The notes under the pieces were generated by a model that ran no database searches, was not told where the DNA came from, and saw nothing but the letters and a program-made list of their open reading frames with translations. Shown here piece by piece: positions 1 through 50,457 of a stretch of DNA of 50,457 nt. How positions within the stretch are numbered: position 1 is the stretch's first letter; every line of letters starts with the position of its first letter. This DNA comes from Actinomycetota bacterium (GTDB taxonomy: Bacteria > Actinomycetota > Acidimicrobiia > Spongiisociales > UBA5794). The stretch is from positions 1 to 50,457 of the forward strand of contig JAADIG010000154.1 in NCBI GenBank assembly GCA_013151445.1, written 5' to 3'. A program made the position numbers and the translations under genes.

Positions 1-75
1 CGGGGCATGGATTTGGTCCGTCCCGATGGCACATATCGACCAGCGTGGCAGCGGTGGCTGGACCTGAGGGGTTGA
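1..75 (+). CDS. C-terminal tail of a truncated gene, possibly a glycoside hydrolase
   Basis: An open frame runs from the first base of the window to a TGA at 73-75 and gives 24 residues containing LVRPDGTYRPAW. Endings of the form LVxxDGxxxPAWxxW are common at the C-terminus of TIM-barrel glycoside hydrolases, which is the only basis for the guess. The body of the gene lies outside the window, so the function cannot be settled here. Confidence 0.35.
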   Translation, partial: RGMDLVRPDGTYRPAWQRWLDLRG

Positions 76-325
76 CACAACCGAGGTCCCGGATGATTCC
101 CTAACTACGGGCCGCACTGCCGACCGGTTCGGCACGACAGGCACGAGATTGTTCTCGCTTTACGGTTCGGGGAAGAACGTTTGACGTTTTCCCTTTTGTG
201 TTCTCGGGGCTTCTCCGCGGGGATTCCACCACGGTGGTGGCAATCAGGGACATCTCGATGGACACCGTCGGTCGTCGAACAACCGGAACCACCGACCGTG
301 CGGCCGATGGTCCCGGTGCGAGGGG
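76..325. other. Intergenic stretch with a short palindrome
   Basis: No convincing gene is seen in these 250 bases. Positions 226-240 form a near-perfect palindrome, CCACCAC-G-GTGGTGG, too tight to be a normal hairpin but possible as a protein-binding site. The stretch lies downstream of the VWA lipoprotein gene on the minus strand. No U-tract terminator is visible. Confidence 0.3.
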
Positions 326-1978
326 TTAGAGGTCCCGCATGAAGTCGCGAACGATCCTGCGAAGCTCGGAGACGTCGGAGTCGTCGAGTTCGTTGCTGAG
401 TGCATCGATCTCGTCGTACACGTCCTCGAGGTCGAAACCCCGTGCGAAACGCCCCTCGCGCATCTGCTCAGCGAACGCCGCAACGGTGGCGGCAAGCCGG
501 AAACGGGGATCCGCATCGGCCCAGCGGTCGGCGATGAGGTCGAGCTCGATGTCACCCGATATCTCGTTGATATCACGAGAGTCCACTGACTCCCAGCGTA
601 CGGACACGGTCCCGAGGATATCTCGGCGTGCCCTATCAACGAGTTCAATCTCGTAGAGAGCGGTCACAGAGTGGCCGGCACCGATCTCGCCACCGTCAAC
701 ACGATCGTCACGGAAGTCCCGGTCGAGAACGTCACGGTTCTCGAATCCGACAAGGCGGTACGATTTCACCACGTCCGGGTCGAAATCGACTTGAACCTTG
801 ACGTTGCGTGCAATCGTGATGAGAGTGCCGAGCAGGTTATCTCGGAAGACCCGGTCGGCCTCGTCGATCGTATCGATGTAGCGGTACTGGCCGTTCGCTG
901 TGTCGGCGAGCTGTTCGAGCAGCACATCGTTGAAACTACCGAACCCGACACCGACCGTCAACAGGTCGATTCCGTTCGTCGCAGACTGTTCGATCCGCTC
1001 GAAGATTCCACCCGGTCCGGTCTCGCCGACGTTCGCGACACCGTCGGAAAGCAGGATCACCTTGTTGACCTCGTCGGAGTTGTACATCTGTTCAGCAATG
1101 TCATATCCAAGGACCAGCCCGTCCTCGGCATTTGTCGACCCGCCGGGGTGGAGCTCATCGATGGCGCGCTGCAGGTCCCTGCGTTCGTCGGCGCGAGTCG
1201 GTTCGGCGACGACCCTGGCGGAGGTGTTGTACGCCACGATGGCGATCGTGTCATCGGGTCCGAGTTCGTTCAGCAACACTGCGAGGGAATCCTGAACCAG
1301 ACCAAGACGGTCGTCCTGTTCCATCGACCCTGATGTGTCGATCACGAAGGTGAGGTTCACGTTCGGTCGGCGTCGGGCATCGACTTGCGCGCCCTTGATG
1401 CCGATACGCACCAGGATGTCCTCGCTGTAGTCGAGGAATGGCGTGGGTGCACCATCTGCGTAGACGGCGAAGACCCCACCGTCCGGTGCGTCGTAACCAG
1501 CATCGAAGAAGTTGATGTATTCCTCGGGGCGAACGGACGCCGCTGGTGGGGTGAGGCCTTTGTTCCAGTAGCCGCGCATCACGGTGTACGACCCGGTGTC
1601 TACATCGACCGCGAACGTCGATAGGTTATCTCTGTCTGTCTCTACGTAGGGGTTTTCGCCATAGTCTTGGAAGGTCACATCGTTGGGGTCGACTCGGTAT
1701 GAGGATCGCGACCCGCGTTCCTCGCGGATTTCACCATCGCGTTTGTTTGTCTCCTGCGCGGGCGAAGTACCTATCGCGATGAGGCTGTCGCTCGGGCTGG
1801 AGGGGGCGCCCGTCGTTGTCGCGCTCCCCGAGGGTGCCCGATCGGAGGTACCACCGGTTGCCGGCGCGGATGTGGTTGCAACGGCGATCGTGCCTGGTCG
1901 TTCGCCCGTCTCTGCGGCACCTGAACACGCCGCCGCTACCAGAGCAAGTGTCATAGTTAGTGTCAGTATTCGTTTCAT
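326..1978 (-). CDS. VWA-domain lipoprotein (YfbK-like)
   Basis: Predicted exported lipoprotein of 550 residues. The N-terminus has a charged start, a hydrophobic stretch and a lipobox LVAAAC with the lipidated cysteine at residue 18. A Thr/Ser/Pro-rich linker of about 75 residues follows. The region around residues 105-195 (ENPYVETDRDNLSTFAVDVD) matches the conserved N-terminal segment of YfbK-type proteins. The von Willebrand factor A domain (about 205-385) has an intact metal-binding MIDAS motif DTSGS at 214-218. The C-terminal part resembles the domain that follows VWA in this family. VWA domains bind protein partners through a metal ion, but the partner cannot be inferred. The gene stands alone and is transcribed away from the PNPOx gene. 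Confidence 0.9.
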   Translation of the reverse strand: MKRILTLTMTLALVAAACSGAAETGERPGTIAVATTSAPATGGTSDRAPSGSATTTGAPSSPSDSLIAIGTSPAQETNKRDGEIREERGSRSSYRVDPNDVTFQDYGENPYVETDRDNLSTFAVDVDTGSYTVMRGYWNKGLTPPAASVRPEEYINFFDAGYDAPDGGVFAVYADGAPTPFLDYSEDILVRIGIKGAQVDARRRPNVNLTFVIDTSGSMEQDDRLGLVQDSLAVLLNELGPDDTIAIVAYNTSARVVAEPTRADERRDLQRAIDELHPGGSTNAEDGLVLGYDIAEQMYNSDEVNKVILLSDGVANVGETGPGGIFERIEQSATNGIDLLTVGVGFGSFNDVLLEQLADTANGQYRYIDTIDEADRVFRDNLLGTLITIARNVKVQVDFDPDVVKSYRLVGFENRDVLDRDFRDDRVDGGEIGAGHSVTALYEIELVDRARRDILGTVSVRWESVDSRDINEISGDIELDLIADRWADADPRFRLAATVAAFAEQMREGRFARGFDLEDVYDEIDALSNELDDSDVSELRRIVRDFMRDL

Positions 1979-2093
1979 GGGTCCTCCTCAAGGTTCGTAC
2001 CGGTTCGACGCAGTGTTGGTGGGTCCGGGTTCCCACGCTGGGTAGTGATCAACCTGGCGTGTCTTGGTACAGTGCCTCGCGACAGGAGGACCA

Positions 2094-2744
2094 ATGGTCA
2101 GCACACCGACCTCGAGATCTGAGATAAGACGACTTCCCGAACGTGGGGCGTACGACAGGGCGACGATCGATGCGATCCTCGACGCTGGCATCGTGTGTCA
2201 TGTCGGGTTCGTCGCAGACGGCACTCCCGTTGTGATCCCGACCCTGTACGCACGTCGAGATGACCAGGTCCTGTTCCACGGGTCGGCGGCGAGCCGGATG
2301 CTGCGGGGCCTTGCGAGCGGTTTGGAGCTGTGTCTCACGGTTACCCACGTCGACGCCATAGTGTTGGCCCGGTCGGCGTTTCATCACTCGCTGAACTATC
2401 GCTCGGTCGTACTTTTTGGTGTGGCGACCGAAATCGTCGACTTGGACGAGCGGGCGGCCGCCCTCGACTACATCACCGAGAGTCTGGTCCCCGGCCGCGT
2501 CGGGTATGTTCGCCCGATGACCGACAAGGAAGTGCGCGGTACGAAGGTGCTGGTCCTCCCGATTGCTGAGGCATCTGCGAAGATTCGTTCGGGGCCCCCG
2601 AAGGACGAACCCGAGGATGAGGATCCGGAAGTTTGGGCTGGAATAATCCCGGTCTCCTACGGTGTCGGAGTCCCCGAACCGGATGCGGTCACGTCTGCCT
2701 CGACACCGGTGCCACGCCACGTCGCTGATTGGTCTCTCGGCTAA
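2094..2744 (+). CDS. Pyridoxamine 5'-phosphate oxidase-like flavin-binding protein
   Basis: A 216-residue protein of the split-barrel flavin-binding superfamily, close to the NimA/Pyridox_ox_2 group. Recognisable family features are LPERGAYDRATIDAILDAG near the N-terminus, the strand VADGTPVVIPTLYARRDDQV, then FHGSAASRM, and HHSLNYRSVVLFG in the middle. Members bind FMN or F420-like cofactors; some reduce nitroimidazoles, others have no known substrate. The ATG at 2094 is preceded by a strong AGGAGG at the right distance and is preferred over an in-frame ATG 30 bases upstream. The gene has no obvious operon partner. Confidence 0.87.
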   Translation: MVSTPTSRSEIRRLPERGAYDRATIDAILDAGIVCHVGFVADGTPVVIPTLYARRDDQVLFHGSAASRMLRGLASGLELCLTVTHVDAIVLARSAFHHSLNYRSVVLFGVATEIVDLDERAAALDYITESLVPGRVGYVRPMTDKEVRGTKVLVLPIAEASAKIRSGPPKDEPEDEDPEVWAGIIPVSYGVGVPEPDAVTSASTPVPRHVADWSLG

Positions 2745-2799
2745 ATACCACGCTCGGTGACTACTTCTCGAATGTTCACCACTTTCTGTGCTTTCTTGC

Positions 2800-2826
2800 T
2801 TACGATCGCCGAATCAGGTCCGACAG
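2800..2826 (+). promoter_or_regulatory. Candidate FliA (sigma-28)-like promoter for the first flbD
   Basis: TTAC at 2800-2803, a 15-base spacer and TCCGACAG at 2819-2826 resemble sigma-28 elements (TAAA-N15-GCCGATAA). The -10 differs by one base from the site before the second flbD (7432-7439). It lies about 57 bases before the flbD start. It is weak alone; the support is similarity to the other sites in this window. Confidence 0.35.
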
Positions 2827-2882
2827 GTAACCGCAAGGAATCGAACACTGAGTCCAGTGACGGAGCACAAGGAGGTGCCAGG

Positions 2883-3128
2883 ATGATCCCGGTGTCGCCA
2901 CTAAAAGGTCGGCAAGTTTTCCTCAATGCCGACCTTATCGAAGCAATCGAAAGCTGCCCCGACACCGTGCTCGTGCTGGCGAACGGTCGTCGCATGGTCA
3001 TCGTTGACAGCCCCGAGGTGGTGGTCCATCGAATCGGTGAATTTCGTGCATCGGTACTCGCCGCGGTCGAGGCGAACGTGAATGCGGCTGCCCCGCGGCT
3101 TTCCCTGGTCGATGGGACCGGGGAGTAA
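2883..3128 (+). CDS. flbD: FlbD-like flagellar protein, copy 1
   Basis: A small soluble protein of 81 residues that matches the FlbD family over its first 60 residues. It has the family pattern of a basic start, FLNADLIEAIESCPDTVLVL, then NGRRMVIVDSPEVVVHRI. FlbD is a conserved small protein usually encoded among flagellar genes, and its exact role is not well defined. The ATG at 2883 has GGAGGT seven bases upstream; the frame is open further upstream but without support. A clear paralogue lies at 7498-7752, so the locus carries two FlbD-type genes. The C-terminal 20 residues diverge between the copies. Confidence 0.85.
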   Translation: MIPVSPLKGRQVFLNADLIEAIESCPDTVLVLANGRRMVIVDSPEVVVHRIGEFRASVLAAVEANVNAAAPRLSLVDGTGE

Positions 3129-3245
3129 ACGGTGACCACATTCCTCGGCATCGTGAATACAAAGATCATGGCCCGCAATGGGATCGCCGGTTCTGCGTAG
3201 AGCATCGAGAACCGCGACGGCGGCAGATTTGCGGAAGGTGCGGTT

Positions 3246-4076
3246 TTAGCTGAACCCGCGACTGTCCTGCTTCAGGGCAGTGTCGACGGACACGGCGGAT
3301 GCGACAACCATTGTGAGGAGCGGGTCCGCGAGTGGTTTGTGGATACGAACCACGTAACGGTCGGCAGTCGTGAAGAGCGTTCTCGCCAGACCCTCCCAGG
3401 ACTTCGTGATCACTGCGACCTCGTTACCGTTGTGATCGGTGATCGAGAAGTTCCAGGCTCGCCAGTTCTGGGCGTTGAGATACCCGACTACGGTGCCGCC
3501 TGCCTCCATCGCGAAACGGATCTTCCCCAGCGCGTTGAGTTGTTTGATGGTGCCGATGCTGCGCCCATCAGGTCCTGCGATTTCGACTTTCGACTTGAGA
3601 ATCTTACGCGGTCGTGTGAGGGTCATCTGCACGACACCATTTGCATCGACTACCTCGAGAACGTGTGTCAGGAACTGATCAACATTGCCAATGACGCGGA
3701 TGAATTTCTTGAGCGCCGACTGGCCGACCTGACGCACGGCCCCTATTTGGACCCCCGCCTGGTCGTAGATCGCATATTCGCTGTTGACCTCGATGAGTTT
3801 GGTCTTTTGGTTGACGACGAGGATCGGCTCGGTAAATAGAGTTCCACCACCGCTTTCGGCTCCGCCACCACTTTTCGCCACCTGTTTGTGGACCTGATTT
3901 GGTGTCGTGGCGGTTGTCGGAACATGGCCCTCAGTCGGTTGCGTGTTCGGGTCTGCGGGCTGCGGCGACGGGGGCTTCTGCCGGGTTTCGTCGCTCCAAT
4001 CCGTGCCGCTCCAGTAGCGTTCGTCGAACTCGCCTGACGGGTCCGGATACCAGCCCGGGTGTGGTTGTGTCGTCAT
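3246..4076 (-). CDS. DUF2510 and scramblase/LURP-like domain protein
   Basis: A 276-residue protein. Residues 7-33 (HPGWYPDPSGEFDERYWSG) are a DUF2510 module, a short Trp-rich domain common at the N-termini of actinobacterial membrane-associated proteins. A Pro/Gly-rich linker follows. Residues about 80-270 form a domain with repeated strand patterns typical of the phospholipid scramblase/LURP-one (tubby-like) fold, for example VVNQKTKLIEVNSEYAIYD and GKIRFAMEAGGTVVGYLNA. In bacteria the fold is usually called scramblase-like, but lipid movement has not been shown. No transmembrane helix is obvious except a short hydrophobic C-terminal segment. The ATG overlaps the stop of a small upstream gene as ATGA, which suggests coupled translation. 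Confidence 0.84.
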   Translation of the reverse strand: MTTQPHPGWYPDPSGEFDERYWSGTDWSDETRQKPPSPQPADPNTQPTEGHVPTTATTPNQVHKQVAKSGGGAESGGGTLFTEPILVVNQKTKLIEVNSEYAIYDQAGVQIGAVRQVGQSALKKFIRVIGNVDQFLTHVLEVVDANGVVQMTLTRPRKILKSKVEIAGPDGRSIGTIKQLNALGKIRFAMEAGGTVVGYLNAQNWRAWNFSITDHNGNEVAVITKSWEGLARTLFTTADRYVVRIHKPLADPLLTMVVASAVSVDTALKQDSRGFS

Positions 4077-4297
4077 GGCCGTGATGGTACTCGGAGCGTC
4101 ACCGCTTGTGAAGGAGCGGACTCGGCCAACCGGTCAACGTGGGTGGCGGTGACGCCGTCTGGTTCGACGAGCACGAGACGCGCCGCCTGGGAAAACCACA
4201 GCACCACGGCCTGATGCCGGGTCTGTTCCCCAGCCTCGGTGGGTTCTTCTGTGGTCGTCTCCTGGTGCTTCGGACCTGTCGCCTCTCCATGTGCCAT
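4073..4297 (-). CDS. Small hypothetical protein upstream of the scramblase-like gene
   Basis: A frame of 74 residues ends in ATGA overlap with the DUF2510/scramblase-like gene. The proposed ATG at 4297 has GAGG about six bases upstream; the frame is open further but without a good ribosome site. The first 30 residues are polar and Thr/Glu-rich. The rest (AVVLWFSQAARLVLVEPDGV) looks like a short folded segment. I recognise no family. Evidence is the coupling and the ribosome site only, so it may not be real. Confidence 0.4.
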   Translation of the reverse strand: MAHGEATGPKHQETTTEEPTEAGEQTRHQAVVLWFSQAARLVLVEPDGVTATHVDRLAESAPSQAVTLRVPSRP

Positions 4298-4371
4298 GTC
4301 GCCTCGTCCGTGAGAGGCACCCCGCATGTCGATCGGAAGGCAACAAAGGCAAGCCGCCGATGGAAATCTCC

Positions 4372-4398
4372 TAAACCGCCTGCCCCGCAGGCCGACAA
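4372..4398 (+). promoter_or_regulatory. FliA (sigma-28)-like promoter for the first flgN
   Basis: TAAA at 4372-4375, exactly 15 bases, then GCCGACAA at 4391-4398. This matches the sigma-28 consensus TAAA-N15-GCCGATAA with one mismatch. The start of flgN is 57 bases further on. It is the best of the sites in this window. Confidence 0.6.
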
Positions 4399-4455
4399 AC
4401 TTAGAGTGGGCATACGCCCGTCCATGAATGATTTCCGAACTCGGGAGGCCCACAG

Positions 4456-5022
4456 ATGCCAAGTGCAGGTTTCCAGCGTTTCCTCGAATATCCCACGACC
4501 ACCGAATCGACTCCGGATCGTGTTCACCAACAGCTGATGGCTCTGGTCGGACTGCTGAACCGTCAGCAGCGTGTACTTGAACGTCTCGTCTTCAAACTCT
4601 CCGAGGCCACGCTGCTTGTCGGAGCTGGCGAAGACCGTTTCCTGGGTTACATGGTCGACGAAGTAGGGGATGCCCAGGACGAAGTCGGTGTGATCGACGC
4701 CATGCGCGCCCTGTTGGTGGGCGATATCGCCGAGAGCCTCGGCCTTGACATCGACACTGTTTCACTCGGAGAGATTGTGCAACACGCTCCGGACAACATT
4801 GGCCCCATTCTCGAAAGCCAGCACAAGCACTTGCTGGCGTTGTTGGACGAGATGGAAAGTGTCGCCGAGCAGGGAACCGTATCGGTGGGATCGAAACTAC
4901 GTCATGTCTCCAACTCGATCGATCGTATACAGGACGACGCCTATGGTCGGTCTGGGGGCGTCTCCCATGGGGGATCCCAGCCGGGGATGGAACCGTCGTC
5001 TCGTTACGTCGAGTCGGCGTAA
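4456..5022 (+). CDS. flgN: FlgN-like flagellar export chaperone, copy 1
   Basis: A 188-residue, mostly helical protein. Residues 20-140 align by eye with the FlgN-like protein at 6034-6564: both share an LERLVFKL/LEFLLFKL helix, a buried helix near VDEVGDA/IAEVDKV, an xxAPDNI/NAPADM turn, and a closing helix. FlgN-family proteins bind the hook-associated proteins FlgK and FlgL before export. The ATG at 4456 has GGAGG about ten bases upstream. The last 45 residues are Ser/Gly-rich and probably disordered. It is preceded by a FliA-like promoter. No flgK follows, although flgN normally precedes flgK. FlgN assignment rests on helical pattern and neighbours, so it is less certain than FlgL. Confidence 0.72.
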   Translation: MPSAGFQRFLEYPTTTESTPDRVHQQLMALVGLLNRQQRVLERLVFKLSEATLLVGAGEDRFLGYMVDEVGDAQDEVGVIDAMRALLVGDIAESLGLDIDTVSLGEIVQHAPDNIGPILESQHKHLLALLDEMESVAEQGTVSVGSKLRHVSNSIDRIQDDAYGRSGGVSHGGSQPGMEPSSRYVESA

Positions 5023-5263
5023 CAGTTTCGGCTCAGGTCGCTGCGACCGGGGCATCTCCCGTGGGTGGTGCCGGACGCGACCCGAGCGCCAGTTCTGCCC
5101 TTTCGACGTCTGCAACTGCTGTTTCATTCTCCGAAGGGACCGGTGTGTACTCGGGGACAAACAACCAGGGGACAGTCACGATCATCGAAAACTCGGAGTC
5201 ATCGGTTTCTCGTAGCTGAGCGAACCAGAGTACCGAGGAGCGACCAAGTTATGGGGATCGCTG
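5023..5263. other. Gap between convergent flgN copy 1 and flgL
   Basis: No supported gene. Positions 5036-5048 form a tight palindrome GGTCGC-T-GCGACC. One plus-strand frame is open through the gap (to a TGA at 5214-5216), low in complexity and rich in Ser, Thr and Gly, with no start codon or ribosome site of its own. A flgK gene would be expected near here in a standard flgN-flgK-flgL order and is absent. Confidence 0.35.
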
Positions 5264-6034
5264 TTATCTCAGGAAGTCGACGAGCGACGGCTGGCTCGAG
5301 CGGGCGAATGCGGCAAGTGTCCATTGATACGCGGTCTCTTGGAGTTGCAGGTCGAGGATTGCCTCGGAACGGTCGAGATCCTCGATCTCGGTGAGGTTCG
5401 TCCTGATTGTCCGCAGGTCTTCCGTGCTCTTCGTTTTGGCGTATTCGACCCGGTTGGTGGCCGCTCCAAGCTGTGAAAGGCTGGTGAGCACTGTGTCCAT
5501 TGCGGTATCGATCTCGCCGAGCGCGATATCGATCCCTGCCTGGCTGTTCACATTGAGGGCACCCACAAAATCGTCGAGGGTCGTGAACATGTCCTTGGGA
5601 CTGGTGAATCCGAATACCTGGTCGGCGGTGAGGTTCACCTGGACGACCTCGTTCTCTCCGACCCTACGGTTGAAGGCGCCGTTGTCGCCGGTGCAGGTCC
5701 AAGCCGCACCGCAGAGTTGTACCGGATCGGCAGCACTGAAACCGGAGAAGAGTGGTCGACCTTGATAACGGCTGTTCGCCAGGTCCACGAGGTCATCTTT
5801 CAGTGAATCGACCTCGGCGGCGATGGCAGTCCGTTCGTCCGTGCTGGTGAACGTCGCCCCCCGAACTGCAAGCTCACGGACCCGCCGCAGCCGTCCGGTG
5901 ACGCCCTGGAGTGCCGTGTCCGTAAGGTCAAGCCACTGGGTACCGTCTTCGGCATTCCGGGTCTCCTGCTGGCAGGCCCCGTCGGCCGCCTGGCGACCCG
6001 AGAATGTGGCGTACAGCGAGACGAAACTTCCCAT
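5264..6034 (-). CDS. flgL: FlgL (hook-filament junction protein), N-terminally truncated
   Basis: A 256-residue protein whose residues 26 to the end match FlgL/HAP3. RNAEDGTQWLDLTDTALQGV and RRVRELAVRGAT are the conserved segment after the first helix, and the C-terminal LQETAYQWTLAAFARSSQPS with final LVDFLR is the standard D0 helix. FlgL joins the hook-associated zone to the filament and is exported by the flagellar type III system. The usual first 40-50 residues, which carry the N-terminal D0 helix and export region, are missing: the protein opens with about 25 unrelated residues. The start overlaps the flgN stop as TGATG, so this reading frame is coupled. The gene may be non-functional or depend on a second copy elsewhere. 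Confidence 0.8.
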   Translation of the reverse strand: MGSFVSLYATFSGRQAADGACQQETRNAEDGTQWLDLTDTALQGVTGRLRRVRELAVRGATFTSTDERTAIAAEVDSLKDDLVDLANSRYQGRPLFSGFSAADPVQLCGAAWTCTGDNGAFNRRVGENEVVQVNLTADQVFGFTSPKDMFTTLDDFVGALNVNSQAGIDIALGEIDTAMDTVLTSLSQLGAATNRVEYAKTKSTEDLRTIRTNLTEIEDLDRSEAILDLQLQETAYQWTLAAFARSSQPSLVDFLR

Positions 6035-6564
6035 CAGAGCACCCGATCCACTTGTGATGGTCGCTGTGATGTGGGACCGAGCCGTCCGTCGTCGGTGTCC
6101 GACTGGGTATCGATGCTGGCATCGGGTGTCCCGCCCGCAAGCCGGAGCGTGCCCGTGATTTCGTCAAGGTCAAGGGTTGCGAGGTGACGGTTCTCCCGGG
6201 TGAGGGTCTCAATTTCGTTGGTGAGATCCATGAACCCGTCGCGATGATCCGCAAACACGGAGCGCATATCCGCCGGTGCGTTTTGCGCAAGAAGGTTCAG
6301 CGTGATCGTATCTGGCGGTACTCCCATTGTGGATGCCACCTCCGCGAGGACCGTATCGCGATCCTTCTCTGCGTGGCGTACCTTGCTGGCTACTTTGTCG
6401 ACCTCGGCGATTGCGGGACCCACAAACCGACGGTCGTCGGTGGCGAGCACCAGATTCGCCGAGACGAGTTTGAACAGCAGAAATTCCAACAGCCGACGCT
6501 CATGCCAGAGCGTTTCGGCGAGCCGGCTGAGTTGGTCCGGGTTTTGATGGGTTGTGGTCATCAC
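6034..6564 (-). CDS. flgN: FlgN-like flagellar export chaperone, copy 2
   Basis: A 176-residue helical protein, homologous by eye to the product of 4456-5022. It precedes flgL directly, the usual place of flgN near hook-associated protein genes, and this supports a chaperone role for FlgL or FlgK. The start is GTG at 6564 or ATG at 6561. Neither has a Shine-Dalgarno site, but the FliA-like promoter at 6571-6597 would start the transcript almost exactly at the GTG, so translation is probably leaderless. The stop overlaps the flgL ATG by one base (TGATG). The C-terminal 30 residues are polar and likely disordered. Confidence 0.76.
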   Translation of the reverse strand: MMTTTHQNPDQLSRLAETLWHERRLLEFLLFKLVSANLVLATDDRRFVGPAIAEVDKVASKVRHAEKDRDTVLAEVASTMGVPPDTITLNLLAQNAPADMRSVFADHRDGFMDLTNEIETLTRENRHLATLDLDEITGTLRLAGGTPDASIDTQSDTDDGRLGPTSQRPSQVDRVL

Positions 6565-6570
6565 TCTTGA

Positions 6571-6597
6571 AGGTCGGCTCTGGGAGGGATCCCTTTA
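6571..6597 (-). promoter_or_regulatory. FliA (sigma-28)-like promoter for flgN-flgL
   Basis: On the minus strand TAAA (6594-6597), 15 bases, then GCCGACCT (6571-6578). The -35 is perfect, and the -10 has GCCGA plus a poor end. The predicted start of transcription, about seven bases further, falls on the flgN start codon, which predicts a leaderless mRNA. Confidence 0.55.
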
Positions 6598-6627
6598 GGT
6601 TGTTGGCCTGTTTTCTCACAAGTTTCC

Positions 6628-6654
6628 TTATGTGCGTGTGGGGAGCGCCGATAT
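6628..6654 (+). promoter_or_regulatory. FliA (sigma-28)-like promoter for the GGDEF-like gene
   Basis: TTAT (6628-6631), 15 bases, then GCCGATAT (6647-6654), seven or eight of eight for the sigma-28 -10 depending on the consensus used. The -35 is imperfect. It lies about 93 bases before the ATG at 6748 and diverges from the flgN-flgL promoter. Confidence 0.48.
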
Positions 6655-6747
6655 GGCTAGTGTCATGAGCGCATGCCACCGGTGCACCACGACAGCGTGT
6701 TTGTGAGGATTCGGGTGTCCACACCCGGAGAAGTTTGGAGGGCAACT

Positions 6748-7356
6748 ATGGCTACTCAGGAAGAACTTTCGACCGACGAGGCCAGAATCGCTGAGCTCAA
6801 AAGCCAGATCGATGAGCTTCGTCTCGAAAACGGGACGCTTCGGCTGCAGCTCGACGTCCTGTCGTCCACCGACATTGTGACCGGACTGCCCAACACCAAT
6901 GGCATCCTGCAGACTTTGGATTCTGTTGTCGCACGCCACAACCGAGCCGGTGAGGCGTTTGGTGTGATGTTGGTGCGGGTACCTGCCATCGCGACGATTG
7001 GCGAGCACCACGGACGTGCCGGAGTCAATGATGCGTTGCGCCATGCTGGAGCTCTTATCGCCGCCGGTCTTCGTCGTCTCGACATGGTCGGGCGCCTGGA
7101 TGACAGTGCGTTTCTCGCAGTGCTTCCGATGCTTGACGAGGCTGGCTGTGACACCGTCGTGACGAGGCTTAGCAAGCTACTGGCCTCGGTTCCGATGACT
7201 TTCGAGCGCGACCGACTCGAGATGAAACCCCAGATCACAATCGCGTTGTCGGCCCCTGGTGTCGATCTCGGTTCTCAGATCATCGTCGGTCGTGTCCTAG
7301 AGAAATCGGACGAGCCGGGCGACGACGGGGTTCAAATCTTCACGCTCTCCGCATAA
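6748..7356 (+). CDS. Degenerate GGDEF-domain protein with N-terminal coiled coil
   Basis: A 202-residue protein. Residues 10-40 form a short coiled coil (EARIAELKSQIDELRLENGT). Residues 43-200 have the GGDEF fold: TDIVTGLPNTNGI corresponds to the family's DxLTGLPNR signature. In the position of the catalytic GG(D/E)EF loop the sequence is RLDDSAFLAVLP, so the active-site glycine pair is lost. Diguanylate cyclase activity is therefore unlikely; it may bind a nucleotide or protein partner. The ATG at 6748 has GGAGGG six bases upstream, better than an in-frame ATG 75 bases earlier. It sits among flagellar genes behind a FliA-like promoter, which suggests a motility role. Confidence 0.8.
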   Translation: MATQEELSTDEARIAELKSQIDELRLENGTLRLQLDVLSSTDIVTGLPNTNGILQTLDSVVARHNRAGEAFGVMLVRVPAIATIGEHHGRAGVNDALRHAGALIAAGLRRLDMVGRLDDSAFLAVLPMLDEAGCDTVVTRLSKLLASVPMTFERDRLEMKPQITIALSAPGVDLGSQIIVGRVLEKSDEPGDDGVQIFTLSA

Positions 7357-7412
7357 GGAGCTTGCGGGCGGGAGGGCATCATGGGTGCCACCCGCCGCAA
7401 AATGCCGCATCG

Positions 7413-7439
7413 TTAACAGTGATGCGCAGATGCCGACAG
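7413..7439 (+). promoter_or_regulatory. FliA (sigma-28)-like promoter for the second flbD
   Basis: TTAA (7413-7416), 15 bases, then GCCGACAG (7432-7439). It lies about 58 bases before the flbD start at 7498, nearly the same distance as at the first flbD. Confidence 0.48.
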
Positions 7440-7497
7440 GCGCTACGGGAATTCAATCTCGTCGGATGTAAGCATCCAACGCCGTGAGGGCATCAAT

Positions 7498-7752
7498 ATG
7501 ATCATCGTACATCGACTCAAGGGTGAGCAGTTCTTCCTGAACGCCGACCTCGTCGAGTCAGTCGAGTCGACCCCGGACACCGTGGTGACCCTGGTCGACG
7601 GGCGTCGCATGGTGGTTGCTGACTCTCCGCAAGAGATCGCACAGCGGGTTGTCGAATTCAGGGCCGCGATTCTTGTGAGTGCATCGCAACTCCGCGATGA
7701 GTTCGGCGGGTCCGTTGTCTCGCTTCGACCCGATGACGGGTCTGCTCCCTAA
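7498..7752 (+). CDS. flbD: FlbD-like flagellar protein, copy 2
   Basis: An 84-residue FlbD-family protein: MIIVHRLKGEQFFLNADLVE, then ESTPDTVVTLVDGRRMVVAD. It matches the copy at 2883-3128 closely through residue 60 and is nearer to the family pattern. FlbD genes usually sit among flagellar structural genes; the molecular role is poorly defined. The ATG at 7498 has only a weak purine-rich site (GTGAGG) upstream. A FliA-like promoter precedes it. The next gene (CBS protein) follows after 89 bases. Confidence 0.86.
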   Translation: MIIVHRLKGEQFFLNADLVESVESTPDTVVTLVDGRRMVVADSPQEIAQRVVEFRAAILVSASQLRDEFGGSVVSLRPDDGSAP

Positions 7753-7841
7753 TCCCGGCACCCCCTGGTAACTCCTCCGACAAAGGCGGGCATGATTTTG
7801 GTATGTTGTGGGTAGGAACCCGCAAGGCCAGGAGGATGCAC

Positions 7842-8273
7842 TTGGAACGAACAGTTCAGCACCTGCTCGGTGAGAAGGGCCGCGACGTGTGGTCAGTCTC
7901 GTCGGATACGACCGTGTACGAGGCGCTCGAATATATGGCGGAAAAGGGAATTGGCGCCGTGGTGGTCATCGATGATGGCAACCTCAGCGGGATTTTTTCC
8001 GAACGCGACTACGCCCGCAAGGTCGTGCTCATGGGGCGCCATTCGCGCGACATGAAAGTCGCCGAACTCATGTCGACGGACGTTATAACCGCCGCAATGA
8101 CAGATTCCGTGATGACGTGCATGACCGTGATGTCCGAACGGAGGTTCCGCCATCTACCGGTGGTAGAGGACGGCGACGTCGTTGGTGTCGTATCGATCGG
8201 TGACGTCGTGCGCAACGTCATCGAGGAGCAGCGGTATCTCATCGATCAGCTTCAGCAATACATCACGTCGTAG
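7842..8273 (+). CDS. Tandem CBS-domain protein
   Basis: A 143-residue stand-alone CBS pair (Bateman module). The first CBS motif is about residues 5-58, with MAEKGIGAVVVIDDGNLSGI and FSERDYARKV; the second is about 75-130, with MSERRFRHLPVVEDGDVVGV and VSIGDVV. Such modules bind adenine nucleotides or S-adenosyl ligands and act as sensors; single-module proteins are common in actinobacteria and their targets are usually unknown. The start is best placed at TTG 7842: a perfect AGGAGG (7830-7835) is six bases upstream of it, but directly abuts the ATG at 7836, which is too close. Confidence 0.88.
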   Translation: MERTVQHLLGEKGRDVWSVSSDTTVYEALEYMAEKGIGAVVVIDDGNLSGIFSERDYARKVVLMGRHSRDMKVAELMSTDVITAAMTDSVMTCMTVMSERRFRHLPVVEDGDVVGVVSIGDVVRNVIEEQRYLIDQLQQYITS

Positions 8274-8283
8274 CGCGTGATCG

Positions 8284-8592
8284 TTACGCTCCGCGGTTGG
8301 CAATAGCCTCCGGGTCCAGCGGTTCGATCATGATGCATTCGCCTGGGCACTCTTCGGCTGCCTCGACAACATCGGCGAGTTCCGCGTCCGGTACGCGAGC
8401 CACGCCGCGCGATCCGTCAGGTGCGGCGTTGCCGTCGAACACGATTGTTGTTCCGAAATGCGATGCATCTTCGCGGACCACCCAGAGACCGTCATCACGG
8501 CCCTCGAATACATTCGGTGCGATCTCCTGACAGATGCCGTCACCTGTACAAAGATCCTGGTCGATCCATACCATCAACTTGTTGTCTGCCAC
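8284..8592 (-). CDS. Single-cluster ferredoxin
   Basis: A 102-residue acidic electron carrier. The cluster ligands are visible as C15-x2-D18-x2-C21 and C82-P, with C86 nearby. The CxxDxxC pattern, with aspartate in place of the second cysteine, is that of [3Fe-4S] or labile [4Fe-4S] ferredoxins, which in actinobacteria often serve cytochrome P450s or other monooxygenases. A loop of about 25 residues (45-68) between the halves makes it longer than the usual 65-residue form. The start is GTG 8592 with AGGAGG five bases upstream. It is convergent with the CBS gene, with only ten bases between stops. No redox partner is encoded next to it. Confidence 0.9.
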   Translation of the reverse strand: MADNKLMVWIDQDLCTGDGICQEIAPNVFEGRDDGLWVVREDASHFGTTIVFDGNAAPDGSRGVARVPDAELADVVEAAEECPGECIMIEPLDPEAIANRGA

Positions 8593-8662
8593 TGGGGCCT
8601 CCTTTGCGCGCTACGACTGTACAGCACGTTGGAAGGCGCGGCTATCCCTGTCGTGAGAATCC

Positions 8663-8689
8663 TTACCTCCGGACCCGCTCGGTCGACAG
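8663..8689 (+). promoter_or_regulatory. Weak FliA-like promoter before the response regulator
   Basis: TTAC (8663-8666), 15 bases, then GTCGACAG (8682-8689). The predicted transcript start, about seven bases on, falls at the ATG (8697), in line with the lack of a ribosome site. It is the weakest of this group and could be chance. Confidence 0.28.
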
Positions 8690-8696
8690 TTGTCGC

Positions 8697-9125
8697 ATGA
8701 AAACCGATCGCCACGTACTCATCATCGACGATGATCAGGACTTCGTACACTTGATATCGGTGTACTTGAAACGTTCTGGTTATAGGATCTCAATGGCTGC
8801 TGACGGGATGCAGGGGCAGCGCATTGCACGTACCGAGAACCCCGATGTCATCATCATCGACTATCAAATGCCAGGGGGAAATGGGCTCCTGATCGCCGAG
8901 CGGATCAAACAGAGCGCGGCCACATCACACATTCCGATCCTGATGCTTACCGGCACCCAGATCGAGGATCTCGACGCACGGGCCACCCGGGCCGGCATCG
9001 AGCGTGTGCTCAACAAGGTGAATCTCTCCGAGAGTCACCTTGTCCGTGTGGTTGAGAGCGCTATCAACGGAGCGCTTGAGCCTGTGAGGAATGTTGATGC
9101 GCTCTTCTCGTCTTTCCGCCAGTAA
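8697..9125 (+). CDS. Single-domain response regulator
   Basis: A 142-residue receiver protein with no output domain. Conserved residues are the acidic DDD at 11-13, phospho-acceptor D55 in IIIDYQMPG, T85 in MLTGT and K107 in LNKVN. Single-domain regulators pass on phosphate or bind a target protein (CheY or Spo0F type). The gene is followed after 19 bases by a histidine kinase, so the two are probably a pair. The start at ATG 8697 has no Shine-Dalgarno site, which suggests leaderless translation. A longer upstream frame has no homology to the receiver fold. Confidence 0.9.
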   Translation: MKTDRHVLIIDDDQDFVHLISVYLKRSGYRISMAADGMQGQRIARTENPDVIIIDYQMPGGNGLLIAERIKQSAATSHIPILMLTGTQIEDLDARATRAGIERVLNKVNLSESHLVRVVESAINGALEPVRNVDALFSSFRQ

Positions 9126-9144
9126 CACCCGCCCGGAGCGGGCC

Positions 9145-10245
9145 GTGCGAACCGACCTCCTGTGGGCCGGTGCTGTTGTGGCTCTGGTTGTCGCTGTCGG
9201 GACTCTGCTCTATTTCGCCGGCTCAAGCCTGTCGATCGTTCTGTGGGCCACGGTCGTGGCTGTGGCAGCCATCGTGTACTCCACTGTCGTCTCCATTGAA
9301 ACATCGCGAACGCTCAACGCGATCGGGAACCAAGCATGGACCGACGTGCAGCCGCTGCGGGCACCCGCGACCCGGTATTTGTCGAGGTCCATCGATCGAG
9401 TTGCGACACTTGTGTGGGAGCGTGAAGCAGCGCTGAAGGAGGCACTCCAGCGCGAACGAAGCCACAGTCTCGAGGTGGAGCTGTCGGCGATGAGTCTTCG
9501 TGACGCCCATCAGCGCCTGGCCGAAGTCAACGCCGAGCTCGAGGCATTCACGTACTCGGCCTCGCATGACCTCGCCGTTCCACTCAAGACGATTGAGGCG
9601 TTCGCCCAGTTGCTTGCCGAGTCCGACAATCTTGACGAAGAGCAGATCGACTACACGACTCGTATCGCGTCGACGGCTCAGCGGCTACGAAACCTCATCA
9701 CGGATCTGCTCATTCTGTCGAAAATGTCGAGCGCCCCTTCGGGGGCGACCAACGAAGTGGTCGACTTCAACCCCATGGTGCTCGACATCGAGGGGGAGAT
9801 CGTCACCGTACTCGGTCTCGGAGTGAGCGTTTCGATCGAGGGTTCACTGCCCACCGTTCTCGCACCCGGCGCACGGGTTCGACCAATCTTGCAGAACGTC
9901 ATTCAGAACGGGCTGAAGTACAACGACTCCGAGCGACCGCTAGTGGTCGTCTCCGGGTTCAGGGATGCGGATCGGGTGGTTATCCAGATCGCCGACAACG
10001 GTATTGGTGTCCCGATGGCAAAAGCGGAAGACATGTTCGGCCTCTTCTCGCGTCTTGAATCGAACTTGGATGCTCCCGGGAGCGGCGCCGGGCTTGCGAT
10101 TGCACGCCGTGCAGCTCGGTCGCTCGGCGGTGACCTGTGGCTCGAATCGAGTTGTCCCGAAGGCTCGATCTTCAGGCTGGCGTTGCCCGACCAGATTGAT
10201 ACGGGTCCGGCGGTGCAGCCGGCACAGGCTCGAGTCGAGATCTGA
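9145..10245 (+). CDS. Membrane-bound sensor histidine kinase
   Basis: A 366-residue kinase. Two transmembrane helices lie at about residues 6-26 and 30-48 with almost no extracellular loop, so the signal is probably sensed in the membrane or cytoplasm. A coiled coil (about 88-135) leads to the dimerisation helix with phospho-acceptor H141 in YSASHDLAVPLK. The ATPase domain has N255 in QNGLKYN, D284 in DNGIGVP and a G2 loop GSGAGLAIARR. The FTYSASHDL form is typical of phytochrome-related kinases. GTG 9145 has GGAG six bases upstream and starts just before the first helix; ATG 9091 is possible but would overlap the response regulator gene. Partner: the preceding receiver protein. Confidence 0.9.
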   Translation: MRTDLLWAGAVVALVVAVGTLLYFAGSSLSIVLWATVVAVAAIVYSTVVSIETSRTLNAIGNQAWTDVQPLRAPATRYLSRSIDRVATLVWEREAALKEALQRERSHSLEVELSAMSLRDAHQRLAEVNAELEAFTYSASHDLAVPLKTIEAFAQLLAESDNLDEEQIDYTTRIASTAQRLRNLITDLLILSKMSSAPSGATNEVVDFNPMVLDIEGEIVTVLGLGVSVSIEGSLPTVLAPGARVRPILQNVIQNGLKYNDSERPLVVVSGFRDADRVVIQIADNGIGVPMAKAEDMFGLFSRLESNLDAPGSGAGLAIARRAARSLGGDLWLESSCPEGSIFRLALPDQIDTGPAVQPAQARVEI

Positions 10246-10261
10246 TCGCACTCGATAAACT

Positions 10262-10356
10262 TGGCGGAGGTGGACGGGAATCGAACCCGCCAGGCGGCTT
10301 TCGCCCCCTCAACGGTTTTGAAGACCGCGGGACCCACCAGGCATCCTGACACCTCC
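10262..10356 (-). tRNA. selC: tRNA-Sec (anticodon TCA)
   Basis: On the minus strand a 95-base tRNA with CCA encoded (10262-10264). The anticodon loop CTTCAAA puts anticodon TCA at 10319-10321, which reads UGA. The acceptor stem GGAGGTG pairs with CACCTCC. The T arm has GGTTCGATTCC, and a long variable arm GC-GAAA-GC follows the anticodon stem. The size and layout match bacterial selenocysteine tRNA, not a suppressor or serine tRNA. Its presence implies selA, selB, selD and at least one selenoprotein gene elsewhere, none of which is in the window. Confidence 0.94.
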
Positions 10357-10448
10357 ACGGGTCATAATAGACGTTGGTTAAGGCACGGGAACCAGTTCGA
10401 TACCAGCTTTCGTTACATTCTCGGATAGGCTTAGCGCCGTCGACAACG

Positions 10449-11246
10449 ATGGATTACATGGCAGAAGTATTTGGATCACTAGTTCGCGAGAAACGACTGA
10501 GTCTCGGTCTCTCGCTCGGACAACTCGCAAGTCAGGTTTCGCGCACGGCCGCAACGGTTCGTGCGTGGGAGCGTGGGGAAAGAGTCCCCGACGCGGCAAC
10601 TATTAGAAAACTTGCTGCTGTGCTCGGAGCCGACGGTGCCGAACTTCAGACCGCCGCCGACGGCTTGGAGGCTGCCCTCTCTGGTGCCGAGCCGAAAGAC
10701 ATCGACCGGACCGACCCCGAGAACGTTGCCGACCACAATCCTACCGGTGCCGCGACCATTGCCTATGTGGCGAGCGGGGATGGGCTGCTTGATGGTGGCG
10801 ACATCGTGGATGCGATCTTCGCCGAGTCTCCCGCCGAAGTTGTTGTCACCGAGGTCCCAATTGTTGACCTACCTACCGAAGCCATTCGCGTAGTTACCCC
10901 GGAACCCGGTGATGCGCCTGCCCAAGACATGACTATCCCGACCCAACCATCCGAGGCCGTTGGTCCTGGGACAGACATGCCCGCACTCCCGTCCGGCAAC
11001 GAATTCCAACGGGCGATTGCGGCGGTGCGCAAGGTTTACAACACCATCTTTGATCCGGAGAAGCGGTATCTCTACTGGATCCGAGGTGTACTTCTCCTCG
11101 TTGGGCTGTACGTCCTGCTTAGAGTCGGTCGGGATGCGACATCCGGTCTTCTGGAAGCGTTCGGGGACTTCCTGGATACCTTTGGTCGCGGTGAGAAGCC
11201 GAACACTGCCGTCGACACGTTGGTGTCACTGAGCGGTTTGATCTGA
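10449..11246 (+). CDS. XRE-family HTH protein with C-terminal membrane anchor
   Basis: A 265-residue protein. Residues 9-68 form an XRE/Cro-type helix-turn-helix (REKRLSLGLSLGQLASQVSR, then TVRAWERGERVPDAATIRKL). A long acidic, Pro-rich and probably disordered linker follows (70-185). Near the C-terminus a single transmembrane helix (about 213-230, GVLLLVGLYVLL) lies behind a basic segment. The layout resembles RodZ in having cytoplasmic HTH then membrane helix, but the extracellular part is short. It could be a membrane-tethered regulator or a cell-shape factor. The start is ATG 10449, with ATG 10458 as alternative; neither has a clear ribosome site. It diverges from tRNA-Sec. Confidence 0.78.
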   Translation: MDYMAEVFGSLVREKRLSLGLSLGQLASQVSRTAATVRAWERGERVPDAATIRKLAAVLGADGAELQTAADGLEAALSGAEPKDIDRTDPENVADHNPTGAATIAYVASGDGLLDGGDIVDAIFAESPAEVVVTEVPIVDLPTEAIRVVTPEPGDAPAQDMTIPTQPSEAVGPGTDMPALPSGNEFQRAIAAVRKVYNTIFDPEKRYLYWIRGVLLLVGLYVLLRVGRDATSGLLEAFGDFLDTFGRGEKPNTAVDTLVSLSGLI

Positions 11247-11275
11247 CGCGGTGCCCCGGTGGAGTGCGGGGACCG

Positions 11276-12001
11276 CTAGGCAATAGCCGTTCGGACAACG
11301 AGTGCAACGGCGGCCAGGGCCGACAGGATGAGTATCGCGGGCCGGATCTTTGATTCGTCGAGCCGGCCACTTATGCGAGTTGAGGTCCAGAACCCGAGTC
11401 CCATACCGGGGAGTAGGACCGCAGCGACCTTCACATCGAGACCGGTGATTTCGCCCGCCGCCATCCTGGTCACCAGGGTGATGAGGAGGCCAACGGTGAA
11501 GAGTGCACCCAGGCTGGCCCGTACCGTGGCGGCCTTCTCTCGCTGGAAAAGGAGCGCCATCGGCGGCCCACCGATCGACGACACAAGAGCCGAGGTGCCA
11601 GCAAAGGCTCCCGTTGCGAAGTCGACACTTCGTGACCGTGTCAGCGCGATTCCGGATGCGAGTGCACCCACCGCGATGAGGACCGAGCCAGCGATCAGCA
11701 GCGAGATCGTCGATTCGGATGCTGCTTTGAGCAGCGCCAGGCCGAGCAACGCTCCCGGTATGCGACCAGCAAGAATCCATGAGAGACCCTTGAAATCTAT
11801 GTGTTGCCGTTCTCGGAACGCCATCACCGTCGTGAGAGGTATCGAAACGAGCAATTGGGGGACGGGTGCGAGGCGCGGGTCGATGATGCTGAGCAGGGGT
11901 ACCGATACGATGGCGAACCCCATACCAATGGTGCCCTGGACCACGGCGGCCAGAAACGTTACAACGAAGCCGATGACAAGGTCGATTGTCTCGATTGGCA
12001 T
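11276..12001 (-). CDS. TauE/SafE-family membrane transporter
   Basis: A 241-residue integral membrane protein with seven or eight hydrophobic helices. The N-terminal VTFLAAVVQGTIGMGFAIVS and the mid-protein SSIGGPPMALL are the two inverted-repeat signatures of the TauE/SafE (DUF81) family. Members export sulfite, sulfoacetate or other organic anions; the substrate here is unknown. The ATG overlaps the stop of the malic enzyme gene as TAATG, so the two are coupled. The partner enzyme hints at an organic-acid or pyruvate-linked substrate, which is inference only. Confidence 0.88.
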   Translation of the reverse strand: MPIETIDLVIGFVVTFLAAVVQGTIGMGFAIVSVPLLSIIDPRLAPVPQLLVSIPLTTVMAFRERQHIDFKGLSWILAGRIPGALLGLALLKAASESTISLLIAGSVLIAVGALASGIALTRSRSVDFATGAFAGTSALVSSIGGPPMALLFQREKAATVRASLGALFTVGLLITLVTRMAAGEITGLDVKVAAVLLPGMGLGFWTSTRISGRLDESKIRPAILILSALAAVALVVRTAIA

Positions 12002-13326
12002 TACAGGGCGGCTCGACGGACTCGTTCCGCGACCACTGAGTGGACGTGCGGATCTAGTGGATTGGGAAGAATCTCCCCGGCTGGTGCGAGGTCGGTGAGC
12101 GCCTCAGCGGCACTTCTCTTCATGAGTTCAGTAATGCGGCTGGCGCGGGCGTCGAGTGCTCCGCGGAAGATACCCGGGTAGGCGAGCACGTTGTTGACCA
12201 CTGACCCATCAGCGGCGAACGCGGCTCCGGCTTCCAGGGCGGCGTGCCGGTCGATCTCGGGTACGGGGTTGGTAAGGGCCATGATGACCTGGTCCTTGCG
12301 AACAAGTGACGGCGACAGCAGGTTGGCGCGACCGGTGGTGAGGACGACGATGTCGGCCGTTGCCATGATCGTCTCGAGCCCATCGTCCGCCGATGTCGTC
12401 GTGAGGGGTGCAATTCCGTCCCCGAGGCCGGCCAGGCGTGCGGCCGCAGTTGGGGATGGATCGAACGCACTCACGCCGCGGAAGGGGAACTGCCGGGCAA
12501 GGTGGGCGATCGCCGATCCGGCCGCACCGAGTCCGACCTGTCCAAACGTCATGTCCTCGATACGTCTGTCGAGGAGCCGTGCAGCCGACAGGACCGATCC
12601 CATGAGAACGACAGCGGTACCGTGCTGGTCGTCGTGGAACACCGGCACATCGAGAGTGTTTTCGAGAACCTCTTCGATCCGGTAGACACCGGGCGAGGCG
12701 ATATCCTCAAGATGGATTCCGCCGAAACCTGGTGCGATCCGCAATACCGTCTCGATGATCTCGTCCGGGTCCTGGGTGTCGAGAACGAGCGGCACCGCGT
12801 TTAGGCCGACAAATTTGGAGTAGAACAACGCCTTGCCCTCCATCACGGGAAGCGCAGCCTTTGGGCCAATATTGCCAAGACCCAACACCCGGCTGCCGTC
12901 GGTGACGATTGCGATGGTCTTCCCGCGCCACGTATAGGTGTCAGCTAGTGACTCGTCCTGTTGAATCGCGGTACATACCCGGGCAACCCCGGGTGTGTAG
13001 ATCTCCCGCATGTCCTGGAGGGTACGGACTTCGACGTTTGGTTCTATGCGCAGCTTGCCACCCCGGTGGGCGTCGAAGGCACGGTCAACGGAGTCGGAGA
13101 CGATTTCGACACCGGGGACTGCCCGGATCGACTCCGTTATCCCATGGACATCTTCGTCGGCGAGCGCAATCACGACGATCTCTCTGATGTTGTAGTCCGG
13201 GGTGATCGAAATCGTGGCAATCTCACCAATCTGCGCGTTGTGTTTCGAAATCGCGGTGAGAACCTCGGCCAGTTTCCCGGGCCGACGAAGAGTCTTGATG
13301 CGGTAGACCTCGTCCCGTTCGATCAT
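12001..13326 (-). CDS. NAD(P)-dependent malic enzyme with ACT domain
   Basis: A 441-residue enzyme that oxidatively decarboxylates malate to pyruvate. Residues 5-80 form an ACT-like regulatory domain ([20 protein letters not shown]). The catalytic part begins at about 92: [10 protein letters not shown] holds the conserved tyrosine, [18 protein letters not shown] follows, and the metal site is HLEDI...FHDDQHGTA. The Rossmann motif [10 protein letters not shown] comes next, then ALTNPVPEI. The short form (about 400 residues plus ACT) is the bacterial MaeB/NAD type without the phosphotransacetylase domain. The ATG has GGAGG seven bases upstream. The TauE-type gene follows with overlap. Confidence 0.93.
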
Positions 13327-13663
13327 TGCTAGTCCTCCAGGTAGGAAGTCACGCCGTGTGCTGGACGTCGGTTGCGCTTGGCGTTGGTGTCTTGTTTGTG
13401 GTGTCGCGGCGGCGGGAGTCCACGGCGCACTTCAATCTAGCGTCTCGATCGGAGCGCCCAATCCTTGTGTGGTCCTCCTGGTCGAGCCGTATATCGGCGG
13501 CTGGCGAGGCGGTCCGACTGCGTCCTATTTCCACGGTACCAATGGAATGATTTCGTCGAAGGGCCTCGCTTGGGTATCCTGCCGTCGTCGAGGTATGAGA
13601 GTTCCGCTCACAATGGAGACCTTCCGACGCGTGAATAGTCGATTCCACACCCCATCGCGGCGC
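13327..13663. other. Intergenic region between malic enzyme and ctaC
   Basis: A 337-base gap between divergent genes. The frame upstream of ctaC is open but has no family similarity. TATCCT at about 13577-13582, 17 bases after TTCGTC, is a possible sigma-A promoter for the oxidase operon. Two further ATGs in frame with ctaC (13595, 13613) lie here. No RNA gene or repeat is seen. Confidence 0.4.
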
Positions 13664-14746
13664 ATGCACCCGCGTCGTCTGTTCTTATTCACCCTTACCT
13701 TCTCGGTGCTTGTTCTCAGCGCGTGTGCGGGCAACGGACCGCAGTCCGCAATTGAGCCTGCGGGCAAGATGGCCGAGAATATCGACAAGACCTGGGACCT
13801 CGTCCTGATGCTCGCCACGATCGTTTTCTTTCTCGTTGAGGGTGCGCTCGTCGTCACGATTTGGAAGTTCCGTCACAAAAAGGGTGCTGACGACGTCCGC
13901 CCCAAGCAGATCCATGGCAATACGGCCGTCGAGATCGCGTGGACAATCATCCCGGCTCTCATTCTCGCCATACTTGCCGTACCGAACGTTAAGGGCATCC
14001 TGGAGATTCGTACCGTTCCCGTCGGTGACGACGTACTCCAGGTCCAGGTCATTGGCCACCAGTGGTGGTGGGAGTTCCGCTACCCGGATCTCGTGGATGA
14101 TCAGGGCAACGTACTGGTTACCGCCAACGAGCTCTACATTCCGGAGCAGACCCGGGTCAACCTCTCCATGACCTCGGCCGACGTCATTCACTCGTTCTGG
14201 GTACCGAAGCTCAACGGCAAGCGTGACCTGGTGCCGGGTAAAACCTCGAACCTCACCCTGATCGCTGATGCTGCTCAGGAGGAACCTTTCTTTGGTCAAT
14301 GCGCCGAGTTCTGCGGGCTGTCGCACGCCGACATGCGGATCAAGGTGTATGTGAAGAGCGTCGCCGACTTCGATGCCTGGACCGCCGCTCAGCTGCTGCC
14401 GGCACAGATCCCAACGGACCCGATAGCCAAGGCCGGTTATGACACCTTCGTCTCGACCTGCGCAGCATGTCATGCGGCAACCGTCCAGACGCCAAACGGT
14501 GTAGAGATAATCGGTAAACCGTATGCGCCGAACCTCACCCACTTCGGCAGTCGGAACACCTTCGGCGGAGCCACGTTTGAGAACACAACAGAGCTTCTGA
14601 CTCAGTGGATTCACGATCCATCAAGCCTGAAGCCGATGAACCCGGATGCCAATATTATCCCGGAGCGGATTCTCGGCATGCCAAGTTTCGGACTTACCGA
14701 CGCCGCAGTTGCGGAACTCGTCGCCCTGCTAGAAGGATGGAAATAG
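13664..14746 (+). CDS. ctaC: Cytochrome c oxidase subunit II with fused cytochrome c (caa3 type)
   Basis: A 360-residue lipoprotein subunit. The start at 13664 gives a standard signal with lipobox LSAC (C21); ATGs at 13613 and 13595 would only lengthen the N-terminus. Two membrane helices follow at about 44-68 and 88-108. The cupredoxin domain has the aromatic patch GHQWWWEFRY and all CuA ligands: H176, C213, E215, C217, H221, M224. Residues 250-360 are a cytochrome c domain with CAACH at 266-270 and a likely methionine ligand in GMPSFG. The fusion marks a caa3-type enzyme that takes electrons from cytochrome c or directly from the bc1 complex. First gene of a ctaCDEFG cluster. Confidence 0.94.
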   Translation: MHPRRLFLFTLTFSVLVLSACAGNGPQSAIEPAGKMAENIDKTWDLVLMLATIVFFLVEGALVVTIWKFRHKKGADDVRPKQIHGNTAVEIAWTIIPALILAILAVPNVKGILEIRTVPVGDDVLQVQVIGHQWWWEFRYPDLVDDQGNVLVTANELYIPEQTRVNLSMTSADVIHSFWVPKLNGKRDLVPGKTSNLTLIADAAQEEPFFGQCAEFCGLSHADMRIKVYVKSVADFDAWTAAQLLPAQIPTDPIAKAGYDTFVSTCAACHAATVQTPNGVEIIGKPYAPNLTHFGSRNTFGGATFENTTELLTQWIHDPSSLKPMNPDANIIPERILGMPSFGLTDAAVAELVALLEGWK

Positions 14747-16612
14747 ATGACCGTTGAGGCTGCTCCCGGACCCGCGATGACGCGGACTGGTCCCAAGGGC
14801 GTGTGGGCCTGGGTAACAACCGTCGATCACAAGCGCATCGGTTTGATGTACGCCGTATCGGCCTTGTTCTTCTTCCTCACCGGCGGTCTTGAGGCCCTGC
14901 TGATTCGTCTCCAACTTGCTCAGGCCAACGGAACGATCCTGAGCGCGGATGCCTACAACCAGCTGTTTACGATGCATGGCCTGACGATGGTCTTCCTCGT
15001 GGTGATGCCAATCGCGGCCGGATTCACGAACTATTTCCTACCGATCATGATCGGTGCCAGGGACGTCGCTTTTCCCCGCCTGAACGCCTTCAGTTTCTGG
15101 TTGTTCTTGTTCTCGGGGATCTTTCTAGCATCCTCGTTTTTCCTCGGTGGTGCTCCCGACGGCGCCTGGACCGGGTATTCACCATTGGCCACCCAGGTCA
15201 AGGAATACATTCGCATGGACTTCTTTGCCCTCGGTGCGCAGATGCTCGGGATCGCATCGCTGGCCGCAGCAGTGAACTTCATTACAACGGTGTTCACGAT
15301 GCGAGCGCCGGGTATGTCGTTGTTGCGGATGCCGGTGTTTGTATGGATGGCGCTGGTCGTTCAGTTCCTGTTGTTGTTCTCGCTCCCGCTTATCGGCATC
15401 GGCTTGTTCCAGCTCTACTTCGACCGCAACCTCGGCACGGTGTTCTATGCGGCGGCAGCCGGGGCCGATCCGTTGCTGTGGCAGCACCTGTTCTGGTTGT
15501 TCGGGCATCCCGAGGTTTATGTGCTGATACTGCCGGCGATGGGGATCGTTTCGGACATCCTCCCCACCTTCTCGCGTAAACCCCTGTTCGGGTACTCGTT
15601 CGTGGTGTTTGCCGGTATCGCGATCGGATTCATGGGTTTCGGTGTGTGGTCGCACCACATGTTTACCGCCGGTATGGGCCCGCTCGCCGAGGTTGGTTTC
15701 GGGCTGGCCACGATGTTGATTGCGATCCCAACGGGAATCAAAGTATTCAACTGGATAGGCACGATGTGGGGTGGTGACGTCCGCTTTGACACCCCGATGT
15801 TATTTTCTGTCGGGTTCATTGCGATGTTCGTCATCGGCGGACTCTCGGGGGTTACCCACGCAATGGTGCCCTCGGACACCCAGCAGCATGACAGTTATTA
15901 CGTCGTTGCCCACTTCCACTACGTGCTCTTTGGTGGCGCCATCTTTGGGTATGTCGCGGGTGTCTATTACTGGTTCGGGAAGTGGACCGGGCGGATGATG
16001 AACGAGAAGATTGGCAAGTGGCACTTCTGGATCATGCTCCTTGGTTTCAACCTGACCTTCGCTCCGATGCATTTCCTCGGACTCAACGGTATGCCACGAC
16101 GAACGTATCGTTACGGAGAGGGGCTCGGTTTCGACACGTGGAACCTGGTGTCGACCATCGGTGCCTTTGTGATTGCGATCGCTGTATTGGTGTTCATCTA
16201 TAACCTGGTCTGGTCCTACTTCAAGGGGGACGTTGCCGGGAACGACCCTTGGGACGGCCGTACTCTCGAATGGTCGACACCGTCGCCGACACCCCTGTAC
16301 AACTTCGATGTTGTGCCCGAAGTGCACGGACTCGACGACTGGTGGCACCGTAAGTACGACGAAGACGACGAGGGCCGCCTCGTGCTGCGTGAGGACCAGC
16401 CGGAGCCGGCCGTGCTGCTTGAGGATGCATCCCACATTCACCTGCCGTCGGATTCCTTCTACCCAGTGTTGACCGCGTTCGGGATCGTCATCATTGGATA
16501 TGGATTGCTCTACGTTCCGGTTGGGTTCTGGTTCGCCGGTCTGGGTGCGCTTGTCACGTTGTGGGGTTTCTTTGGCTGGAGCCTTGAACCGGTCGCGAAG
16601 GAGACTCACTAA
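14747..16612 (+). CDS. ctaD: Cytochrome c oxidase subunit I
   Basis: A 621-residue haem-copper oxidase core with about 14 hydrophobic helices, the length typical of caa3 subunit I. Visible ligands are the low-spin haem histidine in TMHGLTMVF, CuB ligands in HPEVY and HH of WSHHMF, and haem histidines in AHFHYVLFGG. The HPEVY tyrosine is the cross-linked active-site residue of A-type oxidases. It reduces oxygen to water and pumps protons across the cell membrane. The ATG directly follows the ctaC stop. Two extra C-terminal helices (about 545-600) follow a charged loop. Confidence 0.96.
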   Translation: MTVEAAPGPAMTRTGPKGVWAWVTTVDHKRIGLMYAVSALFFFLTGGLEALLIRLQLAQANGTILSADAYNQLFTMHGLTMVFLVVMPIAAGFTNYFLPIMIGARDVAFPRLNAFSFWLFLFSGIFLASSFFLGGAPDGAWTGYSPLATQVKEYIRMDFFALGAQMLGIASLAAAVNFITTVFTMRAPGMSLLRMPVFVWMALVVQFLLLFSLPLIGIGLFQLYFDRNLGTVFYAAAAGADPLLWQHLFWLFGHPEVYVLILPAMGIVSDILPTFSRKPLFGYSFVVFAGIAIGFMGFGVWSHHMFTAGMGPLAEVGFGLATMLIAIPTGIKVFNWIGTMWGGDVRFDTPMLFSVGFIAMFVIGGLSGVTHAMVPSDTQQHDSYYVVAHFHYVLFGGAIFGYVAGVYYWFGKWTGRMMNEKIGKWHFWIMLLGFNLTFAPMHFLGLNGMPRRTYRYGEGLGFDTWNLVSTIGAFVIAIAVLVFIYNLVWSYFKGDVAGNDPWDGRTLEWSTPSPTPLYNFDVVPEVHGLDDWWHRKYDEDDEGRLVLREDQPEPAVLLEDASHIHLPSDSFYPVLTAFGIVIIGYGLLYVPVGFWFAGLGALVTLWGFFGWSLEPVAKETH

Positions 16613-16614
16613 CT

Positions 16615-17229
16615 ATGTCGACCACAACGACTGAAGAGGCTCAAACGACCGGTGACGGGCACGACGAGGGTGTTCACGACATTGTCCACATTCGCAAGAC
16701 AGCAATGTGGGTATTTCTCGGTTCGGAGGCGATGTTCTTTGCGGCGATGATCTCGTCGTTCCTGCTGTATCGCACAACAACTAACGGTGGACCGGGGTCG
16801 GAACTCTTTGAGATTCCGTTTACCTCAGCCAGCTCGTTCGTACTGCTGATGAGCTCGCTCACGATGGTGCTTGCACACCATTCGTTCGGTCGTCAGGACA
16901 TGCGCCAAACCCGCATCTGGCTCGTCGCCACCGCACTGTTGGGTGCCACATTTCTGGCGGGACAGATATTCGAGTTCACGGTGTTCTTCGAGGAAGGCCT
17001 CAAGCCCGGGACGAGCCCCTTCGGGTCGGCGTTCTATATGCTCACCGGGTTCCATGGGATCCACGTCTTTGTCGGGGTGCTCTTGTTAACCGCCATGGTG
17101 ATCCTGTCTTCCACGGGTCGCCTCAAACCGGATAGCGGACTCAATGTTGAATTGGTCGGGCTGTACTGGCACTTCGTTGATATCGTTTGGATCGTTATTT
17201 TCACCGTCGTCTACCTTCTCCAGGTGTGA
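16615..17229 (+). CDS. ctaE: Cytochrome c oxidase subunit III
   Basis: A 204-residue membrane protein with five helices, the short bacterial form of subunit III. Family marks are KTAMWVFLGSEAMFFAAMIS, the acidic residue in helix 3 (GQIFEF), GFHGIHVFVGV and the final YWHFVDIVWIVIF. It binds subunit I and stabilises the oxidase. The gene starts two bases after the ctaD stop. Confidence 0.95.
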   Translation: MSTTTTEEAQTTGDGHDEGVHDIVHIRKTAMWVFLGSEAMFFAAMISSFLLYRTTTNGGPGSELFEIPFTSASSFVLLMSSLTMVLAHHSFGRQDMRQTRIWLVATALLGATFLAGQIFEFTVFFEEGLKPGTSPFGSAFYMLTGFHGIHVFVGVLLLTAMVILSSTGRLKPDSGLNVELVGLYWHFVDIVWIVIFTVVYLLQV

Positions 17230-17231
17230 GC

Positions 17232-17519
17232 ATGTCCGACATCGCACATGAGGGGCTTCAACCGAAGCAGTACTGGCTGATCGCACTTGTTCTTGCGATC
17301 ATCACCGCCGCTGAGGTAGCCATTCTTGAAATTCAGGCATTCGAGCCCGTAAAAGTACCGCTCCTGATCGGGTTATCCACCGTCAAGTTTGCCGCGGTTG
17401 TTGGGCTGTTCATGCACCTGAAGTTTGGGGCAACGGTACAAAAGGCCGTGTTCATGATCGGTCTCGCCGGTGCGGTGATCTTGTTCTCGGTTGTTTTGCT
17501 CGTCATGGGTGCCTTCTGA
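17232..17519 (+). CDS. ctaF: Cytochrome c oxidase subunit IV (prokaryotic type)
   Basis: A 95-residue protein with three membrane helices (about 15-34, 43-61 and 68-90), matching the bacterial COX4/CtaF family, with FAAVVGLFMHLKFG as the conserved core. It is a small accessory subunit of the caa3 oxidase. The ATG at 17232 is two bases after the ctaE stop. Confidence 0.9.
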   Translation: MSDIAHEGLQPKQYWLIALVLAIITAAEVAILEIQAFEPVKVPLLIGLSTVKFAAVVGLFMHLKFGATVQKAVFMIGLAGAVILFSVVLLVMGAF

Positions 17520-17522
17520 CTC

Positions 17523-18416
17523 GTGTCTGCGGTGCCCCCCGTCATTGTTGATGCACCGACAACGGTCGCCGAGGTTCTCGCTTTCCACGTAGATCTGGAT
17601 GTCATCGCGGTCGTTGTTGCATTGCTCCTGATATTTCACCTCGGCATTCGGCGTCTCGGACCGCGCTTCGCACCACCGGGGGAGCCGGCGGTGACTCGTC
17701 GTCAATCGCTTCGATACCACGCTGGAGTGCTCATTCTCCTGTTTGTGAGTGGTTGGCCGATCGGGGACATCGGTGTCGGCAGTCTCTTCATGGCGCATAT
17801 GGTTGAGCATTTGTCGCTGAGTTTTGTCATCCCACCCCTGCTGATAACCGGCACTCCGTCGTGGTTGCTCGGGGTGCTGCTGAAGCCGGTGATGCCGGTG
17901 TTGAGAATCATGGCCAAACCGATGGTGGCGCTGTTTGTGTTCAACGCGGTTCTCGCCGCGATGATGATGCCCGCGTCGGTGAATCTGATGCTGACAAACG
18001 AACCGTTCCACCTCGCCAGCCATATCGTATTGTTTGCGTCGGCGTCGCTGATGTGGTTCCCCATCCTGGGCTCGGTGCCCGGGCTCCCTGCGTTGGCTCC
18101 GTTCTATCGCCTGGGGTATTTGTTTCTCCAGTCGCTGGTGCCCACTATCCCGGCCACTTTCCTAACGCTCGGTGCGAGACCGCTCTACCCGATCTATGAG
18201 CAGCTGCCGCGTCTTTGGGGCATACCGGTTTATGAGGACCAGGTCCTCTCCGGACTCATCATGAAAATCGGGGGTGGATTACTCCTGTGGGGATTCATCA
18301 CGTACTACTTCTTTACGTGGCATGCCCAGGAGCACGACCTGTCCTTGCGTGGATCACGAGACGGTGTCCAGGGCACCTCGAAAGAGATCTCTCGGAAGTC
18401 GTCGACACGTCCGTAG
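17523..18416 (+). CDS. ctaG: Caa3-type oxidase assembly factor, CtaG family
   Basis: A 297-residue protein with about seven membrane helices, of the caa3_CtaG family of Gram-positive bacteria (not the Cox11-type CtaG). Conserved features include FMAHMVEHLSLSFVIPPLL, HLASHIVLFASASLMWFPI and many histidines facing one side of the membrane, consistent with a role in copper delivery to the oxidase. The start is GTG 17523, three bases after the ctaF stop. It ends the oxidase operon and is convergent with the next gene. Confidence 0.88.
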   Translation: MSAVPPVIVDAPTTVAEVLAFHVDLDVIAVVVALLLIFHLGIRRLGPRFAPPGEPAVTRRQSLRYHAGVLILLFVSGWPIGDIGVGSLFMAHMVEHLSLSFVIPPLLITGTPSWLLGVLLKPVMPVLRIMAKPMVALFVFNAVLAAMMMPASVNLMLTNEPFHLASHIVLFASASLMWFPILGSVPGLPALAPFYRLGYLFLQSLVPTIPATFLTLGARPLYPIYEQLPRLWGIPVYEDQVLSGLIMKIGGGLLLWGFITYYFFTWHAQEHDLSLRGSRDGVQGTSKEISRKSSTRP

Positions 18417-18459
18417 TGTGTTCCCCGGTTGTTCCCACCGTCCGCGGAGAGCGACCGTC

Positions 18460-19176
18460 CTACTTGGTGGATTCCCAGGGTCGTGTCGCTAGAAGGGCGG
18501 CGCCACCGAGAACGAGTGCGCCGACAAGACTGAAAAGCACGACCGCTCCGACCTTTGACGATGCGAGGAGCAGCCGCGAGAGGCCGAATGCGACAGCCGC
18601 TGCGGTGACACCGGCAATGATGGGCCATCCGATGGCGCGTCCGGTTTCGCGCAGGAACCCGGCGGTCGTTAGCGGTACCGCAGATCCGGTGAACCCGACC
18701 GCATGGGGGTGCGAGATAGTGTTTGCGAACATCGCAATCATGGCCCCCACGATGCCGCCGGTCACGACAGCGATGAGTGCCATTCGTAGTATCGGGATCG
18801 TGACGTTGCCACCGTCGATTTCGCCAGCGAGGGCGAGCAGTCCCCGGGTGATCGGGAAACCGACGGCTGCGCCAAGTACTGCCCCAACACTTGCAACATA
18901 CCGGGCCGGGTAACGCTCCCTTGCTGGGTCGGACCGTGTGCCGGCCGCATACCCGACGAGGGCCATCGCGGCACCTCCGACAAGGCCGATGACGAGAAGT
19001 GCGAGAAAAAGTGCGCCGTGGGTCACCACGATGGTGGTGCCACCTGGTGTACCCAACGCAGCGGTTTCGATCGAGGACATCGCCGTCAAGGGTCCAAACA
19101 ACGCAAACGCACCGAGACCAAAGAGAGCACCCGCTACAACGCCGTATCCGGCGACTCTCGTTCCGTTTGCTTGCAT
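18460..19176 (-). CDS. Polytopic membrane protein of unknown function
   Basis: A 238-residue protein rich in Gly, Ala and Val with about six hydrophobic helices and no catalytic motif I can recognise. The sequence FGLGAFALFGPLTAM and GALLGxxxGFPITRG-type segments give it the look of a small-molecule permease or a structural membrane protein. It follows the LCP cluster on the same strand, with a hairpin between, so it may be a separate unit. Confidence 0.75.
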   Translation of the reverse strand: MQANGTRVAGYGVVAGALFGLGAFALFGPLTAMSSIETAALGTPGGTTIVVTHGALFLALLVIGLVGGAAMALVGYAAGTRSDPARERYPARYVASVGAVLGAAVGFPITRGLLALAGEIDGGNVTIPILRMALIAVVTGGIVGAMIAMFANTISHPHAVGFTGSAVPLTTAGFLRETGRAIGWPIIAGVTAAAVAFGLSRLLLASSKVGAVVLFSLVGALVLGGAALLATRPWESTK

Positions 19177-19262
19177 CGTTGTTCAATCTCCACTGTGATG
19201 ACGCGAATGGTGCCTGAGGGCCCCTGATCGAGGGCAGTGTAGCGTCGAAAGTGCAGGCTTCC

Positions 19263-19283
19263 GAGTCGCTGCCACCGCGACTC
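19263..19283 (-). terminator. Hairpin downstream of the LCP cluster
   Basis: GAGTCGC, seven bases, GCGACTC: a perfect 7-bp stem 20 bases after the stop at 19304. It has no U-tract, so it is either a weak or Rho-assisted terminator or an mRNA-stabilising element. Confidence 0.35.
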
Positions 19284-19303
19284 CGGTGCTCGAGTAGAGG
19301 CTG

Positions 19304-20218
19304 TTACGTCTTGCAGACATCGGGGGAGTAGATCCCCCGGACGATGCCAGTGTCTGCGATTGACGTCAATGGACCCCACAGGAGGAGGTCGCCGCTGTTC
19401 TTGGAGAGCAACCGGAACACGGTTGCACCCGTGTTCGGGTCCAACTCCTTGCGGAGGTCGAACGATGACTTGTAGATTCGGTCGAGATCGGACACACGAT
19501 CCGACAGCGCCAACCCGGACAGTGTCTTGAGTTGGGACCCGGGTGCGTCGGCGGATCCCTCAAATTTTAGGTCGAGGCGATAACCGACGAATTTTGCGTC
19601 CGACCCTTCGCCGCGAGCTACCGCCTTGAACGTACCCCATTGGACGATGCGTTCGGTGTCGCCCACACAAACACCGTACCCCCCAATGGATGCCGTTGGA
19701 CCGGTGTCGTCGTCGGGTGCACCTAAACTTGCGACCAGGCGGCCAAACGCTTGATCTGCGGGTACTCCGAACTCAATGGGCCCGATTCCGTTGGTCTGCA
19801 ACGTGAGTTCGGAGACCGGGATTGCCTCTCCGACCGGTGTGATGCCACCTGCCGTGGGATCAACGGGCGTTGTGGTGCTGCCCGCGGCGGTATCGGGCAC
19901 CGTGGTCGACGTTGTTCCGTCACCCGGCGTTTGTGTGTTATCCCCGGGTGTCGCGGTGGTCGTCGTCGTGTTTGTCGGTGCGGCAACGTTGTCGTTCCCT
20001 CCACCGATCAGTTTGACTGTGGCCAGGCTCAACGCGACGAGGAGAAGGCCAACGATCAGGCCGGTGAGCGCGGGGGCTCGAGGTGGTGTCGCCGCGGGGA
20101 CGTCCGAGTCCTCAAGGTCCGGCACCGTATCGGAGCTGGACAGATCAGAGAGCCCGTCATACGGGTCAAAGAGCCCGTCATACAGGTCGTCTGGGCCGTC
20201 ATCAAACTTGTCGCTCAC
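19304..20218 (-). CDS. Membrane protein with LCP-cluster extracellular domain (paralogue 2)
   Basis: A 304-residue protein: acidic cytoplasmic N-terminus (1-45) with three YDGL-like repeats, one membrane helix (about 50-71), a Thr/Pro linker rich in TTTT (75-130), and an extracellular domain (about 134-304). This domain is homologous by eye to the C-terminal domain of 22231-23775. Shared marks are GPxxFG, GRLxAxxGxPD, a G-C pair, the FVGYR segment, LxTLSG, FRLLS, LLLxGP and the ending GIYSxDxC. Two cysteines (about 184 and 302) are conserved between the copies and could form a disulfide. No known family is recognised beyond a loose likeness to small actinobacterial exported domains. GTG 20218 has GGAAG seven bases upstream; GTG 20239 is possible. 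It lies 84 bases after the LCP fusion gene. Confidence 0.82.
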   Translation of the reverse strand: MSDKFDDGPDDLYDGLFDPYDGLSDLSSSDTVPDLEDSDVPAATPPRAPALTGLIVGLLLVALSLATVKLIGGGNDNVAAPTNTTTTTATPGDNTQTPGDGTTSTTVPDTAAGSTTTPVDPTAGGITPVGEAIPVSELTLQTNGIGPIEFGVPADQAFGRLVASLGAPDDDTGPTASIGGYGVCVGDTERIVQWGTFKAVARGEGSDAKFVGYRLDLKFEGSADAPGSQLKTLSGLALSDRVSDLDRIYKSSFDLRKELDPNTGATVFRLLSKNSGDLLLWGPLTSIADTGIVRGIYSPDVCKT

Positions 20219-20302
20219 AGGGTCACTTCCGTTGCACACGGGGGCAGTGTGTCACCGGCATTGTATGCGGGTCGCCGCCACAAGCACAGCCTTTCGTTCC
20301 CG

Positions 20303-22234
20303 CTATGACAACGCCTTTGAGATTCGGTCGGGGTACGCCTCGTTAAGGATGTCTTCGAACGAGCGGGTGGGCAGCAGTACGTATTTGACGGTGCCGTCCG
20401 GGTTCTCGACTGTGTAGTCCTTTACCGGAATGGAAAGGCGGTGGATTTCGTCCAGGTTTGTTGAGCGGAAACCCCAGGCGAGCCGCACCGCATCGGGGAG
20501 GCTGAGCTGGTCGTCGAGAGTGAAGGCGTTGGAGAGGCCTCTCACTGTTCCCATCAGCTCGGACACCGAACTGAAGTTCTTGGCCTTCGAGAATAGCGCC
20601 AGGACCATCTCCTGCTGGCGTTGGTTTCGGGTGAGGTCGGTGACCCCCGGCATGATGCGCCACCGGCCATTTACTAGTTCCTGCGTGGTCCGTGATCGGA
20701 CCCATGCAAGTGCCTGGTCCCCCGAGGCGAGTGTGCAGCCGCCGGGGAGATTGAGGTCGGCCTTGCGGTCACGAACCGGGTACTCCGTACAGATCTCGAT
20801 GCCACCAAGCTCATCCACGATTTCCTCGAACCCCGCGAAGGTGAAGAGGGCAAAGTGGTCCACGGGTATTCCCGTGAAGTCGGACACCGTGAGGGCGAGC
20901 AACGTGGGTCCGTTGATCTCATCGCGGCACCCAAAGAAGGTCACGTTGATACGGGTGTAGTTCTGTCGACAACGGTTCGGGAGGTAGAGATCGCGGGGGA
21001 GCGAGACCATGGCCGGGGTCGAGCCGTCGTTCGGATCAAGCAGCAGGACGACGACATCGGCCCGCTTCTCGCTCTCGTCGGTTCCAACGATGAGATAGGT
21101 CGTGAATTCGCTGGAATCGGCTGGCGGGGATGAAACCGGGGGTATCACTACTTCATCAAACTCGGGCAGTTCCAGTGCGTCTGCCGGGAGTGGTTCCAGA
21201 AGATCTGCGGCTGCGGCGAGGTCGTTCACGACCGTTTGACGGCCGCTCCAGGTGCGCAATGCTTGATATCCCGTCCAGGCGCTGAACCCAGCGAGAATCA
21301 GCAGCCCCGTGGCGACAGACCGTAGCGCCATGCCCCGCCAGGTCACTCGACCCGATGGTCTGCGTGCCGATCGGGAAATGTAACCAACGATTGGTGCCCC
21401 GCTGTCCCGGTGTGCGGTAGCGGCATTCTCCAGGGCCTGGGCGGTGGTGTGCTCATTGATGACGAGGATCGTCCCGTCGGCATGGGCACCGATGCCGGTG
21501 TCGACGTGTGACCAGAACGCCGGAGGTACGTCGACGAGGATCAGGTCGGTGCCGTCGGCGATCTGATCCAGGGCGGAGGCGACAGTGGCCGATCCGAGGA
21601 TGGTTTCGTCGTCACCGATCTCCCCGGCGGGGACCATCGGTAGGCGTTTGGTGGGACCGACGGCCCACAGCCGGGCCGATCGTGCAAGATCGGATTCTCC
21701 GCGAGCTAACTCGGCGAGTCCGGGTGAGGAACCGGTGTGGACAAAACGCGAGAGGCCACGCTGGGACATGTCTCCGTCAACAAGGATCACCCTGCGGTTA
21801 TCGAGAGTCATGGCAAATGCGAGGTTCATCGCAACGGTGCTTGATCCGATCCCGGGGGACACACCGGCGATCTGGAGAATCTGCCCGGTCGTTTCAGCCT
21901 CGACCCGACGGGCGATGTCGCGGTACTCGGCCGCTGCAGAACTTTCCGGGTCGACGAGGGTTGGGCTGGGCGAATCGGTGTACGCCGAAATGTTTCCGAG
22001 GTGCACCGTTCCTGCCACCGGAGCCAGCCGTCGCGCCTGGTACCGACGTGCGAGGATGAGCCAACCGAGCCCGGCTACCAGTCCTGAGGTAGCTCCCGTA
22101 ACCATCATTGCGGTAGGCGTGCTCCATGTCGCGGTGACGATGCCGAAGAGTACGATCGCGGCGATCAATGGAAGCAGGGTTCGTACGGTGAAGAATCGAC
22201 GGGATCGGCGGCGGCGGCGCTTGAATAACTTCAT
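20303..22234 (-). CDS. Fusion of degenerate BY-kinase-like ATPase and LCP phosphotransferase
   Basis: A 643-residue membrane protein. Two helices (about 18-36 and 45-62) precede a cytoplasmic P-loop domain (about 95-290) of the CpsD/Wzc BY-kinase type: it has an A' motif VILVDGDMS (D153) and LILVDVPP (D235). The Walker A loop reads GVSPGIGSST (124-133), with serine 131 where the catalytic lysine should be, and there is no C-terminal Tyr cluster. A third helix (about 303-325) crosses the membrane. Residues 377-550 are an LCP (LytR-CpsA-Psr) domain with R391/D393, SLPRD (R414, D415) and DLTRNQRQQ (R536, R539). LCP enzymes move glycopolymers from lipid carrier to cell wall. The ATG overlaps the upstream stop as ATGA. 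Confidence 0.9.
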   Translation of the reverse strand: MKLFKRRRRRSRRFFTVRTLLPLIAAIVLFGIVTATWSTPTAMMVTGATSGLVAGLGWLILARRYQARRLAPVAGTVHLGNISAYTDSPSPTLVDPESSAAAEYRDIARRVEAETTGQILQIAGVSPGIGSSTVAMNLAFAMTLDNRRVILVDGDMSQRGLSRFVHTGSSPGLAELARGESDLARSARLWAVGPTKRLPMVPAGEIGDDETILGSATVASALDQIADGTDLILVDVPPAFWSHVDTGIGAHADGTILVINEHTTAQALENAATAHRDSGAPIVGYISRSARRPSGRVTWRGMALRSVATGLLILAGFSAWTGYQALRTWSGRQTVVNDLAAAADLLEPLPADALELPEFDEVVIPPVSSPPADSSEFTTYLIVGTDESEKRADVVVLLLDPNDGSTPAMVSLPRDLYLPNRCRQNYTRINVTFFGCRDEINGPTLLALTVSDFTGIPVDHFALFTFAGFEEIVDELGGIEICTEYPVRDRKADLNLPGGCTLASGDQALAWVRSRTTQELVNGRWRIMPGVTDLTRNQRQQEMVLALFSKAKNFSSVSELMGTVRGLSNAFTLDDQLSLPDAVRLAWGFRSTNLDEIHRLSIPVKDYTVENPDGTVKYVLLPTRSFEDILNEAYPDRISKALS

Positions 22235-23775
22235 GCGCTACACGCATCCCTCGAGTAGATACCCAGTATCGATCCATCATCGGCCTGTACCGATATTGGG
22301 CCATAGAGCAGTAGGCGTTGTGTGCCCGAGCGCAGCAGTCTGAAATACGGCTGACCATCAAGCTCGAAAAGCTCGATGGTCGAGTTCGCATAGATCTGGC
22401 GCAGTGTCGTGATGGTGTCCCCGATTGAGATCCCCGACAGTGTCGCGAGGTCCCCACCGGGATCCCCGTCGTCGATTCCCGTTGCGTCTCCGATGCGATA
22501 CCCAACAAACTCCGAGGTGCCGTCAACGTCGCGGAAGATCGCGGCGATTCCTCCCCAGGTGGCGACACTGCCGCTATCGGTGGCGCACAGACCCCAGGTC
22601 GTGTCTGCGGGTCCCAGTGAGTCGGGTTGGCCAAACGTTGCTGTGAGACGGCCAAGGACCTGCTCACCATTGCTCCCAAACGAGAATGGGCCAAACGCAA
22701 AGCCCCCCATCGTTAGCTCGCTGAGGGCGATGGGTGACCCGATGGCCGTCACCGGGGCGATGGTCGTGGTTGGGGGTGCAAGAGTTGTGGTTGATGGCGG
22801 GGTTGAACTGGTCGGTGGTGCCGCCGTGGTTGTGGTCTCCGGCGGCACCACGGTTGATTGTGCAACAACAGTCGTCGGCGGCGGGAATGTGGCATTGGGG
22901 CGAAACCAAGAGAGCCAAGCAATGACCCCAAGCGCCGCAACAGCGACCAGGCCGAGCGGAATCCTGGATCGTCGCTCCTTCGTTTCGTACGGTGTGTGGA
23001 TCGGCGTCATGGTGACCTCGGTCGCCACGCTCGACGAGGTCACCGTTGTTGGCCCATCGTCGTCCCAGTCGTCCTCTACGTCGTCGTCGGTGTCGTCCTC
23101 TACGTCGTCGTCTTGGTCGACGGGTTCATCCCAGTCGTTATCGCTGTCGTCGTGGTCGGCGTCTTCGTCCCACGTGTCTTGGACGTCGTCGTCGTCGCTG
23201 TCGTCGTCTTGGTCGACGGGTTCGTCCCAGTCGTTCTCGCTGTCGTCGTGGTCGGCGTCTTCGCTCCACGTGTCTTGGACGTCGTCGTCGCTGTCGTCGT
23301 CGCTGTCGTCGTCTTGGTCGACGGGTTCGTCCCAGTCGTTGTCGCTGTCGTCGTGGTCGGTGTCTTCGTCCCACGTGTCTTGGATGTCGTCGTCGGTGTC
23401 GTCGTCTTGGTCGACGGGTTCGTCCCAGTCGTTATCGCTGTCGTCGTGGTCGGTGTCTTCGTCCCACGTGTCTTGGATGTCGTCACCATCAATCGGCAGG
23501 GCCGCGGCCGCACCAGGTACCGAATCCTTGCCCACGGAGGTGTCTTTCCATCCAGGGTCCGCCACCGGCGATTCAGCCGAATCGGACGATCCATCGACCA
23601 ACTCGTCCGCAAGGTCGTCGAGGACATCGTCGACGTCGTGGAGATGCGCCGGTTCGGGTGGTGGTGGCGTGACGTACTCGTCGATCCAAGCCTCGCCGCA
23701 GGATCCACACACGGCATCAGAGGGGCTCCGGAGGGCTCCACAGAATATGCACGGGGTTCTACTGTCGTCTGTCAC
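22231..23775 (-). CDS. Zinc-ribbon, acidic-repeat membrane protein with LCP-cluster extracellular domain (paralogue 1)
   Basis: A 514-residue protein. The N-terminus has a CxxC...CxxC zinc ribbon (C9, C12, C23, C26). Residues about 97-238 are extremely acidic and hold four tandem units of 31-35 residues (core DDSDNDWDEPVDQDDD). One membrane helix (about 272-291) lies after an Arg/Lys patch, so the acidic part is predicted cytoplasmic. A Pro/Thr linker leads to an extracellular domain (about 348-514) that is homologous to that of 19304-20218. The start is placed at GTG 23775, 28 bases after the preceding stop; an upstream in-frame start at 23841 would overlap that gene. The stop overlaps the LCP fusion ATG (ATGA), so the pair is co-translated. 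Function unknown; a scaffold or regulator of the fusion protein is inferred. Confidence 0.85.
   Translation of the reverse strand: MTDDSRTPCIFCGALRSPSDAVCGSCGEAWIDEYVTPPPPEPAHLHDVDDVLDDLADELVDGSSDSAESPVADPGWKDTSVGKDSVPGAAAALPIDGDDIQDTWDEDTDHDDSDNDWDEPVDQDDDTDDDIQDTWDEDTDHDDSDNDWDEPVDQDDDSDDDSDDDVQDTWSEDADHDDSENDWDEPVDQDDDSDDDDVQDTWDEDADHDDSDNDWDEPVDQDDDVEDDTDDDVEDDWDDDGPTTVTSSSVATEVTMTPIHTPYETKERRSRIPLGLVAVAALGVIAWLSWFRPNATFPPPTTVVAQSTVVPPETTTTAAPPTSSTPPSTTTLAPPTTTIAPVTAIGSPIALSELTMGGFAFGPFSFGSNGEQVLGRLTATFGQPDSLGPADTTWGLCATDSGSVATWGGIAAIFRDVDGTSEFVGYRIGDATGIDDGDPGGDLATLSGISIGDTITTLRQIYANSTIELFELDGQPYFRLLRSGTQRLLLYGPISVQADDGSILGIYSRDACSA
23103..23490. repeat. Four in-frame tandem repeats coding Asp-rich units
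   Basis: A TTGGTCGACGGGTTC core recurs at 23113, 23209, 23314 and 23407, giving periods of 96, 105 and 93 bases. All are multiples of three, so copy number can change without breaking the frame. Units differ mainly in the number of short GTC/GTCGTC steps between cores. The array lies inside the coding region of 22231-23775. Confidence 0.9.
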
Positions 23776-23803
23776 AGCGCATAAGGATACGGTGCGCCGA
23801 CGG

Positions 23804-25822
23804 TTATCCGCTGGCTTTCGGCAGACTCGCCTCAAGAACACGAATCAAGTCGTCTGTGTCCGACACCGGTAGGTCACAAACAAAGTCGTGGCAGAGGAAC
23901 GCTTGTGCCGATTCCGGCGGCGGCGGTCTGTCGGCAAACAGAGGGAGATCGCTGACCGACGAGGATGCTCCGGTCACGATCCATGGTCGAAATCTGCCAA
24001 GAACGGCCGCCACCATCTTGTCGACAGCGTCATCGGTGCCAACAATCGCAAGCTGTGCCGTCTCGTTGCCGAAGCCGATTCCGACCGCAAGCGCCCCCGC
24101 AATGGCGGTGGGATACGATTGCACCATCGGTCCAAGCGATGCCCAGATACCCGACCGTGCCCCGCGGTAACGCTCGTCTCCGGTGAGAGCGTGGGCGATG
24201 GTGAGAGCCTTGAGTGCCAGCGTCTGTGGCGAGGGTGTTGGATTGTCAAAAAGCGGCTTCTGGCGTGTGATCAGTTGCTCGGCATCATGAGCGGTTCGAA
24301 ATACACCGGCGTTTTGATCCGCAAACCGGTCGATAAGATCGTCGACGAGGGTTATGCCTCGCTGGGCATACGTCGGATCGTGGGTCGCAACTCCGAGGCT
24401 GAACAGCCCACAGGCATACGCCCCGTAGTCCTCCGCAAAACCGGGGCCAGACGTTGCATCGGCGCGCCCCGACCGGTGCAGCACGCCGTCCACCATGAGT
24501 TTGCTGGTGATGAACTGGTCGATTTCGCGGGCTGCAGCGATGTAGCGATCTACCCCAAACGCACTACCCACTTCGGCGAGAGCGCTTATCGCCAACCCGT
24601 TCCATTCGGTGACGATCTTGTCATCGACACCCGGGCGGACACGATCGTTGCGGGCGTTGCGGAGTTTTTCCTTCATGTCTTGTACGGCGGCTGGATCCTG
24701 AGCCGGCATCCCGTTGGGTAGGAAGAGATGGTTGGAGCCCTCGAAGTTCCCCCCGGCGGAGACACCGAACCACTCCCCGGCGAGCACGACCTCTTCGGGC
24801 GTGAGCAGTATCTCGAGTTCTTCCATTGTCCACACCGCAAACTTGCCTTCGATGCCCTCGGCATCTGCGTCCTCGGAGGACCACAGGGCACCCTGGCTGT
24901 CCCGTAGGTCGTTCAGCAGATAGTCGAGCGTTTCGCAGGCAACCCGACGGAAGGTGTTGTCGCCGGTGATCTGCCAGCCACGCAGATACGCCGTCGCCAG
25001 TAGGGCGTTGTCGTAGAGCATCTTTTCGAAGTGGGGGATGAGCCACTTCTCATCAACCGAGTAGCGCGCAAAACCGCCGTCAATATGGTCGTAGATGCCG
25101 CCAGCCGCCATTGCATGCAGGCTGGTCGAGAGCATGTGGGTTGCCTGGTCACCAATCTCGTCTGTGTGTCTGGATGCGATTGCAGCCAGGAGTTCGAGAA
25201 GTGGTGCCTGGGGAAACTTCGGTGCATGACCAAACCCCCCGTGGACCGTGTCGAATTGGGATGTGAGGGCGCGCATGGCGTGCTCTGCGCTCTCGGCGTT
25301 CACTGTGAAGGGCTCGGTAGGTGTCGCCACCCGGAGTGACTTGACGAGTCTCTCTGCCCGGTCGAATACGCTGGTGCGATCGTCGACCCACAGACGATGA
25401 ATCGAGTCGAGGACCCTCATGAACGACGGATGTCCGTGGCGGTCGGTGGGTGGGAAATACGTCCCGGCGAAGAACGGTCGGCCCTCCGAATCAAGAAACG
25501 CGGTCAGCGGCCATCCTCCCTGCCCCCGCATTGCCTGCAACGCCTCCATGTAGATGCCGTCAATGTCGGGACGTTCCTCTCGGTCGACCTTGATACTCAC
25601 GAAATGTTCGTTCATGAAACGTGCCGTTGTGTCGTCTTCGAAACTCTCGTGCGCCATGACGTGGCACCAATGACAGGCCGCATACCCAATTGACAGGAGG
25701 ATGGGGACATCGCGTTCTCGTGCGAGCGCAAACGCGTCGGGCCCCCACTCGAACCAATCGACGGGATTGTCGGCATGTTGGCGGAGGTACGGCGAGGTTG
25801 CGTTCACGAGGCGATTTGGCAT
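23804..25822 (-). CDS. YyaL/SSP411-family thioredoxin-domain protein (DUF255)
   Basis: A 672-residue protein. Residues 5-170 are the DUF255 thioredoxin-like domain with C50-H-W-C53 ([15 protein letters not shown]) and [24 protein letters not shown] follows. The remainder is an alpha/alpha-barrel of the six-hairpin type, seen in [12 protein letters not shown] and SSEDADAEG. The family is found in all domains and is often annotated as a spermatogenesis-associated or cellobiose-epimerase-like protein; the reaction is unproven. ATG 25822 is preferred over GTG 25831. The LCP cluster begins 28 bases after its stop on the same strand, so it may be the first gene of that operon. Confidence 0.93.
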
Positions 25823-25874
25823 GGGACCCACGGTACCCGAGTGGTTACGGGCTCATGGCGTTCGTTGGCGAAAC

Positions 25875-26012
25875 CTATCCACAACTCCGACTCAACCCCG
25901 GTATGCCCTGTGGATAACCGTTGCTTCCGATGTCAATGGTTGGCTGGTCGCACGGTCCCGCGCTGCCGGCAACCATGGCCCTGTGGATAGGTAGTTGACC
26001 TGTTGTGGATAA
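25875..26012. promoter_or_regulatory. Cluster of four DnaA-box-like 9-mers
   Basis: TTATCCACA or its one-mismatch form CTATCCACA occurs at 25875-25883 (plus strand, 8/9), 25909-25917 (minus, 9/9), 25982-25990 (minus, 8/9) and 26004-26012 (minus, 9/9). Four such sites in 138 bases of non-coding DNA are far above chance. The sequence fits a DnaA-binding cluster: a replication-linked element, a DnaA-titration site, or DnaA control of the sigma gene. There is no AT-rich unwinding element, and neither dnaA nor dnaN is present, so oriC is not claimed. Confidence 0.6.
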
Positions 26013-26039
26013 TTTGAGGCCCGAACACCTAGAAAGGGG

Positions 26040-26103
26040 TTCACAAAACCCACAGATTGTGAAATAGTGGTGACGAACAGGCGCTTGTGAACAAATTCAC
26101 AAG
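26040..26103. promoter_or_regulatory. Four TTGTGAA/TTCACAA heptamers before the sigma gene
   Basis: TTCACAA at 26040-26046, TTGTGAA at 26057-26063, TTGTGAA at 26085-26091 and TTCACAA at 26096-26102. The last two form a perfect 20-base inverted repeat (26084-26103), CTTGTGAA-CAAA-TTCACAAG. It lies about 70 bases before the sigma gene start. A dimeric regulator operator is the simplest reading; the protein is unknown. Confidence 0.55.
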
Positions 26104-26171
26104 CTCCGGTCTGTCTTGGGGTGACAAGACTGACCGTTGGCGTAACCCCCCTCTGCGTTGGAGGCAACTCT

Positions 26172-27221
<1,050 letters not shown>

Positions 27222-27242
27222 CGATCTGATTGTGATCCAAAC

Positions 27243-27270
27243 AAAAGGGCCCGCTTCGGCGGGTCTTTTT
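27243..27270 (+). terminator. Rho-independent terminator after the sigma gene
   Basis: A GC-rich stem with TTCG tetraloop (CCCGC-TTCG-GCGGG, extended by G-T and A-T pairs) is followed by TTTTT. It begins 21 bases after the stop. The A-tract on the left side could let it work on the opposite strand as well. Confidence 0.88.
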
Positions 27271-27289
27271 GTGTGTGCTGTTCGTCGCC

Positions 27290-27676
27290 CTACAGGACGG
27301 TTGCGATCCGCCGGTTGAGAGCGTCAAGAACGGCGCGGACGGTTGCCGCGGCCTCATCGTCGGATCTGACGAGAGATGATCCGACCAGTGGTTCGGGGTC
27401 GCCAACCATCAGCACTTGAGCCATTGCTACCTGGCCAACCCCGAGATCCGTTGTTGCAACGGCAGCGAGCGAGAGTTGCAGTCGGTCGGATGTCACGGCC
27501 TCAACGGCACGCAGTGTTGCTTCCCCGACAAGACGGGGTCTACTTGTCGGACTGCTACTCCCGACCGATTCACCATGGAACTCCTCGTCGGACCACCCGA
27601 GGGTGATAACGACGCGGGTCTGGACATCGGACTCAGTAGACTCAATTATTTGGACAATCGCTGGGCGTTCACTCAT
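27290..27676 (-). CDS. Conserved-looking hypothetical protein
   Basis: A 128-residue protein with no signal peptide or membrane helix. It alternates strands and helices: a first strand pair (VQTRVVITLGWSDEEFHGES), a Pro/Ser loop, a helix RLVGEATLRAVEAV, then AAVATTDLGVGQVAMAQVLM and a closing helix. I do not recognise the family. The composition and codon use look like those of neighbouring genes. It is convergent with the sigma gene and lies upstream of no obvious partner. Confidence 0.7.
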   Translation of the reverse strand: MSERPAIVQIIESTESDVQTRVVITLGWSDEEFHGESVGSSSPTSRPRLVGEATLRAVEAVTSDRLQLSLAAVATTDLGVGQVAMAQVLMVGDPEPLVGSSLVRSDDEAAATVRAVLDALNRRIATVL

Positions 27677-27730
27677 GGAAATGAGGCTACCAACCCGGCG
27701 CCGCTTTCTGGCGGATTGTCAGGCGTGGCC

Positions 27731-30109
27731 CTAGGTGGGGATCCAGACGAGCACAAACTCGTCCACCGAGATATCGGTTTTTTCGAGCCCGATCTCGATC
27801 TCCTCGACGGTGAGGGCGACCTTTTCCCAGGTGTCGTTAGCGGCTGCTACTTCTTTTCCTAGCCTCTCTTCAAGCTCCTGCATCACCTTCCACTTGTCCT
27901 CCGCTTTGTCTTGGGCGCTGAGCAGGCGCTGTTCCTTGGATAGCGTCGCCTGGCGCTTGCGCATAGAGGTTGTGAGCCTTCGGGCTGATTTTCGCCCGAA
28001 CAGCATTCCAACAACAGATTCCGCTGCGTAGGCGTTCGCAAGTCGACGGGAACCCTCGACATCGACCTCGAGTTCGCTGACCCGCCGCTCGGCGGTAGCG
28101 AACACGTCCTTGGCGCGGCGGAATCTGGTGTCGTACTTGTCGCGCATTGCCGCCACTGCCTTGTCCGCCCGATTCTGCGCCTCGATATCGCAGCGCTTGA
28201 GGAAGTCCTCGCGGGACTCGCCGGGGCGCGAATACAGTTTCAGCTTGGCGTTCTTGAAGATCGTGATCGTCTGGGATCGGTAGAGTGCGTCCTTGAGCTT
28301 GGTTTGTGCCGATCTGAACCAGGTCGCCTTGTTGAGGTCGGCCTCGGGGATCCGGTAGGTGGCCCCGTCGGGTGGATCGGTCTCGAAATCCCTGTCGTCG
28401 TAGTCGACGTCAACCCCTGTCTCGGGATCGAACCGGTCACCGAGGTCGGTGAAGATCCGTTCGTATTCCTCGGTATAGACGAGCTTTGCCGGAGTGTCGT
28501 CAAACGTCACGGTGACTCTTGCGGCGATACCCGCGGTGTAGGTCGCGGAATCTGGATTCCCGAGCTCTTCAACCCATGGTGCGGCGGGGTCCACGTGGTA
28601 CACACTGATACTGTCCGCAACGGTGGGCATCACCGGCGTCGTGCCGTCAGCGAGTTCCGGTGCTGATGCATCGGAGGTTTGCTCGTCTGCCAAGTCGTCC
28701 CTTGGTCCACTGGTCGAGGTGGCGGAGGGTACGTACGACGTGAGGTCACCGATCTGCTCCTTGGTGAGGGGGCCGCGCAGGTACGACAGTGCCCATCGGG
28801 TCGTGAAAATGGATGGCTCCTTCTCGCGCGTGTTGTGGAGCAGGAACTGGCGTTTGTCGAGACCCGAGATCGTGGCGTCGAGCTCTCCAACGTCGGTGAG
28901 CCCCGAGGCACTCTGGAGGGCTTCGAGGATTCGTGCCTTGTCGCGTTCGGTTTGTAAACGACCGACACACCATGTGCCGGCATTCGACATGGCCTTGTAG
29001 TCGAGGTCGACCGGGTTCTGGGTTGACAGCAACACGCCCACACCAAACGCTCTGGCTTGTTTGAGTAACGTCAGGATCGGCTTCTTCGCCGGTGGTTCAG
29101 CCGTTGGCGGGACAAATCCGTAGACCTCATCCATGTAGACGAGGGCCCGCAGATCCCCCGTGCCCGCCTGGGTCCGCATCCATGTGATCATCTTGGAGAG
29201 CAGGAGTGTCACCACGAATTGGCGTTCGTCATCCGAGAGATGGGCGAGGTAGACAATGGCGGCCTGGGGTTTGTCGTCCTTCCACAGCATGGATTGGATA
29301 TCCAGGGGTTCTCCGCTGATCCATGACGAAAACGATGGTGATGCGACGAGTCCATTGATCGCCATAGCTAACGCTTTGCGGTCCTTTGGTGGGAAGAAGT
29401 CGTCGATCTCAAACACGCCGAGTTTACGGATCGGTGGACGTTGGATTTGGCCGAGCAGTGTCGCGAGGTCGAGGGAGTTCCCTGCCCGCCACGACCGCTC
29501 GATCAGGTTGGCGAGGAGGATATGTTCACGTGACGAAATCGGGTCGGCGTCGATACCGATGAGGCCAAGCAATCCGGAAACCCACCCTTCGATTTCGTCG
29601 CGGGCGGCCTCCGCGTCTTTCTCCCAGTCGATTGCGGGTGCATCAAGAGATCCGACGATATTGAGAGGGACACCGGCCGTGGACCCCGGTGTGTAGATCG
29701 TGAAATCGGCTGTCGATCGTAGATCCGCAATGGTGGTCCCATCGAGATCCCAACCCGCAAGTCCGTTCTTCCACAGCGACGCCTTTTCTTCGGCAAGCAC
29801 TGCCGCGGTCTTGCCCTCAGACTTCGCTTCACCGGGATCGATCCAGGGTTGAAAGTCGGCGGGGGCGAGGTCGGGGAAGGTGAGTAGCAGGTTGGTCATA
29901 TCCCCCTTGGGGTCGAGTATCAGGGTCGGGATTCCCGCACGCAGCGCCTCCTCGAGGTAGATGATGCCAAGACCCGTCTTCCCCGACCCGGTCATGCCGA
30001 CGATGACTCCGTGTGTGGTCAGATCGCCGGGATCGTACTCCTGGATGGCATCGGTGCGGTCGCCCGTTTTAGGGTCAATTACCCCACCGAGAAAGAAGTC
30101 GCCCGCCAT
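27731..30109 (-). CDS. HerA/DUF853-like ATPase with C-terminal coiled coil
   Basis: A 792-residue cytoplasmic ATPase. Walker A is GMTGSGKT at 38-45, preceded by THGVIVG, and LILDPKGDMTNLL follows. The core runs to about 450 and has Walker B LVYMDEVYGF (D327, E328) and an LLSTQNPVDLD sensor segment, as in HerA/FtsK-like and DUF853 proteins. Residues about 570-640 hold a mixed region, and 650-780 form a long charged coiled coil (AKDVFATAERRVSELEVDVE). The family is widespread in actinobacteria and is thought to act on DNA or protein complexes, but its role is not firmly known. It stands alone on this strand. Confidence 0.87.
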   Translation of the reverse strand: MAGDFFLGGVIDPKTGDRTDAIQEYDPGDLTTHGVIVGMTGSGKTGLGIIYLEEALRAGIPTLILDPKGDMTNLLLTFPDLAPADFQPWIDPGEAKSEGKTAAVLAEEKASLWKNGLAGWDLDGTTIADLRSTADFTIYTPGSTAGVPLNIVGSLDAPAIDWEKDAEAARDEIEGWVSGLLGLIGIDADPISSREHILLANLIERSWRAGNSLDLATLLGQIQRPPIRKLGVFEIDDFFPPKDRKALAMAINGLVASPSFSSWISGEPLDIQSMLWKDDKPQAAIVYLAHLSDDERQFVVTLLLSKMITWMRTQAGTGDLRALVYMDEVYGFVPPTAEPPAKKPILTLLKQARAFGVGVLLSTQNPVDLDYKAMSNAGTWCVGRLQTERDKARILEALQSASGLTDVGELDATISGLDKRQFLLHNTREKEPSIFTTRWALSYLRGPLTKEQIGDLTSYVPSATSTSGPRDDLADEQTSDASAPELADGTTPVMPTVADSISVYHVDPAAPWVEELGNPDSATYTAGIAARVTVTFDDTPAKLVYTEEYERIFTDLGDRFDPETGVDVDYDDRDFETDPPDGATYRIPEADLNKATWFRSAQTKLKDALYRSQTITIFKNAKLKLYSRPGESREDFLKRCDIEAQNRADKAVAAMRDKYDTRFRRAKDVFATAERRVSELEVDVEGSRRLANAYAAESVVGMLFGRKSARRLTTSMRKRQATLSKEQRLLSAQDKAEDKWKVMQELEERLGKEVAAANDTWEKVALTVEEIEIGLEKTDISVDEFVLVWIPT

Positions 30110-30177
30110 GTCTGGTCTCCACCTGTTCGAGAATGCCCTGAAGTGTAGAACGTTCCGTTTTCACGGTGTGTGGGCGG

Positions 30178-30753
30178 TTACGGCGATGTGAGCGCGTCGA
30201 TGAGCCCCTCAACGGCTGCGGCGACATCGGGAACGTTGGTCACGAGTCCTCGGTCTGTCTGGAGGTCGTTCGCCAGTGACGTAACGATGGTGTCCCAGCG
30301 TTGCCCGACCGCAAATACGGGTTTCGGGTCGTTCTCGCAGAAGCGTTCAACATATGCCACGTTCCATGCAACGATCAGCTCGGTCAACGTCCCGAGTGAT
30401 CCGTTGAGAGCGATGCTGGCGTCGGACATCTCGATCAGTGTGTGGATGCGCTCCGTCAACGACGGTGCCATCATTTCTTGTTTCACGAACGGGTTCGCCC
30501 CGGGGCGAGAGACGAACGTCCCAGGCACGGTTACACCAATGACGTGACCACCGGCTTGTGCCGCCCCCTTGGACACAGCCTCCATCAACCCGGCGTACCC
30601 GCCGGTTACGACCGCGGCACCCGCCCGAGCCAGCGCCGCACCGCAGGCCTCTCCTGCCTGATAATCCGCCTCACCTGGTAACGCCGCTGACGCGCCGAAA
30701 ACCGCAACCACCCGGCCGTGTAGCGGGAGTGCCGAGTTGTGGCGTTGCGGCAT
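30178..30753 (-). CDS. LOG-like (lysine-decarboxylase-superfamily) protein
   Basis: A 191-residue Rossmann protein. GGYAGLMEAVSKGAAQAGGH at 51-70 is the family signature. The second motif, PGGxGTxxE in active LOG phosphoribohydrolases, reads NGSLGTLTE (117-125), keeping GT and E but losing the PGG. Active members cleave cytokinin-type nucleotide 5'-monophosphates; the altered motif makes the activity uncertain. The ATG (30753) overlaps the stop of the upstream DUF4328 gene as TAATG, so the two are coupled. The upstream frame continues, but without homology. Confidence 0.83.
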   Translation of the reverse strand: MPQRHNSALPLHGRVVAVFGASAALPGEADYQAGEACGAALARAGAAVVTGGYAGLMEAVSKGAAQAGGHVIGVTVPGTFVSRPGANPFVKQEMMAPSLTERIHTLIEMSDASIALNGSLGTLTELIVAWNVAYVERFCENDPKPVFAVGQRWDTIVTSLANDLQTDRGLVTNVPDVAAAVEGLIDALTSP

Positions 30754-31943
30754 TACCGCAACGTTCCTTCGATGCGTCGCTGATGACGGTCGGTCACGCC
30801 GCCCACCGATCGCACCAGGCTCAGCAGTGCAACTGCAAGGCTGGTGAGACCCGCAGCCTGGAGGAGGAGGTTCGTCGTAGTTGCGAGATCCCCCAGGTCG
30901 GCGCTGACGAGGGGTGCGCCAAGGAGCAGCAGTGCAACGATGAGTGCTATCCACGTCACGGTGATCGCCGAATTCCCCTGGCGTTGTGACCACGGGGTTC
31001 GGCTCCAAGAGTCGGGTTCGGGTGCGTTCCACATGCGGTTGATGAGTCCGCGACTCAACGGAATTTGCAGTACCGGCACGAACCACGCCCAGATTGAGAA
31101 CGCCCTGCCGTGCTCGAGGCCGGGGCGACCGAGGGCCTCGAAGTTACCGGCCGTTATCCATGACCACCACATAAGAGCCACGACACTGAGCGCACCGAGA
31201 GCGATGAGTGGGGTTGTGGTCTGGTCATAGAGGGAGGGGTCGATGACACTGTCCCCGAACCGGTCAAGCCCGATGAACCGGGCAACCACGAGGGATGTCG
31301 TGAGGAGGAGGGCGATCTGGGTGATGTGTGATGCAAGCCCGGGATCGACGAACGCATGGGGTCGCAGTGTTGGTGCGAGCGAGTGGTCCAGGGTCGGTGA
31401 GTCTCGTGTTGATCGTTCGAATGCCGGTGATTCGAAGGGTGTCACCGGCCGGTCGGTTGAGGCCGCTGTGTCGTCGACCGGTTCCGGGGTGGTTACGTCA
31501 ATGACGTCCACCGGTTGGTTCGGTGGCAGGCCGCCAGCAGGGGCCGGTCCCGGAGTGGCCGGGGTCAATGGTGGGGGAGGGGCGCCGGCGGAATCCGCCG
31601 ATGTGGCGGACTCATCACTCCACCCCCGTGAGATCAGTTCCACCCCCGGAGGGTTCGGGGCATCCGGTGGCGGCGGTGGTGGTGGCGGAACTGTTGGCCG
31701 TTTGGAGATAGCCTGTTTTTCGTAGTGTTCGGCGGCGGCCGCTTCCGAAGCCTCGGTTCCGCACACGATGCAGTGTTTCCAGTTGCGGGCGAGCCCGCTG
31801 CCACAGGTGATGCAGAATTTCGTGCGGTTTGCTACCTCGATCGTGTCGAACCCCCCGCCGCAGGCGCGGCAAAAACGACGGGTCAGATCGGTCTCAGTAC
31901 CGCACGTGAAACAGTATCCAGGCTGTTCTTTTTGCTCGGCCAC
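30753..31943 (-). CDS. Zinc-ribbon DUF4328 membrane protein
   Basis: A 396-residue protein. Two zinc ribbons occupy the N-terminus (C11, C14, C25, C28 and C44, C47, C58, C61). A Pro-rich low-complexity linker runs to about 195, with an eight-proline run. Residues about 205-390 hold five hydrophobic helices with the DUF4328 signature: FEALGRPGLEHGRAFSIWAW and FVPVLQIPLSRGLINRMWNA. Function is unknown. GTG 31943 is the likely start. Its stop overlaps the LOG-like gene ATG. Confidence 0.86.
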   Translation of the reverse strand: MAEQKEQPGYCFTCGTETDLTRRFCRACGGGFDTIEVANRTKFCITCGSGLARNWKHCIVCGTEASEAAAAEHYEKQAISKRPTVPPPPPPPPDAPNPPGVELISRGWSDESATSADSAGAPPPPLTPATPGPAPAGGLPPNQPVDVIDVTTPEPVDDTAASTDRPVTPFESPAFERSTRDSPTLDHSLAPTLRPHAFVDPGLASHITQIALLLTTSLVVARFIGLDRFGDSVIDPSLYDQTTTPLIALGALSVVALMWWSWITAGNFEALGRPGLEHGRAFSIWAWFVPVLQIPLSRGLINRMWNAPEPDSWSRTPWSQRQGNSAITVTWIALIVALLLLGAPLVSADLGDLATTTNLLLQAAGLTSLAVALLSLVRSVGGVTDRHQRRIEGTLR

Positions 31944-31993
31944 GCCGTCACGTTAGCGCATGGCTGCAGGTCGGGGACTGCTACGCTCGTCAC

Positions 31994-32125
31994 ATGGCAT
32001 CAAAGAACCCCTATCTCGAATATGCCAACGGAGGTCTGTCTCAGATTCTCGGCTGGGTAGTCACATTGGTGTTCGTGGGATGTTTGCTGGGCCTTGCGTT
32101 TGCGGCCTTCCTGATCCTGACTTGA
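31994..32125 (+). CDS. 43-residue single-pass membrane protein
   Basis: A short frame from ATG 31994 to TGA at 32123-32125 gives 43 residues: MASKNPYLEYANGGLSQILG, then a continuous membrane helix from about residue 20 to the end. The NPYLEYxNGG start looks like a conserved peptide motif. It is divergent from the DUF4328 gene, with about 50 bases between starts. No ribosome site is seen, so translation may be leaderless. Small membrane proteins of this type often bind larger membrane complexes. Confidence 0.62.
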   Translation: MASKNPYLEYANGGLSQILGWVVTLVFVGCLLGLAFAAFLILT

Positions 32126-32129
32126 GGGC

Positions 32130-32531
32130 CTATTCCTGATTTGAGGGTTCGCTGATCCACCGCAGGTTAAGGGTTTCGGGTGTCGCGTCGGTTGTTTCAA
32201 CCCCGTCGATCAGGGTCCACTGCAGCGAAGAGCGGGCTGCGGCTTTCATCGAAGGTGTCGCGTCGCGATGCCACGTCTTCAGCATGGCGGTGAGCGGTAG
32301 CCCTGCACTGTTACGAATCGCGCTGAGGTCGAGTTCCTCCGCTTCAGCCTGCGCGATCTCCGCAATGGAGATAGGTTCGGGGAGTGGGTCGAGATGTTTG
32401 GTGCGCCTCTTCGATCGCCGCGCCGGGCGATCGGACTGTCCAGGTTCGCGAGCCGAGCGGGCAATTAGGAATCCGACGAGTAGGAAACCAAGAACGAACA
32501 CTGTCCCGGTGACAAACGCATTTGTATCCAC
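32130..32531 (-). CDS. Single-pass membrane protein of unknown function
   Basis: A 133-residue protein: one N-terminal helix (about 8-26, GTVFVLGFLLVGFLIA), a strongly basic stretch (RRSKRRTK, about 39-46), then an acidic helix (IAEIAQAEAEELD) and a soluble C-terminus. It is four bases downstream of the manC stop, so it is likely in the same transcript. The basic patch predicts that the C-terminal part is cytoplasmic. No family is recognised. Confidence 0.7.
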   Translation of the reverse strand: MDTNAFVTGTVFVLGFLLVGFLIARSAREPGQSDRPARRSKRRTKHLDPLPEPISIAEIAQAEAEELDLSAIRNSAGLPLTAMLKTWHRDATPSMKAAARSSLQWTLIDGVETTDATPETLNLRWISEPSNQE

Positions 32532-32535
32532 TGGT

Positions 32536-33852
32536 TTACTCCGTTCGAGTCACGACGATTCGGGATGTGACTCCGGCGGGTGTCGACATCGCCGTATGGT
32601 CCATCATGGTATATGACTGCCCTGCCGTGTAGGTGGTTTCGCCAATAGTCACCTCGCCGGATTGGACGACGTGGACGCCGAGAGGGGTGTCGTCTGCGGG
32701 AACGTGTGTGTTGGCAGTGAGGTCCATGGTGACGACCGAACCGTCTGTTGTCACGGTGTGCAGGGATCCCCACGGGTGTTCCGTCACGAGGTGAGAGAGG
32801 AGCTCCGGTCGGTTGGATGCGGCGAGGTTGTCGACGATCTCCTTCACGCGCTGCGTCTGCCCTCTCGGTACGACGAGTACTGCGTCGTCGGTCGCGACAA
32901 CGATGAGGTCACTCACACCACTGACTGCGACGAGTGGGCCGTCGGATCGCACATACGAGTTGCGGACACCGGACACGAGAACGTCACCTGTGGTGGCGGT
33001 TCCAAGTTTGTCCTTCGGGGCGATATCCCACACCGCAGCCCAACTACCGACATCGCTCCATCCGGCGTCAAGAGGGACAACCGCACCGGCTTCGGTGTGT
33101 TCCATGACGGCGTAGTCGATCGAGTCGGACGGGCACTTCTCGAACGCCTCCCGGTCGAGGACGACGGTGCCATCGGTGTTACGGGACGCCCGTTCCCATG
33201 TCGCTGTTACGGCATCCGCCATCTCGGGTGCGTGCGAGCGGAGCTGGTCAAGGTAGGTCGCCGCACCGAGTGCAAACATGCCGCTGTTCCAGAGGTAGTT
33301 ACCCGAGGATACGTAGTCGTGGGCGGTCTCAATGTCGGGTTTTTCGACAAACTCTGCCAACGTCGAGGCGGTACCACTCAACGGGTCACCGATCCGGACG
33401 TATCCGTAGCCGGTTTCGGGGTGAGTCGGAATGACTCCGAAAGTCACGAGGAGGCCACGGCTGGCGAGCGAGATCGCCTCCGCGGCTGCCTTAGAGAACG
33501 CAGCCTCGTCCGGGATAAGGTGATCGGCGGGGATGACGAGCAGCACGTCTCGCGGATCCGATGCCAAGGCCGCAAACGCTACCGCTGGCGCTGTGTTGCG
33601 TCCGAACGGTTCGAGAATCAGGCGCGGAGAGTATCCCGCGTCGGCTAACTCGGCGGCGACGAGATGGTCATGGTTGGCTGAGCACACAACAATCGGGTCC
33701 TTGGCGTTTGGAAGCGCCGTCACCCTGTCGATCGTCATGCGCAGCATGGAGCGTGTTTCCACCAACGGTAGGAGCTGCTTGGGTTGTTGGGCCCGGGATA
33801 CCGGCCACAAGCGGGTTCCGGCCCCACCGGAAAGAATGACTGGGACAACCAA
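32536..33852 (-). CDS. manC: Mannose-1-phosphate guanylyltransferase
   Basis: A 438-residue enzyme that makes GDP-mannose from GTP and mannose-1-phosphate. The nucleotide-binding signature ILSGGAGTRLWPVSR is at residues 6-20, with PKQLLPL following. PADHLIPDEAAF holds the metal-binding aspartate, and VEKPD with NSGMF form the sugar-binding part. The C-terminal 110 residues form a beta-rich domain as in bifunctional ManC/AlgA, but no HxxR isomerase site is evident, so it is probably monofunctional. TTG 33852 has GAAGG six bases upstream. GDP-mannose feeds cell-wall glycans and lipoglycans. Confidence 0.92.
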   Translation of the reverse strand: MVVPVILSGGAGTRLWPVSRAQQPKQLLPLVETRSMLRMTIDRVTALPNAKDPIVVCSANHDHLVAAELADAGYSPRLILEPFGRNTAPAVAFAALASDPRDVLLVIPADHLIPDEAAFSKAAAEAISLASRGLLVTFGVIPTHPETGYGYVRIGDPLSGTASTLAEFVEKPDIETAHDYVSSGNYLWNSGMFALGAATYLDQLRSHAPEMADAVTATWERASRNTDGTVVLDREAFEKCPSDSIDYAVMEHTEAGAVVPLDAGWSDVGSWAAVWDIAPKDKLGTATTGDVLVSGVRNSYVRSDGPLVAVSGVSDLIVVATDDAVLVVPRGQTQRVKEIVDNLAASNRPELLSHLVTEHPWGSLHTVTTDGSVVTMDLTANTHVPADDTPLGVHVVQSGEVTIGETTYTAGQSYTMMDHTAMSTPAGVTSRIVVTRTE

Positions 33853-33899
33853 TCTGTACCTTCTTCGTGGATAGACGTGTCAATGTATCGTGCTTCGGG

Positions 33900-34766
33900 T
33901 CAGTTGGCGAGACCTGTAGCAAAATCGAGAGCAACGTCCATCGCCGGTGCGGATTGGGTGAGCCACCCGACCGAGATTACATTGACGCCGGTTTGTGCGA
34001 CCGCGCGGATGTTATCTTCGGTGATTCCACCCGATGCCTCGAGGATCACCGATCCTGCACAGAGTCGCACCGCGGTCGCCATCTCGGCGTTCGACATGTT
34101 GTCGAGCATGATGATGTCTGCTCCGCTGGAGAGTGCCTCGGCGAGCTGGTCGAGTCGTTCAATCTCAACCTCGATCTTTGTTGTGTGGCCGAGCGACGAC
34201 CGGGCCGCCTCGACCGCGGCGGTGATCGATCCGTTCCCAGCGATGTGGTTGTCTTTGATCATGACCGCACCATCAAGGGAGAGTCGGTGGTTGTGCCCAC
34301 CGCCGACCCTGACTGCGTATTTGTCGAGCGCCCGCAGACCCGGCGTGGTTTTGCGGGTGTCAACCAGCACGGTCGGAAGGTCAGCGATGAGAGAGGCCAT
34401 GTTGTGTGTGGCCGTGGCAATCCCGCTGGCATGTCCCAGGATGTTGAGAGCAGACCGTTCACCGGTGACAACGTCGCGCGCCGATCCACGAAGGGTTGCG
34501 AGCACAGTTCCCGCTACCACGACCGTGCCATCGGGGATGTGGATCGTGGTCACTACATCTGCTTCGAGTACCTCGAAAACGCGCATCGCGACGGTTAACC
34601 CTGCCACACACCCGGCTTGACGGGCGACGATCTTTGCCTCGGTGCGTAGATCCGCAGCGAGTGTCGTCTGGGCAGTGATGTCGCCAGCGTTGCCGAGGTC
34701 TTCGCTGACACACCGGCGGGCCAGCTCGTCAGCGAGGTGGGTTGGGAATGGGTGCGTGTCTTTCAC
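33900..34766 (-). CDS. nadC: Quinolinate phosphoribosyltransferase (nicotinate-nucleotide pyrophosphorylase)
   Basis: A 288-residue enzyme for the last common step of de novo NAD synthesis: quinolinate plus PRPP gives nicotinate mononucleotide. Conserved features are SALNILGHASGIATATH, DTRKTTPGLRALDKYAV with the active-site basic cluster, GGGHNHRLSLDGAVMIKDNH and the phosphate-binding EASGGITEDNI. The ATG overlaps the nadB stop (ATGA), so translation is coupled in nadA-nadB-nadC. Confidence 0.95.
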   Translation of the reverse strand: MKDTHPFPTHLADELARRCVSEDLGNAGDITAQTTLAADLRTEAKIVARQAGCVAGLTVAMRVFEVLEADVVTTIHIPDGTVVVAGTVLATLRGSARDVVTGERSALNILGHASGIATATHNMASLIADLPTVLVDTRKTTPGLRALDKYAVRVGGGHNHRLSLDGAVMIKDNHIAGNGSITAAVEAARSSLGHTTKIEVEIERLDQLAEALSSGADIIMLDNMSNAEMATAVRLCAGSVILEASGGITEDNIRAVAQTGVNVISVGWLTQSAPAMDVALDFATGLAN

Positions 34767-36310
34767 GAGAGGGCGACCAATGACTCTGCGATGGTGTCGT
34801 GCCTCGGAACCGGATCAACGACCGAGCGGTGGGCCTGGTGCGGGTCGGGCACGGGGTGGTCGGTGCGGTAGTGCGACCCTCGACTCTCGGTACGAGCCAT
34901 GGCCGCATTGGCGATAAGTTTTCCCACAGTTAGTAGGTTCGTGACAGCTATCGAGCTCGTTGCCAAGGCGCCAAGGCGATCGATGGCGCGCCCCAGGTTG
35001 GCGCGGTGACGTGTCACGCCGACACAGTTCGACATGAGGTCGCGGATCTGGAACCGAACGTCAACATCGTCGTGTGCCATGAGGTGGAGGGAGTCTCGCG
35101 GGATCTCGATGGCTTGAAGGTTGGGTCGGGCCGCATCGGTTGTGCGGATATCCTGGGCGACGATATCGGCTGTCACGAGGCCCTCAAGGAGGGAGTTCGA
35201 CGCCAGTCGGTTCGCTCCGTGCAATCCGGTGCTGGCCACCTCTCCCACCGCCCACAACCCGTTGAGTGATGATCGCCCGCGAGAGTCGGTCATGACGCCA
35301 CCCATGTGATAGTGGGCCGCCGGGGCGACGGGCATCGGCATCGTTGACGGGTCGATCCCTGCGGATGTGGCGAACCCGTACACAGTCGGGAACCTGTGTG
35401 CGATGTCCGTGATGTGGCGGGCATCCATGGTGATGCGCTGACCGGCTGCTTGGCGTGCCCATATCGCACGAGCGACGATGTCACGGGGAGCCAGCTCTGC
35501 GTCGGGGTGCTCGTCGATCATGAACCGGGCACCTGTATCGTCGAGGAGGTACGCCCCGGCGCCACGCAGTGCTTCCGTGAGAAGGGGCATCGGGTCGAGG
35601 CCAACATCCAATGCCGTGGGATGGAACTGGACAAACTCAAGATCAGCGAGCCGAACCCCGGCGCGTGCGGCCATCGCCAGGCCATCGGCCGTTGCTTCGG
35701 CCGGATTCGTCGTGTGTGCGAAGACCTGCCCAATGCCACCGGTTGCCAAGACGGTTGCTGATGCCAGGAGCAACGTTTGGGCACCGTCGTTTGCAATTCC
35801 GAAGACTCCGACGACGGTGCCATTGGCGATTGCAAGGTCAACTGCGAGGAAACCCTCAACAACCGTAATGTCCGCACGGGCACGCACCGCGGCGCGTAAT
35901 GTCCGCATGACTTCCTTGCCGGTTGCGTCACCGTGAGCGTGCACGATTCGGGACCTGCGGTGGCTGGCTTCGCGACCGAGCGAGAGTACGTCGCCGCTGG
36001 TGTCAAACTCCGCACCGAGATCTTGCAACCACCGAATCCTCTCCGGCGCCCGTTCGGTCATCGTGGTGGCGACGGCGGGTTCCGCGATTCCCCCGGAGAC
36101 AGCCAATGTGTCAGCGGTGTGTTGGAGGGGACTGTCTCCTTCTCCGACGGCTGCGGCGATGCCGCCCTGGGCCCAGACCGATGATCCGGCTCCAAGTCCG
36201 GTTTTCGTTACGACGGTGCAGTCACCAAGTAACAGGGCGGTTGACAGACCGGCGATGCCAGATCCGACAATCACGCGGTTCGTCGTCCTGATGTCATCAA
36301 AGTGACTCAT
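34763..36310 (-). CDS. nadB: L-aspartate oxidase
   Basis: A 515-residue FAD enzyme that oxidises aspartate to iminoaspartate. The dinucleotide-binding motif GSGIAGLSTALLL is near residue 15. The capping domain has the SHRRSRIVHAHGDATG and VQFHPTAL segments of the succinate-dehydrogenase family, and HYHMGGVMTD with ANRLASNSLLEG carries FAD and substrate-binding residues. The helical C-terminal domain is complete. The ATG overlaps the nadA stop by four bases (ATGA). An in-frame ATG about 200 bases upstream would run through nadA and is rejected. Confidence 0.95.
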   Translation of the reverse strand: MSHFDDIRTTNRVIVGSGIAGLSTALLLGDCTVVTKTGLGAGSSVWAQGGIAAAVGEGDSPLQHTADTLAVSGGIAEPAVATTMTERAPERIRWLQDLGAEFDTSGDVLSLGREASHRRSRIVHAHGDATGKEVMRTLRAAVRARADITVVEGFLAVDLAIANGTVVGVFGIANDGAQTLLLASATVLATGGIGQVFAHTTNPAEATADGLAMAARAGVRLADLEFVQFHPTALDVGLDPMPLLTEALRGAGAYLLDDTGARFMIDEHPDAELAPRDIVARAIWARQAAGQRITMDARHITDIAHRFPTVYGFATSAGIDPSTMPMPVAPAAHYHMGGVMTDSRGRSSLNGLWAVGEVASTGLHGANRLASNSLLEGLVTADIVAQDIRTTDAARPNLQAIEIPRDSLHLMAHDDVDVRFQIRDLMSNCVGVTRHRANLGRAIDRLGALATSSIAVTNLLTVGKLIANAAMARTESRGSHYRTDHPVPDPHQAHRSVVDPVPRHDTIAESLVALS

Positions 36311-37293
36311 GTGAGTGGCACCGCCAGCATCCGATCCACCGCTTGGCGTGCCCGTCGTGAAGTGTCGGGGTCGACGACCACCTCGGTCGTCATTGTTTGG
36401 AGCGCGGTGCGGATGTTTTCCAGCGTGATCATTTTCATGTACGGACAGAGGTTGCAGGGTTGAATGAACTCGGTGTTCGGAGCGTTTACTGCGAGGTTCG
36501 CCGCCATTGAACACTCGGTCACCATCACAACCTTTGTGGGTGCCTCAGCCCGCACCCACTCGATCATCCCAGCGGTCGACCCGACGTAGTCAGCCTCATC
36601 GAGAACGTCGGGTGGACATTCGGGATGTGCAATAACCCTGATCCCTTGGTACTCGGAGCGGTAGTCGCGCAGCTCGGCGGCAGTAAAGCGCTCGTGCACC
36701 ATGCACGAGCCGTCCCAGAGAATGATCTCCTTTGTTGTCTGCGATGCGACCCACGCACCGAGGTAACGATCGGGGAGGAAGATAACGCGCGGTGATTCAA
36801 GGGACTCCACAACTCGAAGGGCATTCCCCGACGTGCAGCAAATATCGGATTCCGCTTTCACCTCAGCAGACGTGTTCACGTAGGTGACCACCGGAACGCC
36901 CGGATAGCGGTTCTTGAGTGCTCGGACGTCCGCGGGGGTGATCGAGTCCGCCAGCGAGCACCCGGCGCCCGGGTCAGGGATCAGTACGGTCTTGTCGGGG
37001 TTGAGGATCTTTGCTGTCTCAGCCATGAAGTGAACGCCCGCGAGGACGATGACGTCTGCTTCGGTGGTGGCCGCCATGTGGGCAAGCGCCAGACTGTCCC
37101 CGCGAAGGTCGGCGACACCATGGAATATGTCGGCGGTCATGTAGTTGTGGGCGAGGACGACTGCGTTGTGCTCTCGTTTGAGGTTTTCGATGTCTTCGAT
37201 AATCGTCTCGGCGACGAATCGTTCGGCGTCCGGCACGATGCCGACGAGTCGCTCACCGATCGGGGTGCGCTGTAGCGCCGTTGAGATGCTCAC
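36307..37293 (-). CDS. nadA: Quinolinate synthase A
   Basis: A 328-residue iron-sulfur enzyme that condenses iminoaspartate with dihydroxyacetone phosphate to quinolinate. Probable [4Fe-4S] ligands are C112 (PGAGCSLAD), C197 (WDGSCMVHE) and a cysteine of C280-NLC283-PYM. HNYM at 49-52 and the GVHFMAET segment hold substrate residues. GTG 37293 has AAGGAG at good distance. A consensus-like promoter and a palindromic operator lie directly upstream, so the nad genes are probably repressed when NAD metabolites are plentiful. Confidence 0.95.
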   Translation of the reverse strand: MSISTALQRTPIGERLVGIVPDAERFVAETIIEDIENLKREHNAVVLAHNYMTADIFHGVADLRGDSLALAHMAATTEADVIVLAGVHFMAETAKILNPDKTVLIPDPGAGCSLADSITPADVRALKNRYPGVPVVTYVNTSAEVKAESDICCTSGNALRVVESLESPRVIFLPDRYLGAWVASQTTKEIILWDGSCMVHERFTAAELRDYRSEYQGIRVIAHPECPPDVLDEADYVGSTAGMIEWVRAEAPTKVVMVTECSMAANLAVNAPNTEFIQPCNLCPYMKMITLENIRTALQTMTTEVVVDPDTSRRARQAVDRMLAVPLT

Positions 37294-37304
37294 GGACTCT
37301 CCTT

Positions 37305-37321
37305 ATGCTCACTGTGAGCAT
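37305..37321. promoter_or_regulatory. Probable NrtR operator of the nad operon
   Basis: ATGCTCAC-T-GTGAGCAT, a 17-base perfect palindrome. It overlaps the downstream end of the nadA -10 and the expected transcript start. The same half-site ATGCTCAC recurs at 37286-37293, across the nadA start codon, 19 bases away. With nrtR as the next gene upstream, NrtR binding is the simplest reading. The mechanism is inferred. Confidence 0.7.
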
Positions 37322-37348
37322 TATACGGCGATGTGGGAGAGCTGTCTA
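37320..37348 (-). promoter_or_regulatory. Sigma-A type promoter of nadABC
   Basis: On the minus strand TAGACA (37343-37348), 17 bases, then TATAAT (37320-37325). The -10 is perfect and the -35 has five of six. Transcript start is expected near 37313, about 20 bases before the GTG of nadA. Confidence 0.75.
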
Positions 37349-37395
37349 GATTCCCTGTGGTTGGCGCAGCGACTGTCGGGTGCCCGGGCCGGTTG

Positions 37396-38337
37396 TTACC
37401 GGCGCGGGAACACCACCCCGGGACGTGGTCGTTCGCGTAGAACGTCCTGACGGAAGCGGAAGAGTTCGGCCGGACGACCACCGGTTGCGGTCCGCTCGCC
37501 GGTTCCTTCGACGAGTCCGCCGCGCTCGATGACTCGACGGAAGTTCTGCTTGTGGAGACGGATTCCGTGCAGTGCTTCCACGGTGCGTTGCAGCGTGAGC
37601 AGTGTGAAGGATTCGGGAAGGAGTTCAAAGATCACCGGGCGGTAGGTGAGCTTGCCGCGCAACCGTCCGATCGCGGTGGCCACAATCCTGCGGTGATCGT
37701 ATGCCATTGCAGGGCCGGTCTGGAGCGACGCTGGCGGGGTTCGTCCCTGGTCGTGGAAGGCCTCGGCGATGAGTCCAGCTTGATAGAGCAGCTCGTATCG
37801 GTCGAGTACGCGAACCGGGTCCCACTGCATCGAACCGGCGCCGAAGGCGATATGAACCCGGTCGGTCCAGGTCACGTCATCCATGTGGGCGAACAGGCGT
37901 GGCACGAGAAGGTCATCGAGCAGGGGTGGCCGGTGGAGTCGGTGGTCCTCCCAGGGAAAGAGGGTGTAGATGTCCCGCCACCTCGCTTCGATCGATGGGC
38001 TGTCCTCGATACCGAGACCGAGATAGGCGACTGAGACGATCCGCTCCTGGTGCGGGGTTCGTTCAATCCCACGATTCTGGTCGCCAAACGTATAGAGCTG
38101 CTCGATATAACCAACCTCGATCCCGGCCTGTTGCCGGATCCAGCGACGCAGGCCGAGTTCGAGTGTCTTGTCGCGTTCGACGTCCAGGGGACCCGAGGGG
38201 ATTCCGTCGAGTCTTTGCTTGGGTCGCACGGTAAGCACCCGGGGGTGGTCCTCGGTCACAGCGACGAGGACAGCGTCGAGCCTGATCGTAACGGAGGAGT
38301 TCAAGACCCGTTCCCAGGTGACAACCCGGTACTCCAC
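37396..38337 (-). CDS. nrtR: NrtR-type Nudix-related transcriptional regulator
   Basis: A 313-residue regulator. Residues about 15-150 are a Nudix fold. The catalytic box is degenerate: in the position of REXXEEXG it reads RRWIRQQAG, so hydrolase activity is probably lost, as in many NrtR proteins that only sense ADP-ribose-type ligands. Residues about 215-300 form the winged helix domain (PVIFELLPESFTLLTLQRTV, then KQNFRRVIERGGLV). NrtR represses NAD-synthesis genes in several bacterial groups. It lies directly upstream of nadA, on the same strand, with the operator in the 102-base gap. GTG 38337 is the likely start. Confidence 0.88.
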   Translation of the reverse strand: MEYRVVTWERVLNSSVTIRLDAVLVAVTEDHPRVLTVRPKQRLDGIPSGPLDVERDKTLELGLRRWIRQQAGIEVGYIEQLYTFGDQNRGIERTPHQERIVSVAYLGLGIEDSPSIEARWRDIYTLFPWEDHRLHRPPLLDDLLVPRLFAHMDDVTWTDRVHIAFGAGSMQWDPVRVLDRYELLYQAGLIAEAFHDQGRTPPASLQTGPAMAYDHRRIVATAIGRLRGKLTYRPVIFELLPESFTLLTLQRTVEALHGIRLHKQNFRRVIERGGLVEGTGERTATGGRPAELFRFRQDVLRERPRPGVVFPRR

Positions 38338-38410
38338 ATCTCGAAACTCGATGGCTGCGGTGTCTGCATGGAGCCAGTGTTACAGCGACGGTGGGCGTCG
38401 GCAACCGGGC

Positions 38411-40429
38411 CTACTCGTCGTCGGGACCCTCTTCGGACTGATTAAAGATCCAGGCGAGTTCTTCCCGGGACTCTCCGGTCCCGAACGCGGTGACAACATC
38501 ACCCGCACGCAGCGTCGTGTCACCATGGGGGATGATTACCGCCGAACCACGTCTGATCGATACGAGTGTCGCGGCATCGGGCCAACGGATGTCGCGAACG
38601 GTTTGTGCCGCACAGGTACTGTCGGAGGGGATTGGGATCTCATAGAACGATGCTCCGGGCTGAGTCCGCTGTTTAACCCGATCGCGGTACATATGCCGCC
38701 CCGTGCTGTCCGATAGTGCCCGGTGATACGCCCGCACGACACTCTCGCGGCGAAACATCCCGACGTGGGTCGTGCGGTCATCATCGGAAACTACCGGGAG
38801 CCGACCGTAGTTGAGCGCCGCCATTCGTGCGAGCGCCGCCGAGACCGGCATGCTGGGCACCACGGTGATCGGCTTTTCGGTCATGAGGTCTCTCACCTGG
38901 ACTGCGCTGAGATCATCGGAACAGTTGGCTATGTCGGTCAGCGTCAGGATGCCGATAAGCTTTCCCCCCGCAACGACCGGGAGTCCGTGGTGACGTCCCT
39001 CGGTGATGTAGTCGAGGGCTGCCTGGCCGGTCATCGTCGGTGCCAAGATTCCCGGATAGCTCATGACCTCGCCGACGGTGACCGTGTCGAGAAGATCGAT
39101 GTCTTCTGGTTTCTGGAGATGGATGCCCTTGAGGGTAAGCGGCATTGTGTAAGCGCTGTCGGGGTCGAAATAGTCTGCAATAACCATGGCTAGCGTCGTT
39201 GCAAGCATCAGTGGAACAACGAGACCGTAGTCACCGGTGATTTCAAACACGATGATGATCGCAGTGAGTGGGGCGCGGGCCACCGCGGCGAAGGTTGCTG
39301 CCATGCCGACGACGGCGAAGGCTCCGGGGACGGGTGTTGCGAGTGGCCACACGAACGTGACGACCGTGGCAAACGCCGCCCCGAGCGCTGCTCCCGCAAA
39401 TAGGCTGGGCATGAATACCCCACCAGCACCGTAACCACCCTCGGTCACTGCGGCCATGGCGAGTTTGAGGACTCCGAGGAAGAGAAGCGTCACCCAGACG
39501 AGGTTGGCGGTCGAGTCAAGGCTCAACATCGACTCAACGACGACCCGACCAGTACCCAACACCTCGGGACGGACTGCGCTGACGCCAGCGATGATAAGTC
39601 CTGCGACCAGGGGACGTACGATCTGTGGGAGCCTCTTCGACACACGGACGGTGTGTGCCAATTTCAGCATCTTGATGAACAAAACACCAAGCGAACCAGC
39701 GAGTAAACCGAGGACGAGGTACAGCAGCAGTTCCGGTGCGTTCTGAAGTTCGTGCGCCGGTGCCGACAGCAGCTTGTCGTCGCCGAGCAGCGATTTTGCG
39801 GTCACCGCCGCGGAGACGGCGGCGATGACGACGGCGTTGATGTGCCTGATTGCAAAGTTGCCGAGCACTACCTCCATAGCGAACAACATGCCGGCGATTG
39901 GGGCGTTGAATGAGGCACCAATGCCGGCTCCGGCTCCGGCGGCCACGAGACTCCGGATGCGGTCCTCACCGAAGTTGGTGTACCGGGCCAACGACGAGCC
40001 AATGGCGGAACCCACCTGTACCGCGGGACCCTCTGAACCGAGCGATCCACCCGATCCCACCGTTGCCATTGTCGCGACGAGTTTCGTTTGCACGGTCCGC
40101 GTTGGAATGTATCCGGAGTGCAGGTTGAGCCCGACCATGGTTTCGGTGATGCCGCTGCCCTTGATACCCGGGCCCCATCGTCGCTCTATGAACCACGAGA
40201 TCCCTATTCCAATGGGCGTGATAATGGCAACAAAAAGCAAACCGTAGCTCAGTGACCTGAGGTTAAAGAGACGCTCATCCGCCCACTCGATGGTAAGGAT
40301 GAGAGCGCTGCTGGTGAGGCCGACGAGGACGCCAACGACCGCAGCGGCAAGGAGAAATCCTGCCGATCCTCTGGTCTGTCCAAGCTTTGCGGACAGCGCC
40401 TTACGCAGGGTCGTTCGTTGCATGACCAT
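38411..40429 (-). CDS. ClC-family chloride channel/antiporter with CBS and RCK_C domains
   Basis: A 672-residue protein. The membrane part (about 20-430) carries the ClC ion-path motifs GSGGSLGSEGPAVQ (the gating glutamate is in GSEGP), and GGVFMPSLFAGAALG. A tandem CBS pair (about 450-575) follows, with VMSYPGILAP and LMTEKPITVVPSMP. The last 75 residues resemble the TrkA-C (RCK_C) ligand-binding domain (VVTAFGTGESREELAWIF). The domain order suggests gating by a nucleotide or other ligand. The start is ATG 40429, or ATG 40423. It lies upstream of nrtR on the same strand. Confidence 0.93.
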   Translation of the reverse strand: MVMQRTTLRKALSAKLGQTRGSAGFLLAAAVVGVLVGLTSSALILTIEWADERLFNLRSLSYGLLFVAIITPIGIGISWFIERRWGPGIKGSGITETMVGLNLHSGYIPTRTVQTKLVATMATVGSGGSLGSEGPAVQVGSAIGSSLARYTNFGEDRIRSLVAAGAGAGIGASFNAPIAGMLFAMEVVLGNFAIRHINAVVIAAVSAAVTAKSLLGDDKLLSAPAHELQNAPELLLYLVLGLLAGSLGVLFIKMLKLAHTVRVSKRLPQIVRPLVAGLIIAGVSAVRPEVLGTGRVVVESMLSLDSTANLVWVTLLFLGVLKLAMAAVTEGGYGAGGVFMPSLFAGAALGAAFATVVTFVWPLATPVPGAFAVVGMAATFAAVARAPLTAIIIVFEITGDYGLVVPLMLATTLAMVIADYFDPDSAYTMPLTLKGIHLQKPEDIDLLDTVTVGEVMSYPGILAPTMTGQAALDYITEGRHHGLPVVAGGKLIGILTLTDIANCSDDLSAVQVRDLMTEKPITVVPSMPVSAALARMAALNYGRLPVVSDDDRTTHVGMFRRESVVRAYHRALSDSTGRHMYRDRVKQRTQPGASFYEIPIPSDSTCAAQTVRDIRWPDAATLVSIRRGSAVIIPHGDTTLRAGDVVTAFGTGESREELAWIFNQSEEGPDDE

Positions 40430-40591
40430 ACGCTAACGCGAATCTCCGGCCCTGTATTCTTGGAACAAATATTTCGGTCGGGATTCTGGTCGATTCTGGG
40501 GTCTATCGGTCGATGATGTGCCCACATCGGCCATACTGAAAACCCACAGGCAACAACGCACTGGTCCGGACTCGTTTCACCGGGAGGCATC

Positions 40592-40999
40592 ATGACAGAT
40601 TCAGAAAAGGCCACAATCTACAACGGTCTCGTTCCCTACGTCAGTGCGGGCGAGGTATCGATGACCCAGTCCGCCGCCGGTGTGGTTGTGGCCAACGGTG
40701 ATGTCGATATCCGCCAGGCGGGTACCAACGCTTTGATCGTCAGTGGAAATGTGTCCATTCGCCAGGGTGGTTCCCAGATGACAATCGCTTCGGGGAACGT
40801 GGCGATCACCCAGGGGGGTACTGGTCTTGCAGTCGGTCGTGCGGTCCAGGTGACGGGGTCAACGATCGGCATGGCAGTGGGTCGGAATGTGAGCATCTCC
40901 GAAGACTCCCGGGTGATTTTCGCACCAGGTGGTGCGGCGGCGTTTGGTGTCGGTGTCGCGGTTGGGCTGTTCATACTGGGGAGAATATTCAGGCGGTAG
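40592..40999 (+). CDS. Tail-anchored beta-solenoid-like repeat protein
   Basis: A 135-residue protein. Residues about 20-112 consist of seven or so imperfect repeats of about 14 residues with the pattern G-N/D-V-x-I-x-Q-x-G-x-x-x-x-I/V (for example SGNVSIRQGG, ASGNVAITQGG, GRNVSISEDS). This pattern predicts a right-handed beta-helix. A C-terminal membrane helix (about 114-131, GVGVAVGLFILG) is followed by RIFRR. There is no N-terminal signal, so it looks tail-anchored with the solenoid in the cytoplasm. GGAGG at good distance supports ATG 40592. Similar short solenoids occur in bactofilins, but the bactofilin hydrophobic pattern is not matched. Confidence 0.78.
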   Translation: MTDSEKATIYNGLVPYVSAGEVSMTQSAAGVVVANGDVDIRQAGTNALIVSGNVSIRQGGSQMTIASGNVAITQGGTGLAVGRAVQVTGSTIGMAVGRNVSISEDSRVIFAPGGAAAFGVGVAVGLFILGRIFRR

Positions 41000-41123
41000 C
41001 TGCCTCCCCGCCCTTGTTCCAATCTTTCCTGGCGGGCCGGCCAAGCCAGGAGAAGAAGGCTTTGGGCGGTGTCTGGCTGGCGCGCTTTCGCCAGTCTGTG
41101 GCTGACGTGACTAACGTCCTTGT

Positions 41124-42539
41124 ATGACGAACCGTCCCACCAATCACGGTCGTGACATCTTTGTCAACCGGACCCTGAATTTTCGCTCGCTCGACGCGAT
41201 CGGGTATGACATGGACTACACGTTGGTGCACTACGACCCGCTCGTATGGGAGGGGCTTGCATTTCGACACGCAGTTGACGTGTTGGATGGCATGGGTTGG
41301 CCAGTCGATGGTCTGGCATTCGACTTCGATAGTGTCATTCGTGGGTTAGTGCTTGATTTGGAACTCGGCAACCTGCTCAAGGCCACTCGGTTCGGTTACG
41401 TTATCCGCGCCGCCCACGGAAGCCGTTCCTTGGGTTTCGATGAGGTTCGTGATGCGTATGCCGCCACGTTGGTCGGCCTCTCCGAACCCCGTTTTGTCTT
41501 TCTCAATACCTTGTTCTCTTTGTCCGAGGCGAGTCTCTTTATGCAACTTGTCGATCGGTTCGATGCGGGATTGATCAAGGGCGTAAATTCATACGGTGGT
41601 CTGTACGGAGGGGTCCGTGATGCACTTGGGTCGGCGCATATCGAGGGCCGGCTCAAGGATGATGTTCTTGGGGACCTCGAGAATTCCGTCGTCCTTGATT
41701 CCGGGGCCCCGCTAGCGCTTCTTGATCAGAAGATGGCGGGGAAACGCCTCGTGATGATCACCAACTCGGAGTGGGAGTACGCCGAGAAGGTCATGACGTA
41801 CTCCTTTGATCGTTTTCTTCCCGGTGATATGACGTGGCGCGATCTGTTCGAAGTCGTGATCGTTCAGTCCGACAAACCGGGTTTCTTTGATCGGAACAAT
41901 CGGTTCTATCGCGTGGTGGACGAGAAACAGGCCATGTTGCGGCCCCACTTCGGGGCATTAACCAAAGGTGCCGTGTTTTTTGGAGGCAATGCCCGTGAGC
42001 TGGAGTCCAGTCTTGGTGTTGCGGGGGACCGCATCCTGTATGTCGGTGACCATCTCTTTGGTGACGTGCAGTTCCCGAAGTCGGAGATGAGCTGGCGAAC
42101 GGCTTTGGTTCTGCGTGAACTTGAGACCGAGGTGTCGGCGCTCGATGCATTTGCCGCCGATCAGATCCGCCTATCGGACCTCATGCGGCAGAAGGAAGGT
42201 CTCACCGCAGCCGTCGCCCAGGCGAAACTTCGCCGGTTGCGCGTGCGGTCCGGTTATGAGGAACCGACCGACGAGGCAGGTCTCGATGCGGATCAACTTC
42301 AGGCCCAGATAGCTGCCCTTGACGAGTTGATCGCCCCGATAGCGATCGCCGCCGGGCGGTTACGCAACCAGCGCTGGGGTCCGCTGATGCGTGCGGGTAT
42401 CGACAAGAGCCTGTTCGCCAGACAGGTGGAGCGTTACGCCGATATCTACACATCGCGGGTTTCCAACTTCGTGAAGGCGACACCGTTCGCGCTACTGCAG
42501 GCATCGCGCACCACGATGGCACACGACATTCGGGAGTAG
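41124..42539 (+). CDS. HAD-superfamily 5'-nucleotidase
   Basis: A 471-residue enzyme of the purine 5'-nucleotidase family (HAD-IG). The catalytic motif GYDMDYTLVHY has D29 (nucleophile) and D31. Motif II lies in LVMITNSEWEYA, and motif IV in RILYVGDHLFGDV. The length and the long helical C-terminal cap match the eukaryotic cN-II/Legionella-type group rather than small HAD phosphatases. Nucleotide specificity (IMP/GMP) cannot be read from the sequence. Several GC hairpins lie upstream (for example 41077-41094), without a known role. Confidence 0.9.
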   Translation: MTNRPTNHGRDIFVNRTLNFRSLDAIGYDMDYTLVHYDPLVWEGLAFRHAVDVLDGMGWPVDGLAFDFDSVIRGLVLDLELGNLLKATRFGYVIRAAHGSRSLGFDEVRDAYAATLVGLSEPRFVFLNTLFSLSEASLFMQLVDRFDAGLIKGVNSYGGLYGGVRDALGSAHIEGRLKDDVLGDLENSVVLDSGAPLALLDQKMAGKRLVMITNSEWEYAEKVMTYSFDRFLPGDMTWRDLFEVVIVQSDKPGFFDRNNRFYRVVDEKQAMLRPHFGALTKGAVFFGGNARELESSLGVAGDRILYVGDHLFGDVQFPKSEMSWRTALVLRELETEVSALDAFAADQIRLSDLMRQKEGLTAAVAQAKLRRLRVRSGYEEPTDEAGLDADQLQAQIAALDELIAPIAIAAGRLRNQRWGPLMRAGIDKSLFARQVERYADIYTSRVSNFVKATPFALLQASRTTMAHDIRE

Positions 42540-42649
42540 CTGCTCGTCGGGTTACCGGTGGTTTCTGTCACGCGTGGCGACCTCACCGGGTGCGGATGAG
42601 TACAGCACGGAGAATCTCTTGGACCGGGCAGTGAACTAGGCTAGGGGCA

Positions 42650-42664
42650 AGTGGTCAAACCACT
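42650..42664. promoter_or_regulatory. FadR/GntR-type operator before the regulator gene
   Basis: AGTGGT-CAA-ACCACT is a perfect inverted repeat that contains TGGTNNNACCA, the consensus of the FadR group of GntR regulators. A second, overlapping repeat TGGTCA...TGACCA extends to 42669. A possible -35 TTGGAC is at 42619-42624. The site is 23 bases before the FadR-type gene, which suggests autoregulation. Confidence 0.75.
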
Positions 42665-42687
42665 GACCACCCGCTGGAGAAGCCGTT

Positions 42688-43425
42688 ATGTCGAGAACCT
42701 GGTCGTCACCCCAACGCCCCGCCGAGCACGCAGAACGGTCTCTCGTGACTGCGATCCTCGACGGCACCTTCCCCCCGCGGTCGAAGCTACCCGCCGAGCG
42801 GGAGCTGGCGGTCCAGATCGGAGTGACCCGGCCCACTCTTCGCGAGGCGATCCAACGTCTCGGGCGAGACGGCTGGATCACCGTGCGCCAGGGTAAACAG
42901 ACCACGGTCAATGACTACTGGCGCCAGGGCGGGCTTAACCTCCTCGACAGCCTGGTCCGGCATAGCGAGTACCTGCCGCCCTCGTTTATTGCGGACCTGC
43001 TCGACGTCCGCCGTCATCTGGCACCCGGATATTTCCGGACCGCTTCGGAACGTTCTCCCGACGCGCTCCTTGAGTTGCTGGATGGCCGTGGTGAACTTCT
43101 CGAGACCCCGCAGGCGTTCGCCGAGTTTGACTGGCGTCTGCACCATGGCGCTTCGGTCGCCTCCGGGAACCCGATTTATACGCTGATCCTCAACGGCTTT
43201 GTTACGTCGTACGAGCAGCTCGCCGCGCTTTACTTTGCTACCGCCGCCAATCGGCTCCGCTCCGCTCGGTTCTACGCCGACCTGGAGGGCGCGGTGCGTG
43301 GCGGTGATGTGGCCGTGGTGGAACGCATCGTCCTTGAGATGATGACCGAGAGCATCGACAGATGGGAAGACACGATCGGGAGTTCGCCAGAGACCGTGAC
43401 GACTCCGGTTCGGGGAGGTGCATGA
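42688..43425 (+). CDS. FadR-subfamily GntR transcriptional regulator
   Basis: A 245-residue regulator. Residues 15-85 are the GntR winged helix (PPRSKLPAERELAVQIGVTR, then PTLREAIQRLGRDGWI). The C-terminal domain (about 95-235) is helical and rich in acidic residues, as in FadR ligand-binding domains. FadR-type proteins often respond to acyl-CoA or organic acids. The ATG has GGAG nine bases upstream. Its stop overlaps the next gene as ATGA, so it is co-translated with the flavoprotein it probably controls. Confidence 0.9.
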   Translation: MSRTWSSPQRPAEHAERSLVTAILDGTFPPRSKLPAERELAVQIGVTRPTLREAIQRLGRDGWITVRQGKQTTVNDYWRQGGLNLLDSLVRHSEYLPPSFIADLLDVRRHLAPGYFRTASERSPDALLELLDGRGELLETPQAFAEFDWRLHHGASVASGNPIYTLILNGFVTSYEQLAALYFATAANRLRSARFYADLEGAVRGGDVAVVERIVLEMMTESIDRWEDTIGSSPETVTTPVRGGA

Positions 43426-45005
43426 TGCGACGTTGGAACGGATGGGGTGATGACTCGATCGGATTCCCGGTGTCGCCGACAGCCATGCGCCTTCTCGCCG
43501 ACGAGTTGGGACCCGGTACGACGCCCAGAGACGCAACACCTGAGGAGGTGCTTGCCACCGTGCCGGATTCTCGGCTTCCCGAGCAGCCACTCGTAAGTAC
43601 CTACCGGGATGAACGCCTGCGCCATGCCCGGGGACAAAGCCTGCCCGACTGGGTGGCTCTGCGCACCGGTCGTATCGACGCCTTTCCTGACGGTGTTGCC
43701 CATCCGGAAAGCCCCGAGGACATTGACGAAATCTTCGAACTGGTCCGCGGCTGGGGGGCGTCGGCGATTCCCTTCGGAGGGGGTACAAGTGTGGTGGGCC
43801 ATGTGAATCCGTTGGCCGGCGACACCCCGACTGTGACCATCGACATGCGGCGCCTCAATCGGCTGATCAGCATCGACAAGACCAGTCGGCTCGCAACGTT
43901 CGAGGCCGGCGTGTCCGGACCCGAGCTCGAAGCCCAGTTGCGCGCCGTCGGCCTCACGCTCGGTCATTATCCCCAGTCATTCGAATACTCGACACTCGGA
44001 GGATGGATCGCTACCCGGTCCAGTGGCCAGCAGTCGCTCGGGTACGGACGTATCGAGGATCTCTTCGCTGGAGGTGTCGTGCGGTCACCGGCCGGGGTGA
44101 TCACGTTGCCGACATTCCCCGCCTCGGCGGCCGGTCCCGACCTGCGACAACTCGTGCTCGGCTCCGAGGGTAGGGCGGGGGTGATCACCGAGGCCACGGT
44201 CCGCGTAACCCCGGTGCCCGAACGCGAGGAGTTCCATGCCATCTTCTTCGATGAGTTCGCGGGTGGCCACGAGGCGATTCGTGCCCTGGTCCAGGAGCAG
44301 ATCCCCCTGTCGATGTTGCGGCTCAGCTCGGCAGATGAAACCCGCGTGACTCTCACTCTCGCCGGACGCTCCCGAAAGCTGGCCCTGTTGGAGGGCTATC
44401 TCGGCAAGCGCGGACTTGGTGCGGGCAAGGTCATGCTGCTGATGGGATTCACCGGCACCGACGTGCGGCGTGCCCGGCGGGCGAGCCTGCGCATCGTGCG
44501 GTCCCACGGGGGAGTGTCGCTGGGTAGATCTCTCGGTGCCCGCTGGAAGAAGGGGCGCTTCTCCATGCCCTATCTGCGAAACACCTTGTGGGATCTGGGT
44601 TACGCCGTCGACACGCTTGAGACCGCCACGACGTGGACCGCGCTCCCCGGGCTGATGAAGGCGACCACCGATGCGCTATCGGGGGCGTTGCGTGACGAGC
44701 AGGTCCTCGTGTTCTCTCACATTTCCCATGCCTACCCGGATGGCGCTGCGACGTATCTCACCTACCTGTTCCGGTCATCTCCGGACCCGAACGAGACCCT
44801 GTCGCGTTGGCGCACATTGAAGGACGCGGCCAGCCGGGCAATCGTGGCACACGGCGGCACCATCAGTCACCAACACGGTGTGGGGCTCGACCACCGGTCG
44901 TACCTGGAGGCCGAGAAGAGTCCCGCCGGAGTTATGGCCCTCGGCGGTGCCTTCACCGCGCTCGACCCCGATGGAATCATGAACCCCGGAAAGCTGCTCC
45001 CATGA
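43422..45005 (+). CDS. Alkyldihydroxyacetonephosphate synthase-like FAD flavoprotein
   Basis: A 527-residue FAD-linked oxidase-fold protein. The FAD_binding_4 domain has PFGGGTSVVGHVNPL, the diphosphate-binding segment, then YPQSFEYSTLGGWIATRSSG and LGSEGRAGVITEATVRV. The end is ISHQHGVGLDHR and MNPGKLLP. The YPQS/STLGGWIATRSSGQQS form matches the alkyl-DHAP synthase group, which swaps the acyl chain of acyl-DHAP for an alkyl group in ether-lipid synthesis; D-lactate and glycolate oxidases differ here. ATG 43422 overlaps the regulator stop. The downstream gene makes DHAP, which fits an ether-lipid or glycerophosphate pathway. Substrate is inferred. Confidence 0.84.
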   Translation: MMRRWNGWGDDSIGFPVSPTAMRLLADELGPGTTPRDATPEEVLATVPDSRLPEQPLVSTYRDERLRHARGQSLPDWVALRTGRIDAFPDGVAHPESPEDIDEIFELVRGWGASAIPFGGGTSVVGHVNPLAGDTPTVTIDMRRLNRLISIDKTSRLATFEAGVSGPELEAQLRAVGLTLGHYPQSFEYSTLGGWIATRSSGQQSLGYGRIEDLFAGGVVRSPAGVITLPTFPASAAGPDLRQLVLGSEGRAGVITEATVRVTPVPEREEFHAIFFDEFAGGHEAIRALVQEQIPLSMLRLSSADETRVTLTLAGRSRKLALLEGYLGKRGLGAGKVMLLMGFTGTDVRRARRASLRIVRSHGGVSLGRSLGARWKKGRFSMPYLRNTLWDLGYAVDTLETATTWTALPGLMKATTDALSGALRDEQVLVFSHISHAYPDGAATYLTYLFRSSPDPNETLSRWRTLKDAASRAIVAHGGTISHQHGVGLDHRSYLEAEKSPAGVMALGGAFTALDPDGIMNPGKLLP

Positions 45006-46597
45006 CGTCGTCGGCGCCGTGGACAGCGGGCTGGCGGAAGCGTACATGGTCGTTGCTCGACAACGAGTGGGATGTGATCGTCGTCGGCGGGGGGATCACC
45101 GGGGCCGCCATCTTGCACGACGCGGCCCAACGCGGATGGCGCGCACTCTTGGTGGAACAGCGAGATTTTGCATGGGGTGCGTCGAGTCGTTCGTCCAAGA
45201 TGGTGCATGGTGGTTTGCGCTACATCGCCCAGGGCAAGCTCGGCCTCACCCGTGCTTGTGCCCGTGAACGCAAGCTTCTGCTCGACGAGTACCCCGAACT
45301 AGTGAAACCGCTGGGGTTTGTTCTCCCAACGTACACCGGCGCCGCCCCGGCTCCGTGGATGTATCGGGCCGGCCTGAGCCTGTACGACGTGCTCGCCGGG
45401 CAGTGGGTTCACGAGAGTTTGTCACCGCAACAGTTGAGCCTCCTGATACCGAACCTGCGACAAGCAGACCTCAGTGGTGGGTTTCGGTTCGAGGAGGCTG
45501 TCACCGACGACGCCCGTCTCGTATTCGAGCTGATCCGCGATGCGGTCGTGGAGGGTGCCACCGCTATCAACTATGTGTGTGCCGAGGAGTTGCTGCGCGA
45601 CGGTGGTCGGGTATCGGGTTTGAAGATCCGGGATGTCGAGTCTGGAGCCGTCGCCGACGTCAGGGCCAGATTCGTGATCAACGCCACTGGCGCCTGGGCC
45701 GATCGGCTGCGTGAACAGGTGGGAGGGGAACCACGGATCCGGCCGCTGCGGGGTAGTCATCTCGTGTTTCCTGGGTGGCGGGTTCCGTTGCCGCAGGCGG
45801 TTTCCAAACCACATCCCTGGGACGGTCGACCCGTTTTCGCTCTCCCCTGGGAGGGGGCGACCATCGTGGGCACTACCGACCACGACCATGAGCCTTCTCT
45901 CAACGACGAACCGAGCATTTCTCCCCATGAGAGCGCCTACCTCATGGCCCTTGTGGATGAGCTCTTCCCGTCGTTAGCGATCAGACACAGCGACGTGCTT
46001 TCCACCTTTGCGGGCGTGCGCCCAGTGATTGCGTCCGGGAAGGCGGATCCATCCAAAGAATCTCGCGACCATGTGATCTGGGAGGAGGATGGCTTGGTGA
46101 CGGTCACCGGTGGCAAGCTCACCACGTTCCGTCTTATCGCCCGCGACACTCTGGCCAAGATTGAGCACACCGCTGAGGGTCAGCTATCGGGTGCATCCGC
46201 AAGACCTTCGGGGCGGGGCTGGCGACAACGACGTACGGTCTCCCGACACATCACCAAGACCGGCGCGATCGCCCGTGGGGCCCGCCCGGGAGAGCTTGTC
46301 CCGATCGCCGGTACCCGACGACTGTGGGCAGAGCTCCGATGGGCCGCGGGCAATGAAGCCGTCGTGCATCTCGATGATCTGCTGTTGCGCAGGGTACGGG
46401 TAGGGTTGCTGCTCGAACACGGAGGGATTGAGATCCTTCCCCGTGTCAAGGAGATCTGCGCAGAGGAGCTCGGTTGGGATGACTCCCGCTGGGCGATCGA
46501 GGCCGATGCCTACCTCGAGACATGGAAGCGCTGCTACCGCCCACCCATGACGGACCGTACGGACTCGCCGGAATCGGTGCGGGAATACCCGCTCTAA
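45002..46597 (+). CDS. glpD: Glycerol-3-phosphate dehydrogenase (FAD)
   Basis: A 531-residue membrane-associated flavoprotein that oxidises sn-glycerol-3-phosphate to dihydroxyacetone phosphate with quinone as acceptor. FAD motif VIVVGGGITGAAILHDAAQR is near residue 25. SSKMVHGGLRYIAQG is the strongest GlpD signature. NATGAWAD, RPLRGSHLVF and TVTGGKLTTFRLIA follow. The C-terminal helical domain is present. ATG 45002 overlaps the upstream stop as ATGA. A longer frame upstream has no ribosome site or homology. Confidence 0.94.
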   Translation: MTSSAPWTAGWRKRTWSLLDNEWDVIVVGGGITGAAILHDAAQRGWRALLVEQRDFAWGASSRSSKMVHGGLRYIAQGKLGLTRACARERKLLLDEYPELVKPLGFVLPTYTGAAPAPWMYRAGLSLYDVLAGQWVHESLSPQQLSLLIPNLRQADLSGGFRFEEAVTDDARLVFELIRDAVVEGATAINYVCAEELLRDGGRVSGLKIRDVESGAVADVRARFVINATGAWADRLREQVGGEPRIRPLRGSHLVFPGWRVPLPQAVSKPHPWDGRPVFALPWEGATIVGTTDHDHEPSLNDEPSISPHESAYLMALVDELFPSLAIRHSDVLSTFAGVRPVIASGKADPSKESRDHVIWEEDGLVTVTGGKLTTFRLIARDTLAKIEHTAEGQLSGASARPSGRGWRQRRTVSRHITKTGAIARGARPGELVPIAGTRRLWAELRWAAGNEAVVHLDDLLLRRVRVGLLLEHGGIEILPRVKEICAEELGWDDSRWAIEADAYLETWKRCYRPPMTDRTDSPESVREYPL

Positions 46598-46615
46598 CCG
46601 CCCGGTTGAGGCGGT
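46597..46615 (+). terminator. Hairpin after glpD
   Basis: ACCGCC-N7-GGCGGT, starting at the last base of the stop codon region. No U-tract. TACAAT at 46615-46620 could be a -10 for the next gene, so the hairpin may also sit at a promoter. Confidence 0.35.
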
Positions 46616-46652
46616 ACAATCTGCGTCCCCTACCGCGTGATCTGGAGTGCCT

Positions 46653-47237
46653 GTGAGTCGCACGTTCGCATTGACCTATGACTATCTCTGCCCGTTTGCG
46701 CGCATCGCGAACGAGACTGAGGCGCTGGCCGAGAACCCGGGCTGGAGTGTCGAGTTCCGACCGTTCTCGCTTTCCCAGAACCACGCCGATGAGGGCTCGA
46801 CTCCGGTATGGGACCGTCCCGTCGGCTCCGAGGGCACGCGGGGCACCAAAGCACTGTTGTGGAGCTTGGCAATCCGTGACTCGTTTCCTGATGCCTTCGC
46901 TGTGTTCCACAGGGAGTTGTTCTCCGCCCGTCACGACGAAGCAGCCGACATCGATGCCGATGATGTGCTGACCACGGCAGCCTCGGTAGCGGGTCTCGAT
47001 GCGGCGGACGTACAGGTCATCGTTGCATCGGGTGTTCCTGCCAAGACCCTGGCAACCGAACACGCCGAGAACGTCGACCGGTGGTCCGTGTTCGGTGTCC
47101 CAACGTTTATCCAGAATGACGAAGCAGTGTTCGTCCGTTTCATGGAGCGCCACAAAACAGAAGATCTCGTCAAGGTCCTGGACATGCTTTCGTGGACCAA
47201 CATCAACGAGTTCAAGAGAACCGTCGTCCCCCAGTAG
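46653..47237 (+). CDS. DsbA-family (FrnE-like) thioredoxin-fold protein
   Basis: A 194-residue protein of the DsbA/2-hydroxychromene-2-carboxylate isomerase superfamily. The usual CPxC is reduced to YLCPFAR (residues about 11-17), with one cysteine. The inserted helical domain (about 60-140) and the cis-proline region VFGVPTFIQNDE are intact. No signal peptide, so it is cytoplasmic. A one-cysteine form cannot form the standard disulfide; isomerase or glutathione/mycothiol-linked chemistry is possible. GTG 46653 has GGAG five bases upstream and is preferred over GTG 46647. Confidence 0.84.
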   Translation: MSRTFALTYDYLCPFARIANETEALAENPGWSVEFRPFSLSQNHADEGSTPVWDRPVGSEGTRGTKALLWSLAIRDSFPDAFAVFHRELFSARHDEAADIDADDVLTTAASVAGLDAADVQVIVASGVPAKTLATEHAENVDRWSVFGVPTFIQNDEAVFVRFMERHKTEDLVKVLDMLSWTNINEFKRTVVPQ

Positions 47238-47263
47238 CTCGGTGTCGTCCTCGCGGAATCGCC

Positions 47264-48280
47264 CTAGGAGTCCGCAGACACCCGACTCACCGGCTGGTTA
47301 GTGCCCTCGGAGACCGTGATTAGTGAGGTTCCGGAACGATCGAACGTGACGGCCTCGCCCTGCATCTCGTCGGGTGATGCTGCTTCACACGGTTGAGTTG
47401 CGAGTGTCGCGCCCCAATCGAGATCGGTTCGGGGCCACATCCATACGGATTTGTAACCACGCAGGACGAAGAGGTCGCCGGTTGGTGAGATCGCCGCACT
47501 GGTGACCTCGAGGTGGTCCTCGCCGAGAGCGAGGTCGGTCACCTCTTCGAGCATCACCTCGGACCTATCGACGAAAGTATCGGCCTTCGCCCGAAACACC
47601 GTCCCAGGTCCGTCCCGTGTTTTGGTGATCACATAGATATCGCCCGTGACGGGGTCGACTGCGAGCGCCTCGGCGTCGGCACGTTCATCGGGGTAGGTGA
47701 GTGTGATGAACTCCACCGGCACTGTCTCGGCATCGGACAGCGCCGGAACGGGTATTCGGTATACCGTGATCGAACTGCGGAACTGGAAGTTGTCCCCGAT
47801 GTCGCCGATGAAGATCGCGGTCTCGCCGGAGGCGGTCGGCCCGATCGAGATATCCTCCCAGTCGGCGGCGCGTGCCCCGATCACGTCCCATGTAGCGAGG
47901 GTTTCTCCGGCTGAGTTGATGACATAGAGCCGCGGTTCGTCTCCGGTGTCGTTGTGTACGACGTAGGCATCGTCCAGGTCGGGGAGGGCGGCGATCCCCG
48001 ACAGTTCAAAGAGGCCCGGGTCGGTGATGGTTCCGGTTTGGGTGATCTGCTGGAACGCCACGCATGGCGTGTCAGCGAAGTCCCGTATTGCCGGCATGGT
48101 AGGTGCGGCTGTCGTGACGGGAGCACCGTCGCTGACAGGTTCGGAAGCGGGACCACCCGTCGACTGGGTCGCACCCGGACCGCATGCGGCTACCAGGAGC
48201 GCTCCGCCGAGAGCGACTGCGGTCGCTCGCAGACTCCGGCGGAGTCGCGCAGCGCAACGACGGACCTCGGTCGGGTACAC
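47264..48280 (-). CDS. Propeller-like exported lipoprotein
   Basis: A 338-residue lipoprotein: an Arg-rich N-region, a hydrophobic stretch and lipobox LVAAC with lipidated C33. A Pro/Thr linker follows. Residues 85-330 show repeated blades, including ELSGIAALPDLDDAYVVHND, ADWEDISIGPTASGETAIFI and AEALAVDPVTGDIYVITKT, which looks like a six-bladed propeller with acidic, calcium-like loops. No catalytic residues are evident. GTG 48280 has GGAG upstream; GTG 48307 would overlap the peptidase gene. It is in an operon with the M20 peptidase. Confidence 0.82.
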   Translation of the reverse strand: MYPTEVRRCAARLRRSLRATAVALGGALLVAACGPGATQSTGGPASEPVSDGAPVTTAAPTMPAIRDFADTPCVAFQQITQTGTITDPGLFELSGIAALPDLDDAYVVHNDTGDEPRLYVINSAGETLATWDVIGARAADWEDISIGPTASGETAIFIGDIGDNFQFRSSITVYRIPVPALSDAETVPVEFITLTYPDERADAEALAVDPVTGDIYVITKTRDGPGTVFRAKADTFVDRSEVMLEEVTDLALGEDHLEVTSAAISPTGDLFVLRGYKSVWMWPRTDLDWGATLATQPCEAASPDEMQGEAVTFDRSGTSLITVSEGTNQPVSRVSADS

Positions 48281-48296
48281 GGTGCTCCAGGTCGGG

Positions 48297-49637
48297 TCAG
48301 AGCTCACGAGTCATGAGGCGCAGTGCGATAGCCTCGGCTGCAACGGAGCGTCGTAGATCGTCAAGATCCACCGACTCATTCGGGCCGTGGATCCGACTCG
48401 TCGGGTCGCCTGCTCCGGTGAGCAGAATACTGGCGTCGGGATATGCCTCGGAGAAGGCGGCAACAAACGGGATCGATCCACCGGATCCCATATCGATCGT
48501 GTCCGTACCCCACGCCTCCCGGAACGCGGCCCGAAACGCATCGTACGCTGGTCCGGTCGTGTCGAGTTTGTAGGGCTCGCCGGTTGCACCCTCGACAACG
48601 CTTACCCGTGCCCCCCACGGTGCGTTTGTCTCAAGATGAGTCCGCAGTGCGTTCATTGCCTTGGCGGGATCCTGGCCGGGCGCAAGACGCATCGACACTT
48701 TCGCCGTCGCAGAAGGGAGCAGTTGGTTGATTGCTTCCTTGAGTGGGGGAGTATCCATTGCAAGAACCGAGATGGCTGGTTTTGACCAGGTTCTGCTGGT
48801 CAGCGGACCGGAGCCGATGAGGTTCACGCCATCAAGCAATCCGGCCTGGGATCGAATATCGGACTCGGAAAGATCCGGTCCTTTCTCCTCGTAGGAGACG
48901 AGGCCCGGGACCGCTACTTCGCCGTTGTCGTCGTGGAGAGTCGCGAGCAGACGGCAGAGACTCGTGAGCGAGTCGGGAACGACCCCACCGAAGATTCCGG
49001 AGTGGACTCCGGCGCTAAGGGTGCTCACCGTCACCTCGCAATCAACCAGACCACGTAGCGAGGTCGTCAATGCGGGTTCGCCGACGGCCCAGGTACCGGC
49101 ATCGGCGATGACGATCGCATCCGAGCGCAGCTCTTCCTTGTAGGTGTTGAGGAAGTCGAGCAGATGCGTGGACCCGATCTCCTCCTCACCCTCGATGAAC
49201 ACTTTTACACCAACCGGCGGGCGTTTGTCGTGCGCCAGGATGGCACCAAGATGCATGATTACACCCGTCTTGTCATCGGATGAACCGCGGCCATACATTC
49301 GTCCGTCGATCGTCGTCGGATCAAATGCAGGTGTGTCCCAAATATCATCGGGTCCGGGCGGCTGTACGTCATGATGTGCATAGAGGAGCACGGTCGGTTG
49401 CCCCTCGGGTGCGGGGATCTCACCGAACACTGCCGGATGGGCGCCGTCCATCTCGAGAAGGCGGACATCCTGGAATCCGACGTCAGTGAGTCGAGCGGCT
49501 ACATCGTTCGCTGATGCCCGAACATTGGCAGGGTCGAAACCATCGGCACTCACCGAGGGTACGCGGACCAGTGCTTCAAGATCGGCCTGGAGTTGCGGGA
49601 AGAGTGTGTCTACTTTGGAAATGAGGTCGTCATGCAT
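48297..49637 (-). CDS. M20-family metallopeptidase (CNDP-like dipeptidase)
   Basis: A 446-residue cytoplasmic peptidase. Zinc-site residues are visible: H88 and D90 in YAHHDVQPPG, D121 in RGSSDDKTG, catalytic E151 with E152 in EGEEEIGS, and IHGPNES near the C-terminus. The dimerisation domain (about 190-320) is present. Family members cleave dipeptides or N-acyl amino acids; the exact substrate is not known. ATG 49637 is chosen; the upstream in-frame extension has no homology. Lipoprotein gene follows. Confidence 0.92.
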   Translation of the reverse strand: MHDDLISKVDTLFPQLQADLEALVRVPSVSADGFDPANVRASANDVAARLTDVGFQDVRLLEMDGAHPAVFGEIPAPEGQPTVLLYAHHDVQPPGPDDIWDTPAFDPTTIDGRMYGRGSSDDKTGVIMHLGAILAHDKRPPVGVKVFIEGEEEIGSTHLLDFLNTYKEELRSDAIVIADAGTWAVGEPALTTSLRGLVDCEVTVSTLSAGVHSGIFGGVVPDSLTSLCRLLATLHDDNGEVAVPGLVSYEEKGPDLSESDIRSQAGLLDGVNLIGSGPLTSRTWSKPAISVLAMDTPPLKEAINQLLPSATAKVSMRLAPGQDPAKAMNALRTHLETNAPWGARVSVVEGATGEPYKLDTTGPAYDAFRAAFREAWGTDTIDMGSGGSIPFVAAFSEAYPDASILLTGAGDPTSRIHGPNESVDLDDLRRSVAAEAIALRLMTREL

Positions 49638-49736
49638 GGGCAAAGAGTAGTTGCCGTTTTGGTGGAGACACGCGAAAACCACTCTTTGTGGCGGCTTGTG
49701 CGGTACAGTGGTTATGGGCAACAAAAGAGGTATACG

Positions 49737-49958
49737 ATGGGCACAAGAAACCTGACGCTCCGTGAGCGATTCCGTCGCCGTGGTGAGCACCTAAACCTGA
49801 AGCCGACCGAAGTCGGCAATGTACCCATTTCGTCGTTTGAGGCACCGTCGGTCGCGGAGCCGGGAGAGTCACGTTACGTGAAACACTCTGGGTTGGCGCA
49901 GCGAATCGCCGCTATCAGAGATGCCGAAGACATCTCCATCGACATCAGCGACGAATAG
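49737..49958 (+). CDS. Small hypothetical protein
   Basis: A 73-residue polar protein: a basic N-terminus (LRERFRRRGEHL), a middle segment with Pro and Ser, and an acidic end (DAEDISIDISDE). AGAGG lies about six bases before ATG 49737. No known family, membrane helix or signal. Divergent from the M20 peptidase. Confidence 0.55.
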   Translation: MGTRNLTLRERFRRRGEHLNLKPTEVGNVPISSFEAPSVAEPGESRYVKHSGLAQRIAAIRDAEDISIDISDE

Positions 49959-50034
49959 TTCACGACATCGTCACCGGCCGTGCCCCGGGCTGCTTTCGCG
50001 TGGGATCTTCGTCCCCTCATGTTGCTAACCATGC

Positions 50035-50061
50035 TGAAGATGTCGCGACTGCTGCCGACAG
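50035..50061 (+). promoter_or_regulatory. FliA-like promoter candidate upstream of the CalY-like gene
   Basis: TGAA (50035-50038), 15 bases, then GCCGACAG (50054-50061), with the same -10 as the second flbD. It lies about 162 bases before the ATG at 50224, longer than the other sites. It could be chance. Confidence 0.3.
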
Positions 50062-50223
50062 TGCAGACGTCATGTTCTGCAGAGGACGTGACATCACTGC
50101 ATGGGTGCAGTAGTAGTTAGCGCTCAAGGATGACGCGGGAATGACCGACATCGACATTGGGAATGGATTAGTGACCATCGTCGCGGATGGGCACGATCAT
50201 ATATGTGTCGATAGGAGAATCCT

Positions 50224-50457
50224 ATGCGTATTGGAGCGAACGCTCTTTCGAGTTCATCGAGAGCGTCTATGAGCCGCCTGGCTACGGTATTATTTGCCGT
50301 CATGCTTGTTGGCTTACTTACTTTGAGTGGCTCGCGAGCCGCTTTTTCGGATACCACGAGCAACACGAACAACAGCCTTTCCACCGGAACGGTCACGTTG
50401 GTCGATGACGATACTGGCCTCGCCATGTTCTCCGTCACCGATATGGCGCCGTTGGAT
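50224..50457 (+). CDS. Start of a CalY/TasA-like exported fibre protein (cut by window end)
   Basis: The first 78 residues of a protein that runs out of the window. AGGAG six bases before ATG 50224 supports the start. A signal sequence with hydrophobic core LATVLFAVMLVGLLTLSG is followed by AAFSDTTSNTNNSLSTGTV and TLVDDDTGLAMFSVTDMAP. This arrangement, a cleavage region then AFSD/T, a beta-strand and D-rich GxAxFxVxxMxPxD, matches the camelysin/TasA family that needs a SipW-type signal peptidase. Members form fibres or act as coat-associated exported proteins. The rest of the gene and any sipW partner lie beyond the window. Confidence 0.72.
   Translation, partial: MRIGANALSSSSRASMSRLATVLFAVMLVGLLTLSGSRAAFSDTTSNTNNSLSTGTVTLVDDDTGLAMFSVTDMAPLD

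Follow-up and report, generated by a model that had tools for sequence, protein, structure and literature searches.

LCP proteins attach polymers to the cell wall (PMC7831098, PMC12220298). Ligation by LcpC of S. aureus is enhanced in vitro by CapA1, a membrane adaptor (PMC6441080). The closest described arrangement, CapA/CapB (CpsC/CpsD) with LcpC/CpsA of the Firmicutes, likewise combines an LCP ligase with a BY-kinase and a membrane adaptor bearing an extracellular domain. A second precedent is provided by the BY-pseudokinases EcpK (Myxococcus) and HfsB (Caulobacter), in which the BY-kinase fold has neither the Tyr tail nor the residues for catalysis; EcpK acts as a scaffold, and proteins of this kind are proposed to serve polysaccharide assembly without phosphorylation (PMC12004946). 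In Mycobacterium, the single-pass, LytR_C-only proteins VirR and Cei have been proposed to take part in LCP-dependent attachment (PMC7831098). The wider question is how LCP ligases are tied to polymer production beyond the Firmicutes; our literature search found nothing on point for an LCP-BY-kinase fusion or for LCP proteins in Acidimicrobiia. Here we describe a three-gene locus from an uncultured family of this class that looks like a new version of the LCP/BY-kinase capsule-attachment theme.

The locus lies in a 50,457-nucleotide stretch of contig JAADIG010000154.1 (the window, to which all coordinates refer unless a locus is named). Its three genes, A, B and C, follow one another in this order on the minus strand, and all three reading frames are open (3/3). 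Gene A (22231 to 23775; 514 amino acids, GTG start) encodes, from its translation, a zinc ribbon, an acidic repeat, a transmembrane segment, a Pro/Thr linker and an extracytoplasmic tandem-repeat domain. Gene B (20303 to 22234; 643 amino acids) encodes two transmembrane helices, a Wzc-like BY-pseudokinase domain, a further transmembrane helix and an LCP domain, as assigned by Pfam/NCBIfam, PDB sequence matches, AlphaFold and Foldseek. Gene C (19304 to 20218; 304 amino acids, GTG start) encodes a short conserved cytoplasmic segment, a transmembrane segment, a Thr-rich linker and an extracytoplasmic domain (translation and alignment). The first-pass annotation had described two paralogous membrane proteins around an LCP fusion, and this description held: A and C flank B and have homologous C-terminal domains. 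New relative to it are the zinc ribbon of A and the domain make-up of B. It had also reported that A and B are coupled by an ATGA overlap. The overlap is present in the window (22231 to 22234) but absent in most relatives, with an A-B gap of ~34 bp in L032, from the window's genus, and of 92 to 95 bp in L033 and L035 (ORF coordinates); we therefore rejected it as a general trait. Downstream of C, at 18460 to 19176, lies a gene for a conserved multi-helix membrane protein (TM6) without a Pfam match, which was also found in many relatives from the window's family (f1) and from the sister families f2 and f8. Elsewhere in the window, a GDP-mannose pyrophosphorylase-like gene is located ~9 kb away from A-B-C (32536 to 33852), and flagellin-like and FlgN-like genes (5264 to 6564) suggest motility.

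We examined protein B domain by domain (all features on the minus strand). Its two N-terminal transmembrane helices (22040 to 22186; model helices 17-36 and 40-65) are joined by a loop of 3 residues, and the AlphaFold model, of moderate quality (pLDDT 79, pTM 0.52), contains no Wzz extracytoplasmic domain between them. The P-loop domain that follows (21350 to 21952) most resembles the BY-kinases Wzc and CapB (E=1.5e-17 with Wzc in phmmer; Foldseek). Its Walker A motif is degenerate (SPGIGSST, 21836 to 21859), with the catalytic Lys replaced by Ser; throughout the family members with this domain the Lys is missing and the position holds Ser, Ala or Thr. There is no C-terminal Tyr cluster in the kinase part: residues 290-305 are without Tyr, and the domain runs straight into the third transmembrane helix (21245 to 21340; model helix 299-330). 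The same genome has a separate 605-codon frame with weak Wzz and BY-kinase matches in which the Walker A Lys is present, so the loss of this residue is specific to B. Between the window and L032, dN was 0.13 for the pseudokinase part and 0.12 for the LCP part, with dS saturated. As judged from sequence, the degenerate kinase domain of B is under strong purifying selection. B also offers a naturally occurring parallel to K540M, an engineered mutant of Wzc.

The extracytoplasmic part of B (20306 to 21106, minus strand) is an LCP ligase domain by Pfam (PF03816, E=3.5e-26, 92.6 bits with a cut-off of 24.6) and by TIGR00350 (79.4 bits, cut-off 62.3), aligns with TagT and an A. oris LCP protein, and resembles TagT, TagV and A. 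oris LCP in Foldseek comparisons. It carries the motifs PRD, VRSR and DLTRNQRQQ, which across the family read PRD, VRSR (VRTR in one member) and DLxRNxxQQ. The arginine motifs (PRD; VRxR) are kept in all members with the domain and align to TagT, in which roles for the active-site arginines R118 and R219 have been described (PMC7831098). The two halves of B are not always joined: they are encoded by separate genes in L049 and L050, and in L034 (3752 to 4606) the LCP half of B is gone and the P-loop shows further erosion, with A and C still present and other LCP genes in the genome (G008). Compared with CapA/CapB-LcpC, the LCP domain here shares one polypeptide with the BY-kinase-like part, which is catalytically degenerate. 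A Wzz-type external domain is missing as well, and there are instead two accessory proteins with one transmembrane segment each and an unrelated external domain. Unlike EcpK and HfsB, which partner a PCP-2 co-polymerase, the pseudokinase of B forms a single protein with an LCP ligase, and much of its Walker A' and Walker B is retained. The unit thereby hard-wires a BY-kinase-like module to the ligase within one protein, a coupling apparently made without phosphorylation chemistry.

To determine how broadly the locus is conserved, we searched for relatives of C. A single-sequence search of genome contigs with the C domain returned no relatives, and a profile search with the full C protein did; those relatives that bear a name come from uncultured organisms, for the most part metagenome assemblies of Acidimicrobiia, UBA5794 among them. 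The domain was found in 48/50 genomes of the window's family. Among 20 fetched loci, all from this uncultured Acidimicrobiia family and picked for two closely linked domain matches, the A-B-C order was identical in every one (20/20). Across the family, at least 66 of the 88 strong domain matches have an LCP domain no more than 3 kb away, in at least 37 genomes, at least 29 of which have both copies; the remaining 22 mostly sit at contig ends, fall outside the LCP matches listed or are GT2 fusions. The weaker superfamily matches are hardly linked at all, with at least 2/37 near an LCP domain, one of them a contig-end fragment. The earlier proposal of a three-part unit is supported by the recurring A-LCP-C order in these linkage-chosen loci and by the proximity of the strong matches to LCP genes.

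The C-terminal regions of A and C are 38% identical over 206 residues (BLASTP, E=4e-31), and a search of the whole genome with the C domain returned just the A and C copies at E≤1. The domain spans 22234 to 22752 in A (BLASTP to C; alignment) and 19307 to 19864 in C (AlphaFold model), both on the minus strand. As the first-pass annotation had it, the shared domain has two conserved cysteines: exactly two were present in each of 42/42 domains from 21 loci, one invariant in the alignment and the other nearly so, and they probably form a disulphide. No family with another role was recognized, since the domain matched nothing by sequence in Pfam, NCBIfam or the PDB (the Pfam scan including 42 members). 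The domain can accordingly be called unrecognized with respect to curated libraries, but it is not an isolated one, having many relatives across the class. PF13399 (LytR_C) gave no match at E≤1 in A, C or the 42 domain homologues; in contrast to VirR and Cei, A and C are thus without a LytR_C match and carry a domain of ~170 residues with two conserved cysteines. The domain model (pLDDT 95, pTM 0.89) consists of two alpha/beta repeats. In VIA-align comparisons its nearest structure was E. coli YfeY (Z 9.4 over 129 residues), followed by the CAP-associated N-domains (4ifa and 4h0a; Z 7.3 and 6.9) and BLIP (Z ~5 over 65-69 residues), all at 7-13% identity and possibly with the same overall tandem alpha/beta fold. 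Foldseek against the PDB returned nothing below E=0.001 for this model, and the YfeY, CAP_assoc_N and BLIP family models gave no sequence match in the Pfam scan of the 42 members. As modeled, the domain is a tandem alpha/beta repeat with a possible resemblance to YfeY.

Domain matches, strong and weak pooled, occur in 89/296 sampled class genomes, with the window's family included. The first-pass annotation had asked whether the domain always sits next to LCP genes, and it does not: the wider superfamily is common without LCP neighbors, its weaker members sitting on lipoprotein-like, SLH, RTX-like, PG_binding_1-like-repeat and Hsp70-like proteins (the RTX, PG_binding_1 and Hsp70 assignments were read by eye from sequence). 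In sister family f2 the locus reads DUF255 - LCP - C, where the LCP protein has no kinase part (~365-425 amino acids in clean cases) and A is absent; at L112 and L119, C occurs without an adjacent LCP gene, and in f8 (L122) one zinc-ribbon version has no LCP neighbor, all of which counts against the membrane unit proposed below. A wide distribution without LCP neighbors had been named as grounds for giving up the LCP connection. This distribution holds for the superfamily and for L112, L119 and L122, whereas the A/C branch of the window's family is mostly LCP linked. By these sequence comparisons, then, the domain is not LCP specific, and its LCP-linked branch is much narrower than the domain as a whole. 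One could read the domain as a general wall- or glycan-binding module of the Acidimicrobiia, in which case A and C would touch the wall as anchors or sensors and need no contact with an LCP protein. The variety of proteins that carry the superfamily, and its spread over the class, favor such a reading; the strong LCP linkage of the A/C subfamily in f1 speaks against it, and so does the fact that the closest folds (YfeY, CAP-N and BLIP) are not established glycan binders, BLIP being a protein inhibitor. We regard a general wall module as possible but rather unlikely.

In a FastTree phylogeny, the A domains form one clade (support 0.96) that includes the GT2-fused copies, the C domains of f1 group apart from those of f2, and the f8 protein branches as sister to A with weak support (0.71). 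A and C occupy separate clades and are thus old paralogues maintained side by side. In each protein a single hydrophobic segment is followed by a Pro/Thr-rich linker, in agreement with the one-helix architecture first noted. The transmembrane segment of A was located by hydropathy at 22906 to 22962 (minus strand); that of C (LTGLIVGLLLVALSLATVK) lies at 20009 to 20068 (minus strand) and comprises invariant alignment columns. Acidic cytoplasmic N termini had also been reported for both proteins. In the window the cytoplasmic part of A does carry a net charge of -101 and that of C is mildly acidic, but the acidity of A is not conserved in the family: beyond the window's genus (-75 in L032), L033 (-55) is the one relative with strong acidity, and the charge in the remaining relatives lies between about -33 and +3. 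The high charge of A is due to a local 96-bp tandem repeat encoding an Asp/Glu-rich stretch (23083 to 23484, minus strand; TRF). We therefore rejected the acidic N terminus as the conserved feature of A. What is kept is a CxxC...CxxC zinc ribbon (CIFCG...CGSCG in the window, 23698 to 23751, minus strand; weak PF13248 match, E=0.42), found in the A orthologues of 20/21 loci, the 21st A being truncated by its contig. C has a short, mildly acidic cytoplasmic part whose sequence is highly conserved (DPYxDL...PPxSPLLTGL), and the cytoplasmic and membrane segments are both conserved in the alignment.

Such conserved cytoplasmic parts raise the possibility that A and C are transmembrane regulators, whose external domain would sense the wall and whose zinc ribbon or cytoplasmic segment would signal to the B pseudokinase or to other partners, the unit being mainly regulatory. 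Alongside the zinc ribbon of A and the juxtamembrane motif of C, this idea draws on the joining of the same external domain elsewhere to cytoplasmic Hsp70-like (L128, L142) or response regulator-GGDEF-GT2 modules. The latter occur in genus g13, where three A-type domains form a clade within A and, in two of the three, the domain belongs to a complete A-type protein (zinc ribbon, transmembrane segment, linker and domain) joined to a response regulator-GGDEF-GT2 protein; the GT2 part is polysaccharide-synthase-like. No such fusion was found in the window's own genome, which returned receiver-domain matches only. Since neither A nor C has a DNA-binding or kinase output domain, we consider a mainly regulatory unit improbable. 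The two g13 fusion genes (L052, 6600 to 9953; L053, 3945 to 7382) adjoin a GAF-histidine kinase gene, and in f2 (L121) a GT2 gene follows directly downstream of a related domain copy.

The usual neighbors of the unit are sigA (near A-B-C in most of the 20 loci) and cox genes (in about half) rather than a polysaccharide cluster, which counts against a role in glycan attachment. In one relative (G020, L147), B-C lie beside genes for Polysacc_synt_2, a Glycos_transf_4 family protein, a UDP-sugar dehydrogenase and GFO/IDH, and gene A is absent at the locus. The neighbors sigA, DUF255, TM6, ctaG and cox, none of them known to work with an LCP protein, are conserved too, and might suggest that the linkage is housekeeping synteny (sigA - DUF255 - A - B - C - ctaG - cox) of genes that are not functionally coupled. 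This is very improbable given that L044-L051 keep A-B-C with no DUF255, TM6, ctaG or cox found nearby and that the B-C pair of G020 adjoins a polysaccharide operon. Distance correlations gave their highest partial value within the triad for A-C (0.58-0.65), with a control pair, C-DUF255, also at 0.62; the A-B and C-B pairs were not clearly favored.

Taken together, the role of LCP proteins, the CapA1-LcpC and BY-pseudokinase precedents and the G020 operon lead us to favor, with moderate confidence, a membrane unit in which A, B and C attach a polyprenyl-linked glycopolymer to the wall, with B as ligase and pseudokinase scaffold and A and C as accessory subunits. An envelope role, as suggested in the first-pass annotation, is consistent with the LCP domain, with the surface-polysaccharide operon beside B-C in a relative and with the fusion of A-type proteins to polysaccharide-synthase-like GT2. 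Computation supplied the basis of the proposal, namely the conserved gene order, the identities of the domains and the fold of the shared one, the absence of catalytic residues and the purifying selection. B, presumed to be active as an LCP protein, would transfer the putative glycopolymer to the wall through its external LCP domain. Its Wzc-like domain, without Walker A Lys and Tyr tail, could serve as a phosphorylation-independent scaffold toward the polymer-making machinery, B being without the external Wzz domain expected of a true co-polymerase. In the presumed complex, the paired external domains of A and C (a tandem fold perhaps like that of YfeY, CAP-N and BLIP, with a probable disulphide) may interact with B, with one another or with the polymer as it emerges, and the zinc ribbon of A and the DPYxDL...PPxSP segment of C may contact the B pseudokinase or glycan synthases; the direction of any regulation within it is likewise presumed. 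A and C may, as the first-pass annotation suggested, dock directly with the LCP domain of B or with its glycan, although C can also occur without an adjacent LCP gene. More tentatively, and with considerable doubt, the unit could be a phosphorylation-independent wall-polymer terminator, in which a kinase module stripped of Wzz and catalysis is fused to the LCP domain, BLIP-like A and C replace Wzz, and chain handling and attachment would take place in one complex. The ligation unit is directly testable through its two conserved partners, A and C, and their unnamed, class-wide external domain.

Among the more distant carriers of this domain, proteins at L128 (4559 to 6124), L142 (1161 to 2714), L129 and L141, from other families of the class, combine it with an N-terminal Hsp70/actin-like ATPase region (by eye), a transmembrane segment and a Thr-rich linker. 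Those at L134, L137, L138 and L139 are lipoprotein-like and carry, besides a distant domain copy, a PG_binding_1-like repeat (by eye).

Follow-up and report, generated by a model that had tools for sequence, protein, structure and literature searches.

A probable BY-pseudokinase fused to an LCP transferase domain in one family of Acidimicrobiia

A single open reading frame in the window, the whole stretch of 50,457 nucleotides that we analysed, encodes both a BY-kinase-like P-loop domain without its Walker A lysine and an LCP glycopolymer transferase domain. The best overall explanation, which we regard as rather probable, is a membrane LCP transferase with a built-in cytoplasmic BY-pseudokinase that has a single origin and likely serves as a scaffold. 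The features of the gene and its partners are as follows.

22231 to 23841, minus strand: gene A, the directly upstream partner, conserved beside the fusion in family f1, the family of the window genome.
20303 to 22234, minus strand: the pseudokinase-LCP fusion gene, an open reading frame of 643 amino acids.
22046 to 22192, minus strand: N-terminal membrane hairpin, residues about 15-63, found by hydropathy scan and kept in orthologues.
21359 to 21937, minus strand: BY-kinase-like P-loop domain, residues 100-292, predicted cytoplasmic, from the Wzc match and the fold matches.
21836 to 21862, minus strand: Walker A remnant VSPGIGSST, residues 125-133, with S131 at the lysine position (codon 21842-21844).
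21764 to 21787, minus strand: Walker A' motif ILVDGDMS, residues 150-157; DxD in 30/30 copies, the next Arg lost.
21521 to 21544, minus strand: Walker B motif LILVDVPP, residues 231-238; Asp235 in 26/30 copies.
21263 to 21319, minus strand: third membrane helix, about residues 306-324, from hydropathy and orthologue comparison.
20327 to 21112, minus strand: LCP glycopolymer transferase domain, residues 375-636, from PF03816, TagT and 5v8c matches and alignment.
19304 to 20239, minus strand: gene B, the downstream partner, with one membrane helix and a domain common to gene A.
18460 to 19176, minus strand: multi-spanning membrane protein, syntenic in f1 and the sister family.

The ATG of the fusion gene overlaps the stop codon of gene A (ATGA); judging from this overlap, the two genes are probably translationally coupled. 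The N-terminus is predicted to be cytoplasmic from hydropathy and the positive charges of a basic KRRRRRSRR stretch that precedes the hairpin. The hairpin helices (residues about 15-33 and 43-61) are connected by a short loop, and the Wzz/PCP periplasmic domain expected of a PCP-2a protein is absent. The hydropathy of the third helix is under the threshold in the window protein and over it in many orthologues. The predicted topology runs from the hairpin to a P-loop domain inside the cell, then through helix 3 to an LCP domain outside.

The N-terminal half is related to the bacterial tyrosine kinases. A PDB sequence search matched residues 114-292 to the E. coli Wzc kinase (3la6) with an E-value of 5e-17. 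The NCBIfam models for Wzc (4e-16) and other tyrosine autokinases matched over residues 95-290; besides the LCP domain described below, Pfam gave a weak AAA_31 match. Structural modelling had been proposed in the first-pass annotation as a check. For residues 70-300, AlphaFold2 was run with three distant kinases, and the resulting model (pLDDT 68.5, pTM 0.74) has BY-kinases as its best matches. All top structural matches in Foldseek are known BY-kinases (Wzc, TM 0.81), and the Z-scores against Wzc, CapAB, Etk, BceF and VpsO range from 18.4 to 24.4, with MinD as the next family at 13.5. The model thus points to a BY-kinase fold. A full-length AlphaFold2 model with six distant homologues reached a pLDDT of 43.5 and was discarded.

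The nucleotide site of this domain has changed in a consistent manner. The codons at 21847-21836 read GGA TCA AGC ACC (G130, S131, S132 and T133), exactly as first reported in place of the usual GKST. We aligned 30 copies of the kinase-like domain, including fused and split copies and one orphan. The lysine position is occupied by Ala in 21, Ser in six and Thr in three of them. The first-pass annotation had proposed to check whether the serine is conserved; the position varies among these three residues, and the lysine in close homologues that would have pointed to a local mutation or sequencing error was found in 0/30 orthologues. The lysine is present in all five nearest true kinases, whose Tyr-rich tail is also retained, and in 23/26 other BY-kinases compared; at this position the 31 related BY-kinases have 28 Lys, two Arg and one Ser. 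No invariant substitute lysine is present near the Walker A site in the 30-copy alignment. The P-loop glycines are retained in 29/30 copies. The A' and B motifs remain, as had been noted (VILVDGD and LILVD), yet the Arg of the A' motif (DxDxR) is mostly Ser or Thr across the 30 copies; this Arg is also missing from many of the other 26 BY-kinases. The Walker B Asp is found in 26/30 copies, including the window protein; genus g10 has Asn. In the EX2RX2R oligomerisation motif the Glu position is D, A, Q or N and the second Arg is absent, and a Wzc-like octameric ring is therefore unsupported. Conservation of W190 (26/30) and H251 (28/30) is mainly limited to the fusion clade.

The reported replacement of the C-terminal Tyr cluster by a membrane helix and the LCP domain also stands: the nearest relatives, with six to eight Tyr, end in GYGYGYGY, and the fusion protein goes on from there into helix 3 and the LCP domain. 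BY-pseudokinases have been defined by the BY-kinase fold without the catalytic residues and the Tyr tail (PMC12004946), and this is the combination found in the inner domain. Reading it as a kinase is probably wrong; with Lys, A' Arg and Tyr tail missing, a pseudokinase fits better.

Three separate Wzz-BY-kinases from the same order (L159, L176 and L178) also lack the Walker A lysine (GRST, GRT and GST), indicating that lysine loss occurred more than once. The window genome itself encodes a Wzz-BY-kinase (L075/L150, G000 contig C87) that has SEGKT and lacks the Tyr tail, another possible non-canonical co-polymerase.

The C-terminal half is a well-supported LCP domain. PF03816 matches residues 391-552 with an E-value of 3.5e-26 (92.6 bits, curated cut-off 24.6), and LCP structures match this half at 3e-17 in the PDB sequence search. 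Together with the Wzc match, this bears out the earlier assignment of a BY-kinase-like and an LCP domain to one chain. The 25 fused orthologues compared share D393, R414-D415, R513-x-R515, D533, R536 and Q540-Q541 without exception, and these residues align with TagT. In A. oris LcpA and in TagT, active-site arginines are catalytic (PMC6381275). Because the Arg and Asp residues of the fusion are invariant and aligned with TagT, transferase activity is probable for the LCP half. Cysteines 422, 436, 482 and 500 are also invariant in the LCP domain, and we infer that they probably form two disulphides.

The fusion is widespread in one family. A search for it across genomes, which the first-pass annotation had suggested, found a single frame spanning both halves in 36 of 50 genomes of family f1, from 16 genera; a few of the 36 frames are cut by contig ends. 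The fused orthologues are 39-74% identical. Outside f1, no fusion was found in 395 genomes of the class and 396 of the phylum with strict thresholds and the top candidates per genome. One further candidate, an 819-aa open frame in G464, has no kinase sequence upstream of its LCP domain and was rejected. In close pairs, dN/dS of the kinase-like domain is 0.05-0.15, about equal to that of the LCP domain. The kinase-like domain is maintained by purifying selection and is not decaying.

The phylogenies trace the fusion to a single event. In the kinase tree, all 30 copies group together as a clade (100/100) with a long stem. Its sister (93/88) consists of two proteins from family f8, both complete PCP-2a kinases with a Wzz-type region, GDGKT and a GYGYGYGY tail. 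In the LCP tree, a branch (SH-aLRT 83) has the f1 LCPs together on a single side, close to the LCPs of the syntenic f8 locus. The placements in the two trees indicate one fusion event at the base of the family. It had been noted that separate halves in related strains would speak against the fusion. Three genomes of genus g8 (G009, G026 and G072) do carry the halves as two adjacent genes. These gene pairs are nested inside the fused clade, however, and are therefore secondary fissions; a fourth genome of this genus, G034, has a fused copy. The hairpin has moved to the LCP gene in G026 and is found in both genes in G009. G015 has a lone, degenerate pseudokinase between genes A and B (L052 3725-4603), in which KPTTESAEVA replaces the P-loop, the Walker B Asp is lost and the membrane hairpin is absent. 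It is a remnant after loss of the LCP half, and the LCP on another contig of G015 belongs to a different lineage. The three split genomes and G015 indicate that covalent linkage is not indispensable.

The neighbouring genes suggest where the kinase-like domain entered. In family f8, from the same order, the syntenic locus reads HerA-sigma-DsbH-LCP-B-membrane protein-CtaG-COX; its LCP is a single-helix protein of about 370 aa, and the kinase and gene A are both absent. In f1, gene A and the kinase-like domain sit between DsbH and LCP, with the kinase-like domain joined to LCP. The product of gene A has a Cys4 motif (CIFC...CGSC) at its N-terminus, followed by an acidic array of tandem repeats, 93-96 bp each (DDDIQDTWDEDTDHDDSDNDWDEPVDQ), by a single membrane helix and by an extracytoplasmic domain. 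This last domain is common to A and B (38% identity, 5e-31) and has no Pfam match. Gene B adjoins the LCP gene also in the sister family without the kinase, so its product may be an LCP accessory. The identified neighbours (cytochrome oxidase, CtaG, DsbH, sigma factor and HerA-like) are not polymer-synthesis genes, and no PCP-2 gene was recognised at the fusion locus. The DsbH protein of the locus has a thioredoxin fold (DUF255/DsbH).

Our best reading of the course of events is as follows. In the ancestor of f1, a Tyr-tailed PCP-2a kinase of the Wzc type lost its large periplasmic domain, the catalytic lysine and the Tyr tail. The gene of the reduced protein was inserted beside an existing LCP gene in a DsbH-LCP-B locus, and the pseudokinase was joined in frame, once, to the LCP N-terminus. 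In the resulting protein, the outer LCP domain, with its catalytic residues retained, is predicted to move a lipid-linked glycopolymer onto the wall or some other acceptor in the envelope. The inner domain would be incapable of ordinary phosphorylation, because the Walker A lysine, the Walker A' Arg and the Tyr substrate are missing. It may bind nucleotide, because the P-loop has kept its glycines and the Mg-binding DxD remains. Most likely it acts as a scaffold through which the LCP enzyme docks with the polymer-synthesis machinery in the cytoplasm or membrane, possibly in a nucleotide-dependent conformation. We favour this scaffold role; nucleotide binding is possible and phosphorylation is unlikely, and we hypothesize that the inner domain regulates LCP activity.

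A different function of the same domain has some appeal, although we consider it doubtful: through lysine-free binding of ATP or ADP, its nucleotide state could gate the LCP enzyme on the other side of the membrane. The nucleotide would be held by the P-loop backbone, S/T132, the DxD and perhaps R147-R148. The P-loop glycines (29/30), the DxD (30/30) and the Walker B Asp (26/30) are consistent with such a site. Structures titled Wzc-K540M MgADP are also among the structural matches of our model and, going by these titles, loss of the Walker A lysine need not abolish nucleotide binding. However, R147-R148 is common in canonical BY-kinase relatives and is thus no special substitute, and genus g10 loses the Walker B Asp, suggesting that nucleotide binding may not be general. 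It is likewise only a tentative idea that this tyrosine-kinase-derived P-loop domain is a nucleotide-responsive cis switch that times or places LCP glycopolymer attachment across the membrane.

Two further roles are less likely than such a switch. The inner domain could be a folded membrane-anchor or stability module for LCP insertion, without a regulatory role. Such a module is compatible with the present data, but LCP orthologues with a single helix and no such domain exist in sister families, so this anchor is unneeded, and the motif-level conservation of the nucleotide site exceeds the needs of an anchor; we judge this role improbable. The domain could also have stayed active as an unusual kinase or ATPase, with another basic residue in the role of the lysine, as in WNK kinases, and with protein targets beyond its own tail. 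The retained Mg ligands and strong purifying selection would suit an active enzyme. Against this, the Walker A Lys, Walker A' Arg and Tyr tail were lost together, the lysine position tolerates A, S and T, and no other Lys nearby has become invariant; continued catalysis is quite unlikely. Finally, the window genome is a fragmented draft assembly (3.07 Mb in 159 contigs), but neither a local mutation nor a sequencing error or assembly chimera can explain the finding, with the fusion in 36 separate assemblies and Lys absent from 30/30 copies.

The scaffold reading can be compared with known systems. The fusion protein is directly related in sequence and in the tree to the PCP-2a autokinases (Wzc/Etk and the Tyr-tailed Wzz-BY-kinases L145 and L146), with which it has in common the hairpin, the BY-kinase fold, the A' DxD and Walker B. 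It differs from them in having an LCP domain and in lacking the Wzz periplasmic domain, the Walker A Lys and the Tyr tail. EcpK of Myxococcus and HfsB of Caulobacter are BY-pseudokinases that were proposed to act as scaffolds for PCP-2 partners without phosphorylation (PMC12004946). Like the inner domain, they combine a BY-kinase fold with the loss of the catalytic residues and the Tyr tail. In EcpK, however, no Walker motif is left, whereas the fusion protein retains most of the nucleotide site, and its pseudokinase is linked to an LCP enzyme. The outer domain resembles TagT/U/V of B. subtilis, LcpC of S. aureus and LcpA of A. oris in its PF03816 match, its Arg and Asp residues and its membrane-anchored, extracytoplasmic position. 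A review of LCP enzymes does not mention a tyrosine kinase or cytoplasmic domain on them (PMC7831098). In the streptococcal and staphylococcal capsule systems, CpsA-CpsB-CpsC-CpsD and CapA1-CapB1/LcpC, an LCP enzyme and a BY-kinase system cooperate, and in S. aureus the kinase activator CapA1 stimulates LcpC (PMC6441080). Unlike the fusion, these capsule systems consist of separate proteins, with an active kinase and a Wzz-domain activator. Our literature searches, which covered few subscription papers, found no published BY-pseudokinase or kinase fused to an LCP enzyme, in agreement with the earlier remark that the layout is without described precedent. The parts are individually known; within the literature searched, the architecture that combines them is new.

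In capsule systems, the kinase or co-polymerase and the LCP transferase are separate, and their coupling is suspected (CapA1-LcpC) but hard to test. A natural single-chain fusion that has persisted in 16 genera provides strong ‘Rosetta stone’ evidence for physical contact of both, and suggests that both machineries operate as a single physical unit. The lysine-free site provides a natural test of a P-loop domain as scaffold versus kinase, and the protein extends BY-pseudokinases to a new class of partner enzyme. If the inner domain does act as a switch in cis, it would tie polymer synthesis to wall attachment within one protein.

Follow-up and report, generated by a model that had tools for sequence, protein, structure and literature searches.

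A conserved promoter and a putative Rex operator upstream of a non-primary sigma-70 gene in an actinobacterial order

A sigma-70 gene and its upstream region

The stretch of DNA analysed here, hereafter the window, is the 50,457-nucleotide contig C135 of a 3.07 Mb genome in 159 contigs, which homologues and the presence of a WhiB gene assign to the Actinomycetota. It carries a sigma-70 family gene (Table 1) whose product matches the Pfam models for Sigma70 regions 1.2, 2, 3 and 4, all above cut-off, as found for non-primary sigma-70 factors that retain regions 1.2 to 4. The gene probably begins at the GTG at 26172 rather than at 26121, since a GGAGG sequence at 26160 precedes this codon and the position agrees with the GTG or ATG starts of relatives. 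Identity of the window sigma to the 13 other orthologues compared was 85.5-97.7% over the matched length. The gene had also been described as encoding a housekeeping sigma factor; its TIGR02393 score of 290.1, however, lies below the curated RpoD cut-off of 354. A paralog on contig C70 scores 369.8, above that cut-off, and sits just downstream of a gene that reads as dnaG. On these scores the primary sigma factor, RpoD, is the dnaG-linked paralog, and the window sigma is not the housekeeping factor.

The sigma gene shares its intergenic region with a divergent thioredoxin-fold gene, whose start we place by inspection at the ATG at 25823 (the open reading frame list has a GTG at 25831). A similar gene is a recurrent neighbour of the sigma gene, appearing in 28 of the 85 other upstream regions described below. 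A strong second hairpin is present in the sigma leader at 26108-26135, directly after the palindrome listed in Table 1. Elsewhere in the window, a selenocysteine tRNA gene (10262-10356, minus strand; Rfam, ARAGORN) has a response regulator, a histidine kinase and an HTH gene as neighbours. If the promoter and Rex explanation set out below is taken as a whole, region 25875-26102 is likely to be the regulatory region of this conserved, non-primary sigma-70 gene.

Table 1. Features of the sigma-70 locus, in window coordinates, and exact Rex-type sites found in the genome
Feature	Position	Strand	Basis or remark
Divergent thioredoxin-fold gene (DUF255/Thioredox_DsbH)	23804-25823	-	profile matches; shares intergenic region with sigma gene
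Box 1, DnaA-box-like, CTATCCACA	25875-25883	+	motif search
Box 2, perfect DnaA box, TTATCCACA	25909-25917	-	motif search
Box 3, DnaA-box-like, CTATCCACA	25982-25990	-	motif search
Box 4, perfect DnaA box, TTATCCACA	26004-26012	-	motif search
-35 element TTCACA, GGGG before it	26040-26045	+	comparison; part of heptamer 1 (TTCACAA, 26040-26046)
Extended -10, TGA + AATAGT (26063-26068), 17 bp after -35	26060-26068	+	overlaps heptamer 2 (26057-26063)
Predicted transcription start	26075-26076	+	inferred from distance to -10
Rex-operator-type palindrome, TTGTGAACAAATTCACAA	26085-26102		heptamers 3 and 4; about +10 to +28 from predicted start
Shine-Dalgarno GGAGG	26160-26164	+	sequence, compared with relatives
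Sigma-70 family gene, non-primary, 349 aa, GTG start	26172-27221	+	Pfam Sigma70 r1.2, r2, r3, r4
Exact site at start of rex			TTGTGAN6TCACAA search of genome
Exact site before ATP synthase genes (F0F1-ATPase gene PF09527, then ATP-synt_A)			TTGTGAN6TCACAA search of genome
Exact site before gene with weak cytochrome c7/c3 matches			TTGTGAN6TCACAA search of genome
Exact site before gene for 237-aa membrane protein without family			TTGTGAN6TCACAA search of genome
Exact site before window sigma gene			TTGTGAN6TCACAA search of genome

A core promoter shared by seven families

Four TTGTGAA heptamers begin at 26040 (minus strand), 26057 (plus), 26085 (plus) and 26096 (minus). This is the cluster of four in 64 bases to which the original prediction had drawn attention, and indeed 300 dinucleotide-preserving shuffles of the window never gave more than two in such a span. 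It is the clustering alone that is unusual: the window as a whole holds five copies against 4.3 expected, and hence no over-representation. The four had also been treated as equivalent, a view that did not survive comparison with relatives. For this comparison we drew on 99 genomes, including that of the window. In 85 of them, spread over eight families (f1 to f8), the region upstream of the orthologous sigma gene was usable, giving 86 rows since G021 is represented twice. The other 14 genomes were dropped for want of a full match, because of a contig edge (G083, for example, offers only 141 bp, L203), or because the region was not fetched.

A promoter is recognisable in 77 of these 86 upstream regions across the order. 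All seven bases of a TTCACAA at the -35 position are kept in 69 of the 77 aligned promoters, and GGG stands ahead of it in 68; the spacer measures 17 bp in 74 and 16 bp in the other three; and a TGN triplet precedes the -10 hexamer, mostly NATAKT, in 74. By family the promoter was found in 40/41 regions of f1, where the single exception is the second copy in G021, and in 8/8 of f2, 5/5 each of f3, f4 and f5, and 7/7 each of f7 and f8. None of the eight f6 upstream regions has it; sigma genes of this family have longer open frames, so that their promoter may be located at a greater distance. Because the alignment sets the -35 and -10 hexamers at the positions given in Table 1, heptamers 1 and 2 are elements of this order-wide promoter, namely its -35 and its extended -10. 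Other copies of the promoter pattern, GGGTTCACA-N12-TRTGWNATAKT, with fewer than two mismatches were absent from the genome, and with no other near match there we saw no regulon that shares the sigma promoter. Similarly, GGGTTCACA followed by a suitable -10 was absent from 80 more distant sigma homologues (first 3.1 kb scanned). A promoter with a 17-bp spacer that is kept over seven families is also a useful anchor when promoters are to be predicted in these bacteria, most of which are uncultured.

A cluster of DnaA-like boxes upstream of the promoter

The four DnaA-like boxes that the original prediction had reported within 138 bases are present (Table 1), and their density withstands a shuffling control, in that 300 dinucleotide-preserving shuffles of the window never placed more than one YTATCCACA in such a span. 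Across the genome the exact motif occurs 24 times, with no excess over the reversed control (31). Four of the 24 nevertheless fall in this cluster, the densest such group in the genome, the next closest pair being 1.6 kb apart, and two of the genome's seven perfect DnaA boxes are among them. Several consensus boxes are thus packed into a short stretch, as in a DnaA-binding cluster. Boxes of the same kind occupy the gap between dnaA and dnaN on contig C149, where a dnaA-dnaN-recF locus is found (dnaA by family search, dnaN and recF recognised from their translations): one perfect TTATCCACA and three one-mismatch variants, at 40396, 40437, 40468 and 40503.

Conservation, which had been proposed as a check on the boxes, tells a different story. 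The congener G001 has no boxes upstream of the sigma promoter although its sigma is 97.7% identical, and 72 of the 76 relatives with the promoter have no box within 250 bp upstream of it. In the other four that interval contains one box or two, of the broader type YTRTCCACA, against a mean of 0.34 boxed relatives in a shuffle control that reached four in 0 of 500 trials, and box types and positions vary among the relatives that have them. Because the congener has no boxes, yet 4/76 relatives exceed the shuffled expectation, a link to DnaA is possible and lineage-specific; the boxes may bind DnaA as an additional feature of this lineage. E. coli likewise has DnaA titration clusters outside oriC, with several consensus boxes close together away from dnaA-dnaN (PMC12371093), whereas the boxes here are not conserved in a congener. 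Given this balance, a DnaA-binding cluster that titrates DnaA, or that controls the sigma gene or its divergent neighbour, is a tentative proposal that we regard as somewhat less than an even prospect; it would be compatible with control of the sigma gene by Rex.

A Rex-type palindrome near the predicted start

Heptamers 3 and 4 together make up an exact TTGTGAA-N4-TTCACAA palindrome, the type of sequence expected of an operator for Rex, a repressor that senses NADH/NAD+. The same arrangement is given as the Rex consensus in Streptomyces avermitilis (PMC5355995), and that of Staphylococcus aureus is TTGTGAAW4TTCACAA (PMC2883068). If up to one mismatch is allowed, 17 of the aligned promoters have an operator: 12/40 in f1, 5/7 in f8 and none of the 30 from f2 to f5 and f7. 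It is lacking in 60 of the 77, though rex was found in 87 of the 99 genomes. Wherever it occurs its position is nearly fixed, in both families: it begins 43-46 bases from the start of the -35 in all 17 cases (45 bases in 12), just downstream of the predicted transcription start. When a 180-base piece was taken from each upstream region and its mononucleotides were shuffled, the mean number of operators was 0.0. The changes tolerated in these sites, for example a TTCACGA right arm, recur in validated S. avermitilis operators described in PMC5355995. A 50-row sigma tree groups f1, f7 and f8 in a single clade (97/83). On that tree the distribution of the operator requires five changes, whereas each of 500 label shuffles required more; these five changes fit one gain followed by losses and repeated gains alike. 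One of the genomes with the operator, G018, is 56% complete, and rex was undetected in it.

The genome itself encodes a Rex repressor. Its one rex gene scores 281.5 against the cut-off of 226 for the NCBIfam equivalog model, and the protein aligns with solved Rex structures (3ikv, E 9e-43). A genome-wide search for TTGTGAN6TCACAA returned five exact sites (Table 1), in four of which both arms are TTGTGAA/TTCACAA, as Rex prefers. Known Rex targets thus bear a site in the same genome, at rex and atp and, with one mismatch, at a WhiB-family gene. The last of these sites, G000:C24:6371 (L171), parallels wblE of Streptomyces. Ten relatives were selected for having the operator upstream of the sigma gene. 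Their genomes contain 35 exact sites against 0 for the reversed pattern, and these again precede the ATPase gene, rex and the gene for the same membrane protein; the ATPase candidates matched PF09527 in 5 of 5 scanned, and further ones were recognised by eye. At rex itself, an operator with two mismatches or fewer was lacking in six of the eight loci retrieved from relatives. A membrane-like protein of 233-251 aa lies directly downstream of exact Rex-type sites in seven genomes (G000:C3:31580 (L167), L210, L227, L248, L251, L256 and L257). Two copies were scanned, and neither matched a Pfam or NCBIfam family; the protein is predicted to be a candidate new Rex target.

Exact sites were also compared with the presence of rex, in a table of 28 further genomes, G000 and the ten operator-bearing relatives. 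Of the 34 genomes with rex, 31 have exact sites and three have none, against 0 of 5 without it (Fisher p 1e-4, a value that is overstated because eleven genomes were picked for the operator and the five rex-less ones, 78-94% complete, all come from genus g7). Omitting the eleven leaves 20/23 against 0/5, and since all five rex-less genomes come from one genus the association is not phylogenetically independent. Within g7, rex was not found in five of seven genomes (G008, G033, G044, G046 and G048), from which exact sites are absent too; loss of rex or missing contigs are both possible.

These data bear on other readings of the heptamers. TGTGA-N6-TCACA is also a CRP-type consensus, and the palindrome fits it because it overlaps the Rex consensus, so that a CRP/GlxR-type regulator might bind there instead. 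We consider this unlikely: sites stand at rex and atp, which are Rex targets elsewhere, exact sites are found in none of the five rex-less genomes, and four of the five exact genomic sites have the full arms preferred by Rex. Indeed, it is because the rex and atp sites were found that we favour Rex over our initial idea of CRP. The second dimeric regulator that the original prediction had suggested is, judging from the palindrome of heptamers 3 and 4, very likely Rex.

The -35 TTCACAA could in principle also be a regulator site in its own right, such as a Rex half-site, as it is kept at all seven bases more faithfully than a -35 role needs and S. avermitilis Rex is described as able to bind half-sites (PMC5355995). 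It is, however, always 16-17 bp from a -10-like hexamer, and it is intact in genomes without detected rex (G008, G033 and G046) and is therefore independent of Rex, which makes a regulatory role beyond the -35 improbable. An RNA hairpin in the leader, rather than a DNA operator, is more improbable still. The palindrome does fold as a hairpin in the window leader, but among the 17 sites two-sided compensatory changes were seen at none of the pairs within the 18-mer, 10 of the 17 have a broken pair beside the loop whereas the TGTGA/TCACA cores hardly vary, and the same palindrome stands at genes with different leaders; for lack of compensatory changes we rejected it. A displaced or second replication origin, suggested by the box cluster itself, is scarcely credible and was rejected, as C149 carries the dnaA-dnaN-recF locus together with DnaA boxes of its own, the GC skew shows no switch through the site or in the window, and the boxes are neither conserved nor set, by eye, in AT-rich sequence, leaving the features of an oriC absent here.

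Palindromes at paralogous sigma genes

Rex-type palindromes also precede sigma genes of a paralogous clade, most of whose members share 53-60% identity with the window sigma (G042, at 47%, is weakly placed). The regions were taken from among the matches listed (L285-L304, L305-L342). In the first 20 the palindrome was exact in six (G042, G055, G062, G075, G093 and G097), had one mismatch in seven and two in five, and was absent from two. In 20 further regions three had one mismatch and five had two near the gene, and ten had none near it; G082 and G087 each have an exact site some 600 bases ahead of the conserved block. Two added regions (G051, G085) had no palindrome. All five fetched members of the clade from f7 carry the exact operator. 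A two-mismatch palindrome, on the other hand, precedes the paralog in all four rex-less g7 genomes examined (G008, G044, G046 and G048), and therefore not every such palindrome is a Rex site. Owing to this persistence, and because in much of f1 the paralog palindrome overlaps the apparent ribosome-binding site, only the exact sites of f7 and G042 are good Rex candidates.

These patterns suggest that a Rex circuit may have shifted between sigma paralogs. A lasting, order-wide circuit from Rex to a sigma-70 gene, with the operator at different paralogs by lineage (at the window sigma in 12 f1 and five f8 genomes, exact at the paralog in f7, and degenerate there in much of f1), is a possibility that we advance with some reserve. 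If it is true, a global redox sensor would directly choose which sigma factor is made.

Discussion

We propose that the conserved promoter and the putative Rex operator control the sigma gene as a redox switch, an arrangement that we regard as probable. A sigma-70-type promoter (-35 TTCACA, 17 bp, TGn-NATAKT) would fire the sigma gene, and Rex would bind at 26085-26102, just downstream of the expected start, blocking RNA polymerase when NAD+ is plentiful. As NADH accumulates, Rex would be released and the sigma factor made. Since the sigma factor would be made once Rex releases at high NADH, the redox state would alter promoter selection through it, at whatever genes this sigma may transcribe. 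Repression in this direction would agree with S. avermitilis, where repression by Rex is reported to involve binding within promoters or just downstream of them, and where NADH lowers its DNA binding (PMC5355995).

The comparison with Streptomyces extends further. Its Rex regulon (rex-hem, cyd, nuo, atp and wblE) is described with the same operator consensus as here, and the S. avermitilis targets rex, atp and the WhiB-like wblE have counterparts that bear the operator here too. The operator of cydA1, with a Rex footprint from -3 to +25, lies just downstream of the start, like the present operator relative to its predicted start (all PMC5355995). What differs is the target, a sigma-70 gene: the Rex targets named in the portions of the S. 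avermitilis report drawn on here include no sigma gene (PMC5355995). The S. aureus operator TTGTGAAW4TTCACAA is likewise of the type found here, and there the targets described are anaerobically induced genes, unlike the sigma gene (PMC2883068). Our search of the open-licence literature returned no report of Rex controlling a sigma gene or of Rex in Acidimicrobiia, an absence that is weak evidence. The operator would be of a known kind and its target of a kind not found reported in open-licence papers, in addition to an unusually conserved promoter.

Rex has been known chiefly for regulating genes of respiration and fermentation. If the proposal is true, direct control of a sigma factor would let Rex switch entire transcription programmes in an actinobacterial order that has been little studied, and the transcription programme of the cell may follow its energy state, that is, its NADH/NAD+ balance.
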